DNA from: Panorpa germanica
Taxonomy: Eukaryota; Arthropoda; Insecta; Mecoptera; Panorpidae
Reading direction: 5' to 3'
Assembly: GCA_963678705.1 (NCBI GenBank)
Contig: OY783207.1
Coordinates: forward strand, 8,122,001-8,186,000
Length of the DNA stretch: 64,000 nt
Positions 1 to 64,000 of this stretch are shown piece after piece; the stretch's first letter is position 1, and the number at the start of each line of letters is the position of its first letter. The notes beneath the pieces are model-generated. The model had not been told where the DNA came from. It searched no databases and saw only the letters and a list, made by a program, of their open reading frames with translations. The translations under genes and the position numbers were made by a program.

Positions 1-3
1 ATT

Positions 4-122
4 GTTATTACCACTAAAAACAATATATACATTTAAAAACCTTTGTAATACATTATTTTTACATAATTTACATAATACATAATAAAGAGATTAAATTAGA
101 TTCATTGATAAAGTAAATTTTC
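4..122. repeat. Dispersed repeat, copy 1 of a pair
   Basis: This stretch shares long runs with 22785-22895: both contain AAACAATATATACATTTA near the start and AAAGAGATTAAATTAG near the end, in the same order and orientation. The partner copy lies just inside the right end of a hAT-like element, so this may be a fragment of the same family. No coding potential is visible. The left limit may lie outside the window. Confidence 0.6.
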
Positions 123-772
123 AAATTTTTTTTGCTTTCAAGTATCTGATATATTTTTCAGGCATTTTACAATTCTATCTGTGCGATGAGTACTATGACT
201 TACTATCAGTAGGCTATTACTTTGTTCACAGACACAGATACGACTTTAAAATTGGTCATGGAAGCAAACCTATCTCTACTAATGAACGAGATGCAAATAA
301 ATGACTATTCGATGACGCATTCGATGTTTGCGGTACTAGGTAACTTAAGAAATTCTTCAATTAGCTGTATATAGATCTAGGTAGATCTAGATCTAGATAT
401 AGGCCCAATGCACGGCCTCTAAAGCTCCATGGATCGAAAGAAACGCAAAGGAAATATCAAATTACCAAACAATCGATATCAATATAATATTTCATTCACA
501 TGGCTTGTAATTTTTCTTTTGAAGTGGCACGACTTGGTTATATTTTATTCAATAATATTGAAATTTAAGTGTTTTTAAGTAATATCAATATCAAAGTATA
601 TTACATTTCAGGCATTTTGAAGGTGATAATAGGATGATCATATACAGTTGAAGAAGGGCAATAAAATCCACCAAAAATCGCGAACGGTGACAAATACAGC
701 AGCAGAATCTTTCTACATTTGACAAAAATCTATACGTTTTATATTATTTGTATATTTTATGCTTTAACCTTA
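123..772. other. No gene seen
   Basis: AT-rich sequence with many stops in all frames. The only local pattern is a small cluster of AGATCT/TAGATC words at about 371-398. I see nothing coding. Confidence 0.5.
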
Positions 773-1127
773 AGGTCCTCCACACTTGAGGTGACTGATT
801 GCAAACCTTAGCCCCGAATTTGCCCGAACCGAATGAGAATGAAACTGTCTTGTTAGTGAAAGAACGAACGTGTACACGAGTGTGAGAACACACGGCACGA
901 ACGAAACTAAATTGGTTTTGAGTACGTTTTCAGCGACTCTGTTTCTCGGTCGCATGGAAAGCTTGGTTGCATGGTTTTGATGGTGACATCATGAGAAAAG
1001 TATTTAAATACATACATACAAATACGACACAATAAAATCCCCATTTATGCTATTGTTAAAAATTCTATAGAGTCACGGAACATGGCTCAACTAGTTTGCA
1101 ATCAGTCGACTCGTGTGCGGAGGGCCT
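773..1127. mobile_element. Candidate MITE with ~38-bp terminal inverted repeats
   Basis: The left end (773-810) begins AGGTCCTCCACAC and runs to GACTGATTGCAAAC. The right end (about 1090-1127), read on the other strand, begins AGGCCCTCCGCAC and also runs to GACTGATTGCAAAC. The arms match at roughly four bases in five over about 38 bp. The 355-bp body has no convincing protein. A short non-coding element with long terminal inverted repeats fits a miniature inverted-repeat transposable element. No clean target-site duplication is visible, so the superfamily is not assigned. Confidence 0.5.
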
Positions 1128-2278
1128 AAGTGCAAGTTTCAACTTGTAAAATCATGCGTCGTTCGTCAGTATTATACTACATTTAATAATAATTACTATA
1201 TTTACTTAATACGAATTATAATATTTAATATAATTAATGACAACGCAGTGGGCGATAGCATTGATTGTCTTCGGGTTCTAGGTGTATATAAACGCCCACT
1301 AGTTTCGAACGCTTCCGCTTTGGGTATAGTTATATCAGAAACATTACTTGATCGAATTTAGTATGGTGCTCTGCTTATATGTTATTAAAATTCATTAATA
1401 TTTTACAGATTGAAACTCAAGTATCATTTTAAACGTAAAACAAATATGTTTTGTAATATTTTGCACCACCAGCAGCGAGTTTAAATTTAAAGCATAGTTG
1501 TTCTCGTATATTATTCTTTCGAAATAAGTTACGTTTACGCGAGAAATGAAATTCTTTTGTATAACTTTTTGTTATAAAAAAGTTCTATGTTAAAATATAA
1601 AAACTTTTTTTTTGGAATATTTTTTGCCATGTGTGAAAAATATTTTATATAAAAATTTATATTTCATAAAATGATTGTTTAAAACGTAATATAGACATTC
1701 TAGTTTTAAATTTTGTGAAGAAATGTGAAAGTTTTTTGTACATGATTGAAATTTTAAGTTAACCGGAAAAATTGTTTTCTTTGACATTATTATTTCAGAG
1801 AATTCTATATTAAAAATAAAAATTTTATATAAATGAAATAAATTATAAAAAGAGTTCATAGACTACCTAAAAAGTGTCAACCGAAGAAGAACTTGCCCGG
1901 CTGATCCAATTAATTAATCTTAACAATATCATAATAGTAAATTCCTTTTTAAAAATTCAATAATTCAAAAGTTATGTGAATTTTATTTGAATATTTCGTT
2001 TTATACTTTAGATATGGATTAGGGAAATAGATACGAAACATAAAATATTATTTTTATTTTAAATAGAGACTTTATCTATTATATTTAGACTTTATCTGGA
2101 TGAAGTAGATAAATCTAAGACAAGTCTTAACCGGATTATTACGTCTGTTTGATGTGTATTGAAGCGAACTCATTCGTCTGCGAAGTTATATTGCACACTG
2201 AACCGAACGAAAGTCTCTGGAATCTTGATATAAAATACTCGTATCGCCGGGGAAAAAAGATAACATTATAAAATTCAT
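1128..2278. other. No gene seen
   Basis: AT-rich sequence. Short open frames occur on both strands but have low-complexity, Phe/Lys/Ile-rich translations and no recognisable domain. Confidence 0.5.
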
Positions 2279-6619
<4,341 letters not shown>

Positions 6620-6735
6620 CCGTTTTACAAATAAACCAGTTATAAAATTTATACCGGGTATAAAGTCCGTTCGAACAGGCTTATTATCAGTTTATACCTG
6701 GTATAAATTTGACAACAGGTTTATTTGTAAGACGG
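6620..6735. repeat. Near-perfect 45-bp hairpin, 26-nt loop
   Basis: The left arm (6620-6664) and the reverse complement of the right arm (6691-6735) agree at 40 of 45 positions. Two of the five differences would be G.U pairs in the RNA of the + strand. The arms start CCGTTTTACAAATAAACC and CCGTCTTACAAATAAACC. The loop is 6665-6690. The fold could be a very short MITE or a small-RNA hairpin precursor. No protein reading is convincing. A stem of this length without bulges is unusual for a microRNA precursor but usual for a recent inverted repeat. Confidence 0.7.
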
Positions 6736-6884
6736 TATAAGTATTCGGATAATCGAATTCATTTCATCCGTTTCTTTCCAGTTGATCGTTGTGTGTGTTT
6801 CTGTGAGTGTGTTTATTTATTTTTCCATTCATTTCATATCAGACTGAGCCACAGCGAATCGTTACCGGGTTAGATATAGAAAAA

Positions 6885-7090
6885 TATATTGTATACACAA
6901 ATTGTAGAAAATAGAGTGCTCTATCGGAATGATGAGAGTACGAAGAAGACCTAGGAGGAAATAGCAAGTGGAGGAGGATCTGAAGAGGATGTATGTGGTG
7001 AATTGAAAGAGGAAGACCGCCAATAGGAGAGAATGGAAGAAAATGTTAAAGTATACGGACTGTAGCACTAAGAAGATGATGATGATCACT
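6885..7090 (+). pseudogene. Decayed LINE tail (RTE/CR1-like C-terminus)
   Basis: The frame covering 6930-7090 reads as a basic run RRRPRRK, then VEEDLKRMYVVN, then ANRREWKKMLK. That order (an Arg-Pro-Arg-rich segment, an acidic-Leu-basic segment, an Arg-x-x-Trp-x-x segment) is the usual C-terminal tail of many insect non-LTR reverse transcriptases. Two stops sit where Trp is expected (TGG to TAG after RPRRK, TGG to TGA after VVN), so this is a dead copy. The upstream polymerase is absent, which is normal for 5'-truncated LINEs. Clade assignment is tentative. Confidence 0.45.
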
Positions 7091-7248
7091 GGTAAGTGGA
7101 AAGGGGGAAAGGGGTTCACAGATTGTTACAAGATATGACAATGGGAGGAGAGGGATCATAAAATATTAAAACTACTAAAAAGTGCACAACAAAATGAAAA
7201 ACATTATTGAAATATTTTATTTTTTAATAATAATTTAAGGGCTTCCTA

Positions 7249-7620
7249 GGACCACGGTCCTTTTTTCTCCTTTCTTAATTCATTTTATTTACATTTCATT
7301 TATTATTACATCTACACTTTTAAACCCGCTATATTCCATATCCTGTCTATCACTAAGCACACTGGCCACCTGGGATATCTCAGTAGTTCCTGCATACTCG
7401 TTGGCAGCACCACTCCATTTTTTACCAAAACTCTATACAAATTATTTCTGCAGGCCTCCGTTTCTGTACATTGAAAGATCAAATGTTCTGGACCTGCTAC
7501 CCCTTCTCCATAATTGCACATATCTTCTTGCACCAAGTGATTTCTTTTAAGATTATTGAAATATTTGATTTTGAAGTTTAAAATTGTTTGTTGGACTGAG
7601 CGACCCTAACAAAAAGACCT
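7249..7620 (-). pseudogene. LINE ORF2 C-terminal fragment with zinc-knuckle remnant
   Basis: On the minus strand, the frame ending at 7312 contains MCNYGEGVAGPEHLIFQC, which matches the C-x-C-G...H....C knuckle found after the RNase H domain in I/R1-type LINEs. One Cys is replaced by Tyr. The frame stays open upstream to about 7606, through KIKYFNNLKRNHLVQED. Downstream is a short AT-rich 3' region. It is 5'-truncated, with no polymerase domain. It is separate from the other RNase-H LINE family in this window (12.1, 28.8, 44.7 and 52.3 kb), because the residues around the knuckle differ. Confidence 0.55.
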
Positions 7621-8119
7621 CACCCATTTTTTTTGTTGGGAACTACCAAATTGTTTGTGTGTGAAATTCCAAAAATTTGAAATTACCATACTATAAACAA
7701 TGATATTTACTTTCGCTCTTTCTTCTGTACTTAGTTCTGTTATTTTAGGATTATTGATTTTAGAAATGTGTTATTTTAATAAAGTTCTAAATTTCAATTT
7801 TCAAAATGTGTGACGTCACATCAAGAAAGGTGGGGGGCGATTACAAAGTGGAAAGGGTCCAAAAAACATGAAATTTGTCTGACGTAATTATAGTAGTTTA
7901 GTTTCTTCTATTGATATTTGACATTTGCTAACAGAAAGAGATGCTGACACGCTCCCCCCTACAAATTCTTATTATTCAATCGGCGACAATATGTTTTATT
8001 CAATCTGCAAAACATTTACACAATACTCTTGATCTTCGTGAATATCTCCAAAGTGTGTATTGATATTGAACCGTAGCAGTAGCGATATGTACAAATTTGA
8101 AAAGAGAGTACAAAAGTAT

Positions 8120-8151
<32 letters not shown>

Positions 8152-9170
8152 TTAGAAATGTTTTAAAATATAACACGTATGTATACACCATGCATATACG
8201 AAATAAATCAAATGAGGGCGGAGTCTTAAAGCCGGATCGCGGGATTTAGAGAAATATTTGTAGGTAGCTTCTATATTTATATATTTCTTAAGTTTTGCTT
8301 ACGAAGGAACATACACACATAGATATACATACACCGATGAAGAGAGAGGCTTTCTTTTATCCTAAAAGAAATGCGATTTATTATTGCTTTCTGCGTTCAA
8401 AAGAATTCAATGATTTTCTAAGGATTCAAGTTCGAAACGAAGTACCATAACATTACTAGCGTATAGGCAGAAGACATCGTAAAGAAGATGTACGGATTCC
8501 GTTACGATATCAGTCAGTTGATAGCAATTATATCATGTAATACGTACACTGTGATAAAAAGCACAGTCAAAATTACTATCTCAACGTAGTACCAAGATGC
8601 TATGATGATAATTACTATGCAAAATATAAAAATTACAATGAACATTATAGCGCCTTCACATAGTAATTTTAACTATGTATTTCTTACAGTAAATATTATG
8701 TATATTCGTGGAAATTTGTACTTAAATATAAATCAAAACTAAAGAAAAACTGCCAGCTTCATATAATTGCCCTCAAATGATGAAGTATTTACATTGAGTT
8801 TCTTTTCTGCCCATTTTCTTTTGATAACTTATGTTTTAGGACCAAAAAAACAGTTGAATAGACCATACTACTTAGATAATTACTATTATTTGTTTAAATT
8901 GTACTAATAACTGGTATTTTACAGTTTAGGTAGTAATGATAATAATGAAATGTAAATAGATAAAATGTAATTAAATACGCTACAACCTTTAATAATCATT
9001 TCTGATCAACATCCCATCATAGTAAAAATTTGCAACAACAATATAAAATAAATTACAAAAAGTATTGTTTATTTGTAAATTATTTGCGTAAAATTAATAC
9101 GTAGAAAATTCATAATATAAATGGAAGTTTAATGCGATTAACGAGAAGGGTTTGTGTTGAAATTTTTACA
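7621..9170. other. No gene seen; (TA)n at 8129-8151
   Basis: AT-rich with no recognisable protein. At about 7808-7900 there are several GTGACGTCA/TGACGTAATT words and a GTGGGGGGCG run. These resemble words at 22480-22740 and could be the 3' end of an old LINE, but this is not demonstrable by eye. A TA dinucleotide run lies at 8129-8151. Confidence 0.4.
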
Positions 9171-9204
9171 GGGGAGTGGGGCGGGGGTGATGTCTATCCA
9201 GGGG
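9171..9204 (+). other. Putative G-quadruplex sequence
   Basis: Four runs of four or five G (9171-9174, 9178-9181, 9183-9187, 9201-9204) separated by loops of 3, 1 and 13 nt, in otherwise AT-rich DNA. This fits the loose intramolecular G4 pattern, with one long loop. Function is unknown. Confidence 0.5.
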
Positions 9205-10399
9205 ATTATCTACGTTTCAACGCCCACGGTTTTAATTTTATTTTTCAATTTCTGCTACAATATTCTCGAATAATAAATTACGAGTAATTGTTAATAACAT
9301 AATATGAACTTAAAATAAACTATTTAAATAAATAAATATATATATATGTAAAGAAATTATTTCTCTAGTTGGTACAAAGGTCGTATGTCGGTAAAACAGT
9401 GACCATATACTTCTGGTCTCCATAATTGACGTTGTGAGTAAAAACGGCAAACACAGTTGGAGATATTTGGAGTCGACAGAACTCACTGTGCATATTGTTA
9501 AGTTATTATAAAATTACATAAAAAGGAATTGACAATTTAAATAATAAACTTAAAATGTCGTTTCTTTAAATTTAGGTATGATAGTATGATTTAAGTTAAA
9601 CAGTGTAATTATTATAAGGTGTATATGTAAATACTAAAATATTAAAATTATAAAATATAAAATTAAAAATTTACAATTCCTAATAAAACTAGAGACATTG
9701 TCTTCGAGTTTTGCAAGCACAAACATACGCTGGCTGAATTTTTCTATATAAAGAATAAAGATATATACATGCGTGTAGTTTAATAAAAGCAAGTGTCCCC
9801 AGGTCCGCACTACTAGCATTAAGTGTAGTGAATTTACCGTATCATACATAAGAGAGAAGTGAAGCGAGAGGATCCCCTACTGCATTTACCACCCTAACAT
9901 TTTAACGAATTTAATTTAGACGCTGCTCTTCACATGTTCGGGCATATCATAATTCGAATATGAGAAAATAAAAAGTATAATATTATGGTTTTATAAATGA
10001 GCGGCCCGAAGGACCACCTTCACCGGTGAAGGAGGTTTAACTGGGCTTGGGAGACATTGCAGAAAACCGGATATCCGTCAAGGATTATATAACGACGCTC
10101 GTTAAAACCCGTGCACCGGAAGTAGCAATGTTTTTCATAACAGATGTGTGATACGAAAGGACAGTAGTGTGAAATGAGCTACAAAACTGAAAATGTAACA
10201 GAACGCCAAGCAGTCGTCAAAAGTTTAATTTTTATGAAATAAGTAACTGCAGAGCGTTACGTTAATATTAAAAAAGTTGTTGCATTGCATGAGTTTTACT
10301 TCTGTAACACAATGTAAGAAATGTATTTTAAGATTTGTTTAAATTAGTTTGATATGCGAGACTGATGCTGTAATTTCTTTTTTTTTAATTTACACATAC
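9205..10399. other. No gene seen; 24-nt palindrome at 10013-10036
   Basis: The only structured site is the perfect 16-bp palindrome CCTTCACCGGTGAAGG at 10017-10032. It extends to 24 nt with one mismatched pair. It lies in a locally GC-richer patch (about 10000-10140) with no long open frame. Confidence 0.45.
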
Positions 10400-10720
10400 T
10401 TAGTTACTATCCCCTTCAATATATGTCCCATCCTCTATCTTTACACGACTCGTTTTCTTGATTTCGTTTTGTGGGGCAGATAAAAGTCATATGGTGCCAG
10501 GTTAGGCGAATAGGGCCGATGGTTTAACACTGGAATGATATTCTTTGCCGGCAGTTGAGCAAGAACCTCATTGATTGTAAGAATTTTCGGCATTATTTTT
10601 GCAAGTTCTTTGTCAATTGCTATAGTTTCAGCAATCGTACGAATAGTTAACCGACGGTCGATTAGCGATTTTACAATATTTTTATCCGTTGTTGAAATAC
10701 ACTTAATAAACAGAAACATA
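10400..10720 (-). pseudogene. Mariner transposase relic, internally deleted
   Basis: Reading leftwards from 10720, the minus strand gives NIVKSLIDRRLTIRTIAE, like the second helix-turn-helix of mariner transposases. It then jumps to the final catalytic block VLNHRPYSPNLAPYDFYL (family form: ...PPYSPDLAP.DF.LF). In another frame it ends with TYIEGDSN and a stop at 10400-10402, the usual GGEYFEGDN-like end. The stretch holding the first two catalytic Asp residues is missing and there is at least one frameshift. The element is non-functional. I could not place the terminal repeats. Confidence 0.75.
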
Positions 10721-11048
10721 CTAAAAAATTACACTGGTTCAGTGTATACAGAGTGACATATTGTAAAATAGAATAGTTTCTTTAAAATAAAAATTATCAT
10801 TTAAATAAAACATAAAACTATTGTAAAATCTACTTTGCCATTGGCCTGTCTAAATTTCAATAATTTCTTTCACATTTCAGCTGAAAATAAACAACTGAAT
10901 CAATTTTTCGTCATTATTAGCTTGTTTCTCAATTTATGAGACGACATTTGCGCACATAGATTACTCTTACAATTATTAATTAACTTTTTTGGATTAGCAT
11001 AACTGGTTAATTTTAGAACACCTCTAGAGCTCCTTTATGCAGCAAAAT
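10721..11048. other. No gene seen
   Basis: AT-rich flank between the mariner relic and the candidate LTR. No open frame of interest. Confidence 0.5.
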
Positions 11049-11515
11049 GTTGCCAAACTTATTTATTTCAACATATTTATCAAATTACAAATTATTTATT
11101 GTTTTGTGACAAATTCATTTATATTTGCGCCACCAGAGATCTCTTTTATCAACCAGATTACAGCTGGTCACAATCCCTTCTCCTTTTGCTGGCCTATATA
11201 AGTGACTGCACTGTTATCAGTGCTTGCTCTTTACTAGTACTGCTCTTTACTACTACTACTCTTTACTAGTACTTCTCTTTACTAGCAGCTCCTTACTAGA
11301 TTACGCTGCTCTTCTACTTGTTACTTTGTTACTACTTTATTATTATCTATATTTAGTTATATTTATTTTATTATTAGTTATATTTTAAGTGCTAATTATT
11401 ATTTATTGTTATTCAAAACTTGTGATTTAAATTAGATCCAATAAACAAGTAATCGTTATATAAAATTTAAGAGAAGATCTTTAATTTCCTGTGTTTGCAC
11501 CTCAAGAATTCTTAA
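11049..11515 (+). repeat. Candidate solo LTR (promoter plus poly(A) block)
   Basis: The segment has a compact pol II layout: GCCTATATAAGTG (TATA at 11195), then ATCAGTGC at about 11216-11223, which matches the arthropod initiator TCAGT at the expected distance. A pyrimidine-rich leader follows with repeats of CTCTTTACTAGTACT (11227-11290), then AATAAA near 11450. A TATA box, initiator and poly(A) signal within about 270 bp is typical of the U3-R-U5 of a retroelement LTR and unusual for a host gene. It begins TGTTGCC at 11049. The right end is uncertain and no flanking duplication was found. No gag or pol follows, so it would be a solo LTR. A short host promoter is the alternative. Confidence 0.35.
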
Positions 11516-12117
11516 CCAAGCGTAGTGCTGACAATACGCACGATCTGCTTATTAACAATAACCTTAAGAAGGCCTTATTAAAGATTAAATGTAATTTTGT
11601 GATAAGTTATTGAGATATACATATTGTGTGTTTGGCGGGATGTTTACGGGTTAACCAAAATTGGCATCGTTGTACCAAATACCCTGTATACCCCAATGAC
11701 GTAGGAACTCTCTTTACAAGCAAGTCATAAATAAAACAATAAATAAAGTTTACGTTAGAGTGACTGTACTAATTACCATACCAGAGCTCAAACAATGTAT
11801 AAAGAAATATGAAAATTATGAATTTAATTAAGTATAAGCTAAAATTATCTGAGATTTTCATTTAAATAATACAAGAAGTTGAAATACAGTAGGTACTGAG
11901 GGACCCTATAGCTACTCGTACAGTTGTGCTCAGCACTTGTGTGGCAGCAGCGGAACAGGGCAGGGCAAGGCAAGGTTTAGAATTTAGAGCGAAATGTGGT
12001 AAAATTTCTATTAGCATAGAGGTTAACTGGGTTAATAATAGTAAGCAAGTATGGGATAGGTATAAGTTGATGGATAAAGTTAGGACAAAGCTTAATGTCA
12101 TCCTCCCCCCGAATGTA
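11516..12117. other. No recognised gene
   Basis: A 64-codon + frame at 11926-12120 ends at the LINE tail that follows. It begins with low-complexity GGGCAGGGCAAGGCAAGG sequence and has no recognisable domain. The word ACCCTGTATA at about 11681 resembles DNA-transposon ends, but I found no partner. Confidence 0.4.
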
Positions 12118-12310
12118 TAAATTATAGTCTACAAAAATCAAAATTCAATAGTGAAATATTAGATGTGATTAAAACTTACCTTGTTAATTCTAAATTTGTA
12201 TTAAGTGATTCAAATTAATTAGTGAATTATTCAAATATTTAGACAATTGTAATATAGAACTAAACTTTTCATGTAAAAGTATATATAAAAAGTCATTATT
12301 GGTGGCTATG
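12118..12310 (+). pseudogene. RNase-H LINE family, 3'-end fragment (copy 1 of 4)
   Basis: The segment aligns by eye with 29220-29400: both have AATTATAGT.T.CAAA.ATCAAAATT followed by GTG.AA.ATTAGATGTGATTAAA. In the longer copies this is the region just after the CxCG zinc knuckle of ORF2. Later, GGTGGCTATGA matches the 3' UTR of the 52.3-kb copy. Only the last part of the coding region and the 3' UTR survive, so this is a severely 5'-truncated insertion. Confidence 0.65.
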
Positions 12311-13249
12311 ATGTGTGAAGACTATTAAAAAAATATATATTATTTTGAAAAACAAATGCAATCAGACCAATAAATATGAATGCAATAAAATTAATAGTAT
12401 AACAAATTTTCTTCAAATAAAACAGTTCCGCAATAAATTTTTTTACTGTCTCACATTTCCCCTTCAATAATCCAGCCCCGCAACAGTTCTTACACATCCC
12501 ATGCGGTATAAATAGCTATATAAAACATATCATATATCTCTTTCCAAAAAGAATTCAATAAAATAAAATCGTCACGTTTGTAGGCAATGCTGTAATATAA
12601 AGAGAAGCGTGTCCCTGTTGCCTATACACTTATATACCTTATCGGCCTACTGTATGCGCTATAGTGTACTATACTGTAGGCTGTAGAGAGTAGAATAAAA
12701 CGGAATCGGGTGTTTGGCTACTGGAAAGGGAATAGATGTCGTGCAATAAATTAGCGCTCACGGCTGTTGGTTACCAGACGCCTATTATAAGAGAAATAAG
12801 GGGTTCAAATTCTTAGCATTCGCTCACGCACTCTGCCCATTCATATTGTATAGTCAGCGTGGATCATGCGGATTGTGACGTGGACAAAACAAAGAGACGG
12901 CTTCGGGGTTAAGGAATTATTTCTTTATTTACAAACTATTTACCAAATACTGATGAACTACAAAGATGAAGCAAAATAAAGTGCATTTATTTATCTGTAA
13001 TGTTTGCATAACATTTGTTCAACTTCAACTGTTATTGGCTTCTATTTATATATTAATAAAGTTGTCTACTAGGATCACAGCTGTAATTATCTAATAAGTT
13101 AAAACGACAAATACTACGTCACTATGTCATAAGAATTGGTTACAAGATGCAAGCTACTGACGTGACAGAATACAGCTACTGCCCCTGTATGCTATCAGAG
13201 CAGCAGCTCTACTGACTTCAAACGGTCATACGATCAGAAGTGGGGAAAA
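12311..13249. other. No gene seen
   Basis: AT-rich with a locally GC-richer patch at 12590-12900. No long open frame with a domain. Confidence 0.45.
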
Positions 13250-13395
13250 TATAGCTGGTGAAATATACAGTGAAAACTACTAAAACAATCGCATATGACA
13301 GTAACTCGCATAATATGATCACAAAGTGCGGGTAGCTGTACTGAAGTAACTGTCCATGCCAACTCGCACTACTGGTCAATATAAAAAATAATCCT
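13250..13395. repeat. Dispersed repeat, partner at 44085-44245
   Basis: Shares GACAGTAACTCGCATAATA, GTGCGGGTAGCTGTACT and CCAACTCGCAC in the same order and orientation with 44085-44245. It is rich in CTCGC/GCGAG words. It is non-coding and short and could be a MITE or SINE. The ends are not defined. Confidence 0.7.
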
Positions 13396-16300
13396 ATCAC
13401 TCTATCAGAAGAGAGGAGTGTAAAAGGATCTGACGGCATGTACCTTACACGTTTGAAAACCTTCATAAATTGTTAAAGATTGATAATTGAGATCTAAAAT
13501 TTAAGGAGTCTAAAATATGAGTTCCCTTTCTTAGTCCCTTAAATATAACATTTGATTACTTTAAAAGTTAAATACGTTACTGTAACATTTCTACGAAATC
13601 AATCTATTTTTAAATTTAATTTATTTAACAACAGACTATTTCCATTGTTCAGTCTTACAACCGAAGGCATCCTACAATGTTTATAATATTTATAAATTAA
13701 TTTTCACAATAACCAATCTCAGCAAATATAGGCTTGAGTTAAGCATCTCTGCCGCTGTGACTAAAATAAAAAAAAAATCAGCCTAACACACGAATATTTT
13801 CGGTAGATCTGTTTGGAATTTGAGGAGTTATTGGAATCTGGAAAAAATATCTTCCCCAAATCGATGTTGATCACGAACTACTTGTACGTGCCGTTTGGTA
13901 GGTGAAATCTCAAAACAAAAACTGAAATAGAAATGTTGGAATTTAACAAATAGAACAACATCTCTTCTTTCTAGTGTTCCAATTAGTTATATTTCTTAAG
14001 GCACTAAGTCAATGTTAAATTAACAAAAAGTTCGTTGACTTAACACATAATAAGAATGCTTAAACGATTATCGTGTAATGTTTTATCGTTAAAGAAGCAT
14101 GTGCTCTCATGACGTCCTGAAAGCGTCAGAAAGGAATGCATTGCAAAGGATTCCTAATATGTTAAAATCTAAAGATTCCTTTTGTCGTTGTTCCGCATTC
14201 CTAGCCAACGTTCCTAACCCAGAGTTGTGTAGTCCTCACACTAGTTCACCTCCTCAAAAGGTGTGTTTTTGTTTTACTTTACAAAAGTTGGTAAAATGAA
14301 CCCCTTCCGTTTCCCGTTTCCAACCCCAATGACTGATGACGCTAATGATAAGTTTTAGTGATCTTTAGATAAAAAAAGAAAGACGCCAAATACAAACATT
14401 AAAACAAAAAGTTCCACTAAAAGAAGTTATTAGAAAAGAAAATAAAAATATTCTGAAGAATAGTTAATACCTCAAATTATACGTTTTACTTTGTTAAATT
14501 ATAGGTTGTAAGATCTGGATTGTAAACACGAATCAAGTTGAACAAAAGAAGGACACTAATAATATTCAAGAAATAGATTAATATCACAAATATTGCTGAA
14601 CAAATAAATAAATTTAAGGGTACCACCATTGTAACTGTAAATCTAATGCAAACCTTTAAAATTTCGCTTTATATTGGAACCAAAAAAATTCGCGTAATCC
14701 CCCAACTTATGCCCCCGGTTCAATTCTCGTTAGATGCAATTTAGATTGCGTGTTAGCTAAAAAATTAATATAATTTAAGTTGGGGTGAAAATTAATTGCG
14801 ACTAGTTGATTTCACGTGGGATCTAAAGAAAAAGATTATTTTCTTACATACAATGGCTTTCAAATGGAAGGCTCTAAAACTAGGATCAATTGCGAGTAGA
14901 TAAGTTCGAATAAGCTGTAAAACCCAAAATAGGTCCCAAAAACTCGGTACAAACTAATCACAATTGATTTGAGTGGAAGCTATACAAGAAAAAGGTAATT
15001 TCACCTAAAACAAAATACCCTCTCTTACAACACTATTAATTCACAAACTCTTAAAAGATTTGGGACCCCTGCTCTAATATATAAAACTATAAAATTTATA
15101 TTACAAATATAAATAATAAAGTTATTTTAGTTTCCTGTATTTCTTATTGGACGTTAAAAACAACTTTAAAATAAAGTCTATATCCGATAAGATTCATCAA
15201 GTATACGAGTATGTTTACTAAGAAATTTATAAAATATAGTTCTTTAATAAATATTTCTATCTAAGATCCAACTCCCGCGGGCTTTATACTGAATACGGGT
15301 TTTCCAGCAACAATATCTGCTATATCAAGTACAAATCAATATCGCTATATTTTCGCTAAAGAGTAAATAGTCGAAGAAGTACAGTATAATATGTATTTAA
15401 GTCTTGACTTGATAAAACAATCCTCTAAGATGTTTGAAATTGTTCATGTTCTTTAATATCAATGATAAAACATCATCCATAATATTTTTCCAATAAAAAT
15501 AAATATTTAAAGAAAATATATCCATCTCGAGAAATGTTTAATATTTAGCTAGATTTATTTTCAAGTTTATTTCATATATAAGCATTTCTATATAAACTTC
15601 ATTAGGTTCGCTTGCTTGGTGTATTTTTTCTTTCCATCTATAGAAAACAGAACGTAGACAAATCCATGAAGCTTAACAACGTTATCGAAAAACAAAAACT
15701 GATTCGTGCAAATCCAATCACTTGGAATTCGTGACCGTGCGTGCTCCGTCGGAAACGATTCGAAACGAAGAGCGTAGATATTTAGCCGGAAGATAAACGG
15801 CAACTTCTCAGACCACAGTCCTCTCTTAGGTCCTCTCAGAGCTTCTTCAACTCCTATAATAAGTTTTGGATACCAGAAATTCTTTCCAATTTATCTGAGT
15901 TGTAATTTGCACGAATGACGTAAAACCAGAAACATTAGAATAGAATGAAATAGGTTAGGTAGGTGCATATTTTATATATTCAATTACATCAAAAAAATTG
16001 TTCATGTCCAAGACCACAGACTCCATAGACCTGCGTCGTTTTAGCAAAGTGTAACATGTAGTGAAGCAAGTAGCGCCACGTGCAGTCATTATTCTCAACT
16101 CAAGAAGGGGTACAGTCATATTAAAATTATTTAATATATTTCTAATAATATTGACGTAGTTTTTAATACAATCCATTGAAAGGTGGCATCAATGTTCATA
16201 AGCCTGTTGTTAAAAAAAAAACGAAAAAATAAAACGAAACCGCTCCATGGCTCATGTCAACTACACACTGGGTGCAAGTTGGTTGGGGAAGGGGTTGGGT

Positions 16301-18668
16301 TGTGACATTACCAGTTGAATCATACAAGAATAAAGGACAGGGGTTTTCAATTAAAATAAGTGGGCACATAGAATTCATTTATTCTATAATTAAAACTTCA
16401 ATACCTTAATTAATAAACAGAAGGAAATGTAATTTTAGCAATTAAATTAGTATTAAGTCCGATTTAAAATAATAATTAAATGTCCTTTGTTTTCTGGTAT
16501 CACTGTAATAATAACAAAAACAGAAATTAAACGACGCAATAACAGAAAACGATAAACATAAAATGAGAAAATAAATTATTAGAAAATAAAATAGAGGAAG
16601 GGAAATTGAAAAAAGGGAAATACACCACGAAAAAAAATTATTCCTATTACAATCAATACGGTCTGAAAGCGTTTCTCTTCTATTAAAAAACATAGTTTTG
16701 CACCGGTTTTGCACTTTTTCCGGAAATCCAAGTAACCTCTTTTGTATAAAATTTGATGAAATTTAAATATGTAGTTAATATAAGTGTCTTTTATTTAATT
16801 TCAAATATTTTAACTAGCTACAAAGCGAGACACCGCAATTTAAATATGCCTAAGCTATAATCATCCAAACAAAATATTTTAAGTCAGTAAATTTAATTTT
16901 CAATATTAATTTCCACCTAATATAATATTAAATGTACAAATATATTGAAAGCTGCATTAATTATATCATGAAACGTAATTAAATTTCAAGGTATTCACCT
17001 GTAAGTTAAGTAAACATTGCTCCCTGTTACTAAATAAACATCAACGTATACATAAACGCCTGGTATACTGTCAACACACTATACATATTAGTATTGGGAT
17101 ATTTAATAGACACAAATACTAACATATTTTTAACGTAATGCGTTTAATTATGATTTTTATTTTAGCGAAACCATATAGCACATAAGCGTCTTGCTTAAGG
17201 GGTCATTCATAAATTGCGTTACACAAATATGTGTTTATTGTGTAAAGTATCATTCCAAGTAACATTTTGATTTTATTTTGTAGTCATATGAATAGTATAG
17301 CGCACGGCAATATGTGTAACTCTTTAGGTTTAAAGTGATTCTACATAGCCTAGTGGTAGACTTGGCAACGTCGCACTACGCGGAAAGTTACAAGACGGTA
17401 AAGACTCGTGACTAAAGAGCAAGGTAAACAAGTCGTCTTTTGGTGAGTGTAAGAATGCAACGTTGCCAGATCTAAAAAACGACACAGTGGGATTATCTTA
17501 TTAGCTCTGCGCATGTGAGATTTAATGGTAATTAATTTATTTAATGTAGTCAAGTTGACCATGATTACATGGAACGTCATTAAATGGATTGTAAAATAAT
17601 GGTAACAATATTTATGTAACAGGTAACTTTTATTATAAAACGTTAATGATTTTAGCGTGTTGATTATTCTTGAGAGTAAAAAATTAAATGAAAAACAAAA
17701 CTGACTACATAAAAATGTAATTTGAGTACTTAAAATGGTAATTTTTTAAATTTTATATCTCTGTAGACCTTATCTTGTATTAACCTTTGCATTTTGTGTG
17801 TTATCACTGTAAGAATATACGAGTATGCTATTTCTTAGACAATACACAATAAATTACATAATTGAATATAAAACTTTCTGAAAGTCTCTAATTGAGTTAT
17901 AAAATATACAGAACTTAAAAGTTAAAATTAATAAAGACATACTGGATCTGAATTAACATTGAGAGCATTCATTAAAGAGCAGGGGTTTTTATTCAGAGTA
18001 TAATAAAACTTTATCTGTATGTAACTAAGTGATAAGTTTGACATTTTAGAAATTTCTATTCAGAAAGTTATAAGATATCATTATTTTGTTTGAATTAAAT
18101 CTCGCACCAACATCGTATGCCTATATTAGCAAACTTAGTGAGAGATTGGTCTGTACAAATTAAGAATAAAGGCAAGGAAATACTTGAAAGGAAGTAATGT
18201 CTCTGTAAGTATCAGTAAGAGCAGCGAAACAAAAACTTACTTTACTTAAGGGCTTACTTTTTTTTATTTATTTATATTATTGGACAACATATTAAGTTTA
18301 TTTTGTAAAAATTTGAAGTCGATTGGAGTAAAACTGTCGCAGATATAGACTTTTAGGTCTTCACCTCTCTGGTCTGGTTTCGTGTTACTTTGAAACTTTT
18401 AATTGCGTTTTCTCACACATAGCTTTTTCAGAGTCGGTGCCCTCTCTAGCTCAAAATCTAATGGACTGATTCTTTTGAAATTTTGCACACTTTTTCTTTA
18501 CATAAATGCCGAGGTAATACTGTCGAGTTTTTTTATTTTTTATTTTTAACGTATTTTAAAATAGCAAAGTTTCTGATTTCCTTCATGAAAAATCGGTATT
18601 TTGACTTGTAAGTGTTAAGTGAAAAATTGAAAATTCAATAAAAAAAGAAAAATTCGACAGCGTTACCT
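13396..18668. other. Long stretch without a recognised gene
   Basis: The short open frames scattered here (for example 15588-15803 and 16442-16714 on the minus strand) have low-complexity translations and no domain. At 17201-17222, GGTCATTCATAAATTGCGTT resembles a word common in insect LINE 3' ends, without further support. From 18320 the sequence looks like an old repeat leading into the pair that starts at 18669. Confidence 0.4.
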
Positions 18669-18880
18669 GCAGCAACTTATCAAGTAATGAAATCATTTTG
18701 GTATTTCGATTTCAGAAAATCCAGTGATGAGTGGCACCGCAATGTTACTTTTTTTTGTGACGTCTGCAGAGATTCGCTGTCAATGCCTCATTTCTTAACA
18801 TTTATTTATGAAAATTTTACAAAGTATTCTTTAAATGTTATTTTACCATGTAGTAATTATGGAAATAATTATGTATATAA
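18669..18880. repeat. Dispersed repeat, partner at 54061-54236
   Basis: Shares AATCCAGTGATGAGT, CACCGCAATGTTAC, TTTTTGTGACGTCTGCAGAG and CGCTGTCAATG in order with 54061-54236. After a deletion in the second copy, it also shares ATGTAGTAATTAT.GAAATAATTAT. An 80-codon + frame across this copy (18687-18929) is not conserved in the partner, which has indels, so I do not call it a gene. Confidence 0.7.
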
Positions 18881-19508
18881 CTTTATCGAAAATATGTCTC
18901 TTTTTTATCGTTTTGAATTTACCCACTAACACTTGAACTTTTTGAACTGAATTTTTATTAATATTGCTACAGAAATTTTACTAATATGATTTAATGAATT
19001 GCATAATATTAACCTACAATAATGAAGTTTTACATAAAACTATCATTTGTTTATGTAAAATATGCATAACTGTGTTTAGCGGGTGTTTATTTTAAATATA
19101 TATTGTGTTCAACATTTTGTCTCTTGTGTGTTTTCGAGGAATGTCTATTTGTCCTTGGTGTAGCAGCTACATAGTTTGTTCATTATACAGAACAGCAGTT
19201 GGAAAAGTTAATTTTTATTTACCATTTTAAACATAACACCTCTAGGGATCCCGAACAAAATGCACTAGTGTAATCGTATTTATATTTAAATATCTGCAAC
19301 ACGGTAAAAATTGTTTGTAAATTTAGTTATGTCCATTACCCATTATGGTAGTTAAAAAGCACCAGTTTAATTTGATAAAAACTTTTATGAAATAATATTT
19401 AGAGACAATTTGACAGGATGCATTAAGTGAGAAATGACTAGAAATGAATGTTTATTATTTTAAATTGTCGCACAGAAGCTTAAGTTAAAAATAGTTAATA
19501 ACATCCAG
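18881..19508. other. No gene seen
   Basis: AT-rich spacer between two repeats. Confidence 0.5.
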
Positions 19509-19625
19509 GTAGAAAATAAACTTTGGAATTAGCTTTTGGTAAGCTATCAAGAGTACCTTGCACTGCAAGACAATTTCTGTATAAAAAGTAGAAAATGAAA
19601 ATGGGAATTAGCTTGTACTAATCCA
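19509..19625. repeat. About 80-bp tandem unit, ~1.5 copies
   Basis: GTAGAAAATAAA...GGAATTAGCTT at 19509 recurs as GTAGAAAATGAA...GGAATTAGCTT at about 19588, a period of 79. The unit contains TGCACTGCAAGACAATTTCT.TATA. The same unit is found at 28593-28790 and 29443-29510. Confidence 0.6.
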
Positions 19626-21250
19626 GCAAATGTGTCAATTTTTTACCTGGGCTTTTATGAATTTTACGCAAAAAAACAGCTGTGCTTTTAGAATTCAAAA
19701 CCATATAACTTTTTTGTATTAAAATTAAATTTATTAAAAAAGGATTAGTAAGGATTAGTTTTTAAGGAATTAAGGATTATAAATTATCTTCATAAGGAGA
19801 ATAAAAAGAAATCCGTGTTTTGTGTTTTAGCGAATTGGATAAGAATCAATTAAACCAGAAAGTACGTATGTAGTTATATTTTGTAATTTACTTAATTCTT
19901 AATATTCAATATGTAATAATCATTGCGTAATATAATTGCAAGTTATTATTTTGATTGCGTTAAACTCAACAATTAACACTTCTAATTGTAAATGAAATTA
20001 GTAGCCATTCTCAGTAGATCACATTTGCTGTTATCATCTCGCTTTATCTTGAATTTTAGTTTAAGATAAGATAATTTAATTCATTGGTAAGTGTTAGCTT
20101 TAAGATGACCAACAAACAGTGTATTGTATAATTTACTTTGGCAAAACCTTAAACTACACTACATTCAGAAAAGTGGCGGACAAGTTGCTCGATCAAATTT
20201 TTAAGAATAGAGAATTAACAATTTACTGGAAAATATTTATTTATACAATTAAATAATCTTATGTGAACATATAACATAATTATTATTTTTGTACACAAAT
20301 AAATATTTAAAAAGCATGTACGTTCAAAAATGTAAGTCTCTGGTAAAAAACGGCTAGAAAAAATAGTGCAGAATCTATTCGATTACGGACAAAGACAGTC
20401 TGGCTGTCATTTCAAAAAATCGTTTTAAATTGATTTACGACCAGCGCTCATTGACGTATAAATTTATATGTACATTACGGCGCTGATTTTCTGGTGCTGA
20501 AATGGGGTATAGTAATATTTTTTCTAAAAGGCTCTTATTTTATTATTTAATAGCTATTTTATAATATTACAATACCGTATATTTGAATGTATCAAAATGA
20601 AGTAACATAGGTCACAAAATTTTATATATTATGTTACTTTTGTTATGTTACATAAAGCGTAATGACGCATATATTTTATTACAATGGGCCCAGTCCTACC
20701 TAACTAAAATCCACCTCTGTTTTCTACAAAGTATATTTTAGCCCAATTCTTAAACCTAATCGGTATTATTCATGTTTTCACTTTCTCAAACTACTGAAAA
20801 TGATTTTTTTACTACATGAGTACATTTTGATTTATTTTAGTTATTTTAAGTTAATTAGTGCGAGTTTGTTGCTTTAATTAATTACTTTAACATAAAATGT
20901 AAACGATAAAACTATTAAACAAAAGTTTTGCCATAAAACTATTCTTAAGACTTCCTTAAGATATTGAACATTTGTTTTTATGAGCATCGCCCTATTTAAG
21001 GGTGTATATTTTTAAGAACACTGAAGAACTGTAGTTGTATTGAGCAGTGAGCAAGTAGGGGAGAGGTCCATAAAGACAAATCTTCAATGCGGTATTCCCG
21101 TTAACTTAATTAAACACCAACTTTAACCAAAAACTTTCTTTAAACTTACAAAACATTTTTAAGATAATGAAATAATTATCAAGTATTGCATATCTTTTTA
21201 TTTTTTATAAACCTTTTTATAAAGTCATTGCAAAATTAAATTCCGGGGAA
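19626..21250. other. No gene seen
   Basis: AT-rich sequence with no recognisable protein or repeat partner. Confidence 0.45.
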
Positions 21251-21484
21251 CAGTGGTTCTCAACCGATGCCCCGCGTGCTTGTTAGAATTATGAAGCATA
21301 AAATAACCACAAACGTATGAAATAATAAATATAAATGAAACAATTATTAATATCAAAGTTCATAAAATTTCTATTTATACTTTTATATGTAAACCATTCG
21401 TTTTATTAAAAAATTGAAAATATTTAAATAAAATTTATAGAACTTTAAAAATCCTTTTTAATGATATATAATAAGTTCATATAC

Positions 21485-22140
21485 TACGAGGCGTGTTTTT
21501 TAAGTAAGTACTGTTTTGAAATTAAAAAAAGACAAAAGACGTGCAAAGATATCGCAATAATTTTATTTTTACATGAAAGCCTGTACCTTAATCTACTTTT
21601 CTACATAATTTCCGTGAATATTGAGGCACTTGTCATAACGTGGCACCAGTTTTTGAATACCCTCCTCATAAAATTCTGCCGCCTGACTTGTTAACCACTG
21701 TATCAAAACACTACGAGAATATTGAGGAAATTGTCGCACATTGATGAAATTGTAAAGCGTCTGTTTTCTCTCACCTTTTCTTCCACTTTCTGCACAAAAT
21801 CTTCATTAAAGACCGAAGGACGCCCACTCCGTTCTTCATCATGCACATTTGTGCGGCCATCTTTAAATGCTCTCACCCATTTCCTTACCATTCCATCACT
21901 CATAATGTTTTGTCCGTAAACTTCACAGATCTCACGATGAATATCGATCGGTTTTACGCCTTTAGCACTAAGAAATCGTATAACAGCCCGTACTTCACAA
22001 TCGGCGGGACTCACGATTGTCGGAGGCATCTTAAACACTCAGCAAACAACGTATACAATGAAGAATCAGACTGTAATGGTGTCAGTGCGTAGACAAGAGA
22101 TGTAGGTAACCAGCGCGCATGCACGGAACGCCGACCGTAG
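21485..22140 (-). pseudogene. Mariner element with catalytic core deleted
   Basis: The 5' side (minus strand, ATG at 22029) encodes a mariner N-terminal DNA-binding region: EVRAVIRFLSAKGVKPIDIH, then a second helix ending NVHDEERSGRPSVF, then NRRFTISSMCDNF. A frameshift near 21735 and a large internal deletion follow. The sequence resumes with WLTSQAAEFYEEGIQKLVPR and ends NYVEK with a stop at 21593-21595, the normal C-terminus of this group. The whole DDD catalytic domain is missing. A terminal repeat beginning TACGAGGCGTGTTTTTTAAG is present at 21485. The matching repeat at the other end was not found, so that end is truncated. It lies inside the hAT-like pair. Internally deleted, transposase-negative mariners of this kind are common. 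Confidence 0.85.
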
Positions 22141-22244
22141 CGCTGCAAAGGAAATATGGGCCAAATTTTAAATGCATGCGTCCGCTATTTTGTTTTCTAT
22201 TATTACTAATTTTAAAAAAGTGGTCTACTGTACAGCGATGCTAT

Positions 22245-22360
22245 TAGTAATATCTATCAGATATTCAAAAAATGCTGTATGCACTAATTATAGGAAATTA
22301 AATACTCTATCAGATTGATAACATCTATTTTTACTGTAGGACCCACTGATAAAATGATAT
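22245..22360. repeat. Dispersed repeat, partner at 25125-25245
   Basis: Shares CAAATTATAGGAAATT / CTAATTATAGGAAATT, then CTATCAGATTGATAA, then CTGTAGGACCCACTG / TTATAGGAACCACTG in order with 25125-25245. Non-coding. Confidence 0.7.
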
Positions 22361-22784
22361 TGCCTAAAAACCAAAATAATGTTATGAAATTTTTTAATTT
22401 TCATCAACACTCTAAACTTTAAAACATCTAAAAGTTATAACTACTGGACACGATGTAAGGCATGGCTTTTTTATATACTAATTACGTCACACACGGAAGT
22501 GAGGGAAGGGAAGAGGGTGGAGATAGAGGAATAATATGCTTCGTGAGGTCTCATTTAATCATAACCATAAAAAAAACCAAAGAACAAAATAAAACTCAAT
22601 AATTATTTCTTTTCAAATGGGTGACGTAACGGCAAGTGGGAAGTCATAAATAATGTGTGACAAGACGTGACAATGTGGATGAGAGTACGGAATTAAAACA
22701 CCATGAAATTTATGTGACGTAATTTATGGTTCATGGTCTGACGTGCTGTCTGTCTTCTTTTTTTTGAGTACATCAACTTTCAAA

Positions 22785-22895
22785 AGTTATTAGCACTTAA
22801 AACAATATATACATTTATAAACATTTACAATACATAATTTACAACTTGTACATTTAAAATAAAGAGATTAAATTAGTTTTATGGATAAGGTTTTC
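22785..22895. repeat. Dispersed repeat, partner at 4-122
   Basis: Matches the start of the window (AACAATATATACATTTA and AAAGAGATTAAATTAG in order). Lies just inside the right end of the hAT-like pair. Confidence 0.6.
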
Positions 22896-22926
22896 TGCCT
22901 GTTTTCGTAAAGGTTAAGAACCGCTG

Positions 22927-25124
22927 AGTTAGAGACTTCCAGCAGCACCTAGAGAATTCCTAAGACCCCGGAACCCCGGAAACAACATGCACAAGTACTT
23001 TAAAACACCTGTATATTTATAATTAAGCCTTAAGTTTGTTGTTGCAGCTACTCGTATTCGTACAACGTACAACGTACAGCGCACAGCGTAAAATAATTAA
23101 TGTATGTTCCTAATTACGTATTTTATTTGTTAAACTTGTTTCTTCAGAGTGGATTTATTATAAAATTGTTGTATTTTTATTTTATAAATCGTATTTTCTA
23201 AGTATTGTTCACAGAATAAAGTTTCATATGTAAATAAATTAACATCTCCTAACTTTTCATACAAACTGTTTATTACATTCAAAGTTTATTATATTTTTCG
23301 TAAATAAGGAATTATTTAAAGTTTTAACTCTGCGAATACGAGCGTAAACTGAAGTATAAAATCTCTGAATTAAATATATTTACTCGTAGAACAGTTGTTT
23401 AACAAACAATTTATTATAAAATTCAGATTTTTTAATATACTCGTAGTTTGTCGAAAGTATCAGATGTTGGAAACCTTTATCTTTTAATACTTTCTCTAAA
23501 TAACACCTGGCTAAACGTTACCGATTATTTTGTTACAGGATAGTCCTTGCATACACTTAAAATCATGAAACATTAGGTTGCTGGCACGAAGCTGCGAAGC
23601 GAACGAATAAGATCAACACGTCATTAAAGCTAATATAGGAGTCAAAATGATAGTACAAAAGAGTTCATAATAATAAATTAAATTAATTATTAATTAAAAT
23701 GAGTTTTTTGCCAATTACAAAATCTCCTCATTAAACTACATTAGTTTTCTCAGTAACTTACTCTACACGTTAGACGTTAATGCATTCTTATCTTCTGTAT
23801 AATTTTATAAACAATACAACATTAGCCTTTGTATACGTAAGAGTGCTAGTATGTCTTGCGCCACCAGCGCCGCGCCACGCTGCTTTAAGAACTATCTAAC
23901 TACTCGTATATTTGAAACAACAAGTCTTATATAAACAAACACGACAGTCATAATAACAATTAGTTGCCCTGAAGAAATGTTCAAACAAAACTAACAAACT
24001 GCGAAATGAACGTGCTGATGATAGAACCGAAGTTTCTTTCATAATAATTAGTTTTCTCCACAATAGTGTATTAAGCTTGGAAGCTTTAAAGCTCCTAAAG
24101 GTAGAGCGCATATTATAACTAACAATTGTATGAAAACAAAGTAAAAAATATACTACATTTAGTTAACTTCGCACTATAATTATTTGATATTAAAACAAAA
24201 TAAAAGCTAAAATAAAATATTGCGTCTATTGATTTAAAATGACCGCTCTTGTTGAAAGATCCAATATGTACATATATAGTACAGTTTTATCGAAATTCAT
24301 TAAATGACTGACAATAAAATAATTCACCTAGTGATAAACAGATTATAAAATAAAGATAAAAATTAAAAACTCTTATTGGAAAATTCTATAAAACGTGATA
24401 AGAGTATAGGCAAGTTATAAAAGGGTTGTAATATTTGTTAAAACTCTTATCACAAACAAAACTTTTTATTATGTGATAAACCAGATTAACAACCAAAAAA
24501 CTAAGTTTTCATTGTTTTATCAGTATATAATATTATCGGACAACTCTCGAACATTTCATTAATTAGAAATTATCAGTAATCAACTAAATTATTTTGAACT
24601 AGAAGGGTCCATTTTATCCACAATACTTTCCCAAAATAACTGAAGAATATTTATTATTTTTGCTATGTACTTTTGTAAAAATTATTTTGAAACATATAAC
24701 TACAATCAATATTACAAAAAATTATAATGTGTAGGTAGTAGGTAATTTACATTAGTGGTAAATTAAAAGATATTAATGATATAGAAAAGTTAGTTTTCTC
24801 ACCACTTTGTGCAGCTTTTAATTTGTATTTTAGTTACATTTTATAATTTTATTAAAAATATTAAACTAATAAATAAGAATAAATAATATAAGATTATAAA
24901 TATCAGCTTTGTCATAACGCAGTAGTATTTATGAGTAGCATTATGTTTGAAAAGTTGTGACAAACGGGTAATATAATACAGTAATTTTAAATAAAGACTA
25001 GCTGTTATTACCTCCATCGTCAAATTAATATTTGAAAAAAGCTTTCAATTTTTGCCTTTTCCTGATTCCTTTAATTTATTCTCTTATACTAATTTTCAGT
25101 GAGGAGCTCAATTTTACAGTGATG
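22927..25124. other. No recognised gene
   Basis: AT-rich. It contains a tandem run ACAACGTACAACGTACAGC near 23067, four TACTCGTA words (23049, 23381, 23438, 23901) and an 11-bp inverted pair GTGATAAGAGT / ACTCTTATCAC (24395-24405, 24443-24453). No domain was seen in any open frame. Confidence 0.45.
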
Positions 25125-25245
25125 GAACTTATTATCTGTAGGATATACGAAAAAATGTTTTATACACAAATTATAGGAAATTTAATAGTCTATCAGATTG
25201 ATAATAACAATTTTTATTATAGGAACCACTGTTAACGAGATATTC
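25125..25245. repeat. Dispersed repeat, partner at 22245-22360
   Basis: Second copy of the repeat described at 22245-22360, in the same orientation. Confidence 0.7.
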
Positions 25246-25437
25246 TAAAAATAAGCCGCCAATTTTTCAAGGTGGAAGACTGGGAAACAAAGTATTCGGA
25301 ATCAGTTCAACCAAATAAATCAGAGAAGTGTATTTACCATCTTTAAGAAGGTAATCGCAAATTTCCGCATTAAGTAATTATAATAAGGGATACTTGTGCT
25401 TAAACTATTTAGCTTATACCGCCATCTTGCCAATTAT

Positions 25438-25620
25438 AGATATATCTGTGGGTCGGAGGTATAGGACACTATGTCCATTTTCGTCAAAAATAAGATTATT
25501 AGCACAATCAACACTTTGCGCTACATACAAAATTGGCGAAGTTACAGTGCTTCAATCTGCCCCTGTAAAATATAGTAAATATCACATAGTGTTCTATACC
25601 TCCGATCCACAGATATATAC
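25438..25620. repeat. Inverted repeat, ~37-bp arms
   Basis: The left arm (25438-25474) reads AGATATATCTGTGGGTCGG.. and continues AGGTATAGGACACTATGT. The right arm (25584-25620), on the opposite strand, reads TATATATCTGTGGATCGG.. and AGGTATAGAACACTATGT. There are about four mismatches, and the spacer is about 109 bp. A 78-codon + open frame crosses it (25394-25630) but is explained by the inverted repeat. Most likely a small MITE or a fold-back element. Confidence 0.65.
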
Positions 25621-26621
25621 ACTTATGTAAAATGAATTTAGAATTAAAGCTTGTAATAAAAGTAAATGATAACATTTACATGTACAATAAACACAGTTAC
25701 ATGTATTTATCTCACAGTTACATCTCTTTATTGTGCGCACAACGTTACGGATATACTTTCCTCACCTTTTTTGTATTTCTAAATATAAATTAATAAATCC
25801 GCCTCTCAGAGAAATCCAATAAAGAAAAAAAGAACATCAAGCAATAAGCAGCCCGCAAAACTGAAGGCTCAAATTCTTCTCAAATAAATACAGCGCTATA
25901 AAATGTTTCATAAATGTGTAAATATGTTCATTTTGTATTTATATAATTTAAACTCAAACAACAAACACTGCCTGCCAGTCTGCCTGCTTGCTTGCTACTT
26001 GAATATTTACATTTAACAATGTTAATACGAAAATGAAGCAGCGAACGATCCTATGGATAACAGATAGACATTCATGGAAGCCATGAGCTTTAAAGGTGGG
26101 ATAACTTAGTGAAAGCGATTTAACAGGATCATTTGAAAATAAAGCCACAAGTAAATTTGTAAATGTCTAACCGAAACCAACGAGCTCATATTTAATACTA
26201 AATTATTGCTTTCTGTCGAAACTGAAGAGCTGTGAAAGATTATAAAGTGGGATAAGGAAAGATGAAATTTGTCTTATTTGCCTTTTCACAATGACTAAAT
26301 GTATAGTAGAATAATACATTTAATAATTTACAAGTAACTAAGCCAGAAGAGTTTTTTAAGGGCATTCAGGGTGAGAATTTGAAGATATTTAATGGGCAAT
26401 CTAACTCATCGTTCACAAAAAGACATGCACGCGACAAACATTCATTGTCATACACTTCTTTCAATATTCCAAGTTTCATACGAAATTTTACAACAAATCG
26501 TTGCTCTATTGTTACACTTAACATTTTCCGACTAAACAAATTATGACTATACTTATTTGTATACTGTCAGCTTAGAGCATATATATATGGAGTTTGAATA
26601 GCCTATGTTTCCTATAGATTA
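25621..26621. other. No gene seen
   Basis: AT-rich spacer between two inverted repeats. No recognisable domain. Confidence 0.45.
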
Positions 26622-26752
26622 AAAGTGTGTCCACAATGTGTGCGAGAGAGAAAGGTATACATTCTTTGAAAGCTGTCACTTTCGACGCATGCACATAGAG
26701 AACAAATAGGAACATATACCTTTCTCTCTCGCACACATATTGAACACACTTT
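26622..26752. repeat. Hairpin with 38-bp arms, 55-nt loop
   Basis: The left arm (26622-26659) and the reverse complement of the right arm (26715-26752) agree at 35 of 38 positions. They share the uninterrupted run TGTGTGCGAGAGAGAAAGG and the ends AAAGTGTGT. The loop holds a small inner GAAAG...CTTTC stem. A 74-codon minus-strand open frame (26612-26836) runs through it and is probably incidental. It could be a short fold-back transposon or a hairpin RNA. Confidence 0.65.
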
Positions 26753-28592
26753 CAGGTCCAGCATTCTCTCTCCATTAGGTTTACAGAAGCGATAGGAACT
26801 GCATTCGAAAGAGAACGCTTTACTTTGTGACGTCACGAAATCCTTATCAAAATAACGCAGTGCATCATAACATCAAAATACACGAAAGTTCAAGTATTTC
26901 AAAAAACGCTGCTAACGTCCAAGTCCGCAAATATTTAAACCTAGCGTTGAATTCAGAGTAAATAAAAGAAATATAAAATGTAAAAATTTCCATCAGTTAG
27001 TTTACTTTCCGTTGAACAGGAAAAATAAAAGAAAGCAAAAAAAAGTCAATTTATTTGCTAAAAATTTAAATAGAATAATAAATACAATCAACCTGATATA
27101 TTGTAACTCAATTACAGGCTGAGTACAAAAAATGAGGGTGATGGAGGGATGGTTGAAAATCAATCAGGGAGGCTTTTATGATTATAATTGAATTTATTTT
27201 GTTTTCGATTCTTTTAACAATATTGACAGGTTTTGGACGGGTAATTTCATTTTCATAATTAAATAGAAAAAATGAACGCTTTTAGTGACTGCAATTTTAA
27301 TTACGTTCCAGAATATTATATTTATGAATTAAGGAAATGTTTAAGTCGATAAAATTAACTCATTTAATTATCGGTGGTAAGTGGAATATGATATTTATAA
27401 GATTACGATGCCAAGAGGTTGTCAATATTATCATTACACATCACCAAATACGAAGGTGACTTAAAATTATCTATAGTGATAAGACACGAATCATTTATTG
27501 GGTTAACGATCAAGTATTGTAGTACAAATAAGTATTGTAAAGTAGTAGTGTAGTAGTTAAAACTACTGTGTTGTCAACGTAGTTATGTTTTTTTATAGCT
27601 CTCGTGGAATTCTATGCAGTGCCGGAAAAAATAATCATTGAAGAACTTCTCTATTTAATTTGATGCATTTTTAAGTTGTTCGGATCTGGATTGCTCAAGA
27701 CTATATGTTTAAATCCACCCTGGTTGTATGAAGAATAAAACATATTTTCTAATTGGATATTTATGGCGTAGTACACTCAATTTCTCTGGGTTTGGGCTAA
27801 CCAAACAGTTAACTAAACACTTACAGAGATATATATTTTAACTATAAACATTTAATTTTGATTGAAATAAAAAAATGGATACACATATGTTAACTATAAA
27901 CCGTGGATCGCATTCAACGTGAAATCCTTTAAAAGATTTAAAACGGAAAAAAAAAAAAAATTGCAAAAATAGAAAATCTATTAAAATATACTTTCAAGCT
28001 ATGCAGACGATGATTAAATTCGCTATAGGCTGAAACTGTAGCAAGAGCCCGGAACCTGGAACCTGGAACCCGGAAGCAGTTTCCCATATAGAAAATCCCA
28101 TGCAGAAGTTGTTTTACGGTGGAGAGGTTATACACAAGCCGCCGGGTCCGAACTAAGGGTAGTGGGAGGTGTAAGAAGGTGTGGGGGGTGGTAATAGAAG
28201 GCGGTACAGAGTAAACATCAATTTAACGGTACAGATAGGAAACTTATTGTATCAATTTATACTTTCATACTTTTTATGTCATATTTTATAGACATACTGT
28301 ATGGAATATAATAAAGTAAAATAAAGTAAAAAATGTATAAAGTAAATAACTTACAAGATTATTAAAAAACGATTGAATTTTACTTCTTTGTAATTGATGG
28401 ATTGTTTTACAAAGTAGACTTGAATGTGTAGTCTTACACTGTCGAGTCCAGTATTTCTTAAGATTATTTTCAACTGAGCAAAACTTTAAAATACTCATTT
28501 ATAATTCCTAACGACATATGAGTATACAAGTGGGAGTAAAACTTAGTCTATCAAATAATAAATGTAGAAATGAAAAATCTAACCGTTTTATT
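26753..28592. other. No gene seen; minisatellite and G-rich patch
   Basis: Short tandem GGAACCTGGAACCTGGAACC lies near 28050. A G-rich patch on the + strand lies at about 28156-28192 (GGG, GGG, GGGGGG runs). Otherwise AT-rich, with no recognised protein. Confidence 0.45.
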
Positions 28593-28790
28593 TAGCTTAA
28601 AGCAAGCTAGCAAGTATAAAACTGCACTGGAAGACAATTTCTATATAAGCAGTAGGAAATTAATCTTGGTATTAACTTATAATTAGTTAGCAATTGTAAA
28701 TCTCAACTGTAAGACAATTTTTACATGGCAAATAGAAAAGAAACCTTAAAACTATGTTATAGTAAGAGGGAATTCTGCATTGCAAGCTCA
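28593..28790. repeat. 80-bp tandem unit, ~2.4 copies
   Basis: AAGACAATTTCTATATA at 28631 recurs as AAGACAATTTTTACATG at 28711, a period of 80. CTAGCAAGTATAAAACTGC recurs as TTAGCAATTGTAAATCTCA. A third partial unit follows (GAATTCTGCATTGCAAG). Units are diverged. The array stops where a LINE tail begins at about 28800 and resumes at 29443. Confidence 0.65.
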
Positions 28791-28799
28791 TTTTTTTTT

Positions 28800-29440
28800 A
28801 AATTCCAATAATTACATATTAAATAATAAAATTTTAACATTAAGGAGCTCTTTTTTAATGCAATTACCAAAAACAATACTATAAAATTCAAGTGGATACC
28901 AGGACATTGTGAATTAAGAGGAAACCAAATTTAAGATAAATTGGTGAAGGAATCAATAAATTTGGAAATTGAAATCAATGCGAAAAATTGAACTTCAATT
29001 TGAGAAACAAAGATTTCACTAACACAAGTCAGGTAAAAAAAAATAATTATTAAAACTTGCATACAAATTTAAGTAAGAAATGATGGTTCAACTCTAATCA
29101 CAATCAAAAGTAATCATTGTAAAATTCTAGCTCACCTGTATAAACTTAGTATTAAATCTGACGATATATGTCAATGTGGCGAATTAGGAACTTTAGATGA
29201 TACTATATTTGAATGCATAAATTATAGTTTGCAAAGATCAAAATTTAACAGTGGAACATTAGATGTGATTAAACGATTCCTATGAATACTACATTTTTAA
29301 AGTGATTTTAAATTCATTGGTGAATATTAAAATAGATTGGTAAACTGCATAAAAAATTTAGTATATTTTAACAATTATAATTTATAATGTTATAGTTATG
29401 ATAGTGGTTATGTCGGTTAAGATCAAGGCCAAATTAAATT
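28800..29440 (+). pseudogene. RNase-H LINE family, ORF2 C-terminus (copy 2 of 4)
   Basis: Around 28884 the + frame reads IKFKWIPGHCELRGNQ, one stop, then DKLVKESINLEIEIN. This is the last catalytic block of a LINE-encoded RNase H (family form: WIPGH.GI.GNE.AD.LAK). From about 29165 the frame reads DDICQCGELGTLDDTIFEC, the CxCG...C knuckle that ends ORF2 in I-type LINEs. It then reads NYSLQRSKFNSGTLDVIK and a stop. Five or six in-frame stops show it is dead. The tail runs to an A-rich end near 29440. Its insertion splits the 80-bp tandem array. Confidence 0.8.
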
Positions 29441-29442
29441 AA

Positions 29443-29510
29443 AAAAGAAGACAATTGCTATATAAGAAGTAAAAAAGGAATCTTGGTATTAGCTTGTAGG
29501 TAGTAGTGAA
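29443..29510. repeat. 80-bp tandem unit, partial copy after LINE
   Basis: AAGACAATTGCTATATAAG then GAATCTTGGTATTAGCTTG match the unit at 28631-28680. It begins directly after the A-rich end of the LINE tail, as expected if the LINE inserted into a pre-existing array. Confidence 0.6.
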
Positions 29511-32500
29511 ATACCCAATATCCCAATTGGAAAGCTTATGCCCAAAAGTTACGAACTGTCATTCAAAAAAAAAAAAATTAGCACTCCAAAAATCTTTGAC
29601 AAATTTGATATTCCGAGTATAAAAAGAAATTATGTTAGTGATGATATCACTTCTATGTAATTGAATATTTATACTTTAGCGAACTTATTTTATCTAACGG
29701 TTATTGTTATAATTTAATGAGATAAGCCATAACACTTTAACATCTGGTTTTATATTTATACACAGCGTACTGTACCGTACGTTACGGTTACGGTTACGGT
29801 TACGGTTCTAGCGTTATAGAGCTTATCTATAATAAATTGTAACTTTTTTTATATTTTATTTTTATATTTTTATTTTAACTTTATGTTTTTTATCTGTACA
29901 AGTTTAAACCCAGACTTGAGCTATTGGCAACGGACATGCAACTAAAATCAGAACGATGGTTTTAATGACGTCACTGCGGTTCTGAAACAAGAAGAATCAC
30001 TTAGACTGACTGGAAATTTATCTTTTCCTTAAATAGATTTATATAATATGTTATAGTAGTCTACAGAAATGGATAGTGACCATTATCAGGTATACGAGTA
30101 TGTGTAAATTGAAACAGTGTCCACTCAAAAAAGAAGATTTTTTCCGATTAATCGCGATATCTCAGGAATGGTAACTCTTAGGGAAAAAACATAAGAACCA
30201 TTTTTGTAGAGAATTTTAAGATCTTCAACTTTGGTTTGAGGTTTTTTTTTGATAAAGCTTACCGTTTTTGAGGAAAATCCAAAAAACCTCAAATTTTGAC
30301 CTTTGACCCCGAATAACTTTTGAAGCACACATGGAATCGATGGGGATTTTTAAAACTTTATTTAATGGTAAACCACAGCTCTCCACCACTATTTGGCTCT
30401 CCGGCAATTTTTGTTATTTGACCACTATTTTTATGTTTAAATTGACCGGATTAATAGGTTTGTAAAAGTTTTAAAAGATTTAAAGATCTTAAAAGATATT
30501 TAAATATAAAATAAAAAATAGGTATTTACTATTTTATATTTGCATTTCGATAAGGTATATGTATTTGAAAAACGAACATCTCTGTCTATATATGTTCTTC
30601 ATAAAATGAAAGACAATTTGTTAGGTTAAACAGCAAAGAATTTAATCCCAACAATAACATAGCACCTACTTCAAGTGACAGACAATACAAATTACACTCC
30701 TCTATAAAACGAATGACTTTAATTCAGTAAATCACCGAAAATATGTTATAAAAAGCTTCATTGAACATTTTTTAAATTTCCAGACTAAGTGATTGGACAA
30801 GAGGATGAATAATGCCCTTCAGCAATACAGAATACAGAAATCTAGGAAGTAGGACCTTTTTTATGTATTGGGTTCACTCTCCTGCTCTCCAACGTCCAGC
30901 CACCCGTTCTAAATGGTTCGTTGGGTTCGTACGCGAGTCATCCGTCACTCCTCCAAGAACCTGTGAGTGCCAGAAAAAGAAAAAAAACACACACATACTA
31001 AACTGTAAAGGGTAACATTCCTTTATTCGTTTGGTGTTACTGTTGCTGCTAGTGCTCCAGGCGCTGGTCTGGTACCAAATCCTGTGAGCTAGTGATTATG
31101 ATATATGTATTTAGTTTGAACATAAAATAAAATTTATGATACTGTTTAAAGTTTTCTGAAACTGTTGTTTGGTTTATTTACTTACTACTCGTAATAGTAA
31201 TATAATGGTTACGTTACTCCGCAAGAAATAAATCGGTTATATACGATATGTAATAGAGGTTGTACAAATAATCGTTTTTAAACTACACAACTTATAAATA
31301 TACACTGGAAAATGTAAATTGGTTAAAGAAAATATGAGTCATAAACTCCTTTTAGTAGATTTATGCCACTTTCTTTATATATTTATTTGTATGGGTTGTT
31401 TTAATTATACCGCACCGCAACGTCTTTTCAACATATGTAACTAATTCCCTTCTTTCGAGATATATATGTAAATATTTCATTCAGTGTACCGCCTTGTACG
31501 GTAAATGTATCCCCTCCGTCAATAAAATGCCATAATATTTGATGTGTTGTGTTTAGACCTTTAGCATGTTTTTAGTTTTGTGTTCTATTTAATTTAAAAT
31601 ATGAACTTAAGCCTTAACCCCCACTCACTGTTTTTATATTTAATTTACTGTTTTTATCTAATATTTTAAAGTAGATTTCAGGTTTTCAGAATAGGCATTC
31701 CTAGTCACAATCGTGTTTTAATTTGAGTTTAGTTAATTTATTTGGCGTCTTTAGTAATATAAATGTTGACAGTTCGATTGTTGGATCAAATTGAAGGTGA
31801 AATAATTAAAATTGGTGTTTTTAATAACAATTAGTAATAGAAATTGTTTTTATTTCTTTATTTTTGACAAACTGACATTAAACTTCTTTTAAATATAAAG
31901 TCAACTGCATTTTGACAGATTGTCACATTTTGGAGATTATAATATAATATAATTTTTCTTAATTTAATATTTTTAATTTAAAACATTGGACCTTGTAAGT
32001 TTCTAAAAAACTAAGAAAACTACTACTGTGTATGACTACGCGTATTGTCATATGCTAAACAATTTAAATTAAATACAAAATTAAATTAAAGCAGTGAGTG
32101 GGAATCATACTTAAGAATATAAATTTAAAATTAAGAATTTAGAATAAAAAATATAATGCTGAATATAGAATTGATGTTGTCTGTTCCGAGGACAATATCA
32201 GTTCACAAATGGAATGGTACATTCATTATAGACCACCTGCAAATAAATTACAGTATAAGGCTTTAAATTCCCTTGGCACGTGGTAATATAATTACACACC
32301 CAATTAAAAAAGTGTTTGAACATTTAACAGTGTAACGACATGTATCATTTTAATAATCCGTTCCGTTTTCATGCGTTATAACAAAATGAATTTAAGCCGG
32401 GAACATAGAGCCTCGTTTTTACATGTAAGCCGAATATCTACGTTAACAAAATGCATGTAAATTTATCCGTGTTTCAGATACCAAGTACCGTGACCAGCCG

Positions 32501-33040
32501 CTAGAGGAGCTAGTGTCCGAGTCACGTACTTAAAAAGAGTACGCCAGGCGCGTTGCAACAGATACGCTAGTCAATGTCCACACTCTGCATGTAAGATAAG
32601 GATGTTCCGTCGTTACGGTTATCAGGCGGTACGACAAATACAAACCCCATCTTCTTCCCCTTCCCCTTCCCCTTTCTCTTACACATATGAAACAGCATCC
32701 TCCCGGGTTTATGTTTAATCAGTATGTAATATGTGTGATACATATCTAATAACTTCATTATTCTAGATTATGGATAATACTTAACAATAAAATTAGCAAT
32801 GATATAATCATAATTAATTGTTGTTGCTTGTCAGTGAGTACAATCTATGTCACAATGTTACGTAAATATTCTGTTCACTATGAAATTGTTATTGCAATTA
32901 ATCGTCACAGAAAATCGTTTTTTCCTGAGAAGATTTTTAATTGCATTTATGTACACATGTTATGGTAGCTTTTAACTGTATTTTAATATTTTTGTATTTG
33001 TAAAAATAATAATTTTAAAGCTGCTATAGCTGATCTCCAG
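29511..33040. other. Long stretch without a recognised gene
   Basis: Contains a short hexamer run (GGTTAC)4 at 29783-29807 and a repeat-like stretch at 30120-30440 with frames open on two phases of the minus strand but no domain. There is a GC-richer patch at 30810-31080. At 32478, after a TTTCAG, a short frame DTKYRDQPLEELVSESRT ends in a stop. I cannot show any of these to be host exons. Confidence 0.4.
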
Positions 33041-34320
33041 GAGCTCCTTTAAGGGGGGGGTCTGGGTTTCAGCGTAAAAAAAAACACTTTTTTGTGATTT
33101 TTTATCTCAAATATCGATTGAGCAATTTTATTCAAACCTTCTATACATTGTTGAGCATAGTTTTGACTATGTTCTGTAAATTTTTCATGCGAAAATATTA
33201 AATCATTAGCCCGTGACAGAGCTTCCCCCAGGACGTCTTGAAAAAAAAACAATTTGCGGTGTTCACTGTAACTCGGCCGGAAATTATCAGAAAATGAAAA
33301 ACTATAAAAATTTAGTTAAATTATAAACAAATCTTCCCCCCAACGTTCTCTGATTATTTCTTTTTTAATTTAAAAATTTTTGGCGGCCATCTAAAGTGTG
33401 AACCGTTATTTTCGACTAAAATTTCCGCCATTTTGTGGGTGGGAAACACCCTTAATGTTAAAAAAAAAAATTTTACTAAACGTAGGGGGGAGGTATTTTA
33501 TATGAAGAAAATGTGTACAAAGTTTGAAATGAATCGGTCGAATAGTTTTCAAATGGCAGTGAACACGGACTTTGAAAAAGTAGTTTTGAGAAAAACGCGT
33601 CAGGACTATAGCAATGAATAAACTGTATACCTGATTAACATATAATACAATATAATATACCGGATTAATAAGACAATAACTTCAAGAATATTGCTTAGAT
33701 CGGATTAAAATTTTGAGGACATATTCTTGAAAGGTTAAACAATAAGATAAAACAAAAAAAAAAAAATCGATTTTTCGAAAGTGAAAAACCAGGCCCCGCC
33801 CTTAAAAAAAGTCATCTTGCGGTGACCACGATATCTCTGGACTGGATCACCTTAAATGAATAAGCCAAACTGACTTCGTTAAAGTAGTGTTCTAGTACTG
33901 TTCAGTAGAATCTAGTAATTAATCAAAGGAATAAACAAAATAATTATTTTTGACAAAATAGCGGCTTCTCAAAAAAAATATCGATCTTTGACCAGAATTT
34001 TGGTGTTAAATTGTTTATAAAAAAAATATATTTATCGGTGAGAAAAATCTTTCGATTAATTACTAAAAAATATACTTAAGAAACTTGTGTTAAAATTTGA
34101 GACTGATCGGTTCAGTTGTTTCCGAGAAATTTTGATCACCGACTTTAAAAACACAGTTTTCAGAAAAATTCATTTAAAGTTTTTCTTTTCAACTTACATA
34201 ACTTCGAAAATAATCGCCGGATTTACTTGAAATTTTCTGTGTGAGTACTTAAATATATGTGTATTACGATTTTTTGACTGAAAATATTAACTGTATATAA
34301 CCCCCTAACAGACTTAGCAG
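33041..34320. other. Repeat-like region, unclassified
   Basis: The stretch has homopolymer A/T runs, scattered CGG/CGCC words and repeated motifs such as GATATCTC.GGA (also at about 30157). This texture is common in old interspersed repeats of arthropods. No second copy covers it in this window, and no open frame has a domain. Confidence 0.3.
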
Positions 34321-34590
34321 TGTGAGGTATTCCATATACTTATTCTCCCTCTGTCTTCTACTCTTCCTCATGTTTCCACTCTGCCATTCCTTCTGTTTCC
34401 TCGCTCCTTCTCTTTATCTCCATCATCCACCTCTTCCTTTTAATAACTGCACTTCTTCTATTTACTTTTTACTCTTTTCTCACATGAATACTTAAGGTGG
34501 TCCAGCGTTTCTATCTCTCTCCCGCACACCTCGAACATCCTTTTCTCCATCTAGTATCGGCCTCTCTTTCGCTTCCCTTGCTTACCTTTA
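34320..34590 (+). repeat. Polypyrimidine tract
   Basis: About 270 bp dominated by CTTC, TCTC and CTCC words on the + strand, degenerate rather than a perfect microsatellite. Confidence 0.7.
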
Positions 34591-35758
34591 TAAAAATTAT
34601 ACTGGGTTGAAAAACCAGAAGATCAAAACGAATATAACTTATTTCAGATGGCAATTACGGAGAACTCTTTTTCAATGAACTAGTATAGATAAACTTCAGT
34701 TAAAGCTTCTAGCAAACTTAAGACAGCTTTAATTTGTTAACGATTTAGTATTAGTCTCTGAATGACAGAATAAATGTCAATTTATTAGAGGCATAATATA
34801 AGAGGTATAATATAATATATACAAATATAGTATGGTATACGATAGAGGGAAATGAAGGATTAAAGTTTACAAATCAAAGATCTTTGTATCAGATCTAAAT
34901 CTTCGTTCCCAAGCCTATAATCACAACGTAATAACTTTGTTATCAACACAAAATACTAGTTAAGAACAACGCTACAAGAACAAATTTATCTTCAGTATTA
35001 GTGTCGAAGTAGTCGTTCCCAATGGATTCCACGACATGGTTACCACGTATAATATATGAGATCACAATTCCCTTACGAGATTTAAACGTTTATATTCCGT
35101 ACAGGAAACTAATAACGATTTAATAAGTTTAATATTTACATTGCGGTCATATGTATACCAGTATATATTAGAAGTGTGGCTTGAGCAAGAGTAAAGAGTA
35201 TGGTTTCCGTACAATGCCGCCAATGAGGTCCTGGTTACTGCCTGCTTAGAGGGTGGTTTTCTGCAAATCCACCAGATTAATATTGCGTAATAACAAAGCT
35301 AGATGGTATAAGCATTACATTCGCAAGTAAAGGACAGTACCAGCAGACTTCTATGCGGTCACACTGTATCCTTAATATACCACAAACCGCATTGCTTATA
35401 CTACTGGAAAATGTGACACTGAATTTATAACGAGATCTAAATGAAAAACTTAACTTGTATATGATCAGTTAAACAGTGCTACTACAGTAAATTGTAAATG
35501 CCATAGCTGGTGCTATGTCAAAATGAAACCTATAGATCTTCAAAATATCACAAGTTGCTTCTTCCCATTTTGTTTGGAGATTTCTTTTTTTTAATATTTT
35601 CACTATTACAATCTAGCCTATTAGACTAATAAGCAAGTTATCTTTAACGTATTATAATACAAACATTAAAGGTTTTGCTCTGTAGCATAACTTATTGTAT
35701 GATATGAAATATTTAACATAAATATGTATTACGTTTTGCACCATTACATTTAATTTCA
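34591..35758. other. No recognised gene
   Basis: A GC-richer patch at 35200-35275 has a 32-codon frame without a domain. Otherwise AT-rich. Confidence 0.4.
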
Positions 35759-36310
35759 TTAAACTAGCTCAAAACGTTTAACCCTTTTCAGTCTTCTATT
35801 GGTTTCTCCATCGTTGGAGTCTTTCTTGGTGACTTCTGACAAATTTCCTTATTGTAGTGTCCACAGTTTCCATCTTTAAGTCCCGGTGAAGATCACTGCT
35901 TCTAATATACCAGGGTGCTTCCACGATGTTTCTTAGCAGTTTGTTCTGGAACGTTTGGATTAAATACTTGTTACTCTGACTAGTACAGCCCCATAGCTGG
36001 ATACCATAAGTCCACACTGGATTAAGGATCTGTTTGTATATTAGTAACTTATTTAGTACTGACAGAGTGGAATCCTTTCCAATCAGCCAGTACAATTCCC
36101 TGTATTTTATATTAAGTTCTTCTTTTTTCTTCTTAACATGTTCTTTCTAGTGCAGTTTAGCATCTAGTGTGAAACCCTTCGCTGTGTTTGAGTAAGAAAC
36201 TACATTATTATTGATATATATTTGGATGTTCTCGATCTTTCTATTTGTAAAGTTTACATGAACCGATTTCACTTCAATTGGATCGTTTGGAGATAATACG
36301 TATTTATTTA
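35759..36310 (-). pseudogene. Jockey-type LINE ORF2 C-terminus
   Basis: From about 36300 leftwards, the minus strand encodes the segment downstream of the RT catalytic core: VKSVHVNFTNRKIENIQIY, then GFTLDAKLH, a stop in place of Trp, then KEHVKKKKEELNIKYREL. It continues with LLIYKQILNPVWTYGIQLWG and LLRNIVEAPWYIRSSDLHRD. A frameshift near 35800 is followed by NRRLKRVKRFELV and a stop at 35759-35761. These are hallmark blocks of Jockey/X-element ORF2 (K.IL.P.W.YGIQLWG; L..I..APWY....LH.DL). It is 5'-truncated and dead, with one stop and one frameshift. A second fragment of a related element is at 52056-52312. Confidence 0.9.
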
Positions 36311-38975
36311 TCTAACTCTGCAAACTTCTTTACAATATATAAAAACAAATTGAAGCTAGTTAACTTATTCAAAAAAATTAACAACTTATTGTTTTAATAA
36401 CAAACTCGTGAAGACGTAAAAAATATTAATTCTTTGCACTATTTTTATATCTTATACAAACTTTTGTTGTTTACAAAGTTGAAGTCTGATGACTTCAGTG
36501 GTCGTTGTGATATTGCACACGTGTTCTGAACAGAATTTTCAACGTTAAGATATCCTCGTACTTACGGGACACCTAAAGAACCTAATAGGCGAAATGCCTT
36601 TCTAAAGAGACGCTGACGAGATTGAAATATTTGAATTTCATCATGCGAAATAGATTAAATGAAAAATGAACACACTAGCTATAAATGCACATTAAGTACT
36701 GCGGCAAAATATACACAGCTAAATAGTTTTAGATGAAAATGTTTAACACTGTTAAAAAATTTCAAAGGAGTGAAACTATACCATCGACATTAATTTGGGG
36801 AAGAAAGTTACCGCATTTAAATCGAGCACTTTTTGATAGCAGAGTAAAATTTACTTAGGGGAATTATACTTGTATAATGTGTAGATAATTTTTAGATGTG
36901 GAGTCACTTAAAGTTATCCTCCTTGTTTCTATATTTGGTCCAATGTAAAAGGCATTAAGAAGTGAAGCTATGTTCTTCTTTTTTTATGAAGGAATCAAAA
37001 AGCTTCATATTCGATGGAGAAAAATGTATTTCTATTATGATTAAAACGAGAGCAGAATAACATTTTAGCAAGTTTTAACAGTGTCTTCATCAAGTTTGAT
37101 ACTTAACCTGAAAATATTTTGGACGTGTTCATCTAGGATATCGAATAATACAAATAAAGTCACATCCATACATCCTGTCTATCCTGTAGCCTGTACAACT
37201 GCATTTACTATTTCATCCTACTCTGTAATTACTGAACCGGAACTGACAACTGACAGATGGACAGATTCAACTTCACTATAAATCTACACAATAATTGCAC
37301 TTCCGTTTGCAATATCTGCGATATATATTTATCGATAAAGTTTACTGTTAAAAAAGGAACAAATATTGAGATGCATTGATGCATTTTATATTGCATAATA
37401 CATGAGATATGAGATGAAAGTACGAGTATTATGCACTTCTAAAAGGCTAAATGAAGGCATAATTCAACAAATCGATACAACGCTAATAATTTCTTTAAAG
37501 ACACTCAGATTTATTAAATCAGGTGAAAACTAAACCTGAAAATATGCAAAGATTTAAAAAAAATCTGATTCTATTTTAAACTCGTTCATATAAAGTAATC
37601 TAAAAGTTTAATAAAACATTATCTTGAACCTAATCAAATATTCAATTTGTAACGAATGTCTGTACTACCACTTCAAATATAATGAAAGCTCATTGTATTT
37701 TGCAAGGAATAAACTATATCGGACTTACGAGTGCTTTGCTCTAGAAAGCAAATCAAAGTTCTTCTGGAGCTTTATTGAGCATAAAAATATTTGATAGTCT
37801 GAAACGTGAAATGTATTTACTATGGAATAACACTGTTGAAAATATTGAATAATAATTTCAATATTTGTATTCGTATATCGCTTGCTCAATAGAATAGAGG
37901 AACAAATCAAAAAACATAAAATATGAAAAATGGTGATTTGAAAAATTAGCTAGGTGTATACTGCAGAATTATAAGCATGTCTACATTGATGAGAGAAGAT
38001 GAAGGAGGAAGAAGGTGGATGGTCGAGGAGAAGAAAGGAAAAAGAGGATTTCATATTTATGAAAACACTAAACAATTTTCTTAAATATATTTATTTATTT
38101 TAACACTCTATCTAACACCGAGTGCATTGCAACTCTTGCCCCTCTCCCCTATTGCGACGGCACTGATTACCGCCTTAATCAATGAAAACTTTAATTATTA
38201 TCCGCCATATTTCTGTGTTATTAAACAGTGTACGTTGCTGGCACATAATAATAATTAATTTAGCAAGCTCTTGAGTTTATATTAAAATATGGGAACAACA
38301 TAATTTGCTTTATTTTTCATTTTCATTTATTTATAGTAATAAAGTTAACTTGAATTATTGGAATTTATATAATAAAAGTTTCATGTTATACATAGTATGT
38401 TTTTTTATGTAATATATAAGAGTGTATATACAAATTAATTAACACGAAATTAATCAATGAAATATCTTCAGTTTCTAATTACTGGCAACTAATTAATTGT
38501 GAAAAATATTAAAAAATGTGGGATAATATTTAACCATCGGGGTATTTACTAAATTGTTGCAGTCATTGGTACCTCAACCTCATAAATTTATGAATATTTT
38601 TGGAATATAATCGATTTAGTGGGTTAGACTCCACAAAAAATATAATTAATTTTTGACATGAAACGTAAGATTTTTTCGAAATATGTACTCATTTTTGTCA
38701 AATTTTTAATGCCCTTAAGCACTTTTTAAGCCAAAATTTCTTTTAAAATATTTACAAAATTTTATAATGTCCTAACCATTTAACAAAACAATACCTAAAT
38801 CTAGAAGATATATTAAAGTAAAGACAACTGAATGCATCATATTTTATCATTTGTTTCTATACTGAGAAAAATCTTCCTGTACGAGTAGAGTTAAGAAACT
38901 ATAAGAATACACGTTTCGGTCATCCTTCAACCTCATTTATTACAAGAGTGGACTACAGCATTTTTCACAAATTCT

Positions 38976-39009
<34 letters not shown>

Positions 39010-42000
39010 CCCCGTTTAACAGCAGCTGTTCTAGACAGTCTCTGAACCAAATTTACCAACAATCAAAATATAAAAAATATGTATGTAATTAAATCAACAG
39101 TGATACATTATTGAAACGCAAGAATCGATTTTCTTAGTTTTCTAATAGAATGACGTTTTACGTTTGACGTTTTTTTTCTTTTATTTACAAAGAAAATTAA
39201 ATGCTAATATTTTGTTATATACGTGACAAAAGTTATAAAAATGACGGAATTAGTAGATAATTGTCTTGCAATGCAAGTCTTTACACATGCTCCTTTGCCA
39301 CAAGCTATGGAATATTGCACAAGGTTCCTAGTTGCCAGCTTACCACTAACTAATTCTAAGGTTATTTTCTATCTGGGTACAGCAAATTTTATTTTACAAC
39401 ACTTTTGTAAATAATATTCGCTATGTTTATTAAATAATATAGTGCATTGAAATTAATTTAAATTTAAATAATTCTTTTAAAAATGTATCTTAAACATTTA
39501 TTAACGCGGACTCTCCATTAGAGCTATAAGTGGATTTTTGAAGTGCGCAAATAAACGTATTTTAAGAAGACAATTTTTAAAGCAATATATACCTTGCCAG
39601 TCTTATTTGCATATTCTACCTTCCCTACACAACCTGAGAATTTTATTATTTAGAAATATGTATCATAACCAGTTTCTGATTTCCAAACAATTTTATTATA
39701 TACAAAAGTGACACCTATTCAAAAACGACACTGAATCTAATTTGATTTTGTTTTCAATATGTCACCAGTTGTAAATTTTATTAAACAGACTTACAACGTA
39801 TTATTCAGGTCAAATGAAATCACTCAGCGTAGAAGGCGCTACGTGAACCAGTATATATTGTAGAGGTGGTGCTACAACGGGTTATCTCGACATGGAAACG
39901 GTCCCAGAACGCTACAGATTAATGATCAGTGGGAATATTACACTAACTGGAAACGAACAAAAAATAAATGGGAACATAGGATATGTACAACTGCAGAAAA
40001 ATAGAAACGAATAGAAAACTCGCGTAGCATTCTCTCTACTTAACTATTGCAGTCACCTGGAACTGACCATGCTAGCTATATTTTATTCTACAGCAATTCT
40101 GGATAATTTATCAAAAACTACATTATTCTAAAGTTGTTAAAAGCAGCTGGCACTGGTTCTGGTTCCGGTATTAATACTGTACGTGTGTGAACTTAAACAT
40201 TTTCAGATTAACTAATAAATTCAATTAAATGGTAAAATTTTATTAAAACTTTTTTGTACTTCTCATAATATGCTACGGTATAATCTGGATAATAATTGAG
40301 CAAGATCCCAGGGCCGCCAGACATCACTTATTTTCTGATGAGCAAAATGTGTAAGATTGATCCAGGTATCAGGTAATCAAGGTTTATGTCTCACTCACTC
40401 TCATGTGCATGGATAATGCCCTCTCACTCCTACTCATAGCGGAATTAAAATTGGGTCTAGGGGATGTTTGGCCCCTTGGATCGGTCTATCCTCTTGTAAA
40501 ACGTTTTAAAACAATTGTCTCGCTAACATATATAAAAATAGACCATCAGACTATAAGTAAGTTTAAGTAACTATTTTGTCAGTTTTAAAGTGTCTGCAAG
40601 GTAATACAAGGTATTGCTAGGCCATGAATGCAGTGGCCTAGACCTCCCCGCCCCCCTTACCATTCACTTCTTGTTGTTTATAATAAGAGACACTTAGAAC
40701 AATTTAAATATTTCTAATATATATATAAGACGAGGTGTAGTGCAAGCGATACTTTACTGATTTAATGACATACGATTATAATTACAAAACTTATGAACTT
40801 CCTAATGACCACCAATTGACTTTGAAAAATGTTGTAGTTAAAGAAACGATGTAGCTGGCAACTGCGAATCTCGTAGTTCTTATGTTAGTACACAGAGGGC
40901 AGCACCAGCGTTATCACGGAAATATCATATTTCTGGGAGTTCTATCGCGGGTCATGGGATCACGGGGTATATTTGGTGGAAAAGGGGTTCCGTAATAGAC
41001 GGTACTTAGGCCGGTACGAGGCCACGACACGACTACGCCATATTAAATTGAACTGACCTGAGGTGTAACATGTAAGAACGAGGTGGCTTACAACATCGTA
41101 TCGGGACGGGATCGGGATCGGCAACCAGCAGAACAAAATAAGAGTTTATGAGAAATATATTACGTTTATATAGAGAAACAAAAGCTATATTAAGGTCACA
41201 CTGCACGATACACCGTAACCGACTTAGGGACGTTTTTACAATTCTCAGTTAAACTTCAATTATGACGTAACCAAAATTTAACCTAAAAAATTCTAGTTAC
41301 TTTTATAATGCTTTAATATTTTAATTATGAAATTCGAAGTGAAATTAAAAAAGTGCTGAAGGTATATTTATCAATTCTCTTATGGCTGTTTTTTTAATAC
41401 TAAGATAAGCTTCGGTTATGTTGTAATTGAGCTTCTTCAATTCTACTTTTATTAAAGAGTAACTATGGTTAACTAATGAACTAGGAAACCGAGGTATGTT
41501 GCTTGGTTAAACTACAGTTATATTCAACTCGACCAAAAATGACAGTTGAGAAACGACGAGTGTATCCTGTACTGCAGATGTATTTATTATTTATCTTATA
41601 GCTATTTTAAGAACTTAAACTTAAGAAATAGATTTTCAATACCCATATTTGTCAAAAACCGACATCAGTTCATTAACGAACAAAGTAACCACGGTTACTT
41701 GACTTAAACAAAAATGAGACTTAAGAAATAAAAGTTATAATAAACCTCTGTTAACTAAGAATTGAAAAACCGGTCTTTCTCGTATACCTAGTATAAACTA
41801 TGGCTAGAACAACACTATAAAAATTGTTAAGATGCTCACATGGACTAGCTTTTTAATAAACTCAGAAATATTTTCTTGCTACAGGTGCTTTGAACTTGCT
41901 AAGTAGATAGTTAAAAAAAAGCAAATGCATGCTAGCATCCTTCTCTGCAGCATCTCTGCTCTTCCACATTTCCAAATTACAGCAGAAACGCTTAAATGTA

Positions 42001-44084
42001 ACAAAGTTTTCAACAAAAAAATTGTAGTAATAATGATGTTCAATAAATTGGTTTACAGCAAGAATTTAATGGTGTGAATATTCCCTTTTAATATTGACAG
42101 TGTAAGCACAGAGGCTTTGATTTAAGTTATACTCGTAAAGCTATATTTGGGCACCTATTACGTTGCCTACGGTCCAGGACATACGCCATGCCATGTACCA
42201 GACCAGTAAAGCAATAGGATATTATGGGTGTGTATGGTTATAAGGGTGTATAGCTATATGGCCAGTGTTATTGGCAATTCGCAAAGTCGTAAAAACACAC
42301 TTGTTTGTCGTAGCTCGCGGCCCGGTGCCGAGTACCAGCTGCCCGGATAGCATTTCAATCACAGCCGCAATATTTCAATTATTGTACAAATTTATGTAAC
42401 ACCAATATACGAGCAAAGATAAACAATATATGTATTACCCGGCAATAAACGTTGGCAAATGTACCCAATTTCGTAAAAGAATCTTTTTAATGTTCAGGAC
42501 ACACAACTTACACTTGTGCTCTTACATTAGAGTAAAAGCAGTACACCACCCCAGAACCGGCTTGGTTACACTACTTTTTTCATACAGGAGATCATCCTAT
42601 GACACGAGTTGATACAACGCGTATACTAGAACGCGTCTGAGATATTGAAGACGGCTATTTTTATGTAAATTCTGCAAAACGTAATTTTTAAAACGAATTT
42701 TTGCTACTATCAGCGCTAATGTCGCTTGACAGTTGATTGTCATTGATTTAGTTGTTTATTTTTAGTTGAATCATGAACAAAATTATTGAAATTTGGGTTA
42801 GCCAATATTTAATAATTAGATTCAATTATTTTTCTAATCATTAGTTAATTAAAATGTGAAATCGTTTAATTCTTATCCGTTAAAGTTTCTAAAACCTAAT
42901 TTTAGAATTAAATAAGACATTTATCTTTACGGAAGCTCTAACGAAAGGTCTTCCATGGCATTAAAAATAGCGGAGTTTCTCTAATTGCTTAGTTTTATTT
43001 ATGGAGACTTATAAGTTTAAAGATTTATTATTTTGAAATCGCTGCATTATACTTTCGAAAGTTTTAACTGTCGAACCATGTCTGCCGCAGTCAGATCCGC
43101 TCCCCATAACCTCGTAACCTCTCCACTCTCCCACTCTCCCACTCACCCATCCGCCCATGTTACAATCCAATTAGAATAATTTCCCAGTCACTTCGTTTTC
43201 TTTTCACATCGAACAGTTTCGATATCTTCCCAATAACATATTAGTTAAATGAATTATAGGAACCTTTCAGAATCGTAAATTGATTATTGAAAATGGAATT
43301 TTCTTATCAAAGAAAACCATTCCAGAACTTTTAAAAAAGTCATTTATAATAAAATATTTGCAAGTATAAGCCACACTCAAATAAATTTTATAAATGGTTC
43401 CAGCACAGTAGCTATAAAGCTCAACAAATATCTACCTTACAGATAAAATATCAATTTCATTTTATCGGTTTTTAAGTGGTATTGGTCCTAAACTCTATTT
43501 TTGAAATATTTAAATCGATATTACGTCAATTGAATTGTGAATAGATTTTTAGAGAGCGATTTCTTAATTTTTTATTGATATTTGTATATCAATAGAAAAT
43601 TATACAAAATATATTTATTTACTTATCAAGTTTAGTAATTTTTCAATCAGTAATGTAAATATAACTCTAAAAACTCGAACACGTATAAATTGGTATTGTA
43701 AATTCGATAAATAAATAAGAAATCAATCGGTATAATCCTATACTTAACAATAAAGCTCATTAGATCTTATCCGACCAGTTTGCGTCATTCCGCCCTGTTC
43801 TTTGCTGTCAACATCTTAATAACGGATTTGTCGATATATTTATAGTTATTGAATTTGACTCAAAAGTCAATTCCATTCTACGAACATAACTGAATAGCAA
43901 ACGGAAATAAATTTTATTGTAAATATGATTTCGTATTTGTATGTATTTCGTATGTGTTCAAATCAATATTAGGTTTATTTAGTTTATAGGTTAAATCGAA
44001 GATTAAAATTACTGAAATCATATTTATTGCAAAAGTTAATTTATTGGTGTCAACCGGTTACTCGATGCGTTGTATATAATGTGG
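36311..44084. other. Long stretch without a recognised gene; (TC)n at 38979-39007
   Basis: This is the longest unassigned stretch. It holds a TC microsatellite at 38979-39007. There is an 8-bp palindrome with a 2-nt spacer, AAGTAACCACGGTTACTT, near 41684. GC-richer patches at 40880-41120 and 42140-42360 have no long frame. Open frames at 37081-37281, 39223-39414 and 42430-42612 show no domain. Confidence 0.4.
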
Positions 44085-44245
44085 AGAGGAAAATCCAGTG
44101 GCAGTGAAAATATACAATGTTGTATTAACTCGCATGCGAGCTACTGACCCAATCGCACATGACAGTAACTCGCATAATACAGTCACACGGTGCGGGTAGC
44201 TGTACTACAGTAACGCGCCAACTCGCACGCTTATTGTGTAAAATA
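44085..44245. repeat. Dispersed repeat, partner at 13250-13395
   Basis: Second copy of the repeat at 13250-13395. This copy also has the perfect 12-bp palindrome CTCGCATGCGAG at 44129-44140. Confidence 0.7.
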
Positions 44246-44702
44246 AGAAAACTTTTTTGCTTCTTGACTATGTTGTCAACAATATCATAGCGCTACAGCT
44301 CCTTGTACAGCCTTGAACTCTTTTAAGGCCTTTCTTCATAGCAAATCAAATATACCACCAGATTGTTTAGGTTCCTTGCGTCATTGAAACTAAATAAGTA
44401 CTTACTATTATTCATAATAATATTTCTGTGACCAAATCGTTAAAGCTTGTCCATAAAAAATTTATTGTCAATTTCATATGAAACTTTATGACTATTTTAT
44501 GTGATATTTTCTAGAGATCTGATAGAGCTATGTTAAAAAGAGATAGCCATATATTCTCCCTATCAAATTTTGCATACGGTGATTTTTCGTTAATTTACAA
44601 AATTCCAAATATCTTCATAACTGGGAAGTTTTATAGGGGATCAACTTTTAATAGTCTGGTTTGTCTTGATCTCCCCTATATATATATATATATATATATA
44701 TT
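44246..44702. other. No gene seen; (TA)n at 44677-44701
   Basis: AT-rich spacer ending in a TA microsatellite that abuts the 3' end of a LINE tail. Confidence 0.5.
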
Positions 44703-45400
44703 TCATTTATTCATTATTCGTCATATCCACTATCTAACTTTTTTTATACATATTTAACATTTATAATTCTATTTTACAAATTTCACTTAACAAAAATTTA
44801 GTATTAACAGGCATAGTTTTAATCACATCTAATATTTCACTATTGAATTTTGATCTTTCTAAACTATAATTTATGCATTCAAATATAATATGATCTAAAG
44901 TTCCTTCTTCACCACATTGACATCTATCGTCGGATTTAATATTAATTTTGTACAGGTGAGCTGGAGTTTTACAATGATTACTTTAGATTCTGATTATAGT
45001 TGATAGTATTTTACGGGACTCATTTCTAAACCATCTTTTCTTACTTAAATTTAGATGAAACACATAATAATCTCTTCCTTTTAACTGACTTTTGTTAATG
45101 AAATCTTGGTTTCTCAAATTGACGTTTAATTTTTTGATTATATTAAAAATTTCATTTTCACTTTCATCTCAATTTCCAAATTTATTGATTCCTTTGCCAA
45201 TTTATTCACAATTTCATTTGCTCTTATTCCACAATGAAACATAAATTTTGTGGTATTATTTTTAGTTATTAAATTGAAATACAGCTCCTTAATTTTGCAT
45301 GTCAAAAATCATTAGAATTTAAATTTTTTAAAACACTTAAAAAATCCGTTAATATTATAATTTTATAATTGTTCATATTTTCATTTATTTTCAATGCTTA
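44703..45400 (-). pseudogene. RNase-H LINE family, ORF2 C-terminus (copy 3 of 4)
   Basis: On the minus strand near 45230 the frame reads FHCGIRANEIVNKLAKESIN, the RNase H terminal block, here missing the WIPG part. Lower down it shows the CQCGE...FECINYSL knuckle region (about 44940-44880) and the shared 3' UTR. It aligns along its length with copies at 28800-29440 and 52330-53110. Frameshifts and small deletions make it dead. The 3' end lies against a TA microsatellite. Confidence 0.75.
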
Positions 45401-46723
45401 AACATATAAAAAATTGGGTAAATTAAAAATCCAATTTTAATGTGAAATATAAGATTGTTCTAAGCTTAAATTAAATTTTCCGTAAAACTTAAAGAATCAA
45501 AGAGAACAAGCACCATTATACATTGAATATATTACCTTAATCGTAAAGTAAAACAACACACATAAAAAGTTTTTCTAATTTTCTTTTAGAAAACGAAACG
45601 CATGTCGCAGAGCAACGCATTATATTATTGACAAGAGCAATCAATGATTTTGACTTTGAAAGATGTTACAAGACTTTATTTCGCAGGATTAAAGTAAATA
45701 AATGAGTACAGAAAGTACTGAGGGATTTGAAAATAAGTGCTATACCCCTCTCTATTCGTCCTCCTTCTTGGGAAGTTCGTTATCGTATACTTAAGTCAGT
45801 ATTATTTCGCCCGCGGTCTCATTTCACGCGACACTTTGCAATTTCACTTCATTTGAAATGTTTCTTTTATGTAATGAATCTTGATTCGTAAGGATTGGCG
45901 TTGCCATTGGGTTCCAAACAACTTTATTCTCTTATACACTTGTATAGAATAGTCAAAATCCCGAAATAACACTGGTTACAATCACTATTAAAGTAATATT
46001 ATTTCCACGGCTCTACTTATAGTATTTTTACATTTCATCAAATAAATTAAATTTAATAACTTCATAAAAACAACTACCACTAGCAGTATGGGCTGAATCA
46101 GAGATCCCCAAACTTTTGCATTCTGCGGACACATTGAAAGCAAACGTATTTATATATGATTGACAAGAGAGCCTACGGGTTGGATGAAAGTGACGCAACT
46201 GCTCAAGATACTCTATAAAACTTCATTTCGTTTTTCCAAATTAACGGATATCCATAAATTTCAGAAATTCAAAGATATAAATAGTTTTAGAAAGGAAAGT
46301 GAACCGATAGAAGAAATAAATAGTTGAGATTATTTTTCCCTAACAAACAAAAAGCAATAAATTTTTAAAAGACTTGACGGAAAAAAATTGTTATTTTTTC
46401 CCCCAGGGCCTCCACATCTCCAAATCCGGCACTGCGTATCATACACATAAAGTTTGACAAGTCTGCTTACGTAGTAAGCATTGGAATTTTCTATAATGCT
46501 GAAATGCTGCATAATACGTCACAGAATAAATAGGTAATCAAGATTAGTTTTTCTTTTTCACAATTTTTTTTTCTAATGAGAAACACGACCCAGCTGCTAG
46601 TAGTAAATGACGTATCACACACACACACACACACACACACACTCGTTTACTTCTCTGTAATATTAAACAGATGGCAAATCTATGGACTTGACGTACCATG
46701 CATTAGAATTTTCTATTACATTG
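45401..46723. other. No gene seen; (CA)n at 46616-46642
   Basis: AT-rich sequence with a CA dinucleotide microsatellite. No recognisable protein. Confidence 0.5.
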
Positions 46724-46900
46724 GATCCCTTTAATAATTAAAGAGACAAATTACTTTTTTAATTGTTCATATCTCCTAAAATATAAGGAATTAATATAAA
46801 ATAATTGAATATTTGAGGTTCTGGTAGCCAACTTTATCAATATGTAGTACAGTTGTACAGAAATTAAGTCATGGTTCACAAGCCCATTGTAAAAATAAAC
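46724..46900. repeat. Dispersed repeat, partner at 55926-56075
   Basis: Shares ATCCCTTTAATAATTAAAG at the start, then TTTGAGGTTCT.GTAG, CTTTATCAATAT.TAGTACA and CACAAGCCCATT in order with 55926-56075. The second copy has a short internal deletion. The block begins abruptly at GGATCCCTTT / GAATCCCTTT, suggesting a true element end. Confidence 0.75.
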
Positions 46901-49900
46901 GAATTTATACGAATTATTAGAATCAAGTTATAGTAGTTGCATATTTGTCAGGGGCACAAGGAAGTAGTAAACTACATAAATAAAAGCAAATAATTGAATA
47001 CAATAAATACATAAAAAATAATATGACATCTTAAGAAATAAACCCAAAATATGGTTCACTTAAAAGATCAAGAAAATAATAACAATACTCCTATAAGTCC
47101 CCATCTGCAATTTCTTATTTTGCGGGGTGCACCAACTGTACTCGTATTATTATAGCAGAACTAATGTCTATGTGCATTAGGCTACTTAACTGGTACAATA
47201 ATGGTATACTGCGGCTGCAATACACCGCGTCAAGTGGTAGGGGAAGACGTAAGGGGGAAAGAAGCAAGACACCGCGGATTAGAGGTTGATTTATAAACTG
47301 CATTAACATTAAGATGCTCGTTGAATTAATGCACAAACATATACAAACAAACACACATAGGAATACTACTATGCTAAATGCACATTGCTGTAATTGATGT
47401 AACAACCTACTGCTACTGCCAGACCGAGATAAAACATTAAAAATAAATTTAAATTCCATTTTGACGACCTTGTATTTTGGAAGTTTTTGTGCAAATATTT
47501 TAATATAATCTACTTACTAAAATAACACATCTACTGAATAAAAACCTTCACATAAATTGCAGTATATGTAATTACCAAATATATATAAAGCCTTCCGAAA
47601 AACACAACATAAAAGGACAATTACACTATAACATGGCAGACGATCCGTTCAAATTGCAGTTAACAGTCGAAATCGGAAAACGATAAGGCAAAAAAAAATC
47701 TTTAAAATTAAAAATTAAATACACATTCTTAGATTACAAATAAAAAACCTCTCTATATTCCGGCACGATTATGTCGGATTATCGAAGGTGCATGTAGTCT
47801 TGACAGAAATACCACAGATAAATCACACTAAATAAAAATTGAAAATGGATTAAAGTAAGTATTTTATATGTTTACGTACATTCTAAACCTGGTGATATAA
47901 ATTTCTGAAAAAGTATTCCAGATTAAATAGAGTTTACTATACTTTAAAAATGGGCACATTCAACCCCTCCCCTCGCTCTTCCTAATCAAACTAGAAAGTA
48001 CTGAAAGCCACTTAAGGAGAAATAACAGTAAACCATTCTACCGACCTTATACCAGATACTAGATCAACCGAACTGGTAATGTTAATTCAGTTTTGCGATA
48101 ACTATGAATTCAGTAACCGACCCTTAATATAACTTAGATGACAAAAATATCTATTAACAATATCTAACTAACGGGAGTTTTACGATTCTGATTCAGGTTA
48201 TTATAGTTTGTTCAATAAAAGGTAATTATTATTTAAGTCTGTGTTTGTACACACATGTGTACTGCAAAACTGATTCATGTAATATTTAACTTTTCCTGAA
48301 TAAACTATTTATCTGAATTAGGATCGTAACCATATCTAATCGTGTAAAACATTTACTAATAATATTCAATAAATTTTTATTTTTTAAATTACTAATTGAG
48401 AACGCTAATGAAAAATAAATAAAAATATTAATTGTGATGAATGGTTCAAACAATGCAACATATAAAATTTGTGTCAATTTAATAAGTAAGAGGGCGTTGT
48501 ACTTGAGTTCTCACACTCGATTACTTTAACACTTTCTGAAGTAAAGTCCTCTTAGTACGTGAAGCGAAAAGTCATTAATATTGAGTGTCATAAAGTTTTC
48601 GCAAGAGCAATTAACAATACAGATTGTCAACATTATTTACTTCTTAAAAATATCAAATATTATGGGTTATATAAAAGTAAGTTACAACTTGTTTTAGTGT
48701 AGGAATAAATCATAGAAATATTATATAAAATTTATTTACAAGAAAAGTACAAAAGATCATTTATATTACATAAAATATAAAATAAATCTTAAAATCTTAC
48801 AACCACAACTAATGATGTCATTTGTAAGAGAAATACATTTATATTTCTTTCTTTCGTTCCTTTTTTTATACCTATGAGTACGTATTACACTTTGTCTGCT
48901 GATAAGATTAAAATAAAATATGTATTTTCTGTAATAAATGAAACATATGCAAAATATTTGCATTGAAATATTACTATATAAAAATATATCTACCGTTGTT
49001 ATGACAAAAAAATTTAAAAAAATTATTTGTATGTAGAATACTAAAATGTACAACACAAAGTGTTATTAATTAAAAATAAAAAGTTGTATATTGATAAAAT
49101 CATATCATCTTCAAATCTAAATTATTTATACTAAAGACAACTAAAATTTAATGAGAACGATATATGCTTTACCCTAACTAAATAATATTACTTCTAACAC
49201 ATGTGATCAAACTTAAACTAAAATTAATTTACTTTTAACAGAAATATTTAAAAAACCATAGTATGCTCTACAACAAATTTAATAATACTATAATAAAAAC
49301 AATTTACTAATTGATTATATATAAATAATCATTTGAAATATACATAATGTAGTTTCTAAAAAAGAATTTATAAATATTTATATTTTATAACAGCAAAATG
49401 AATTATTATTTAGCGTTACATTTGCAAAAAGTAAATAGTAGTAAATTCATTACATATAATTATTATATAACAATTGATATCAAGCACATGCAATAAGAAA
49501 ATGTAAATAACTCACCAATTTAAATCATTAGCCTTGTAGATGGTTCCTCCACATATTCTAATTCAAATTAGTCCCACAGAAAGCACAAAATCACAAAAAC
49601 TCCACACTACACTCTATATTAAAAAAGTTAAAAAGTGGTTGCAAGTGAAAGTTTTTTATTTGGTCCAAAATATTCATTATCTCAGCTAATTGTTAATTAA
49701 TTTGGTAATAGTTAACACAAGAGCACATTAATTAATTTTTAAATAGAACAGTTTTGTATTTTTTAGGGTTTTTTTGGAATAATTGTAATGAAATAATATT
49801 GTTTGAATGTTGCAACAGGTATTTCTTAAAGAATATTATTTAAAATGTTTAAACCAAAAATATGCTACTAGATGCTTTTATGCTAATAGAAGAATAAAAA

Positions 49901-52055
49901 TATATTCTGAGCTACCCAGAAATATTTAACAACTGCAATGTACAGATATATAATTATTTAATTTTAAAAAGGACTTGCATTACAAAATTAAGATAGGATG
50001 GAAACGTAATATAATTTAGAGTGGATAGTACACAAGAAAATATAAAATAGAATCTTTAATAGACGTTTATAAAGTGATAAAATATTTGCAGTTTTATGTT
50101 TTAAAAAAAGTAAAACTATCCTACATGGAGCGCATCTATTTCTAATCTCTTGCATCAAAGAGAGCTTGCTAAAAATATCAAAATGTTTCAATAAACTTGT
50201 AGTTATTAAATTTAAAGTAAAAGCGGATGAAATTGGTAGTAAGAAATACCTATTTATAACATATTAATATTTATAAAATACTCTAATCATGAAGAAGCAA
50301 AGTTACTTTATTTTTTGTTTTGAACAAGTGTAATATACTTGTCAGTTAGGTTAGTATTACAAGTTCTGGAGTACGAAAGTTTGGTTATTTGTCTTTATAT
50401 AACTAAAATATTATATTAAATTCCTTAAATAGGAGCATCTTTAATTATTTATCAATTATTTAATTTATTGTACATAATTTATAAATATTACTAAAACTTC
50501 GAACCAAATTACAGGAATTCAGAAACATACGTGGCGTGTATGAATCTGTACTTAGCAAAAACAATCGATGAAACGAATCAATAAGTTATAATAAAGTAAT
50601 TAAATAAACACTTACGATTAATTATATGATACAATCGGATACTTAGAAATATTAATAAATATTTTAAAACATATTTTTCACTAGCACGAACGGTACAATT
50701 ACAAAAGTGACGACGTGTTACTCCAGACTACTACCAACTGCTAGCACCCAAACTTCAATGTTGAAATGGTAGAAAAGCATTTAGGCGAAGGTTAATTTTA
50801 TATCTATATTATAAAGTAATCTTAAGATATTTATATGTTATAAAATAATTAGAATATAATTAACACAATATGATTTGTTTTTGTAAAATAAATAAAGACC
50901 TCAAATGTTAATTTCTCATATCCGGTTTAAAGACACTGCAGTTGCAATACAGCTACCGGTGAGTTACGCCTGAAGTGTCCGCCAAAGAGTGTATAATAAA
51001 GTTTTCGCGACATTACATTTACCAATATTAATTCTAATTAAGTGTTTTATTATTAAATAAATTGCTTATTATATATTTGTGATCATAAATCAGTGCTTCG
51101 TAACTTTACTTTAATAAATGTAAGAACAATTTCCGTTTAGTAATATTTTTTATATGTATAATATGATCATATAGATTCGAGGTTAGGTATGTTAGGTTAC
51201 GCATTTGAAACGTTTATAAAATAGTAACGTTACTATAATAAAGGTAATCAATCATTCCTTATTATATATTTTTAATTGAATAATTAGTGAAAATCACATC
51301 CATCAAAGACAATCACCTTTATGGTAGTTATCTGTTTTCTACTAAACTGAGTGATTGTGATCTGGGACTCCTAAGTTCCTTCTACAACCATTTAATACAC
51401 TATTATAAATAATCTAGTAACATATTTTAGAAACCAAAATAGTTTAATTAATAAATATATTGATATATTCTCGATCAGTAGCTTCTAAATGTTATCAATT
51501 TGAAAAATTAATTCCAGAACTAAGGTTAGGTTAGGTTTCTTAGAATAGAACTTGGTCAAATACATTACTTATTTATGAATTTGTTAAGTTTCTGATCATA
51601 TTATTATAAAATATTACTGAATCAACAAATTAATAATTAGTTATAAGTGTTGATTAATGAATAAGTCATCAGAACAATGGAATTAGTGTCAATGTAGATT
51701 ATTAACTACACTTGCAGTAAGTAAATACAAAGTGTTAAAAGAGTGTAGTGTGTGTTGTGATAGACTCTGCTTTTGAATGGTGTACACCCCGAAGAAGATA
51801 TTTGGTGAGTGAAATATATTTATTGTGAATGTGTTTGCATGTTTCTTTATCCATATGTCCACACATTTTGCACGGGGAAGTGACTGTCCTTGCAGATGCT
51901 AAGTCCTAAAATTATCACATACGCGTATAAACATTTATTATGCAGCGTTAAAATACATTCTTTTCTTCAAATGATATTTATTGCTATAACTAGTAACTTA
52001 TAATTAACAAATATAAAATAAAGTCGAGTATTATCCAGCAATAACTCTCGTTTAT
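46901..52055. other. Long stretch without a recognised gene
   Basis: Very AT-rich, especially 48500-50300. A 114-codon minus frame at 47115-47459 is Leu/Ser/Ile-rich without a domain. A possible first coding exon (ATG at 51777, nine codons MVYTPKKIF, then a G and a GTGAGT donor) cannot be confirmed. Short TTAGG-like words occur at 51181-51200 and 51523-51541. Confidence 0.4.
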
Positions 52056-52312
52056 TCATATTAATTCGAACGGCTCTTCTATTCTCTTCAGTCTTCTCTT
52101 TAATCCGACAGTGTCGAGCAGGTGTACCGGTTCAATATTTGTGTTCATGCAGTCGTTCTTGTGCTTCTTAGTATGTTTCTTTATTTGTTCAGCAACTGTA
52201 GTGATTTTCAGATCTTTATGGATAGCAGTGTTTCGGACGTACTTTGTTTTGAAAGGTCTGGATGATTTTACTGTTGCTGTCTTTGGTGCAACCTCACAGT
52301 TGAATACCATAC
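52056..52312 (-). pseudogene. Jockey-type LINE ORF2 C-terminus, deleted copy
   Basis: Reading leftwards from 52312, one phase gives YGIQL, a stop, GCTKDSNSKIIQTFQNK. After a deletion another phase gives YVRNTAIHKDLKITTVAEQI, then LLDTVGLKRRLKRIEEPFEL and a stop. The blocks correspond to those of the Jockey fragment at 35759-36310 but are not identical. The segment between FQNK and YVRNT (LLRNIV.APW in the other copy) is missing. The 5' truncation point coincides with the 3' tail of the adjacent RNase-H LINE copy, so the two fragments are directly joined. Confidence 0.8.
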
Positions 52313-52329
52313 CTTCACACTGGCTTTAG

Positions 52330-53110
52330 TTTTTTTAATTTATTTATTTACCTCTTGACTTTTATTCGTCATAGCCACCATCAAACATAATTAACATTTT
52401 ATAATTCTATTTTACAAATTTCTAAATATTTAAATAATTCACTAATTAATTTTGATCACTTAATAAAAATTTAGGATTAATAAAAAAAGTTTTAATCACA
52501 TCTAATATTTTACTATTGAATTTTGATCTTTCTAAACTATAATTTATCATTCAAATATAATATGATCCAAAGTCTTCACCACATTGACATCTATCGTCTG
52601 ATTTAATATTAATTTTGTATAGGTGAGCTGCAGTTTTACAATGATTACTATTGATTATGATTATAGTTGATATAATTTTGTGGGACTCATTTCTAAACCA
52701 TCTTTTCTTACTTAAATTTGAATGAAACATATAATAATCTCTTCTTTTTAACTGACTTTTGTTGATTCTTTTGCCAATTTATCCGCAATTTCATTTCGTC
52801 TTATTCCACAATGTCCTGGTATCCACATAAGTGTTATGGCATTATTTTTAGTTATTATATTGAAATACAGCTCCTTACTTTTGCATGTCAAAATATCATT
52901 ATTTGATTTGTGATCATTAGAATTTAAATTTTTAAATCACTTCAAGAATCTGTTATTATTATAATTTTATTATTGTTCGTATTTTCATTAATTTCCAATA
53001 CTTTTAATATTGCTAATTTTTCACCAGTATAAGAGTCTGGCTTTAATAATTGCTTATGTATACATTAATACTTTGTTGTATATAGATACAATTATTAGCC
53101 AATACATTTT
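52330..53110 (-). pseudogene. RNase-H LINE family, ORF2 C-terminus (copy 4 of 4)
   Basis: This is the longest copy. From about 53040 leftwards the minus strand reads LLKPDSYTGEKLAILKVLEI, then KIIIITDS, the middle of an RNase H fold with its catalytic Glu (TGEKLA) and Asp (TDS). A frameshift comes next, then CGYQD/MWIPGHCGIRRNEIADKL in different phases. The CxCG knuckle and shared 3' UTR (GTGGCTATGACGAATAAAA on the minus strand near 52370) complete it. It is dead, with several frameshifts and stops. Its 3' end meets the Jockey fragment. Confidence 0.8.
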
Positions 53111-54060
53111 GCGTTACATTTTCTACCTGAGAGGTGACAACATTATTGCTCAGTAAAGAAATACCTATGAACCTAAAAACAAGTCTATATCCTTAAACAA
53201 AATTGATGAGATGTATAATTACGAATATAATGTCATGGTACTTTTACTAAATGGATTTCACAAGTTATGTGGTAAACTACATGAATGGTGGTGACGGTGG
53301 AGATGGTGGAGGGACTGCAGACTTTGCAGAGGAGCTGTGAATAGCATTCCAAGCCGTGTGAGTTACAACCGCACCATTTTACAACAGTTGATATATTGGT
53401 TGCATTAAGACGTTGGAAACATAAAATGCAGCCATCAGTTTTGCGCGGTACATTTCTTCTGCTTCTGCTTTTACATGTTTAGAAGACTGAGATCATACAC
53501 TGAGCAGGGTGAAATGGTTAAGTGTCTAACGGGACAAAGGGGTAAGGAGGTGTCGAGGTCGGGGGAAAGGGGGAAACTATTTGTAGTGAAATGATCCAGT
53601 TTTAATGTAATGGACTCTTGGGGTGCGACATATTCCAGTTAGACTTGATGAGGAATGTTTTTTTTGAAACTTAGACATTTCAGAACAAGCAATTATATAT
53701 TTAGAAAAAACTAAACGTTATTAAACTAAACAATATAGTGTAACTAGTGTTCAAGCCCGGGGCCCGTATTCCTGAGTTTTGCGAACAATGATCATGATAA
53801 AGGTTGTAAAATTTATAACAAACCCTTAGAAATGTTACCTGTCATATAAAAATTGGAATTCAACTAGAAAATATAGCAATATTCATTTTCAAAACATTTT
53901 CATTAAAAATCAGTGGAAGAAAGCTTAAAATGTAGATACGTTATTCATCTAACTAATTGCAGCTTTAGATTTTGATCCGCGTTTATAGTTACTTTCATAA
54001 AACGATTTAAACATAAAAAAACATGATTTCTTTGATAATATTTAACCTGCTAGAGGTTTC
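53111..54060. other. No recognised gene
   Basis: Contains a 29-codon + frame MDFTSYVVNYMNGGDGGDGG... (53251-53340) of unknown meaning and purine-rich patches near 53540-53575. No domain. Confidence 0.4.
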
Positions 54061-54236
54061 CTGTAGAAACTTATCAGCTAATAAAATCATTTGGGTTTTT
54101 TGAATTCAAATAATCCAGTGATGAGTTATGAGTGACACCGCAATGTTACATTTTTTGTGACGTCTGCAGAGATCCGCTGTCAATGACTCATTTCGACTCA
54201 TGTAGTAATTATAGAAATAATTATATATTATTTGTG
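54061..54236. repeat. Dispersed repeat, partner at 18669-18880
   Basis: Second copy of the repeat at 18669-18880, with an internal deletion after CAATGACTCATTT. Confidence 0.7.
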
Positions 54237-54622
54237 TCGTCAATTTAAAATAAAAAGTTTCGCCCCTTTTTTAAAACAAACAAATTATATTTATAAATTA
54301 AACGATATTTAATATAAGTCTTGCAGTTATATTTTTTTATAGAAAAAAATTGAAAGTATTCAGATTTCAAATAAAAAAACCATCCCTCTGCAACCCCAAG
54401 AACACCCCATTTAAATCAAAATATATTAAATTACAAATGCTCTTATTCGTAATTCGGAACTCAGGACTCGGCGTTCGGTGTTCGGTGTTCGGCGTTCGGG
54501 ATTCGTTATTCGGAAAACAAACTTTTCACCTCAAACATTGCTACAAGTTTTCCTCTGTAACGTAACAATTTAACATGGGTTTATACTTTTGCTTAAAATA
54601 TTAGTATGTTTTTTTTACGTAG
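54237..54622. other. No gene; GTTCGG minisatellite
   Basis: A short run of GTTCGG/GTTCGGC words lies at about 54470-54515, inside an otherwise AT-rich stretch. Confidence 0.5.
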
Positions 54623-55036
54623 TTAAAAAAAAGTAACGGGGTAGTTTCCCCATTTCCCTTCGCACGTTCTCCTTCCCCTACGCACCAGCAACGCAATAAA
54701 TGAAGGTGACAGAGGGTAAAGTGCTGGCCTTATTACGAAACCTGTCACACTCGGGAATTGTTTGTCAAGGGGAAAACCTGGGCTGGGGGTTAAAGAATGA
54801 GAGAAAGAGATAGAGCTATATAAAAAACCTAGCTCAAAGCGACAAATTTCCGTATTAACAATCATGTCGCTCGTTATTCTTTTACAATTCCAACTGTGTA
54901 AGAAAGGAGACAAATTTTTAGTGTTATAGAATATTACAACACTGTTCTGGTTCTGGTACAATTGATTATATATAATTTTATGTGAGAAAGTTGAACCGTG
55001 CAATGGAGAACAAGACAAGATTAACAATAAAATCAA
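54623..55036 (-). other. 137-codon open frame, unrecognised
   Basis: An open frame on the minus strand starts MILLLILSCSPLHGSTFSH, which could be read as a signal peptide. Its C-terminal half (FALDKQF-type segment to VRRGRRTCEGKWGNYPVTFF) is less AT-biased than the surroundings. I recognise no domain, and the composition is uneven. The run is long for this base composition but could still be chance or part of an unidentified repeat. No splice signals or promoter were identified. Confidence 0.2.
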
Positions 55037-55925
55037 ACCGTGTTACATAATAAAAATAGGGAATTGTACGGAAATTGTCAATATTAATTGATGCAGCAAT
55101 TTCTTTATCCAAGTATGGGGATACTGAAAGAAAACTAACATAGAAATTATACAACCTTCTCAGGATAAAGTAAAGCTCTTTGGTACATTTGAAATAGCGA
55201 CTAGATAGGAATATTTCCAGATAGAAATCGTCGTTGCAGAATTAAAAGAATATGCTTCCAAGCATCATGGCAGACTGCACTGTCATCCGAATGACGAGGT
55301 ACTCTAACTGTTGGACAACCAAGCGTTAACTAGAAGACTTAAGAGGAAGAAACCTTTCGAACTACAATGATAACTATAAAAGTGGTGTAAATTAGGGAAA
55401 TGTCAAAGGACGATTCTTTATATCGTATGTTATATACATGTAGTGATTATGGATAAATTGCTGGTTGGTCATTATATCAGTTGTAATGGGCTTGTGTTCT
55501 CATTTTTTAGTGGTCGATTTTTCAATTGTTGATTGAAATTGATGTTAATAAATGTGTATTGGCGTGTCTATTTTATTAAATATCTAAATATTGACGGAGA
55601 TATAGCAATTAAAAGTTTGAATTGTAGTTTTAGCGCTGGAAATGGTCGGTTATATTTGTATGACGTGAAATGCATTTTAACGTCAGTTATTTGTTGAGTA
55701 GGTCAGTGCTGTGGTAATGTTCTGTAGCTGTTGGTAGTCAAATAATCAAGTCAAATCAAAGAATAATAAGTTTTTATTTTATTTAACCCTGCTAAGGCAG
55801 ACATAATATTAGAATTTGAGTGTTCCTTGAAATAGCTGTAAATAATATTTGATATTTTGATATATAAATACATAGAGCAGAGATTTATGAGCTGTAAGGT
55901 TGGTAGGAATGTGTACTACGTTGAA
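55037..55925. other. No gene seen
   Basis: AT-rich sequence without a recognisable protein or repeat partner. Confidence 0.5.
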
Positions 55926-56075
55926 TCCCTTTAATAATTAAAGAGACAAAATTACTTTTTAGTTATTAAAAAATAATTGAACATTTGAGGTTCTAGTAGT
56001 CCACTTTATCAATATATAGTACACTTTTGTAGAAATTAAGACATAGGACACAAGCCCATTACGTAAATGAATAAA
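55926..56075. repeat. Dispersed repeat, partner at 46724-46900
   Basis: Second copy of the repeat at 46724-46900, same orientation, shorter by a short internal deletion. Confidence 0.75.
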
Positions 56076-56500
56076 AAGAATACAAATTCGGTTGCAGTAC
56101 AGTTTCACACTTGATAGCGTTTTCTATCTAGGTTAATAATTTCTAGATACCAAACTGTACACGAAATAGAATTGAATATGTGACAAATTGATACTAGATA
56201 AAATAGATTGAATTTTTTGCAGGCGATCATTCTCTTTATCGTTATTTCTTTCATTATTTAGTTACTTATATAAACACTAAAATCGATATTAAGTATTTTA
56301 AAATTTAGGACGATGTTGAAAGTAAGATGGTAGCATCACAAAATGATTGTTTATTATAATTTGTCCAATTATTTGGAAAATCAGCGAATGAATGAAAGGT
56401 TTATAAAGTATGTCTGAAATATTTCAACACAGTATAAAAAAAACCGCCCAACATTGATAAAAATGTTTTTTAAAACATTTCTAAATTAATGAGTAATTTG

Positions 56501-56800
56501 TCAAAAACTGGGCGTCACGCAGCATGACAACCTGATCTCCACATCTGACATCACCCCAAGTCGTGACAAAGAGCTCTCCTCGTACAATATTCCTCTCTTG
56601 TCGCAATGAAATCCACGCTGAATTCTGTCAGGTTTTACGTACTTCAACACCAGAGGCATGTTTTGTTTCACACTGTATTTGACGTGGAGTGCAGACTGTA
56701 TAAAAGCAAAGTTAATGTGTATATTGTCAACTAGAAGCCAGGGGGGTAGACTGAGAGCAGTGGTGATACCTACTCCACATTCCAGAAAATAATTTGTTTT
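56501..56800 (-). CDS. Unrecognised 99-codon open frame next to the LTR
   Basis: On the minus strand the frame is open for 99 codons between a TAA at 56801-56803 and the TGA at 56501-56503. The first ATG is at 56659, leaving 52 codons after it. The translation is balanced and protein-like: it includes LPPWLLVDNIHINFAFIQSA, VLKYVKPDRIQRGFHCDKRG and LGVMSDVEIRLSCCV. The stretch is clearly GC-richer than its flanks. I do not recognise the family. It could be the last exon of a host gene, cut short where the retrotransposon LTR starts 13 bp beyond the open frame, or a fragment of another element. Without an initiating ATG in its first half it would need an upstream exon. Confidence 0.35.
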   Translation of the reverse strand, partial: KTNYFLECGVGITTALSLPPWLLVDNIHINFAFIQSALHVKYSVKQNMPLVLKYVKPDRIQRGFHCDKRGILYEESSLSRLGVMSDVEIRLSCCVTPSF

Positions 56801-56812
56801 TTATGTTAAAAG

Positions 56813-57640
56813 TGTAACAGTCCCATATAGATTCATTAATTATTGATAATATATTTTAACTAACTATTTAGGAACCATTGGATGGTTCAAATACAAAGTA
56901 GTTTTAATAGTTTTAGGCGTCTAAATGTCGTGAACATTATTTACATTAAGTATAGCTTTATCGAGAGAACCATGTCCGTATATTAGTGTTATACTCAAAA
57001 CTGCTGACAAAGTATTTACAATAACTTTTAAGAGAAATATTAACTAACTTCTTTTGTGTGTATGGCACGTGTACTTTGAAATAATGTTTATATTAAAACC
57101 AAACTCAAAATCAAAGCCATGATGACGGAATAAGTTTAAATGAGGTCATCTTTTGAAACAAAGAGTTTGAATCTATATAAACCGAGTTTAAGAAAGGAGA
57201 GGGGGTCAGACCATCAGATCACACGTTCGGTTTAAGTCAGTTGCCATAGTCGTCCCAAAGATTATTAAAATTACTAAGATTTGTATTAATTAAGTTTTTG
57301 AATAATAAAGAATTAAGTGTTAATGATTCCCTTGTTTTAATTATAAAAGTACTTAGAGTTAAGAATCGCATCGCGTTAAATAAAGTGATTGTCCAAAGCA
57401 GAGGAAGCTGCCTGCAAAAAGTACAAAAAGTAAGTAAAACCTAATATATTTATGTAATATGATTAGATGAGGTAATAAGTCCTGATAGATATATATACCT
57501 CCACAATTAGCTTAGGTCATCCGACTCAAGGAGATCCAGATCTCTAAAAGAATCTTCGCTTGAGACGATTGTAAAATCGCTCTCATAAAATAAGTAACTA
57601 CCACCATATATAGATAGAAGATATAAGGGGTAGGGTTACA
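56813..57640 (+). repeat. 5' LTR, 828 bp
   Basis: Begins TGTAAC (56813) and ends GTTACA (57640), a perfect 6-bp terminal inverted repeat with the canonical TG...CA ends. The primer-binding site starts 3 nt later. Inside are TATATAA at 57174-57180, initiator-like TCAGAC at 57206, and AATAAA at 57304 and 57379, giving a U3-R-U5 layout. The 3' LTR lies outside the window, so the ends cannot be checked against a second copy. Confidence 0.8.
57174..57211 (+). promoter_or_regulatory. LTR core promoter
   Basis: TATATAA (57174-57180) is followed about 30 nt later by TCAGAC (57206-57211), close to the arthropod initiator TCAGTY. A second initiator-like TCAGAT is at 57214. Transcription starting here would define R and place the poly(A) signals 95-175 nt downstream. 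Confidence 0.55.
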
Positions 57641-57643
57641 TTT

Positions 57644-57660
57644 TGGTGTCAGGTGTGGGG
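57644..57660 (+). other. Primer-binding site
   Basis: TGGTGTCAGGTGTGGGG begins with TGG, the complement of the tRNA CCA end, 3 nt after the LTR. The sequence would pair with a tRNA ending CCCCACACCTGACACCA. This looks like a tRNA-Leu 3' end, the primer class reported for micropia/mdg3-type elements. The tRNA assignment is from memory and needs a tRNA set to confirm. Confidence 0.75.
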
Positions 57661-58848
57661 TAGTTTAAAAAGGGGTGTATTGAAAAGAGGTGTATTAAAA
57701 GAGAAATATGTTAAAAGAGAGGTATTGAAATTGTGGGGTGAATTAAAAGAAAAAGGGTATAGAAATTGTAAGGTATTTTAAAAGAGAGATACGTTAAAAA
57801 AAAGGTATTAAAATTGTGGGTTGTTAAAAAAGGCAGAAATTTGAGTAATTGGGAAAAAAGGCATTAAGTGGAAAATTTAATTTGAGAAAATAAAGGGATA
57901 ATCTTAGTAACTGGGAAAAAGAAATAAAAATAAGTTTTATTAATTGTGAAAAAAGGAATAAATTGTAGTAACTGGGAAAAACGGATAAAAAGGATTAATT
58001 GGAAAAAAGGAATATAGTTTATTAATTGCAACTAGCAACTGCAGATTAATAATTAGAAAAAGAAAAGATATCAGCATAATTCAAGAAAAGGGAATATTTA
58101 AATAATCAAAGAGTGGGGTATTTTAAGTTTTGTAAAAGGGAATAAATTTAAGGAACTAAACAGTAGATAATTTTTTTTAAACCATAATTTGTTAAAGTTG
58201 AATATTTTTGTTTTAACCGTAACTAAATAAGGGATATTTTTTAAATAGTTTTTGTAATTCACAAGTAAAGTGGCACGTTTTTATAAAGTATAAAGTTTTG
58301 AGTCATTGTAACAGGAATTGAAAAAATAAGTAGTTTTTGTTTTGTCGTAATTTTATTAAGTGATTGGAACAATTAAAAAATTTGTAACACAACTTATTTG
58401 AAATTATTTTGAATTTATTTTTAGATTATATGAGAAAATATTGAGTATTACATAAAATAGTTTATTTGATTTTATTTCACTAATAATTAAAAATTATTTT
58501 ATCAATTTACAATTCGGTAATATACTTTTGTCATAAATACTGTTTGTCATAATTTTTATTTGAGTTTTTATTGTTCTAACTCAGTCTATATTAAATATAC
58601 TAGCATTTTGTTTGACCTACTTAAAAATAATTTGTTTGTTTATTTTTATGTATATATAAACAACTAGACGTTCCATTTCGTTTCAAAAAGTAAATCACAA
58701 GAGTACAGTTTTGTTAAAATAACTAAGGCCGTGTAAGATATTGTTTACTTTTAAAAAAAAAAAAAATAGATTTTAAAATATTTGTAGTAGTTTATTGAAG
58801 CTTACTAAAGGTTTTTATTTGATTTAAAGTTTATTCCAAATAGTTAAA
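57661..58848 (+). other. Long leader with two sets of tandem repeats
   Basis: The 1.19-kb untranslated leader is purine-rich. Five units like AGTAACTGGGAAAAAGAAATA start at 57844, 57906, 57939, 57966 and 57993. Before them, three units like GGTATTGAAATTGTGGGGT lie near 57722, 57765 and 57804. TTAAAAGAGA words recur between them. A repeat-bearing leader recalls the insulator array in the leader of Drosophila gypsy, but the units here are not Su(Hw) sites. Roles in packaging, translation control or chromatin binding are only guesses. Confidence 0.7.
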
Positions 58849-59970
58849 ATGACAACTAATGAACCAAACGTAGATATTGCCCCAGAAATTCCTAAATTAA
58901 AAGGATTGAATTATATACCATTCTTTGACGGTACAGGTAGCATAGCAACATTTTTAAATGCGGTGGATCAAATGGCAGAATTGTTGGATTGGACCGATAA
59001 GGTACAATCAGTTACCGTATTTGCGAAAGTGTCGCCTGATGTAGCTGAATATCTTTTGTCTAATTCGGAGGTTCAAAGTGAGAACCGTAGTTATATGAGT
59101 ATTCGTAATGCATTATTGTCTAGATATAGCAGAAAAGGACCATCTGCTCTGAGACAAGCAGAAATTGAGTTCGGGGGTTGTAAACAAAGACATGGCGAGA
59201 CTGTTTATGAATTTTCACAAAGGTTATGGGCATTAGGGTCAAAATGTGTACCAGAAGCAATTGATAAAGAGCAAGAAAAGAAGCTTACAGTTGAGTTGCA
59301 AGTAGCCGTTTTAAAAAGATTTAAAGAAGGGATATCGCCGAGATATTCTAAGTTTATTTGGGCCGTGGATCCCAAGAGTTTTAATAGTGCCGTTGAAATT
59401 GCGGAAAGAGTAGAAACCGATGATTTAGTCTCATCGAAGCAAGGCTACGTAGCAGAGATTGCTACAGGTGGTACAAACCGAATAAATAGAACCGACCACT
59501 ATTATGTAAATCGCACATCTCAAAATAATCAATCGTCTATGCGACCTAGCAACTCGCGTAGCGGTTCACAAAGCCGAAGGTTAAATAATAGGCAAAGAGA
59601 TGGAGTAAGGTGTTACAATTGTAACAGAGTAGGACATTTTCAGAGAGATTGTCGTAGTCGTCCTCAACGGGAGATAAGAGACGTAAGAGATCGATTTCAA
59701 AGAAATCGCAGTTTAAATAGGTATGGAAACCGTAGTCAAAGTAATGACCGATTAGGGAGAGTTAGAGTCCTCCAAGAATATAATGATAGCCGTAGTCCTG
59801 CGAGAAATCAGAGACAAGTGACTTTCCAAAGTAACAGAAATATTCGCAGCATCGAAAATAAGCCAAGCGAAGTAGAAGAAAGAAATTTACGCGCGTCCAA
59901 TAATTATGAGGATAATTTAAACGGATTGATGGCTTCACTCACTACCCGAGACGTAGAAGCCATTCAATAA
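58849..59970 (+). CDS. gag: Gag polyprotein
   Basis: 373 codons. The ATG at 58849 is preceded by AAA, a good insect start context, and is the first long frame after the leader. Residues about 1-200 are a retrotransposon capsid-type region, with the stretch around residues 90-130 (SRKGPSALRQAEIEF... ETVYEFSQRLWALGSKC) typical of the Ty3/gypsy retrotrans_gag fold. Residues about 220-253 are Ser/Arg/Asn-rich and basic. Residues 255-268 form one CCHC knuckle, CYNCNRVGHFQRDC, the nucleocapsid RNA-binding motif. An Arg-rich tail follows. Codons 357-358 (TTA AAC) are part of the -1 slippery site, so the last 15 residues belong only to free Gag. The protein would assemble the cytoplasmic particle and package genomic RNA. 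Base composition matches pol. Confidence 0.96.
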   Translation: MTTNEPNVDIAPEIPKLKGLNYIPFFDGTGSIATFLNAVDQMAELLDWTDKVQSVTVFAKVSPDVAEYLLSNSEVQSENRSYMSIRNALLSRYSRKGPSALRQAEIEFGGCKQRHGETVYEFSQRLWALGSKCVPEAIDKEQEKKLTVELQVAVLKRFKEGISPRYSKFIWAVDPKSFNSAVEIAERVETDDLVSSKQGYVAEIATGGTNRINRTDHYYVNRTSQNNQSSMRPSNSRSGSQSRRLNNRQRDGVRCYNCNRVGHFQRDCRSRPQREIRDVRDRFQRNRSLNRYGNRSQSNDRLGRVRVLQEYNDSRSPARNQRQVTFQSNRNIRSIENKPSEVEERNLRASNNYEDNLNGLMASLTTRDVEAIQ

Positions 59971-59985
59971 GTAATCAAAAGGGTA
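59916..59985 (+). promoter_or_regulatory. -1 ribosomal frameshift signal (slippery site, stem-loop, possible pseudoknot)
   Basis: T TTA AAC at 59916-59922 is in the gag frame, exactly the X XXY YYZ form, and is the heptamer used by coronaviruses. Slipping back one base joins the pol frame, whose preceding codon in that phase is TAA, so pol is open from this very point. Six nt downstream, ATGGCTTC (59929-59936) pairs perfectly with GAAGCCAT (59956-59963). The stem extends to 11 bp with one bulged T (59926-59936 with 59956-59967). In the loop, TACCC (59943-59947) can pair with GGGTA (59981-59985) to make an H-type pseudoknot. The gag stop (59968) lies directly after the stem. Confidence 0.85.
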
Positions 59986-62900
59986 ATCTTACAGAGTTGT
60001 ATGTACCGGCATTTCATGATAATCAATGGTTTCTTAATTTAGTAATTAATGGTCAAAATTGTAACGTTCTTATAGATAGTGGTGCAGGCGCCAGCCTACT
60101 AACTAGAGAATGTTTAAAAACAGAAAAAATTACAGAATCGCAAAATATCTTGCGAGATGCACAAAATAATAAAATACATACACTTGGTAAAAGCAGATTA
60201 AAGTTAGATTTATTTGGGGATAATGTGACTTTTGATTTTGAAATTGTAGAAAATATGGAAAATTGGACAGGTATAATTGGGTTAGACTTTCTTCGTAAAT
60301 TTGGGATAATTGTAGATTTTGGAAAGGGTATTTTAATATACAGAAACGTTATTTACGACATTAATCGTAATACTGTACATGATTTTCAGAGAGATAATTT
60401 GAATATTAATAATATGATTAGAGAAAATGTAAATGGTATCATTAGAAGGCAAAAGCGTGTTATATCAAAGTCAGGGAAAATCGTACAAAAGAATAGAAAA
60501 GGTAGAAATATAGGTTGTACTGAAACAGAAAATATTGACGTAAAAAGAGAAGTAAATAATCAGCGAATTGATAAGATAGGGCACGAATATAAAAGTTTTG
60601 ATGATTTTCTAAAATGGAAAATTAGTAGATTTCCAACGATAGAGACGTTGTGCAAAATAAATTATAATAAGGGAGATTTGTTTAATGCATCTAGCAAGTA
60701 TGCATTGGGTCATTGTGTAGCCTCAGATTTACGTATGTCACAAGGAATAGCAGTTGAATTTAAAGAAAGATTTGGCAGAGTTGAGCAGCTTTTGAGACAG
60801 AAACAGAAAAAGGGTGGATTAGCTATATTAAAAGATGAAAATCGTTTTATATATTATTTAGTGACAAAAAAGAGGAGTAACGAGAAACCTCTCTACGCAG
60901 ATTTATATTCGTCAATAATTAAATTACGGGATCATATGTTAGAAAATAAAGTGAAATTTATTGCATTACCATACATAGCATGTGGGCTAGATAAATTAGA
61001 TTTTACAATAGTGAGTAAAATGATTGAATATATATTTTCTGAAAGTAAAATAAAGATAGCATTCTATGATGGCGAATCGGAAAAAAATGAAAAAAGGTAT
61101 ATGAACTGTGTAATAAGTAAAAATGATAATGATTTAAAAGATAACATTGACGGAAAGAATGTTAAATCCCAAGAACAGGTAAAGAAATGGAAGAACTTAC
61201 AAACAAAGTGGTTAAAAAGAATACACACAGCTGAGCGAGCTGAAAAAATAAACACAACTATGAATGAGAAATCTGAAACCACTCGAAAGCGAACAGACGC
61301 ACACATGTGTAGTAGTAATCGGTATAGTGTTAGGTTACTAGGTCAAGAAACGTTACCGCCCCGATGTACAATAAATGTTCATGCATTTCAAAAAGACATT
61401 AAGGAAGGTCATGGGATTTTTAACCCAGAATTGAGCATAGATGGAGTATTAGTAGCAAGGAGTGTAAATTCAATATGTAAGGGTAGGTTAATATGTAGAA
61501 TAACCAATGTTACGCAAAAGAATATTAATATACCAATAAATACTAAGATAGGTATAATAGAGCCATATGATGACGAATATACTGAAACAGTTGAATTATT
61601 AAGAGAACACGTCCGGCAACGTAATAAAAATATTTTAATTGGTGCTGTACGATCAGCAGAAACAAACACAGGGTTTGAAAATATACAATTATTTGATGAA
61701 ATAGGTTATAATAATTTAACAGCTAAAGAAGATAAAATTATACATGAAGTTACCAATCAGTGGAAGCAAAAAAGTCATAAGAATGATGATATAAATAAAA
61801 CACAGAGAATAACGGAACTTTTTAGCAAAATAAAGTTAAATCATTTAAGTGCTAGAGACCAAAGTAAAATGGAAAATTTAATTTACGAATATCGCGACAT
61901 ATTTTTAACAGAAGGTCAAGAATTGAAAACTACCTCGATAGTTAAACATAAGATAATAATTCAAGATGTTCCTCCTATAACTAAACAACCATATAGAGTT
62001 CCGCATGCACAGTTACAGGTACTGAGAGAACAGATAGATCAAATGCTTGAAGATGGCATAGTAGAACCATCAATGTCACCGTGGTCCAGTAATGTTGTTC
62101 TTGTAAATAAGAAAGCAGCAAATGGGGAAAACAAGGTTAGAGTTTGTATAGATTACAGGGGTCTTAACTCAATAACAAAAAGAGATTACTTTCCATTACC
62201 ACACTTAGTAGACACTCTTGATAAATTAGGCAAAGCAAGTTTATTTACCAAATTAGATTTAGCATCGGGATTTTGGCAAATTGAAATGGACGAAAAATCT
62301 AAAGAATTAACAGCATTTTCAACACCTGATTTACACCTTCAATTTAATGTTATGCCGTTTGGGTTAGTATCAGCTCCTGCTACATTTCAGAGACTTATGT
62401 ATGCAGTGTTAGCGGGTTTAACCGGAGTACATTGTTTAGTTTACCTAGATGATATTATAATATTTAGTAACGATGATGTAGATTCACATATCCAGAGAAT
62501 TAAAGAGGTTTTCGATCGCTTGAGAGAAGCAAGTTTGACATTGAAGCCTAGCAAATGTGAATTTATGAATAAAGAAACGCAATATCTTGGTCATATTATT
62601 TCTAGTGATGGTGTAAAGGCAGATCCAGAAAAAACGGAAGTAATTAGAAACTATCCGCGTCCGAAAACAGTTAAACAAATCCGATCTTTTATAGGGTTAG
62701 CTTCATTTTATAGACGATTTATAAAGAATTTTTCAGAATTATCATCAAGCCTAACGAAACTAACTTGTAAAAATGAGTCATTTATTTGGGGACCTGAACA
62801 AGAGAAAAGTTTTGAAGCATTAAAGAACGCGTTATGTTCTGAGCCAGTCTTAGCTTACCCAGATTTTAGTCAAGAATTTATATTAGGGACAGATGCATCA

Positions 62901-64000
62901 GGAATCGCATTAGGCGCAATCCTAAGCCAAGTTCAGGATGGAGTAGAACGTCCTGTCGCATACGCTTCTCGTAAATTAAATAAATGTGAGAAAAATTACT
63001 CAACCACAGAAAGGGAATGTTTAGCGATTTTATGGAGTTTATCACACTTTCGTACATATTTATATGGTAAGAAATTTAAGATTCAAACAGATCACAGATC
63101 ATTACGTTGGTTAATGACTATGAAAGATCCAATGAAAAGTAGATTAGCAAGGTGGGCTTTAACTTTAGCAGATTACGATTTTGAAATTATTTATAGGCCA
63201 GGGGTAAAACACGGTAATGTCGATGCATTAAGTAGAATAGAAACAGAAAGTATTGCAGCCGTAGCAGCTGAAGAAGTTCCATATTGGGATTGGTGTCAAA
63301 TTAAAAATGAACAAGCTAGTGATTCCCATATTAAACAATTAATAACGCAAACTAAGTATGGGGAGAAAAATGATTATTATTTAGATGATAGGGGTATATT
63401 GTATAAGAAAAGTAATGAAAAAACAGATAGAAATGACTGTGTAGTAGCACCAACACGAATGGTACCGAATATATTATATATGTTTCACAATACGCCTTCA
63501 GCAGGGCATAGGGCATTTGAAGGGACACTACAGATAATAAAGAAACATTTTGTATGGCCAGCAATGAGACAAGACATAAAAAGATATTGTGAAGAATGTT
63601 TAAGCTGTCAAATGAGAAAAACGTCACCTCATTTAAAACGAGCACCGTTACAGAAATTTAAACCGCTTACTTATCCATTTGAAAGAATTTCACTAGATAT
63701 TGTAGGACCATTAGTACTCAGTAATTCAGGAATGAAGTACATTTTAACAGTTCAATGTGCATTCTCAAAATACTTGCAAGCGTTTGCAATACCTGATCAG
63801 TCTGCAGAAACGGTAGCAAAGGTATTTTGTGAACAAGTTATAGCACGTTATGGTACTCCTAAAGCTTTATTGACAGATAGAGGAACTAACTTTTTGTCCG
63901 AATTATTTAGAAACGTTTGTAAAAGACTAGACATTACGCAACTTTCAACATCAGCGTATTCTCCTTCGACAAACGGAAGTTTAGAGCGTTGTCATCGTAT
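59916..64000 (+). CDS. pol: Pol polyprotein: protease-macrodomain-RT-RNase H-integrase (partial)
   Basis: Open for 1361 codons from the frameshift site to the window end; I read every codon and found no stop. Residues counted from 59916. Protease: LIDSGAGASLL with catalytic Asp54 (60075) and IIGLDFL at 60273. Macrodomain: residues about 246-385 (separate entry). A basic linker follows, then a beta-rich PR-RT linker around 61360-61570 (LPPRC...IPINTKIGIIEPYD). RT: FTKLDLASGFWQIEMD with Asp781, and YLDD at residues 843-846. RNase H: TDAS (Asp993), STTERE, TDHRS (Asp1059), VDALSR (Asp1103). Integrase: HHCC zinc finger (His at 63486 and 63507, Cys at 63597 and 63606), then Asp1261, Asp1321 and Glu1357, a D,D(35)E spacing. 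All catalytic residues seen are intact. It is expressed as Gag-Pol by -1 frameshifting. Confidence 0.97.
60651..61070 (+). other. TARG1/OARD1-like macrodomain inserted in Pol
   Basis: About 140 residues between protease and RT match, block by block, the single-domain ADP-ribosyl hydrolase TARG1 (OARD1, C6orf130). NKGDLF corresponds to the start of the ADP-ribose pocket. GHCVASDLRMSQGIAVEF to the H-C-x-S-x-D-x-x-M-x-x-GIA loop, followed by FKERFG, then a Gln/Lys-rich helix. GGLAILKDENRFIYYLVTKK to the central strands, PLYADLYSSI to the next helix. ALPYIACGLDKLDF to the catalytic loop, and a final helix and strand end at IKIAFY. The nucleophilic Lys (human K84, TKKR) is here at 60867-60869. The general acid/base Asp (human D125, GLD) is at 60990-60992. 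Both are kept. Known TARG1 removes mono-ADP-ribose from acidic residues and from DNA ends. Length matches a whole domain. Codon and base usage match the rest of pol. Confidence 0.9.

What the first reader, a model, noticed from the sequence alone, without database searches (positions are those of the whole stretch)
60651..61070. A retrotransposon that carries a TARG1-type ADP-ribosyl hydrolase (macrodomain)
Seen: an uninterrupted domain in the middle of Pol with every signature block of TARG1/OARD1, including the catalytic Lys (TKKR) and Asp (GLDKL). Known: macrodomains of alphaviruses and coronaviruses remove ADP-ribose placed by antiviral host PARPs, and TARG1 reverses mono-ADP-ribosylation of proteins and DNA. 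Inference: this element acquired the domain from a host gene and uses it against a PARP-based defence, or to clear ADP-ribose from its cDNA ends. Its placement between PR and RT ensures packaging, much as dUTPase is carried in Pol or PR by some retroviruses. I know of no description of this in a Ty3/gypsy element.
Basis: partly seen in the sequence, partly recalled or inferred. Interest (0 to 1): 0.95.

Follow-up and report, generated by a model that had tools for sequence, protein, structure and literature searches.

The report
Retrotransposons carrying an ADP-ribose-removing enzyme
Jumping genes in this genome have built a copy of a cellular enzyme that strips ADP-ribose tags from proteins and DNA into their own replication protein, which suggests that cells may fight such elements with ADP-ribose and that the elements fight back.

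Summary
Confirmed, and larger than the finding states. Window 60651-61070 lies inside an open Ty3/gypsy-type Pol frame and encodes a TARG1/OARD1 domain: E 9e-39 to human TARG1, predicted fold 0.7 A from it, catalytic Lys and Asp present. The element is young: its two LTRs are identical over 828 bp, with a 4-bp target duplication. Pol opens exactly at a T TTA AAC slippery site in gag phase, so the domain is probably made only as Gag-Pol. In the window's own 464-Mb genome the family has dozens of copies, and at least six further pol families carry TARG1-type domains, between PR and RT or between RNase H and IN. Two unnamed database Pol proteins carry it after IN. Lys and Asp persist in 27 of 28 uninterrupted fetched family-A copies and 28 of 28 family-B copies; pN/pS is 0.35 and 0.25. 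Other families have lost catalytic residues. Most likely it is a particle-packaged hydrolase that reverses host ADP-ribosylation of the element's proteins or cDNA; activity, packaging and target are inferred. Virus-borne macrodomains are known, and a review reports macro-domain ORFs in fish retroviruses. My ten paper searches listed no TARG1 domain inside a Ty3/gypsy Pol.

The parts
56813..57640 (+). 5' LTR (TGTAAC...GTTACA, 828 bp)
   Evidence: 828 of 828 bases identical to the 3' LTR at L029:3045-3872 (window coordinates 66944-67771); AAAG on both outer sides
57641..57660 (+). candidate primer binding site, directly after the LTR
   Evidence: position and TGGTGTCAG-like motif, by eye and from recall; no tRNA was matched
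58849..59970 (+). gag ORF, 373 aa, with CCHC zinc knuckle
   Evidence: zf-CCHC E 2.1e-6
59916..59922 (+). in-phase -1 slippery heptamer T TTA AAC; the pol frame opens at its first base
   Evidence: heptamer at the same place in 8 of 8 loci L001-L008
59916..64000 (+). pol frame (continues to a stop ending at window coordinate 64826)
60024..60317 (+). aspartic protease
   Evidence: Pfam gag-asp_proteas E 1.1e-6, RVP 4.5e-5
60651..61070 (+). TARG1/OARD1-type macrodomain with catalytic Lys (TKKR) and Asp (GLDKL)
61340..61660 (+). linker stretch between macrodomain and RT, also found in family C
   Evidence: tblastn, 39% identity over 90 aa, E 1.5e-14 to L015; no Pfam hit for 60900-61900
62109..62600 (+). 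reverse transcriptase
   Evidence: RVT_1 E 1.9e-38
62787..63176 (+). RNase H
   Evidence: RT_RNaseH_2 E 1.1e-25, RT_RNaseH E 6e-20
63450..63965 (+). integrase zinc domain and core
   Evidence: Integrase_H2C2 E 9.5e-19, rve E 7.7e-13

Best explanation
A recently active Ty3/gypsy-type LTR retrotransposon carries, as a domain of Pol between protease and reverse transcriptase, a TARG1-type ADP-ribosyl hydrolase derived from an animal OARD1 gene (shown: homology, fold, residues, position). Ribosomes probably shift -1 at T TTA AAC near the end of gag, so the domain is made at low level as part of Gag-Pol and is packaged with PR, RT and IN (inferred from anatomy). There it most likely removes ADP-ribose that host ADP-ribosyltransferases attach to Gag/Pol proteins or to the cDNA (inferred). 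Human TARG1 uses the same residues on proteins and on DNA, so both targets are open. Several pol lineages hold such domains in different positions, so the benefit was selected more than once or the domain moved; some lineages then lost catalysis.
For: TARG1 identity by sequence and fold. Lys and Asp kept in A 27 of 28, B 28 of 28, D 2 of 2, E 1 of 1, F 1 of 1 examined and in P0003, P0004, P0006. pN/pS well below 1: A 0.35 (bootstrap 0.20-0.64), B 0.25 (0.15-0.47). Present across families and in three positions. Slippery site in phase. The genome has PARP-domain genes: 10 matches from 18 candidates. parp-1 null flies: 5 of 8 significantly changed mobile elements are up (PMC7712786, passages).
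Against: No activity or packaging shown. Families C (0 of 3 keep Lys or Asp), G and L071 (Asp lost) keep the domain without full catalytic residues. The domain is less constrained than PR and RT: in family A, shared variants are 16 nonsynonymous to 12 synonymous, against 2 to 9 in PR and 4 to 7 in RT. A relative without the domain exists (L070). The authors of PMC7712786 allow an indirect cause. The literature seen gives no direct case of ADP-ribosylated retroelement particles.
Confidence: 0.6

Rival explanations
1. One reading: the macrodomain binds ADP-ribose on chromatin or at DNA breaks and steers the pre-integration complex there, as chromodomains do for chromovirus integrases (recalled). 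Catalysis is secondary.
For: In B, E, F and G the domain lies between RNase H and IN, in D before an IN zinc domain in the next frame, and in P0004 and P0006 after IN. Families C, G and L071 have lost catalytic residues.
Against: In the window family, family C and P0003 it lies between PR and RT, away from IN. Lys and Asp are kept in nearly all copies of A and B.
Confidence: 0.17
2. Narrow nucleic-acid role: the packaged domain protects single-stranded or terminal cDNA from a DNA-modifying host ADP-ribosyltransferase. This is a special case of the best explanation.
For: [quoted passage not shown] Reverse transcription exposes both (established knowledge).
Against: No animal transferase acting on thymidine is known (stated for human cells in PMC8501950). 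At DNA ends PARG, MacroD2 and ARH3 act too, and more strongly than TARG1.
Confidence: 0.18
3. Passenger: a captured sequence without function, drifting in Pol.
For: The domain is lost or decayed in some families (L070, L071) and is less constrained than RT.
Against: pN/pS 0.35 and 0.25 with upper bounds 0.64 and 0.47; Lys and Asp kept in 55 of 56 full uninterrupted A and B copies.
Confidence: 0.04
4. Artefact or chance insertion of a cellular gene into one copy.
For: None found.
Against: 57 matches of at least 88% identity across many contigs; P0003, from another record, has the same order; the domain is uninterrupted while the genome's own OARD1 has three exons.
Confidence: 0.01

Closest known systems
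TARG1 / OARD1 (C6orf130), human, PDB 4j5r/4j5s
   Different: A free cellular protein; here it is an internal domain of a retrotransposon Pol. Activity of this domain is untested
Fish epsilon-like retroviruses with macro-domain ORFs (Basta et al. 2009, seen only as cited in PMC4977317, passages)
   Same: A retroelement that carries a macrodomain
   Different: Described there as an additional ORF in retroviruses; macrodomain class not stated in what I saw. Here a TARG1 domain inside a Ty3/gypsy-type Pol, in several positions
Seadornavirus-type proteins: Banna virus VP5 (P0001), Kadipiro virus VP8
   Same: TARG1-like domain, 51% and 47% identity to the window's
   Different: dsRNA viruses, unrelated replication machinery
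Orchid Ty3/gypsy elements with an m6A demethylase (2-ODD/AlkB) domain (PMC9289625, passages)
   Same: Ty3/gypsy elements that captured a host modification-removing enzyme
   Different: Other enzyme, additional ORF, plant host
DarG macrodomain, antitoxin of DarTG
   Different: Bacterial; no transferase partner is encoded in this element

Membership tests
TARG1/OARD1 ADP-ribosyl hydrolases | Closest sequence homology to TARG1 | tested here: met
   E 8.8e-39; all 5 PDB sequences at E up to 0.01 are TARG1/C6orf130
TARG1/OARD1 ADP-ribosyl hydrolases | TARG1 macrodomain fold | tested here: met
TARG1/OARD1 ADP-ribosyl hydrolases | Catalytic Lys84 and Asp125 equivalents | tested here: met
   window family A 27 of 28 copies K/D, one K/E; mutants K84A and D125A are dead in human TARG1
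TARG1/OARD1 ADP-ribosyl hydrolases | ADP-ribose hydrolysis | not testable with these tools
   needs an enzyme assay
Ty3/gypsy (Metaviridae) LTR retrotransposons | Gag with zinc knuckle; Pol order PR-RT-RH-IN | tested here: met
Ty3/gypsy (Metaviridae) LTR retrotransposons | LTRs with TG...CA ends and a short target duplication | tested here: met
   828/828 identical LTRs, AAAG on both sides
Ty3/gypsy (Metaviridae) LTR retrotransposons | RT falls in the Ty3/gypsy clade | not tested
   no reference RT tree was built; a GPY/F-like motif after IN is seen by eye (recalled)
Alphavirus/coronavirus (MacroD-type) viral macrodomains | MacroD-type macrodomain closest to alphavirus/coronavirus ones | tested here: not met
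Errantivirus (enveloped Ty3/gypsy) | env ORF after pol | tested here: not met
   window element: no ORF above 106 aa between the pol stop and the 3' LTR. Family E (L019) does have one: Baculo_F E 6.8e-61

The most novel reading that the evidence does not exclude
Animals possess an ADP-ribosylation-based restriction of reverse transcription, a DarT-like or PARP activity that marks single-stranded or terminal cDNA, and LTR retroelements of several lineages have captured TARG1, the hydrolase that erases that mark, into their particles. This would be a eukaryotic counterpart of bacterial DarTG defence and its erasers, found through its antidote.
Probability: 0.18. Interest if true: 0.96.

Novelty: new variant of a known kind. 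Interest (0 to 1): 0.83.

Why it matters
Captured counter-defence genes reveal defences. TARG1 domains inside Pol of several retroelement lineages, in three positions and in most families with catalytic residues kept, point to ADP-ribosylation as a force acting on retroelement particles or cDNA. The case is directly testable: the domain is small, and assays and dead mutants exist for human TARG1. One genome also offers a natural series: catalytic residues kept (A, B, D, E, F), degenerate (C, G, L071) and domain absent (L070).

Tried and rejected
Rejected: artefact or single-copy accident; alphavirus/coronavirus-type macrodomain. Recent capture from this genome's own OARD1 is unlikely (three exons, 49% identity), though the tree does not reject A with the own OARD1 as one clade (p 0.382).

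Led nowhere or inconclusive: viral-contig scan with the domain, 11 stretches matched a pattern and none encodes a relative. P0006 C-terminal region as query found only itself. Macrodomain trees: (13 retroelement rows of 59) the best tree needs 5 changes and starred branches force at least 2; (8 retroelement rows of 45) the best tree needs 5, starred branches force only 1, and one clade of all 8 is not rejected (AU p 0.212), nor A with B (0.449) nor A/B/D/E/F (0.269). The number of captures is therefore open. F, G and L071 were not in the tree; C, G and L071 were left out of the tree. Own-genome search with the family G domain: busy three times. The species was not identified. A first script for catalytic residues used loose patterns and gave unusable counts; replaced by alignment to human TARG1. 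Family C fold: AF2 only pLDDT 70, best match still TARG1, E 6.5e-11. Literature: ten searches, seen as listings, showed no TARG1 domain in a Ty3/gypsy Pol; only open-licence PMC text is covered. Basta et al. 2009 is not held. PMC7729036, PMC8672886 and PMC7264820, searched for passages, added no case.

Full report
What is there. The window ends inside an LTR retrotransposon. Its 5' LTR is 56813-57640; the 3' LTR lies beyond the window and is identical over 828 of 828 bases, with AAAG on both outer sides. Gag is 58849-59970 with a zinc knuckle. The pol frame opens at 59916, directly after a TAA and exactly on T TTA AAC, which lies in gag phase; a hairpin of -20.6 kcal/mol is predicted downstream, without a shuffled control. 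The heptamer stands at the same place in 8 of 8 family-A loci L001-L008. Pol runs to a stop that ends at window coordinate 64826 and holds PR, RT, RNase H and IN in that order. The window element has no ORF above 106 aa between pol and the 3' LTR.

The domain. 60651-61070 encodes a domain 47% identical to human TARG1, E 8.8e-39, modelled at pLDDT 90.8 and 0.7 A from TARG1 structures. Pfam Macro scores below its cut-off. Lys84 and Asp125 equivalents are present. K84A abolishes TARG1's rescue of DarT toxicity (PMC8501950, passages), and D125A abolishes removal of ADP-ribose from DNA ends (PMC5725667, passages).

Not one copy. In the window's own genome (464,208,970 bases, 249 contigs, unnamed) a search with the domain scored 150 of 592 candidates, so counts are lower bounds. 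57 matches are at least 88% identical (some are two pieces of one copy), and 9 of them lie in pol frames of 1571-1638 codons. A second set of roughly 40-52% identity includes 18 places with a frame of exactly 1389 codons.

Other families. I fetched 20 places, 20 more family-A copies, 19 family-B copies with one family-C copy and five more loci. Tblastn with window pieces, Pfam and an OARD1 profile gave these orders. A (window): PR-MACRO-linker-RT-RH-IN. C (L015, L016, L023 intact or nearly so in this part, L069 with a stop in the domain): same order, domain 32-35% identical to A. B: PR-RT-RH-MACRO-IN. D (L017): RT-RH-MACRO, then 271 aa without Pfam hit, then an IN zinc domain in the next frame. 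E (L019): RT-RH-MACRO-IN, followed by an ORF with a baculovirus F-type envelope domain (Baculo_F E 6.8e-61). F (L072): PR-RT-RH-MACRO-IN. G (L074): RH-MACRO-IN. L071: a weak, decayed domain (E 4e-7) between PR and RT. L070: RT 59% identical to the window's, PR-to-RT gap of 332 aa against about 550 in the window, no domain found. Outside this genome, P0003 has the window's order, PR-MACRO-RT start, and P0004/P0006 carry the domain after IN. So three positions are in use.

Relatedness. RT identities: A-C 57%, D-E 64%, P0004-P0006 76%, B 46-49% to all others compared. Macrodomain identities: A-B 46%, A-human 47%, B-human 50%, so domains of different pol lineages are no closer to each other than to cellular OARD1; D-E, at 44%, are closer to each other than to human (36%). 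The genome has its own OARD1 in three exons at about C19:723,300-724,100, with GT-AG at both introns in the sequence shown; A is 49% identical to it, B 45%. Trees put the retroelement domains in several spots, but one clade of all eight tested is not rejected (AU p 0.212). One old capture that moved, and several captures, both remain possible.

Selection and catalysis. pN/pS: family A macrodomain 0.35 (bootstrap 0.20-0.64, 28 copies), PR 0.18 (17 copies), RT 0.23 (20 copies); family B macrodomain 0.25 (0.15-0.47, 26 copies), RT 0.09 (21), RNase H 0.14 (26), IN 0.26 (23). Copies under 85% identity, with gaps, stops or under 75% coverage, and L024, were dropped; pairs are not independent. Against my reading, variants shared by at least two family-A copies are 16 nonsynonymous to 12 synonymous in the domain, against 4 to 7 in RT and 2 to 9 in PR, so the domain is less constrained than the core enzymes. 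Lys and Asp: A 27 of 28 (one K/E; 1 copy excluded), B 28 of 28 (4 excluded), D 2 of 2, E 1 of 1, F 1 of 1, P0003, P0004 and P0006 all; C 0 of 3 (R/C; 1 excluded), G K/S, L071 K/E.

How it works, most likely. The domain is made as part of Gag-Pol after a -1 shift and rides in the particle (inferred from anatomy). There it reverses ADP-ribosylation (inferred). The genome has PARP-domain genes: 10 exon-level matches from 18 candidates, on C9, C21, C4 and C12; I did not look at them further. In parp-1 null flies, 8 mobile elements changed significantly, 5 of them up, 3 of the 8 of the gypsy superfamily; ten more were up without passing the cut-offs, nine of them gypsy-superfamily; the authors allow an indirect cause (PMC7712786, passages). 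Human TARG1 acts on protein, on DNA ends and, apparently without redundancy, on thymidine-linked ADP-ribose in single-stranded DNA. Reverse transcription exposes single-stranded DNA and DNA ends, so cDNA is as plausible a target as Gag/Pol proteins. Against the DNA reading: no human transferase that modifies thymidine is known, and at DNA ends PARG, MacroD2 and ARH3 act too and more strongly. The main rival is a reader that steers integration, which fits positions next to IN and catalytically degraded families but not the window family's position.

Known or new. Virus-carried macrodomains are well known. A review states that fish epsilon-like retroviral sequences occasionally include macro-domain ORFs (PMC4977317, passages, citing Basta et al. 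2009, not held). TARG1-like domains occur in Banna virus VP5 (51%) and a putative Kadipiro virus VP8 (47%). Capture of a host enzyme by Ty3/gypsy elements is known in orchids (PMC9289625, passages). My ten paper searches listed no TARG1 domain inside a Ty3/gypsy Pol, within open-licence PMC text only. I rate it a new variant of a known kind.

Limits. No enzyme activity, packaging or target was shown. The species is unknown; an insect is my guess, from the F-type envelope element and from the own OARD1 grouping with a caddisfly protein and Banna virus VP5 (98/94). The RT was not placed among reference elements.

Noticed in passing
L019:445-2322 (-): Family E, which carries the macrodomain between RNase H and IN, is followed by an ORF with a baculovirus F-type envelope domain (Baculo_F E 6.8e-61): an errantivirus-like element with a TARG1 domain.
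   Followed up: partly
L015, L016, L023 (family C); L074 (G); L071: Families that keep the macrodomain inside an open Pol frame but have lost one or both catalytic residues: possible binding-only derivatives or decay.
   Followed up: partly
P0001 (Banna virus VP5), P0002 (Arctopsyche grandis LOC143919268), L073 (own OARD1): The TARG1-like domain of Banna virus VP5 groups with a caddisfly protein (100/94) and then with this genome's own OARD1 (98/94), which suggests an insect-type donor.
   Followed up: no
P0005: A protein named from a marine transcriptome (mmetsp) joins a NADAR Pfam domain with a TARG1-like domain.
   Followed up: no
L020; G000:C5:16555200, 16561561 and 16567922: Tandem family-B copies: two 6,048 bases apart in L020 and three 6,361 bases apart on C5, as expected of elements that share an LTR or of local duplication.
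   Followed up: no
57641-58848, and window coordinates 64827-66943: Long stretches without a large ORF: a 1.2-kb leader before gag and 2.1 kb between pol and the 3' LTR.
   Followed up: no
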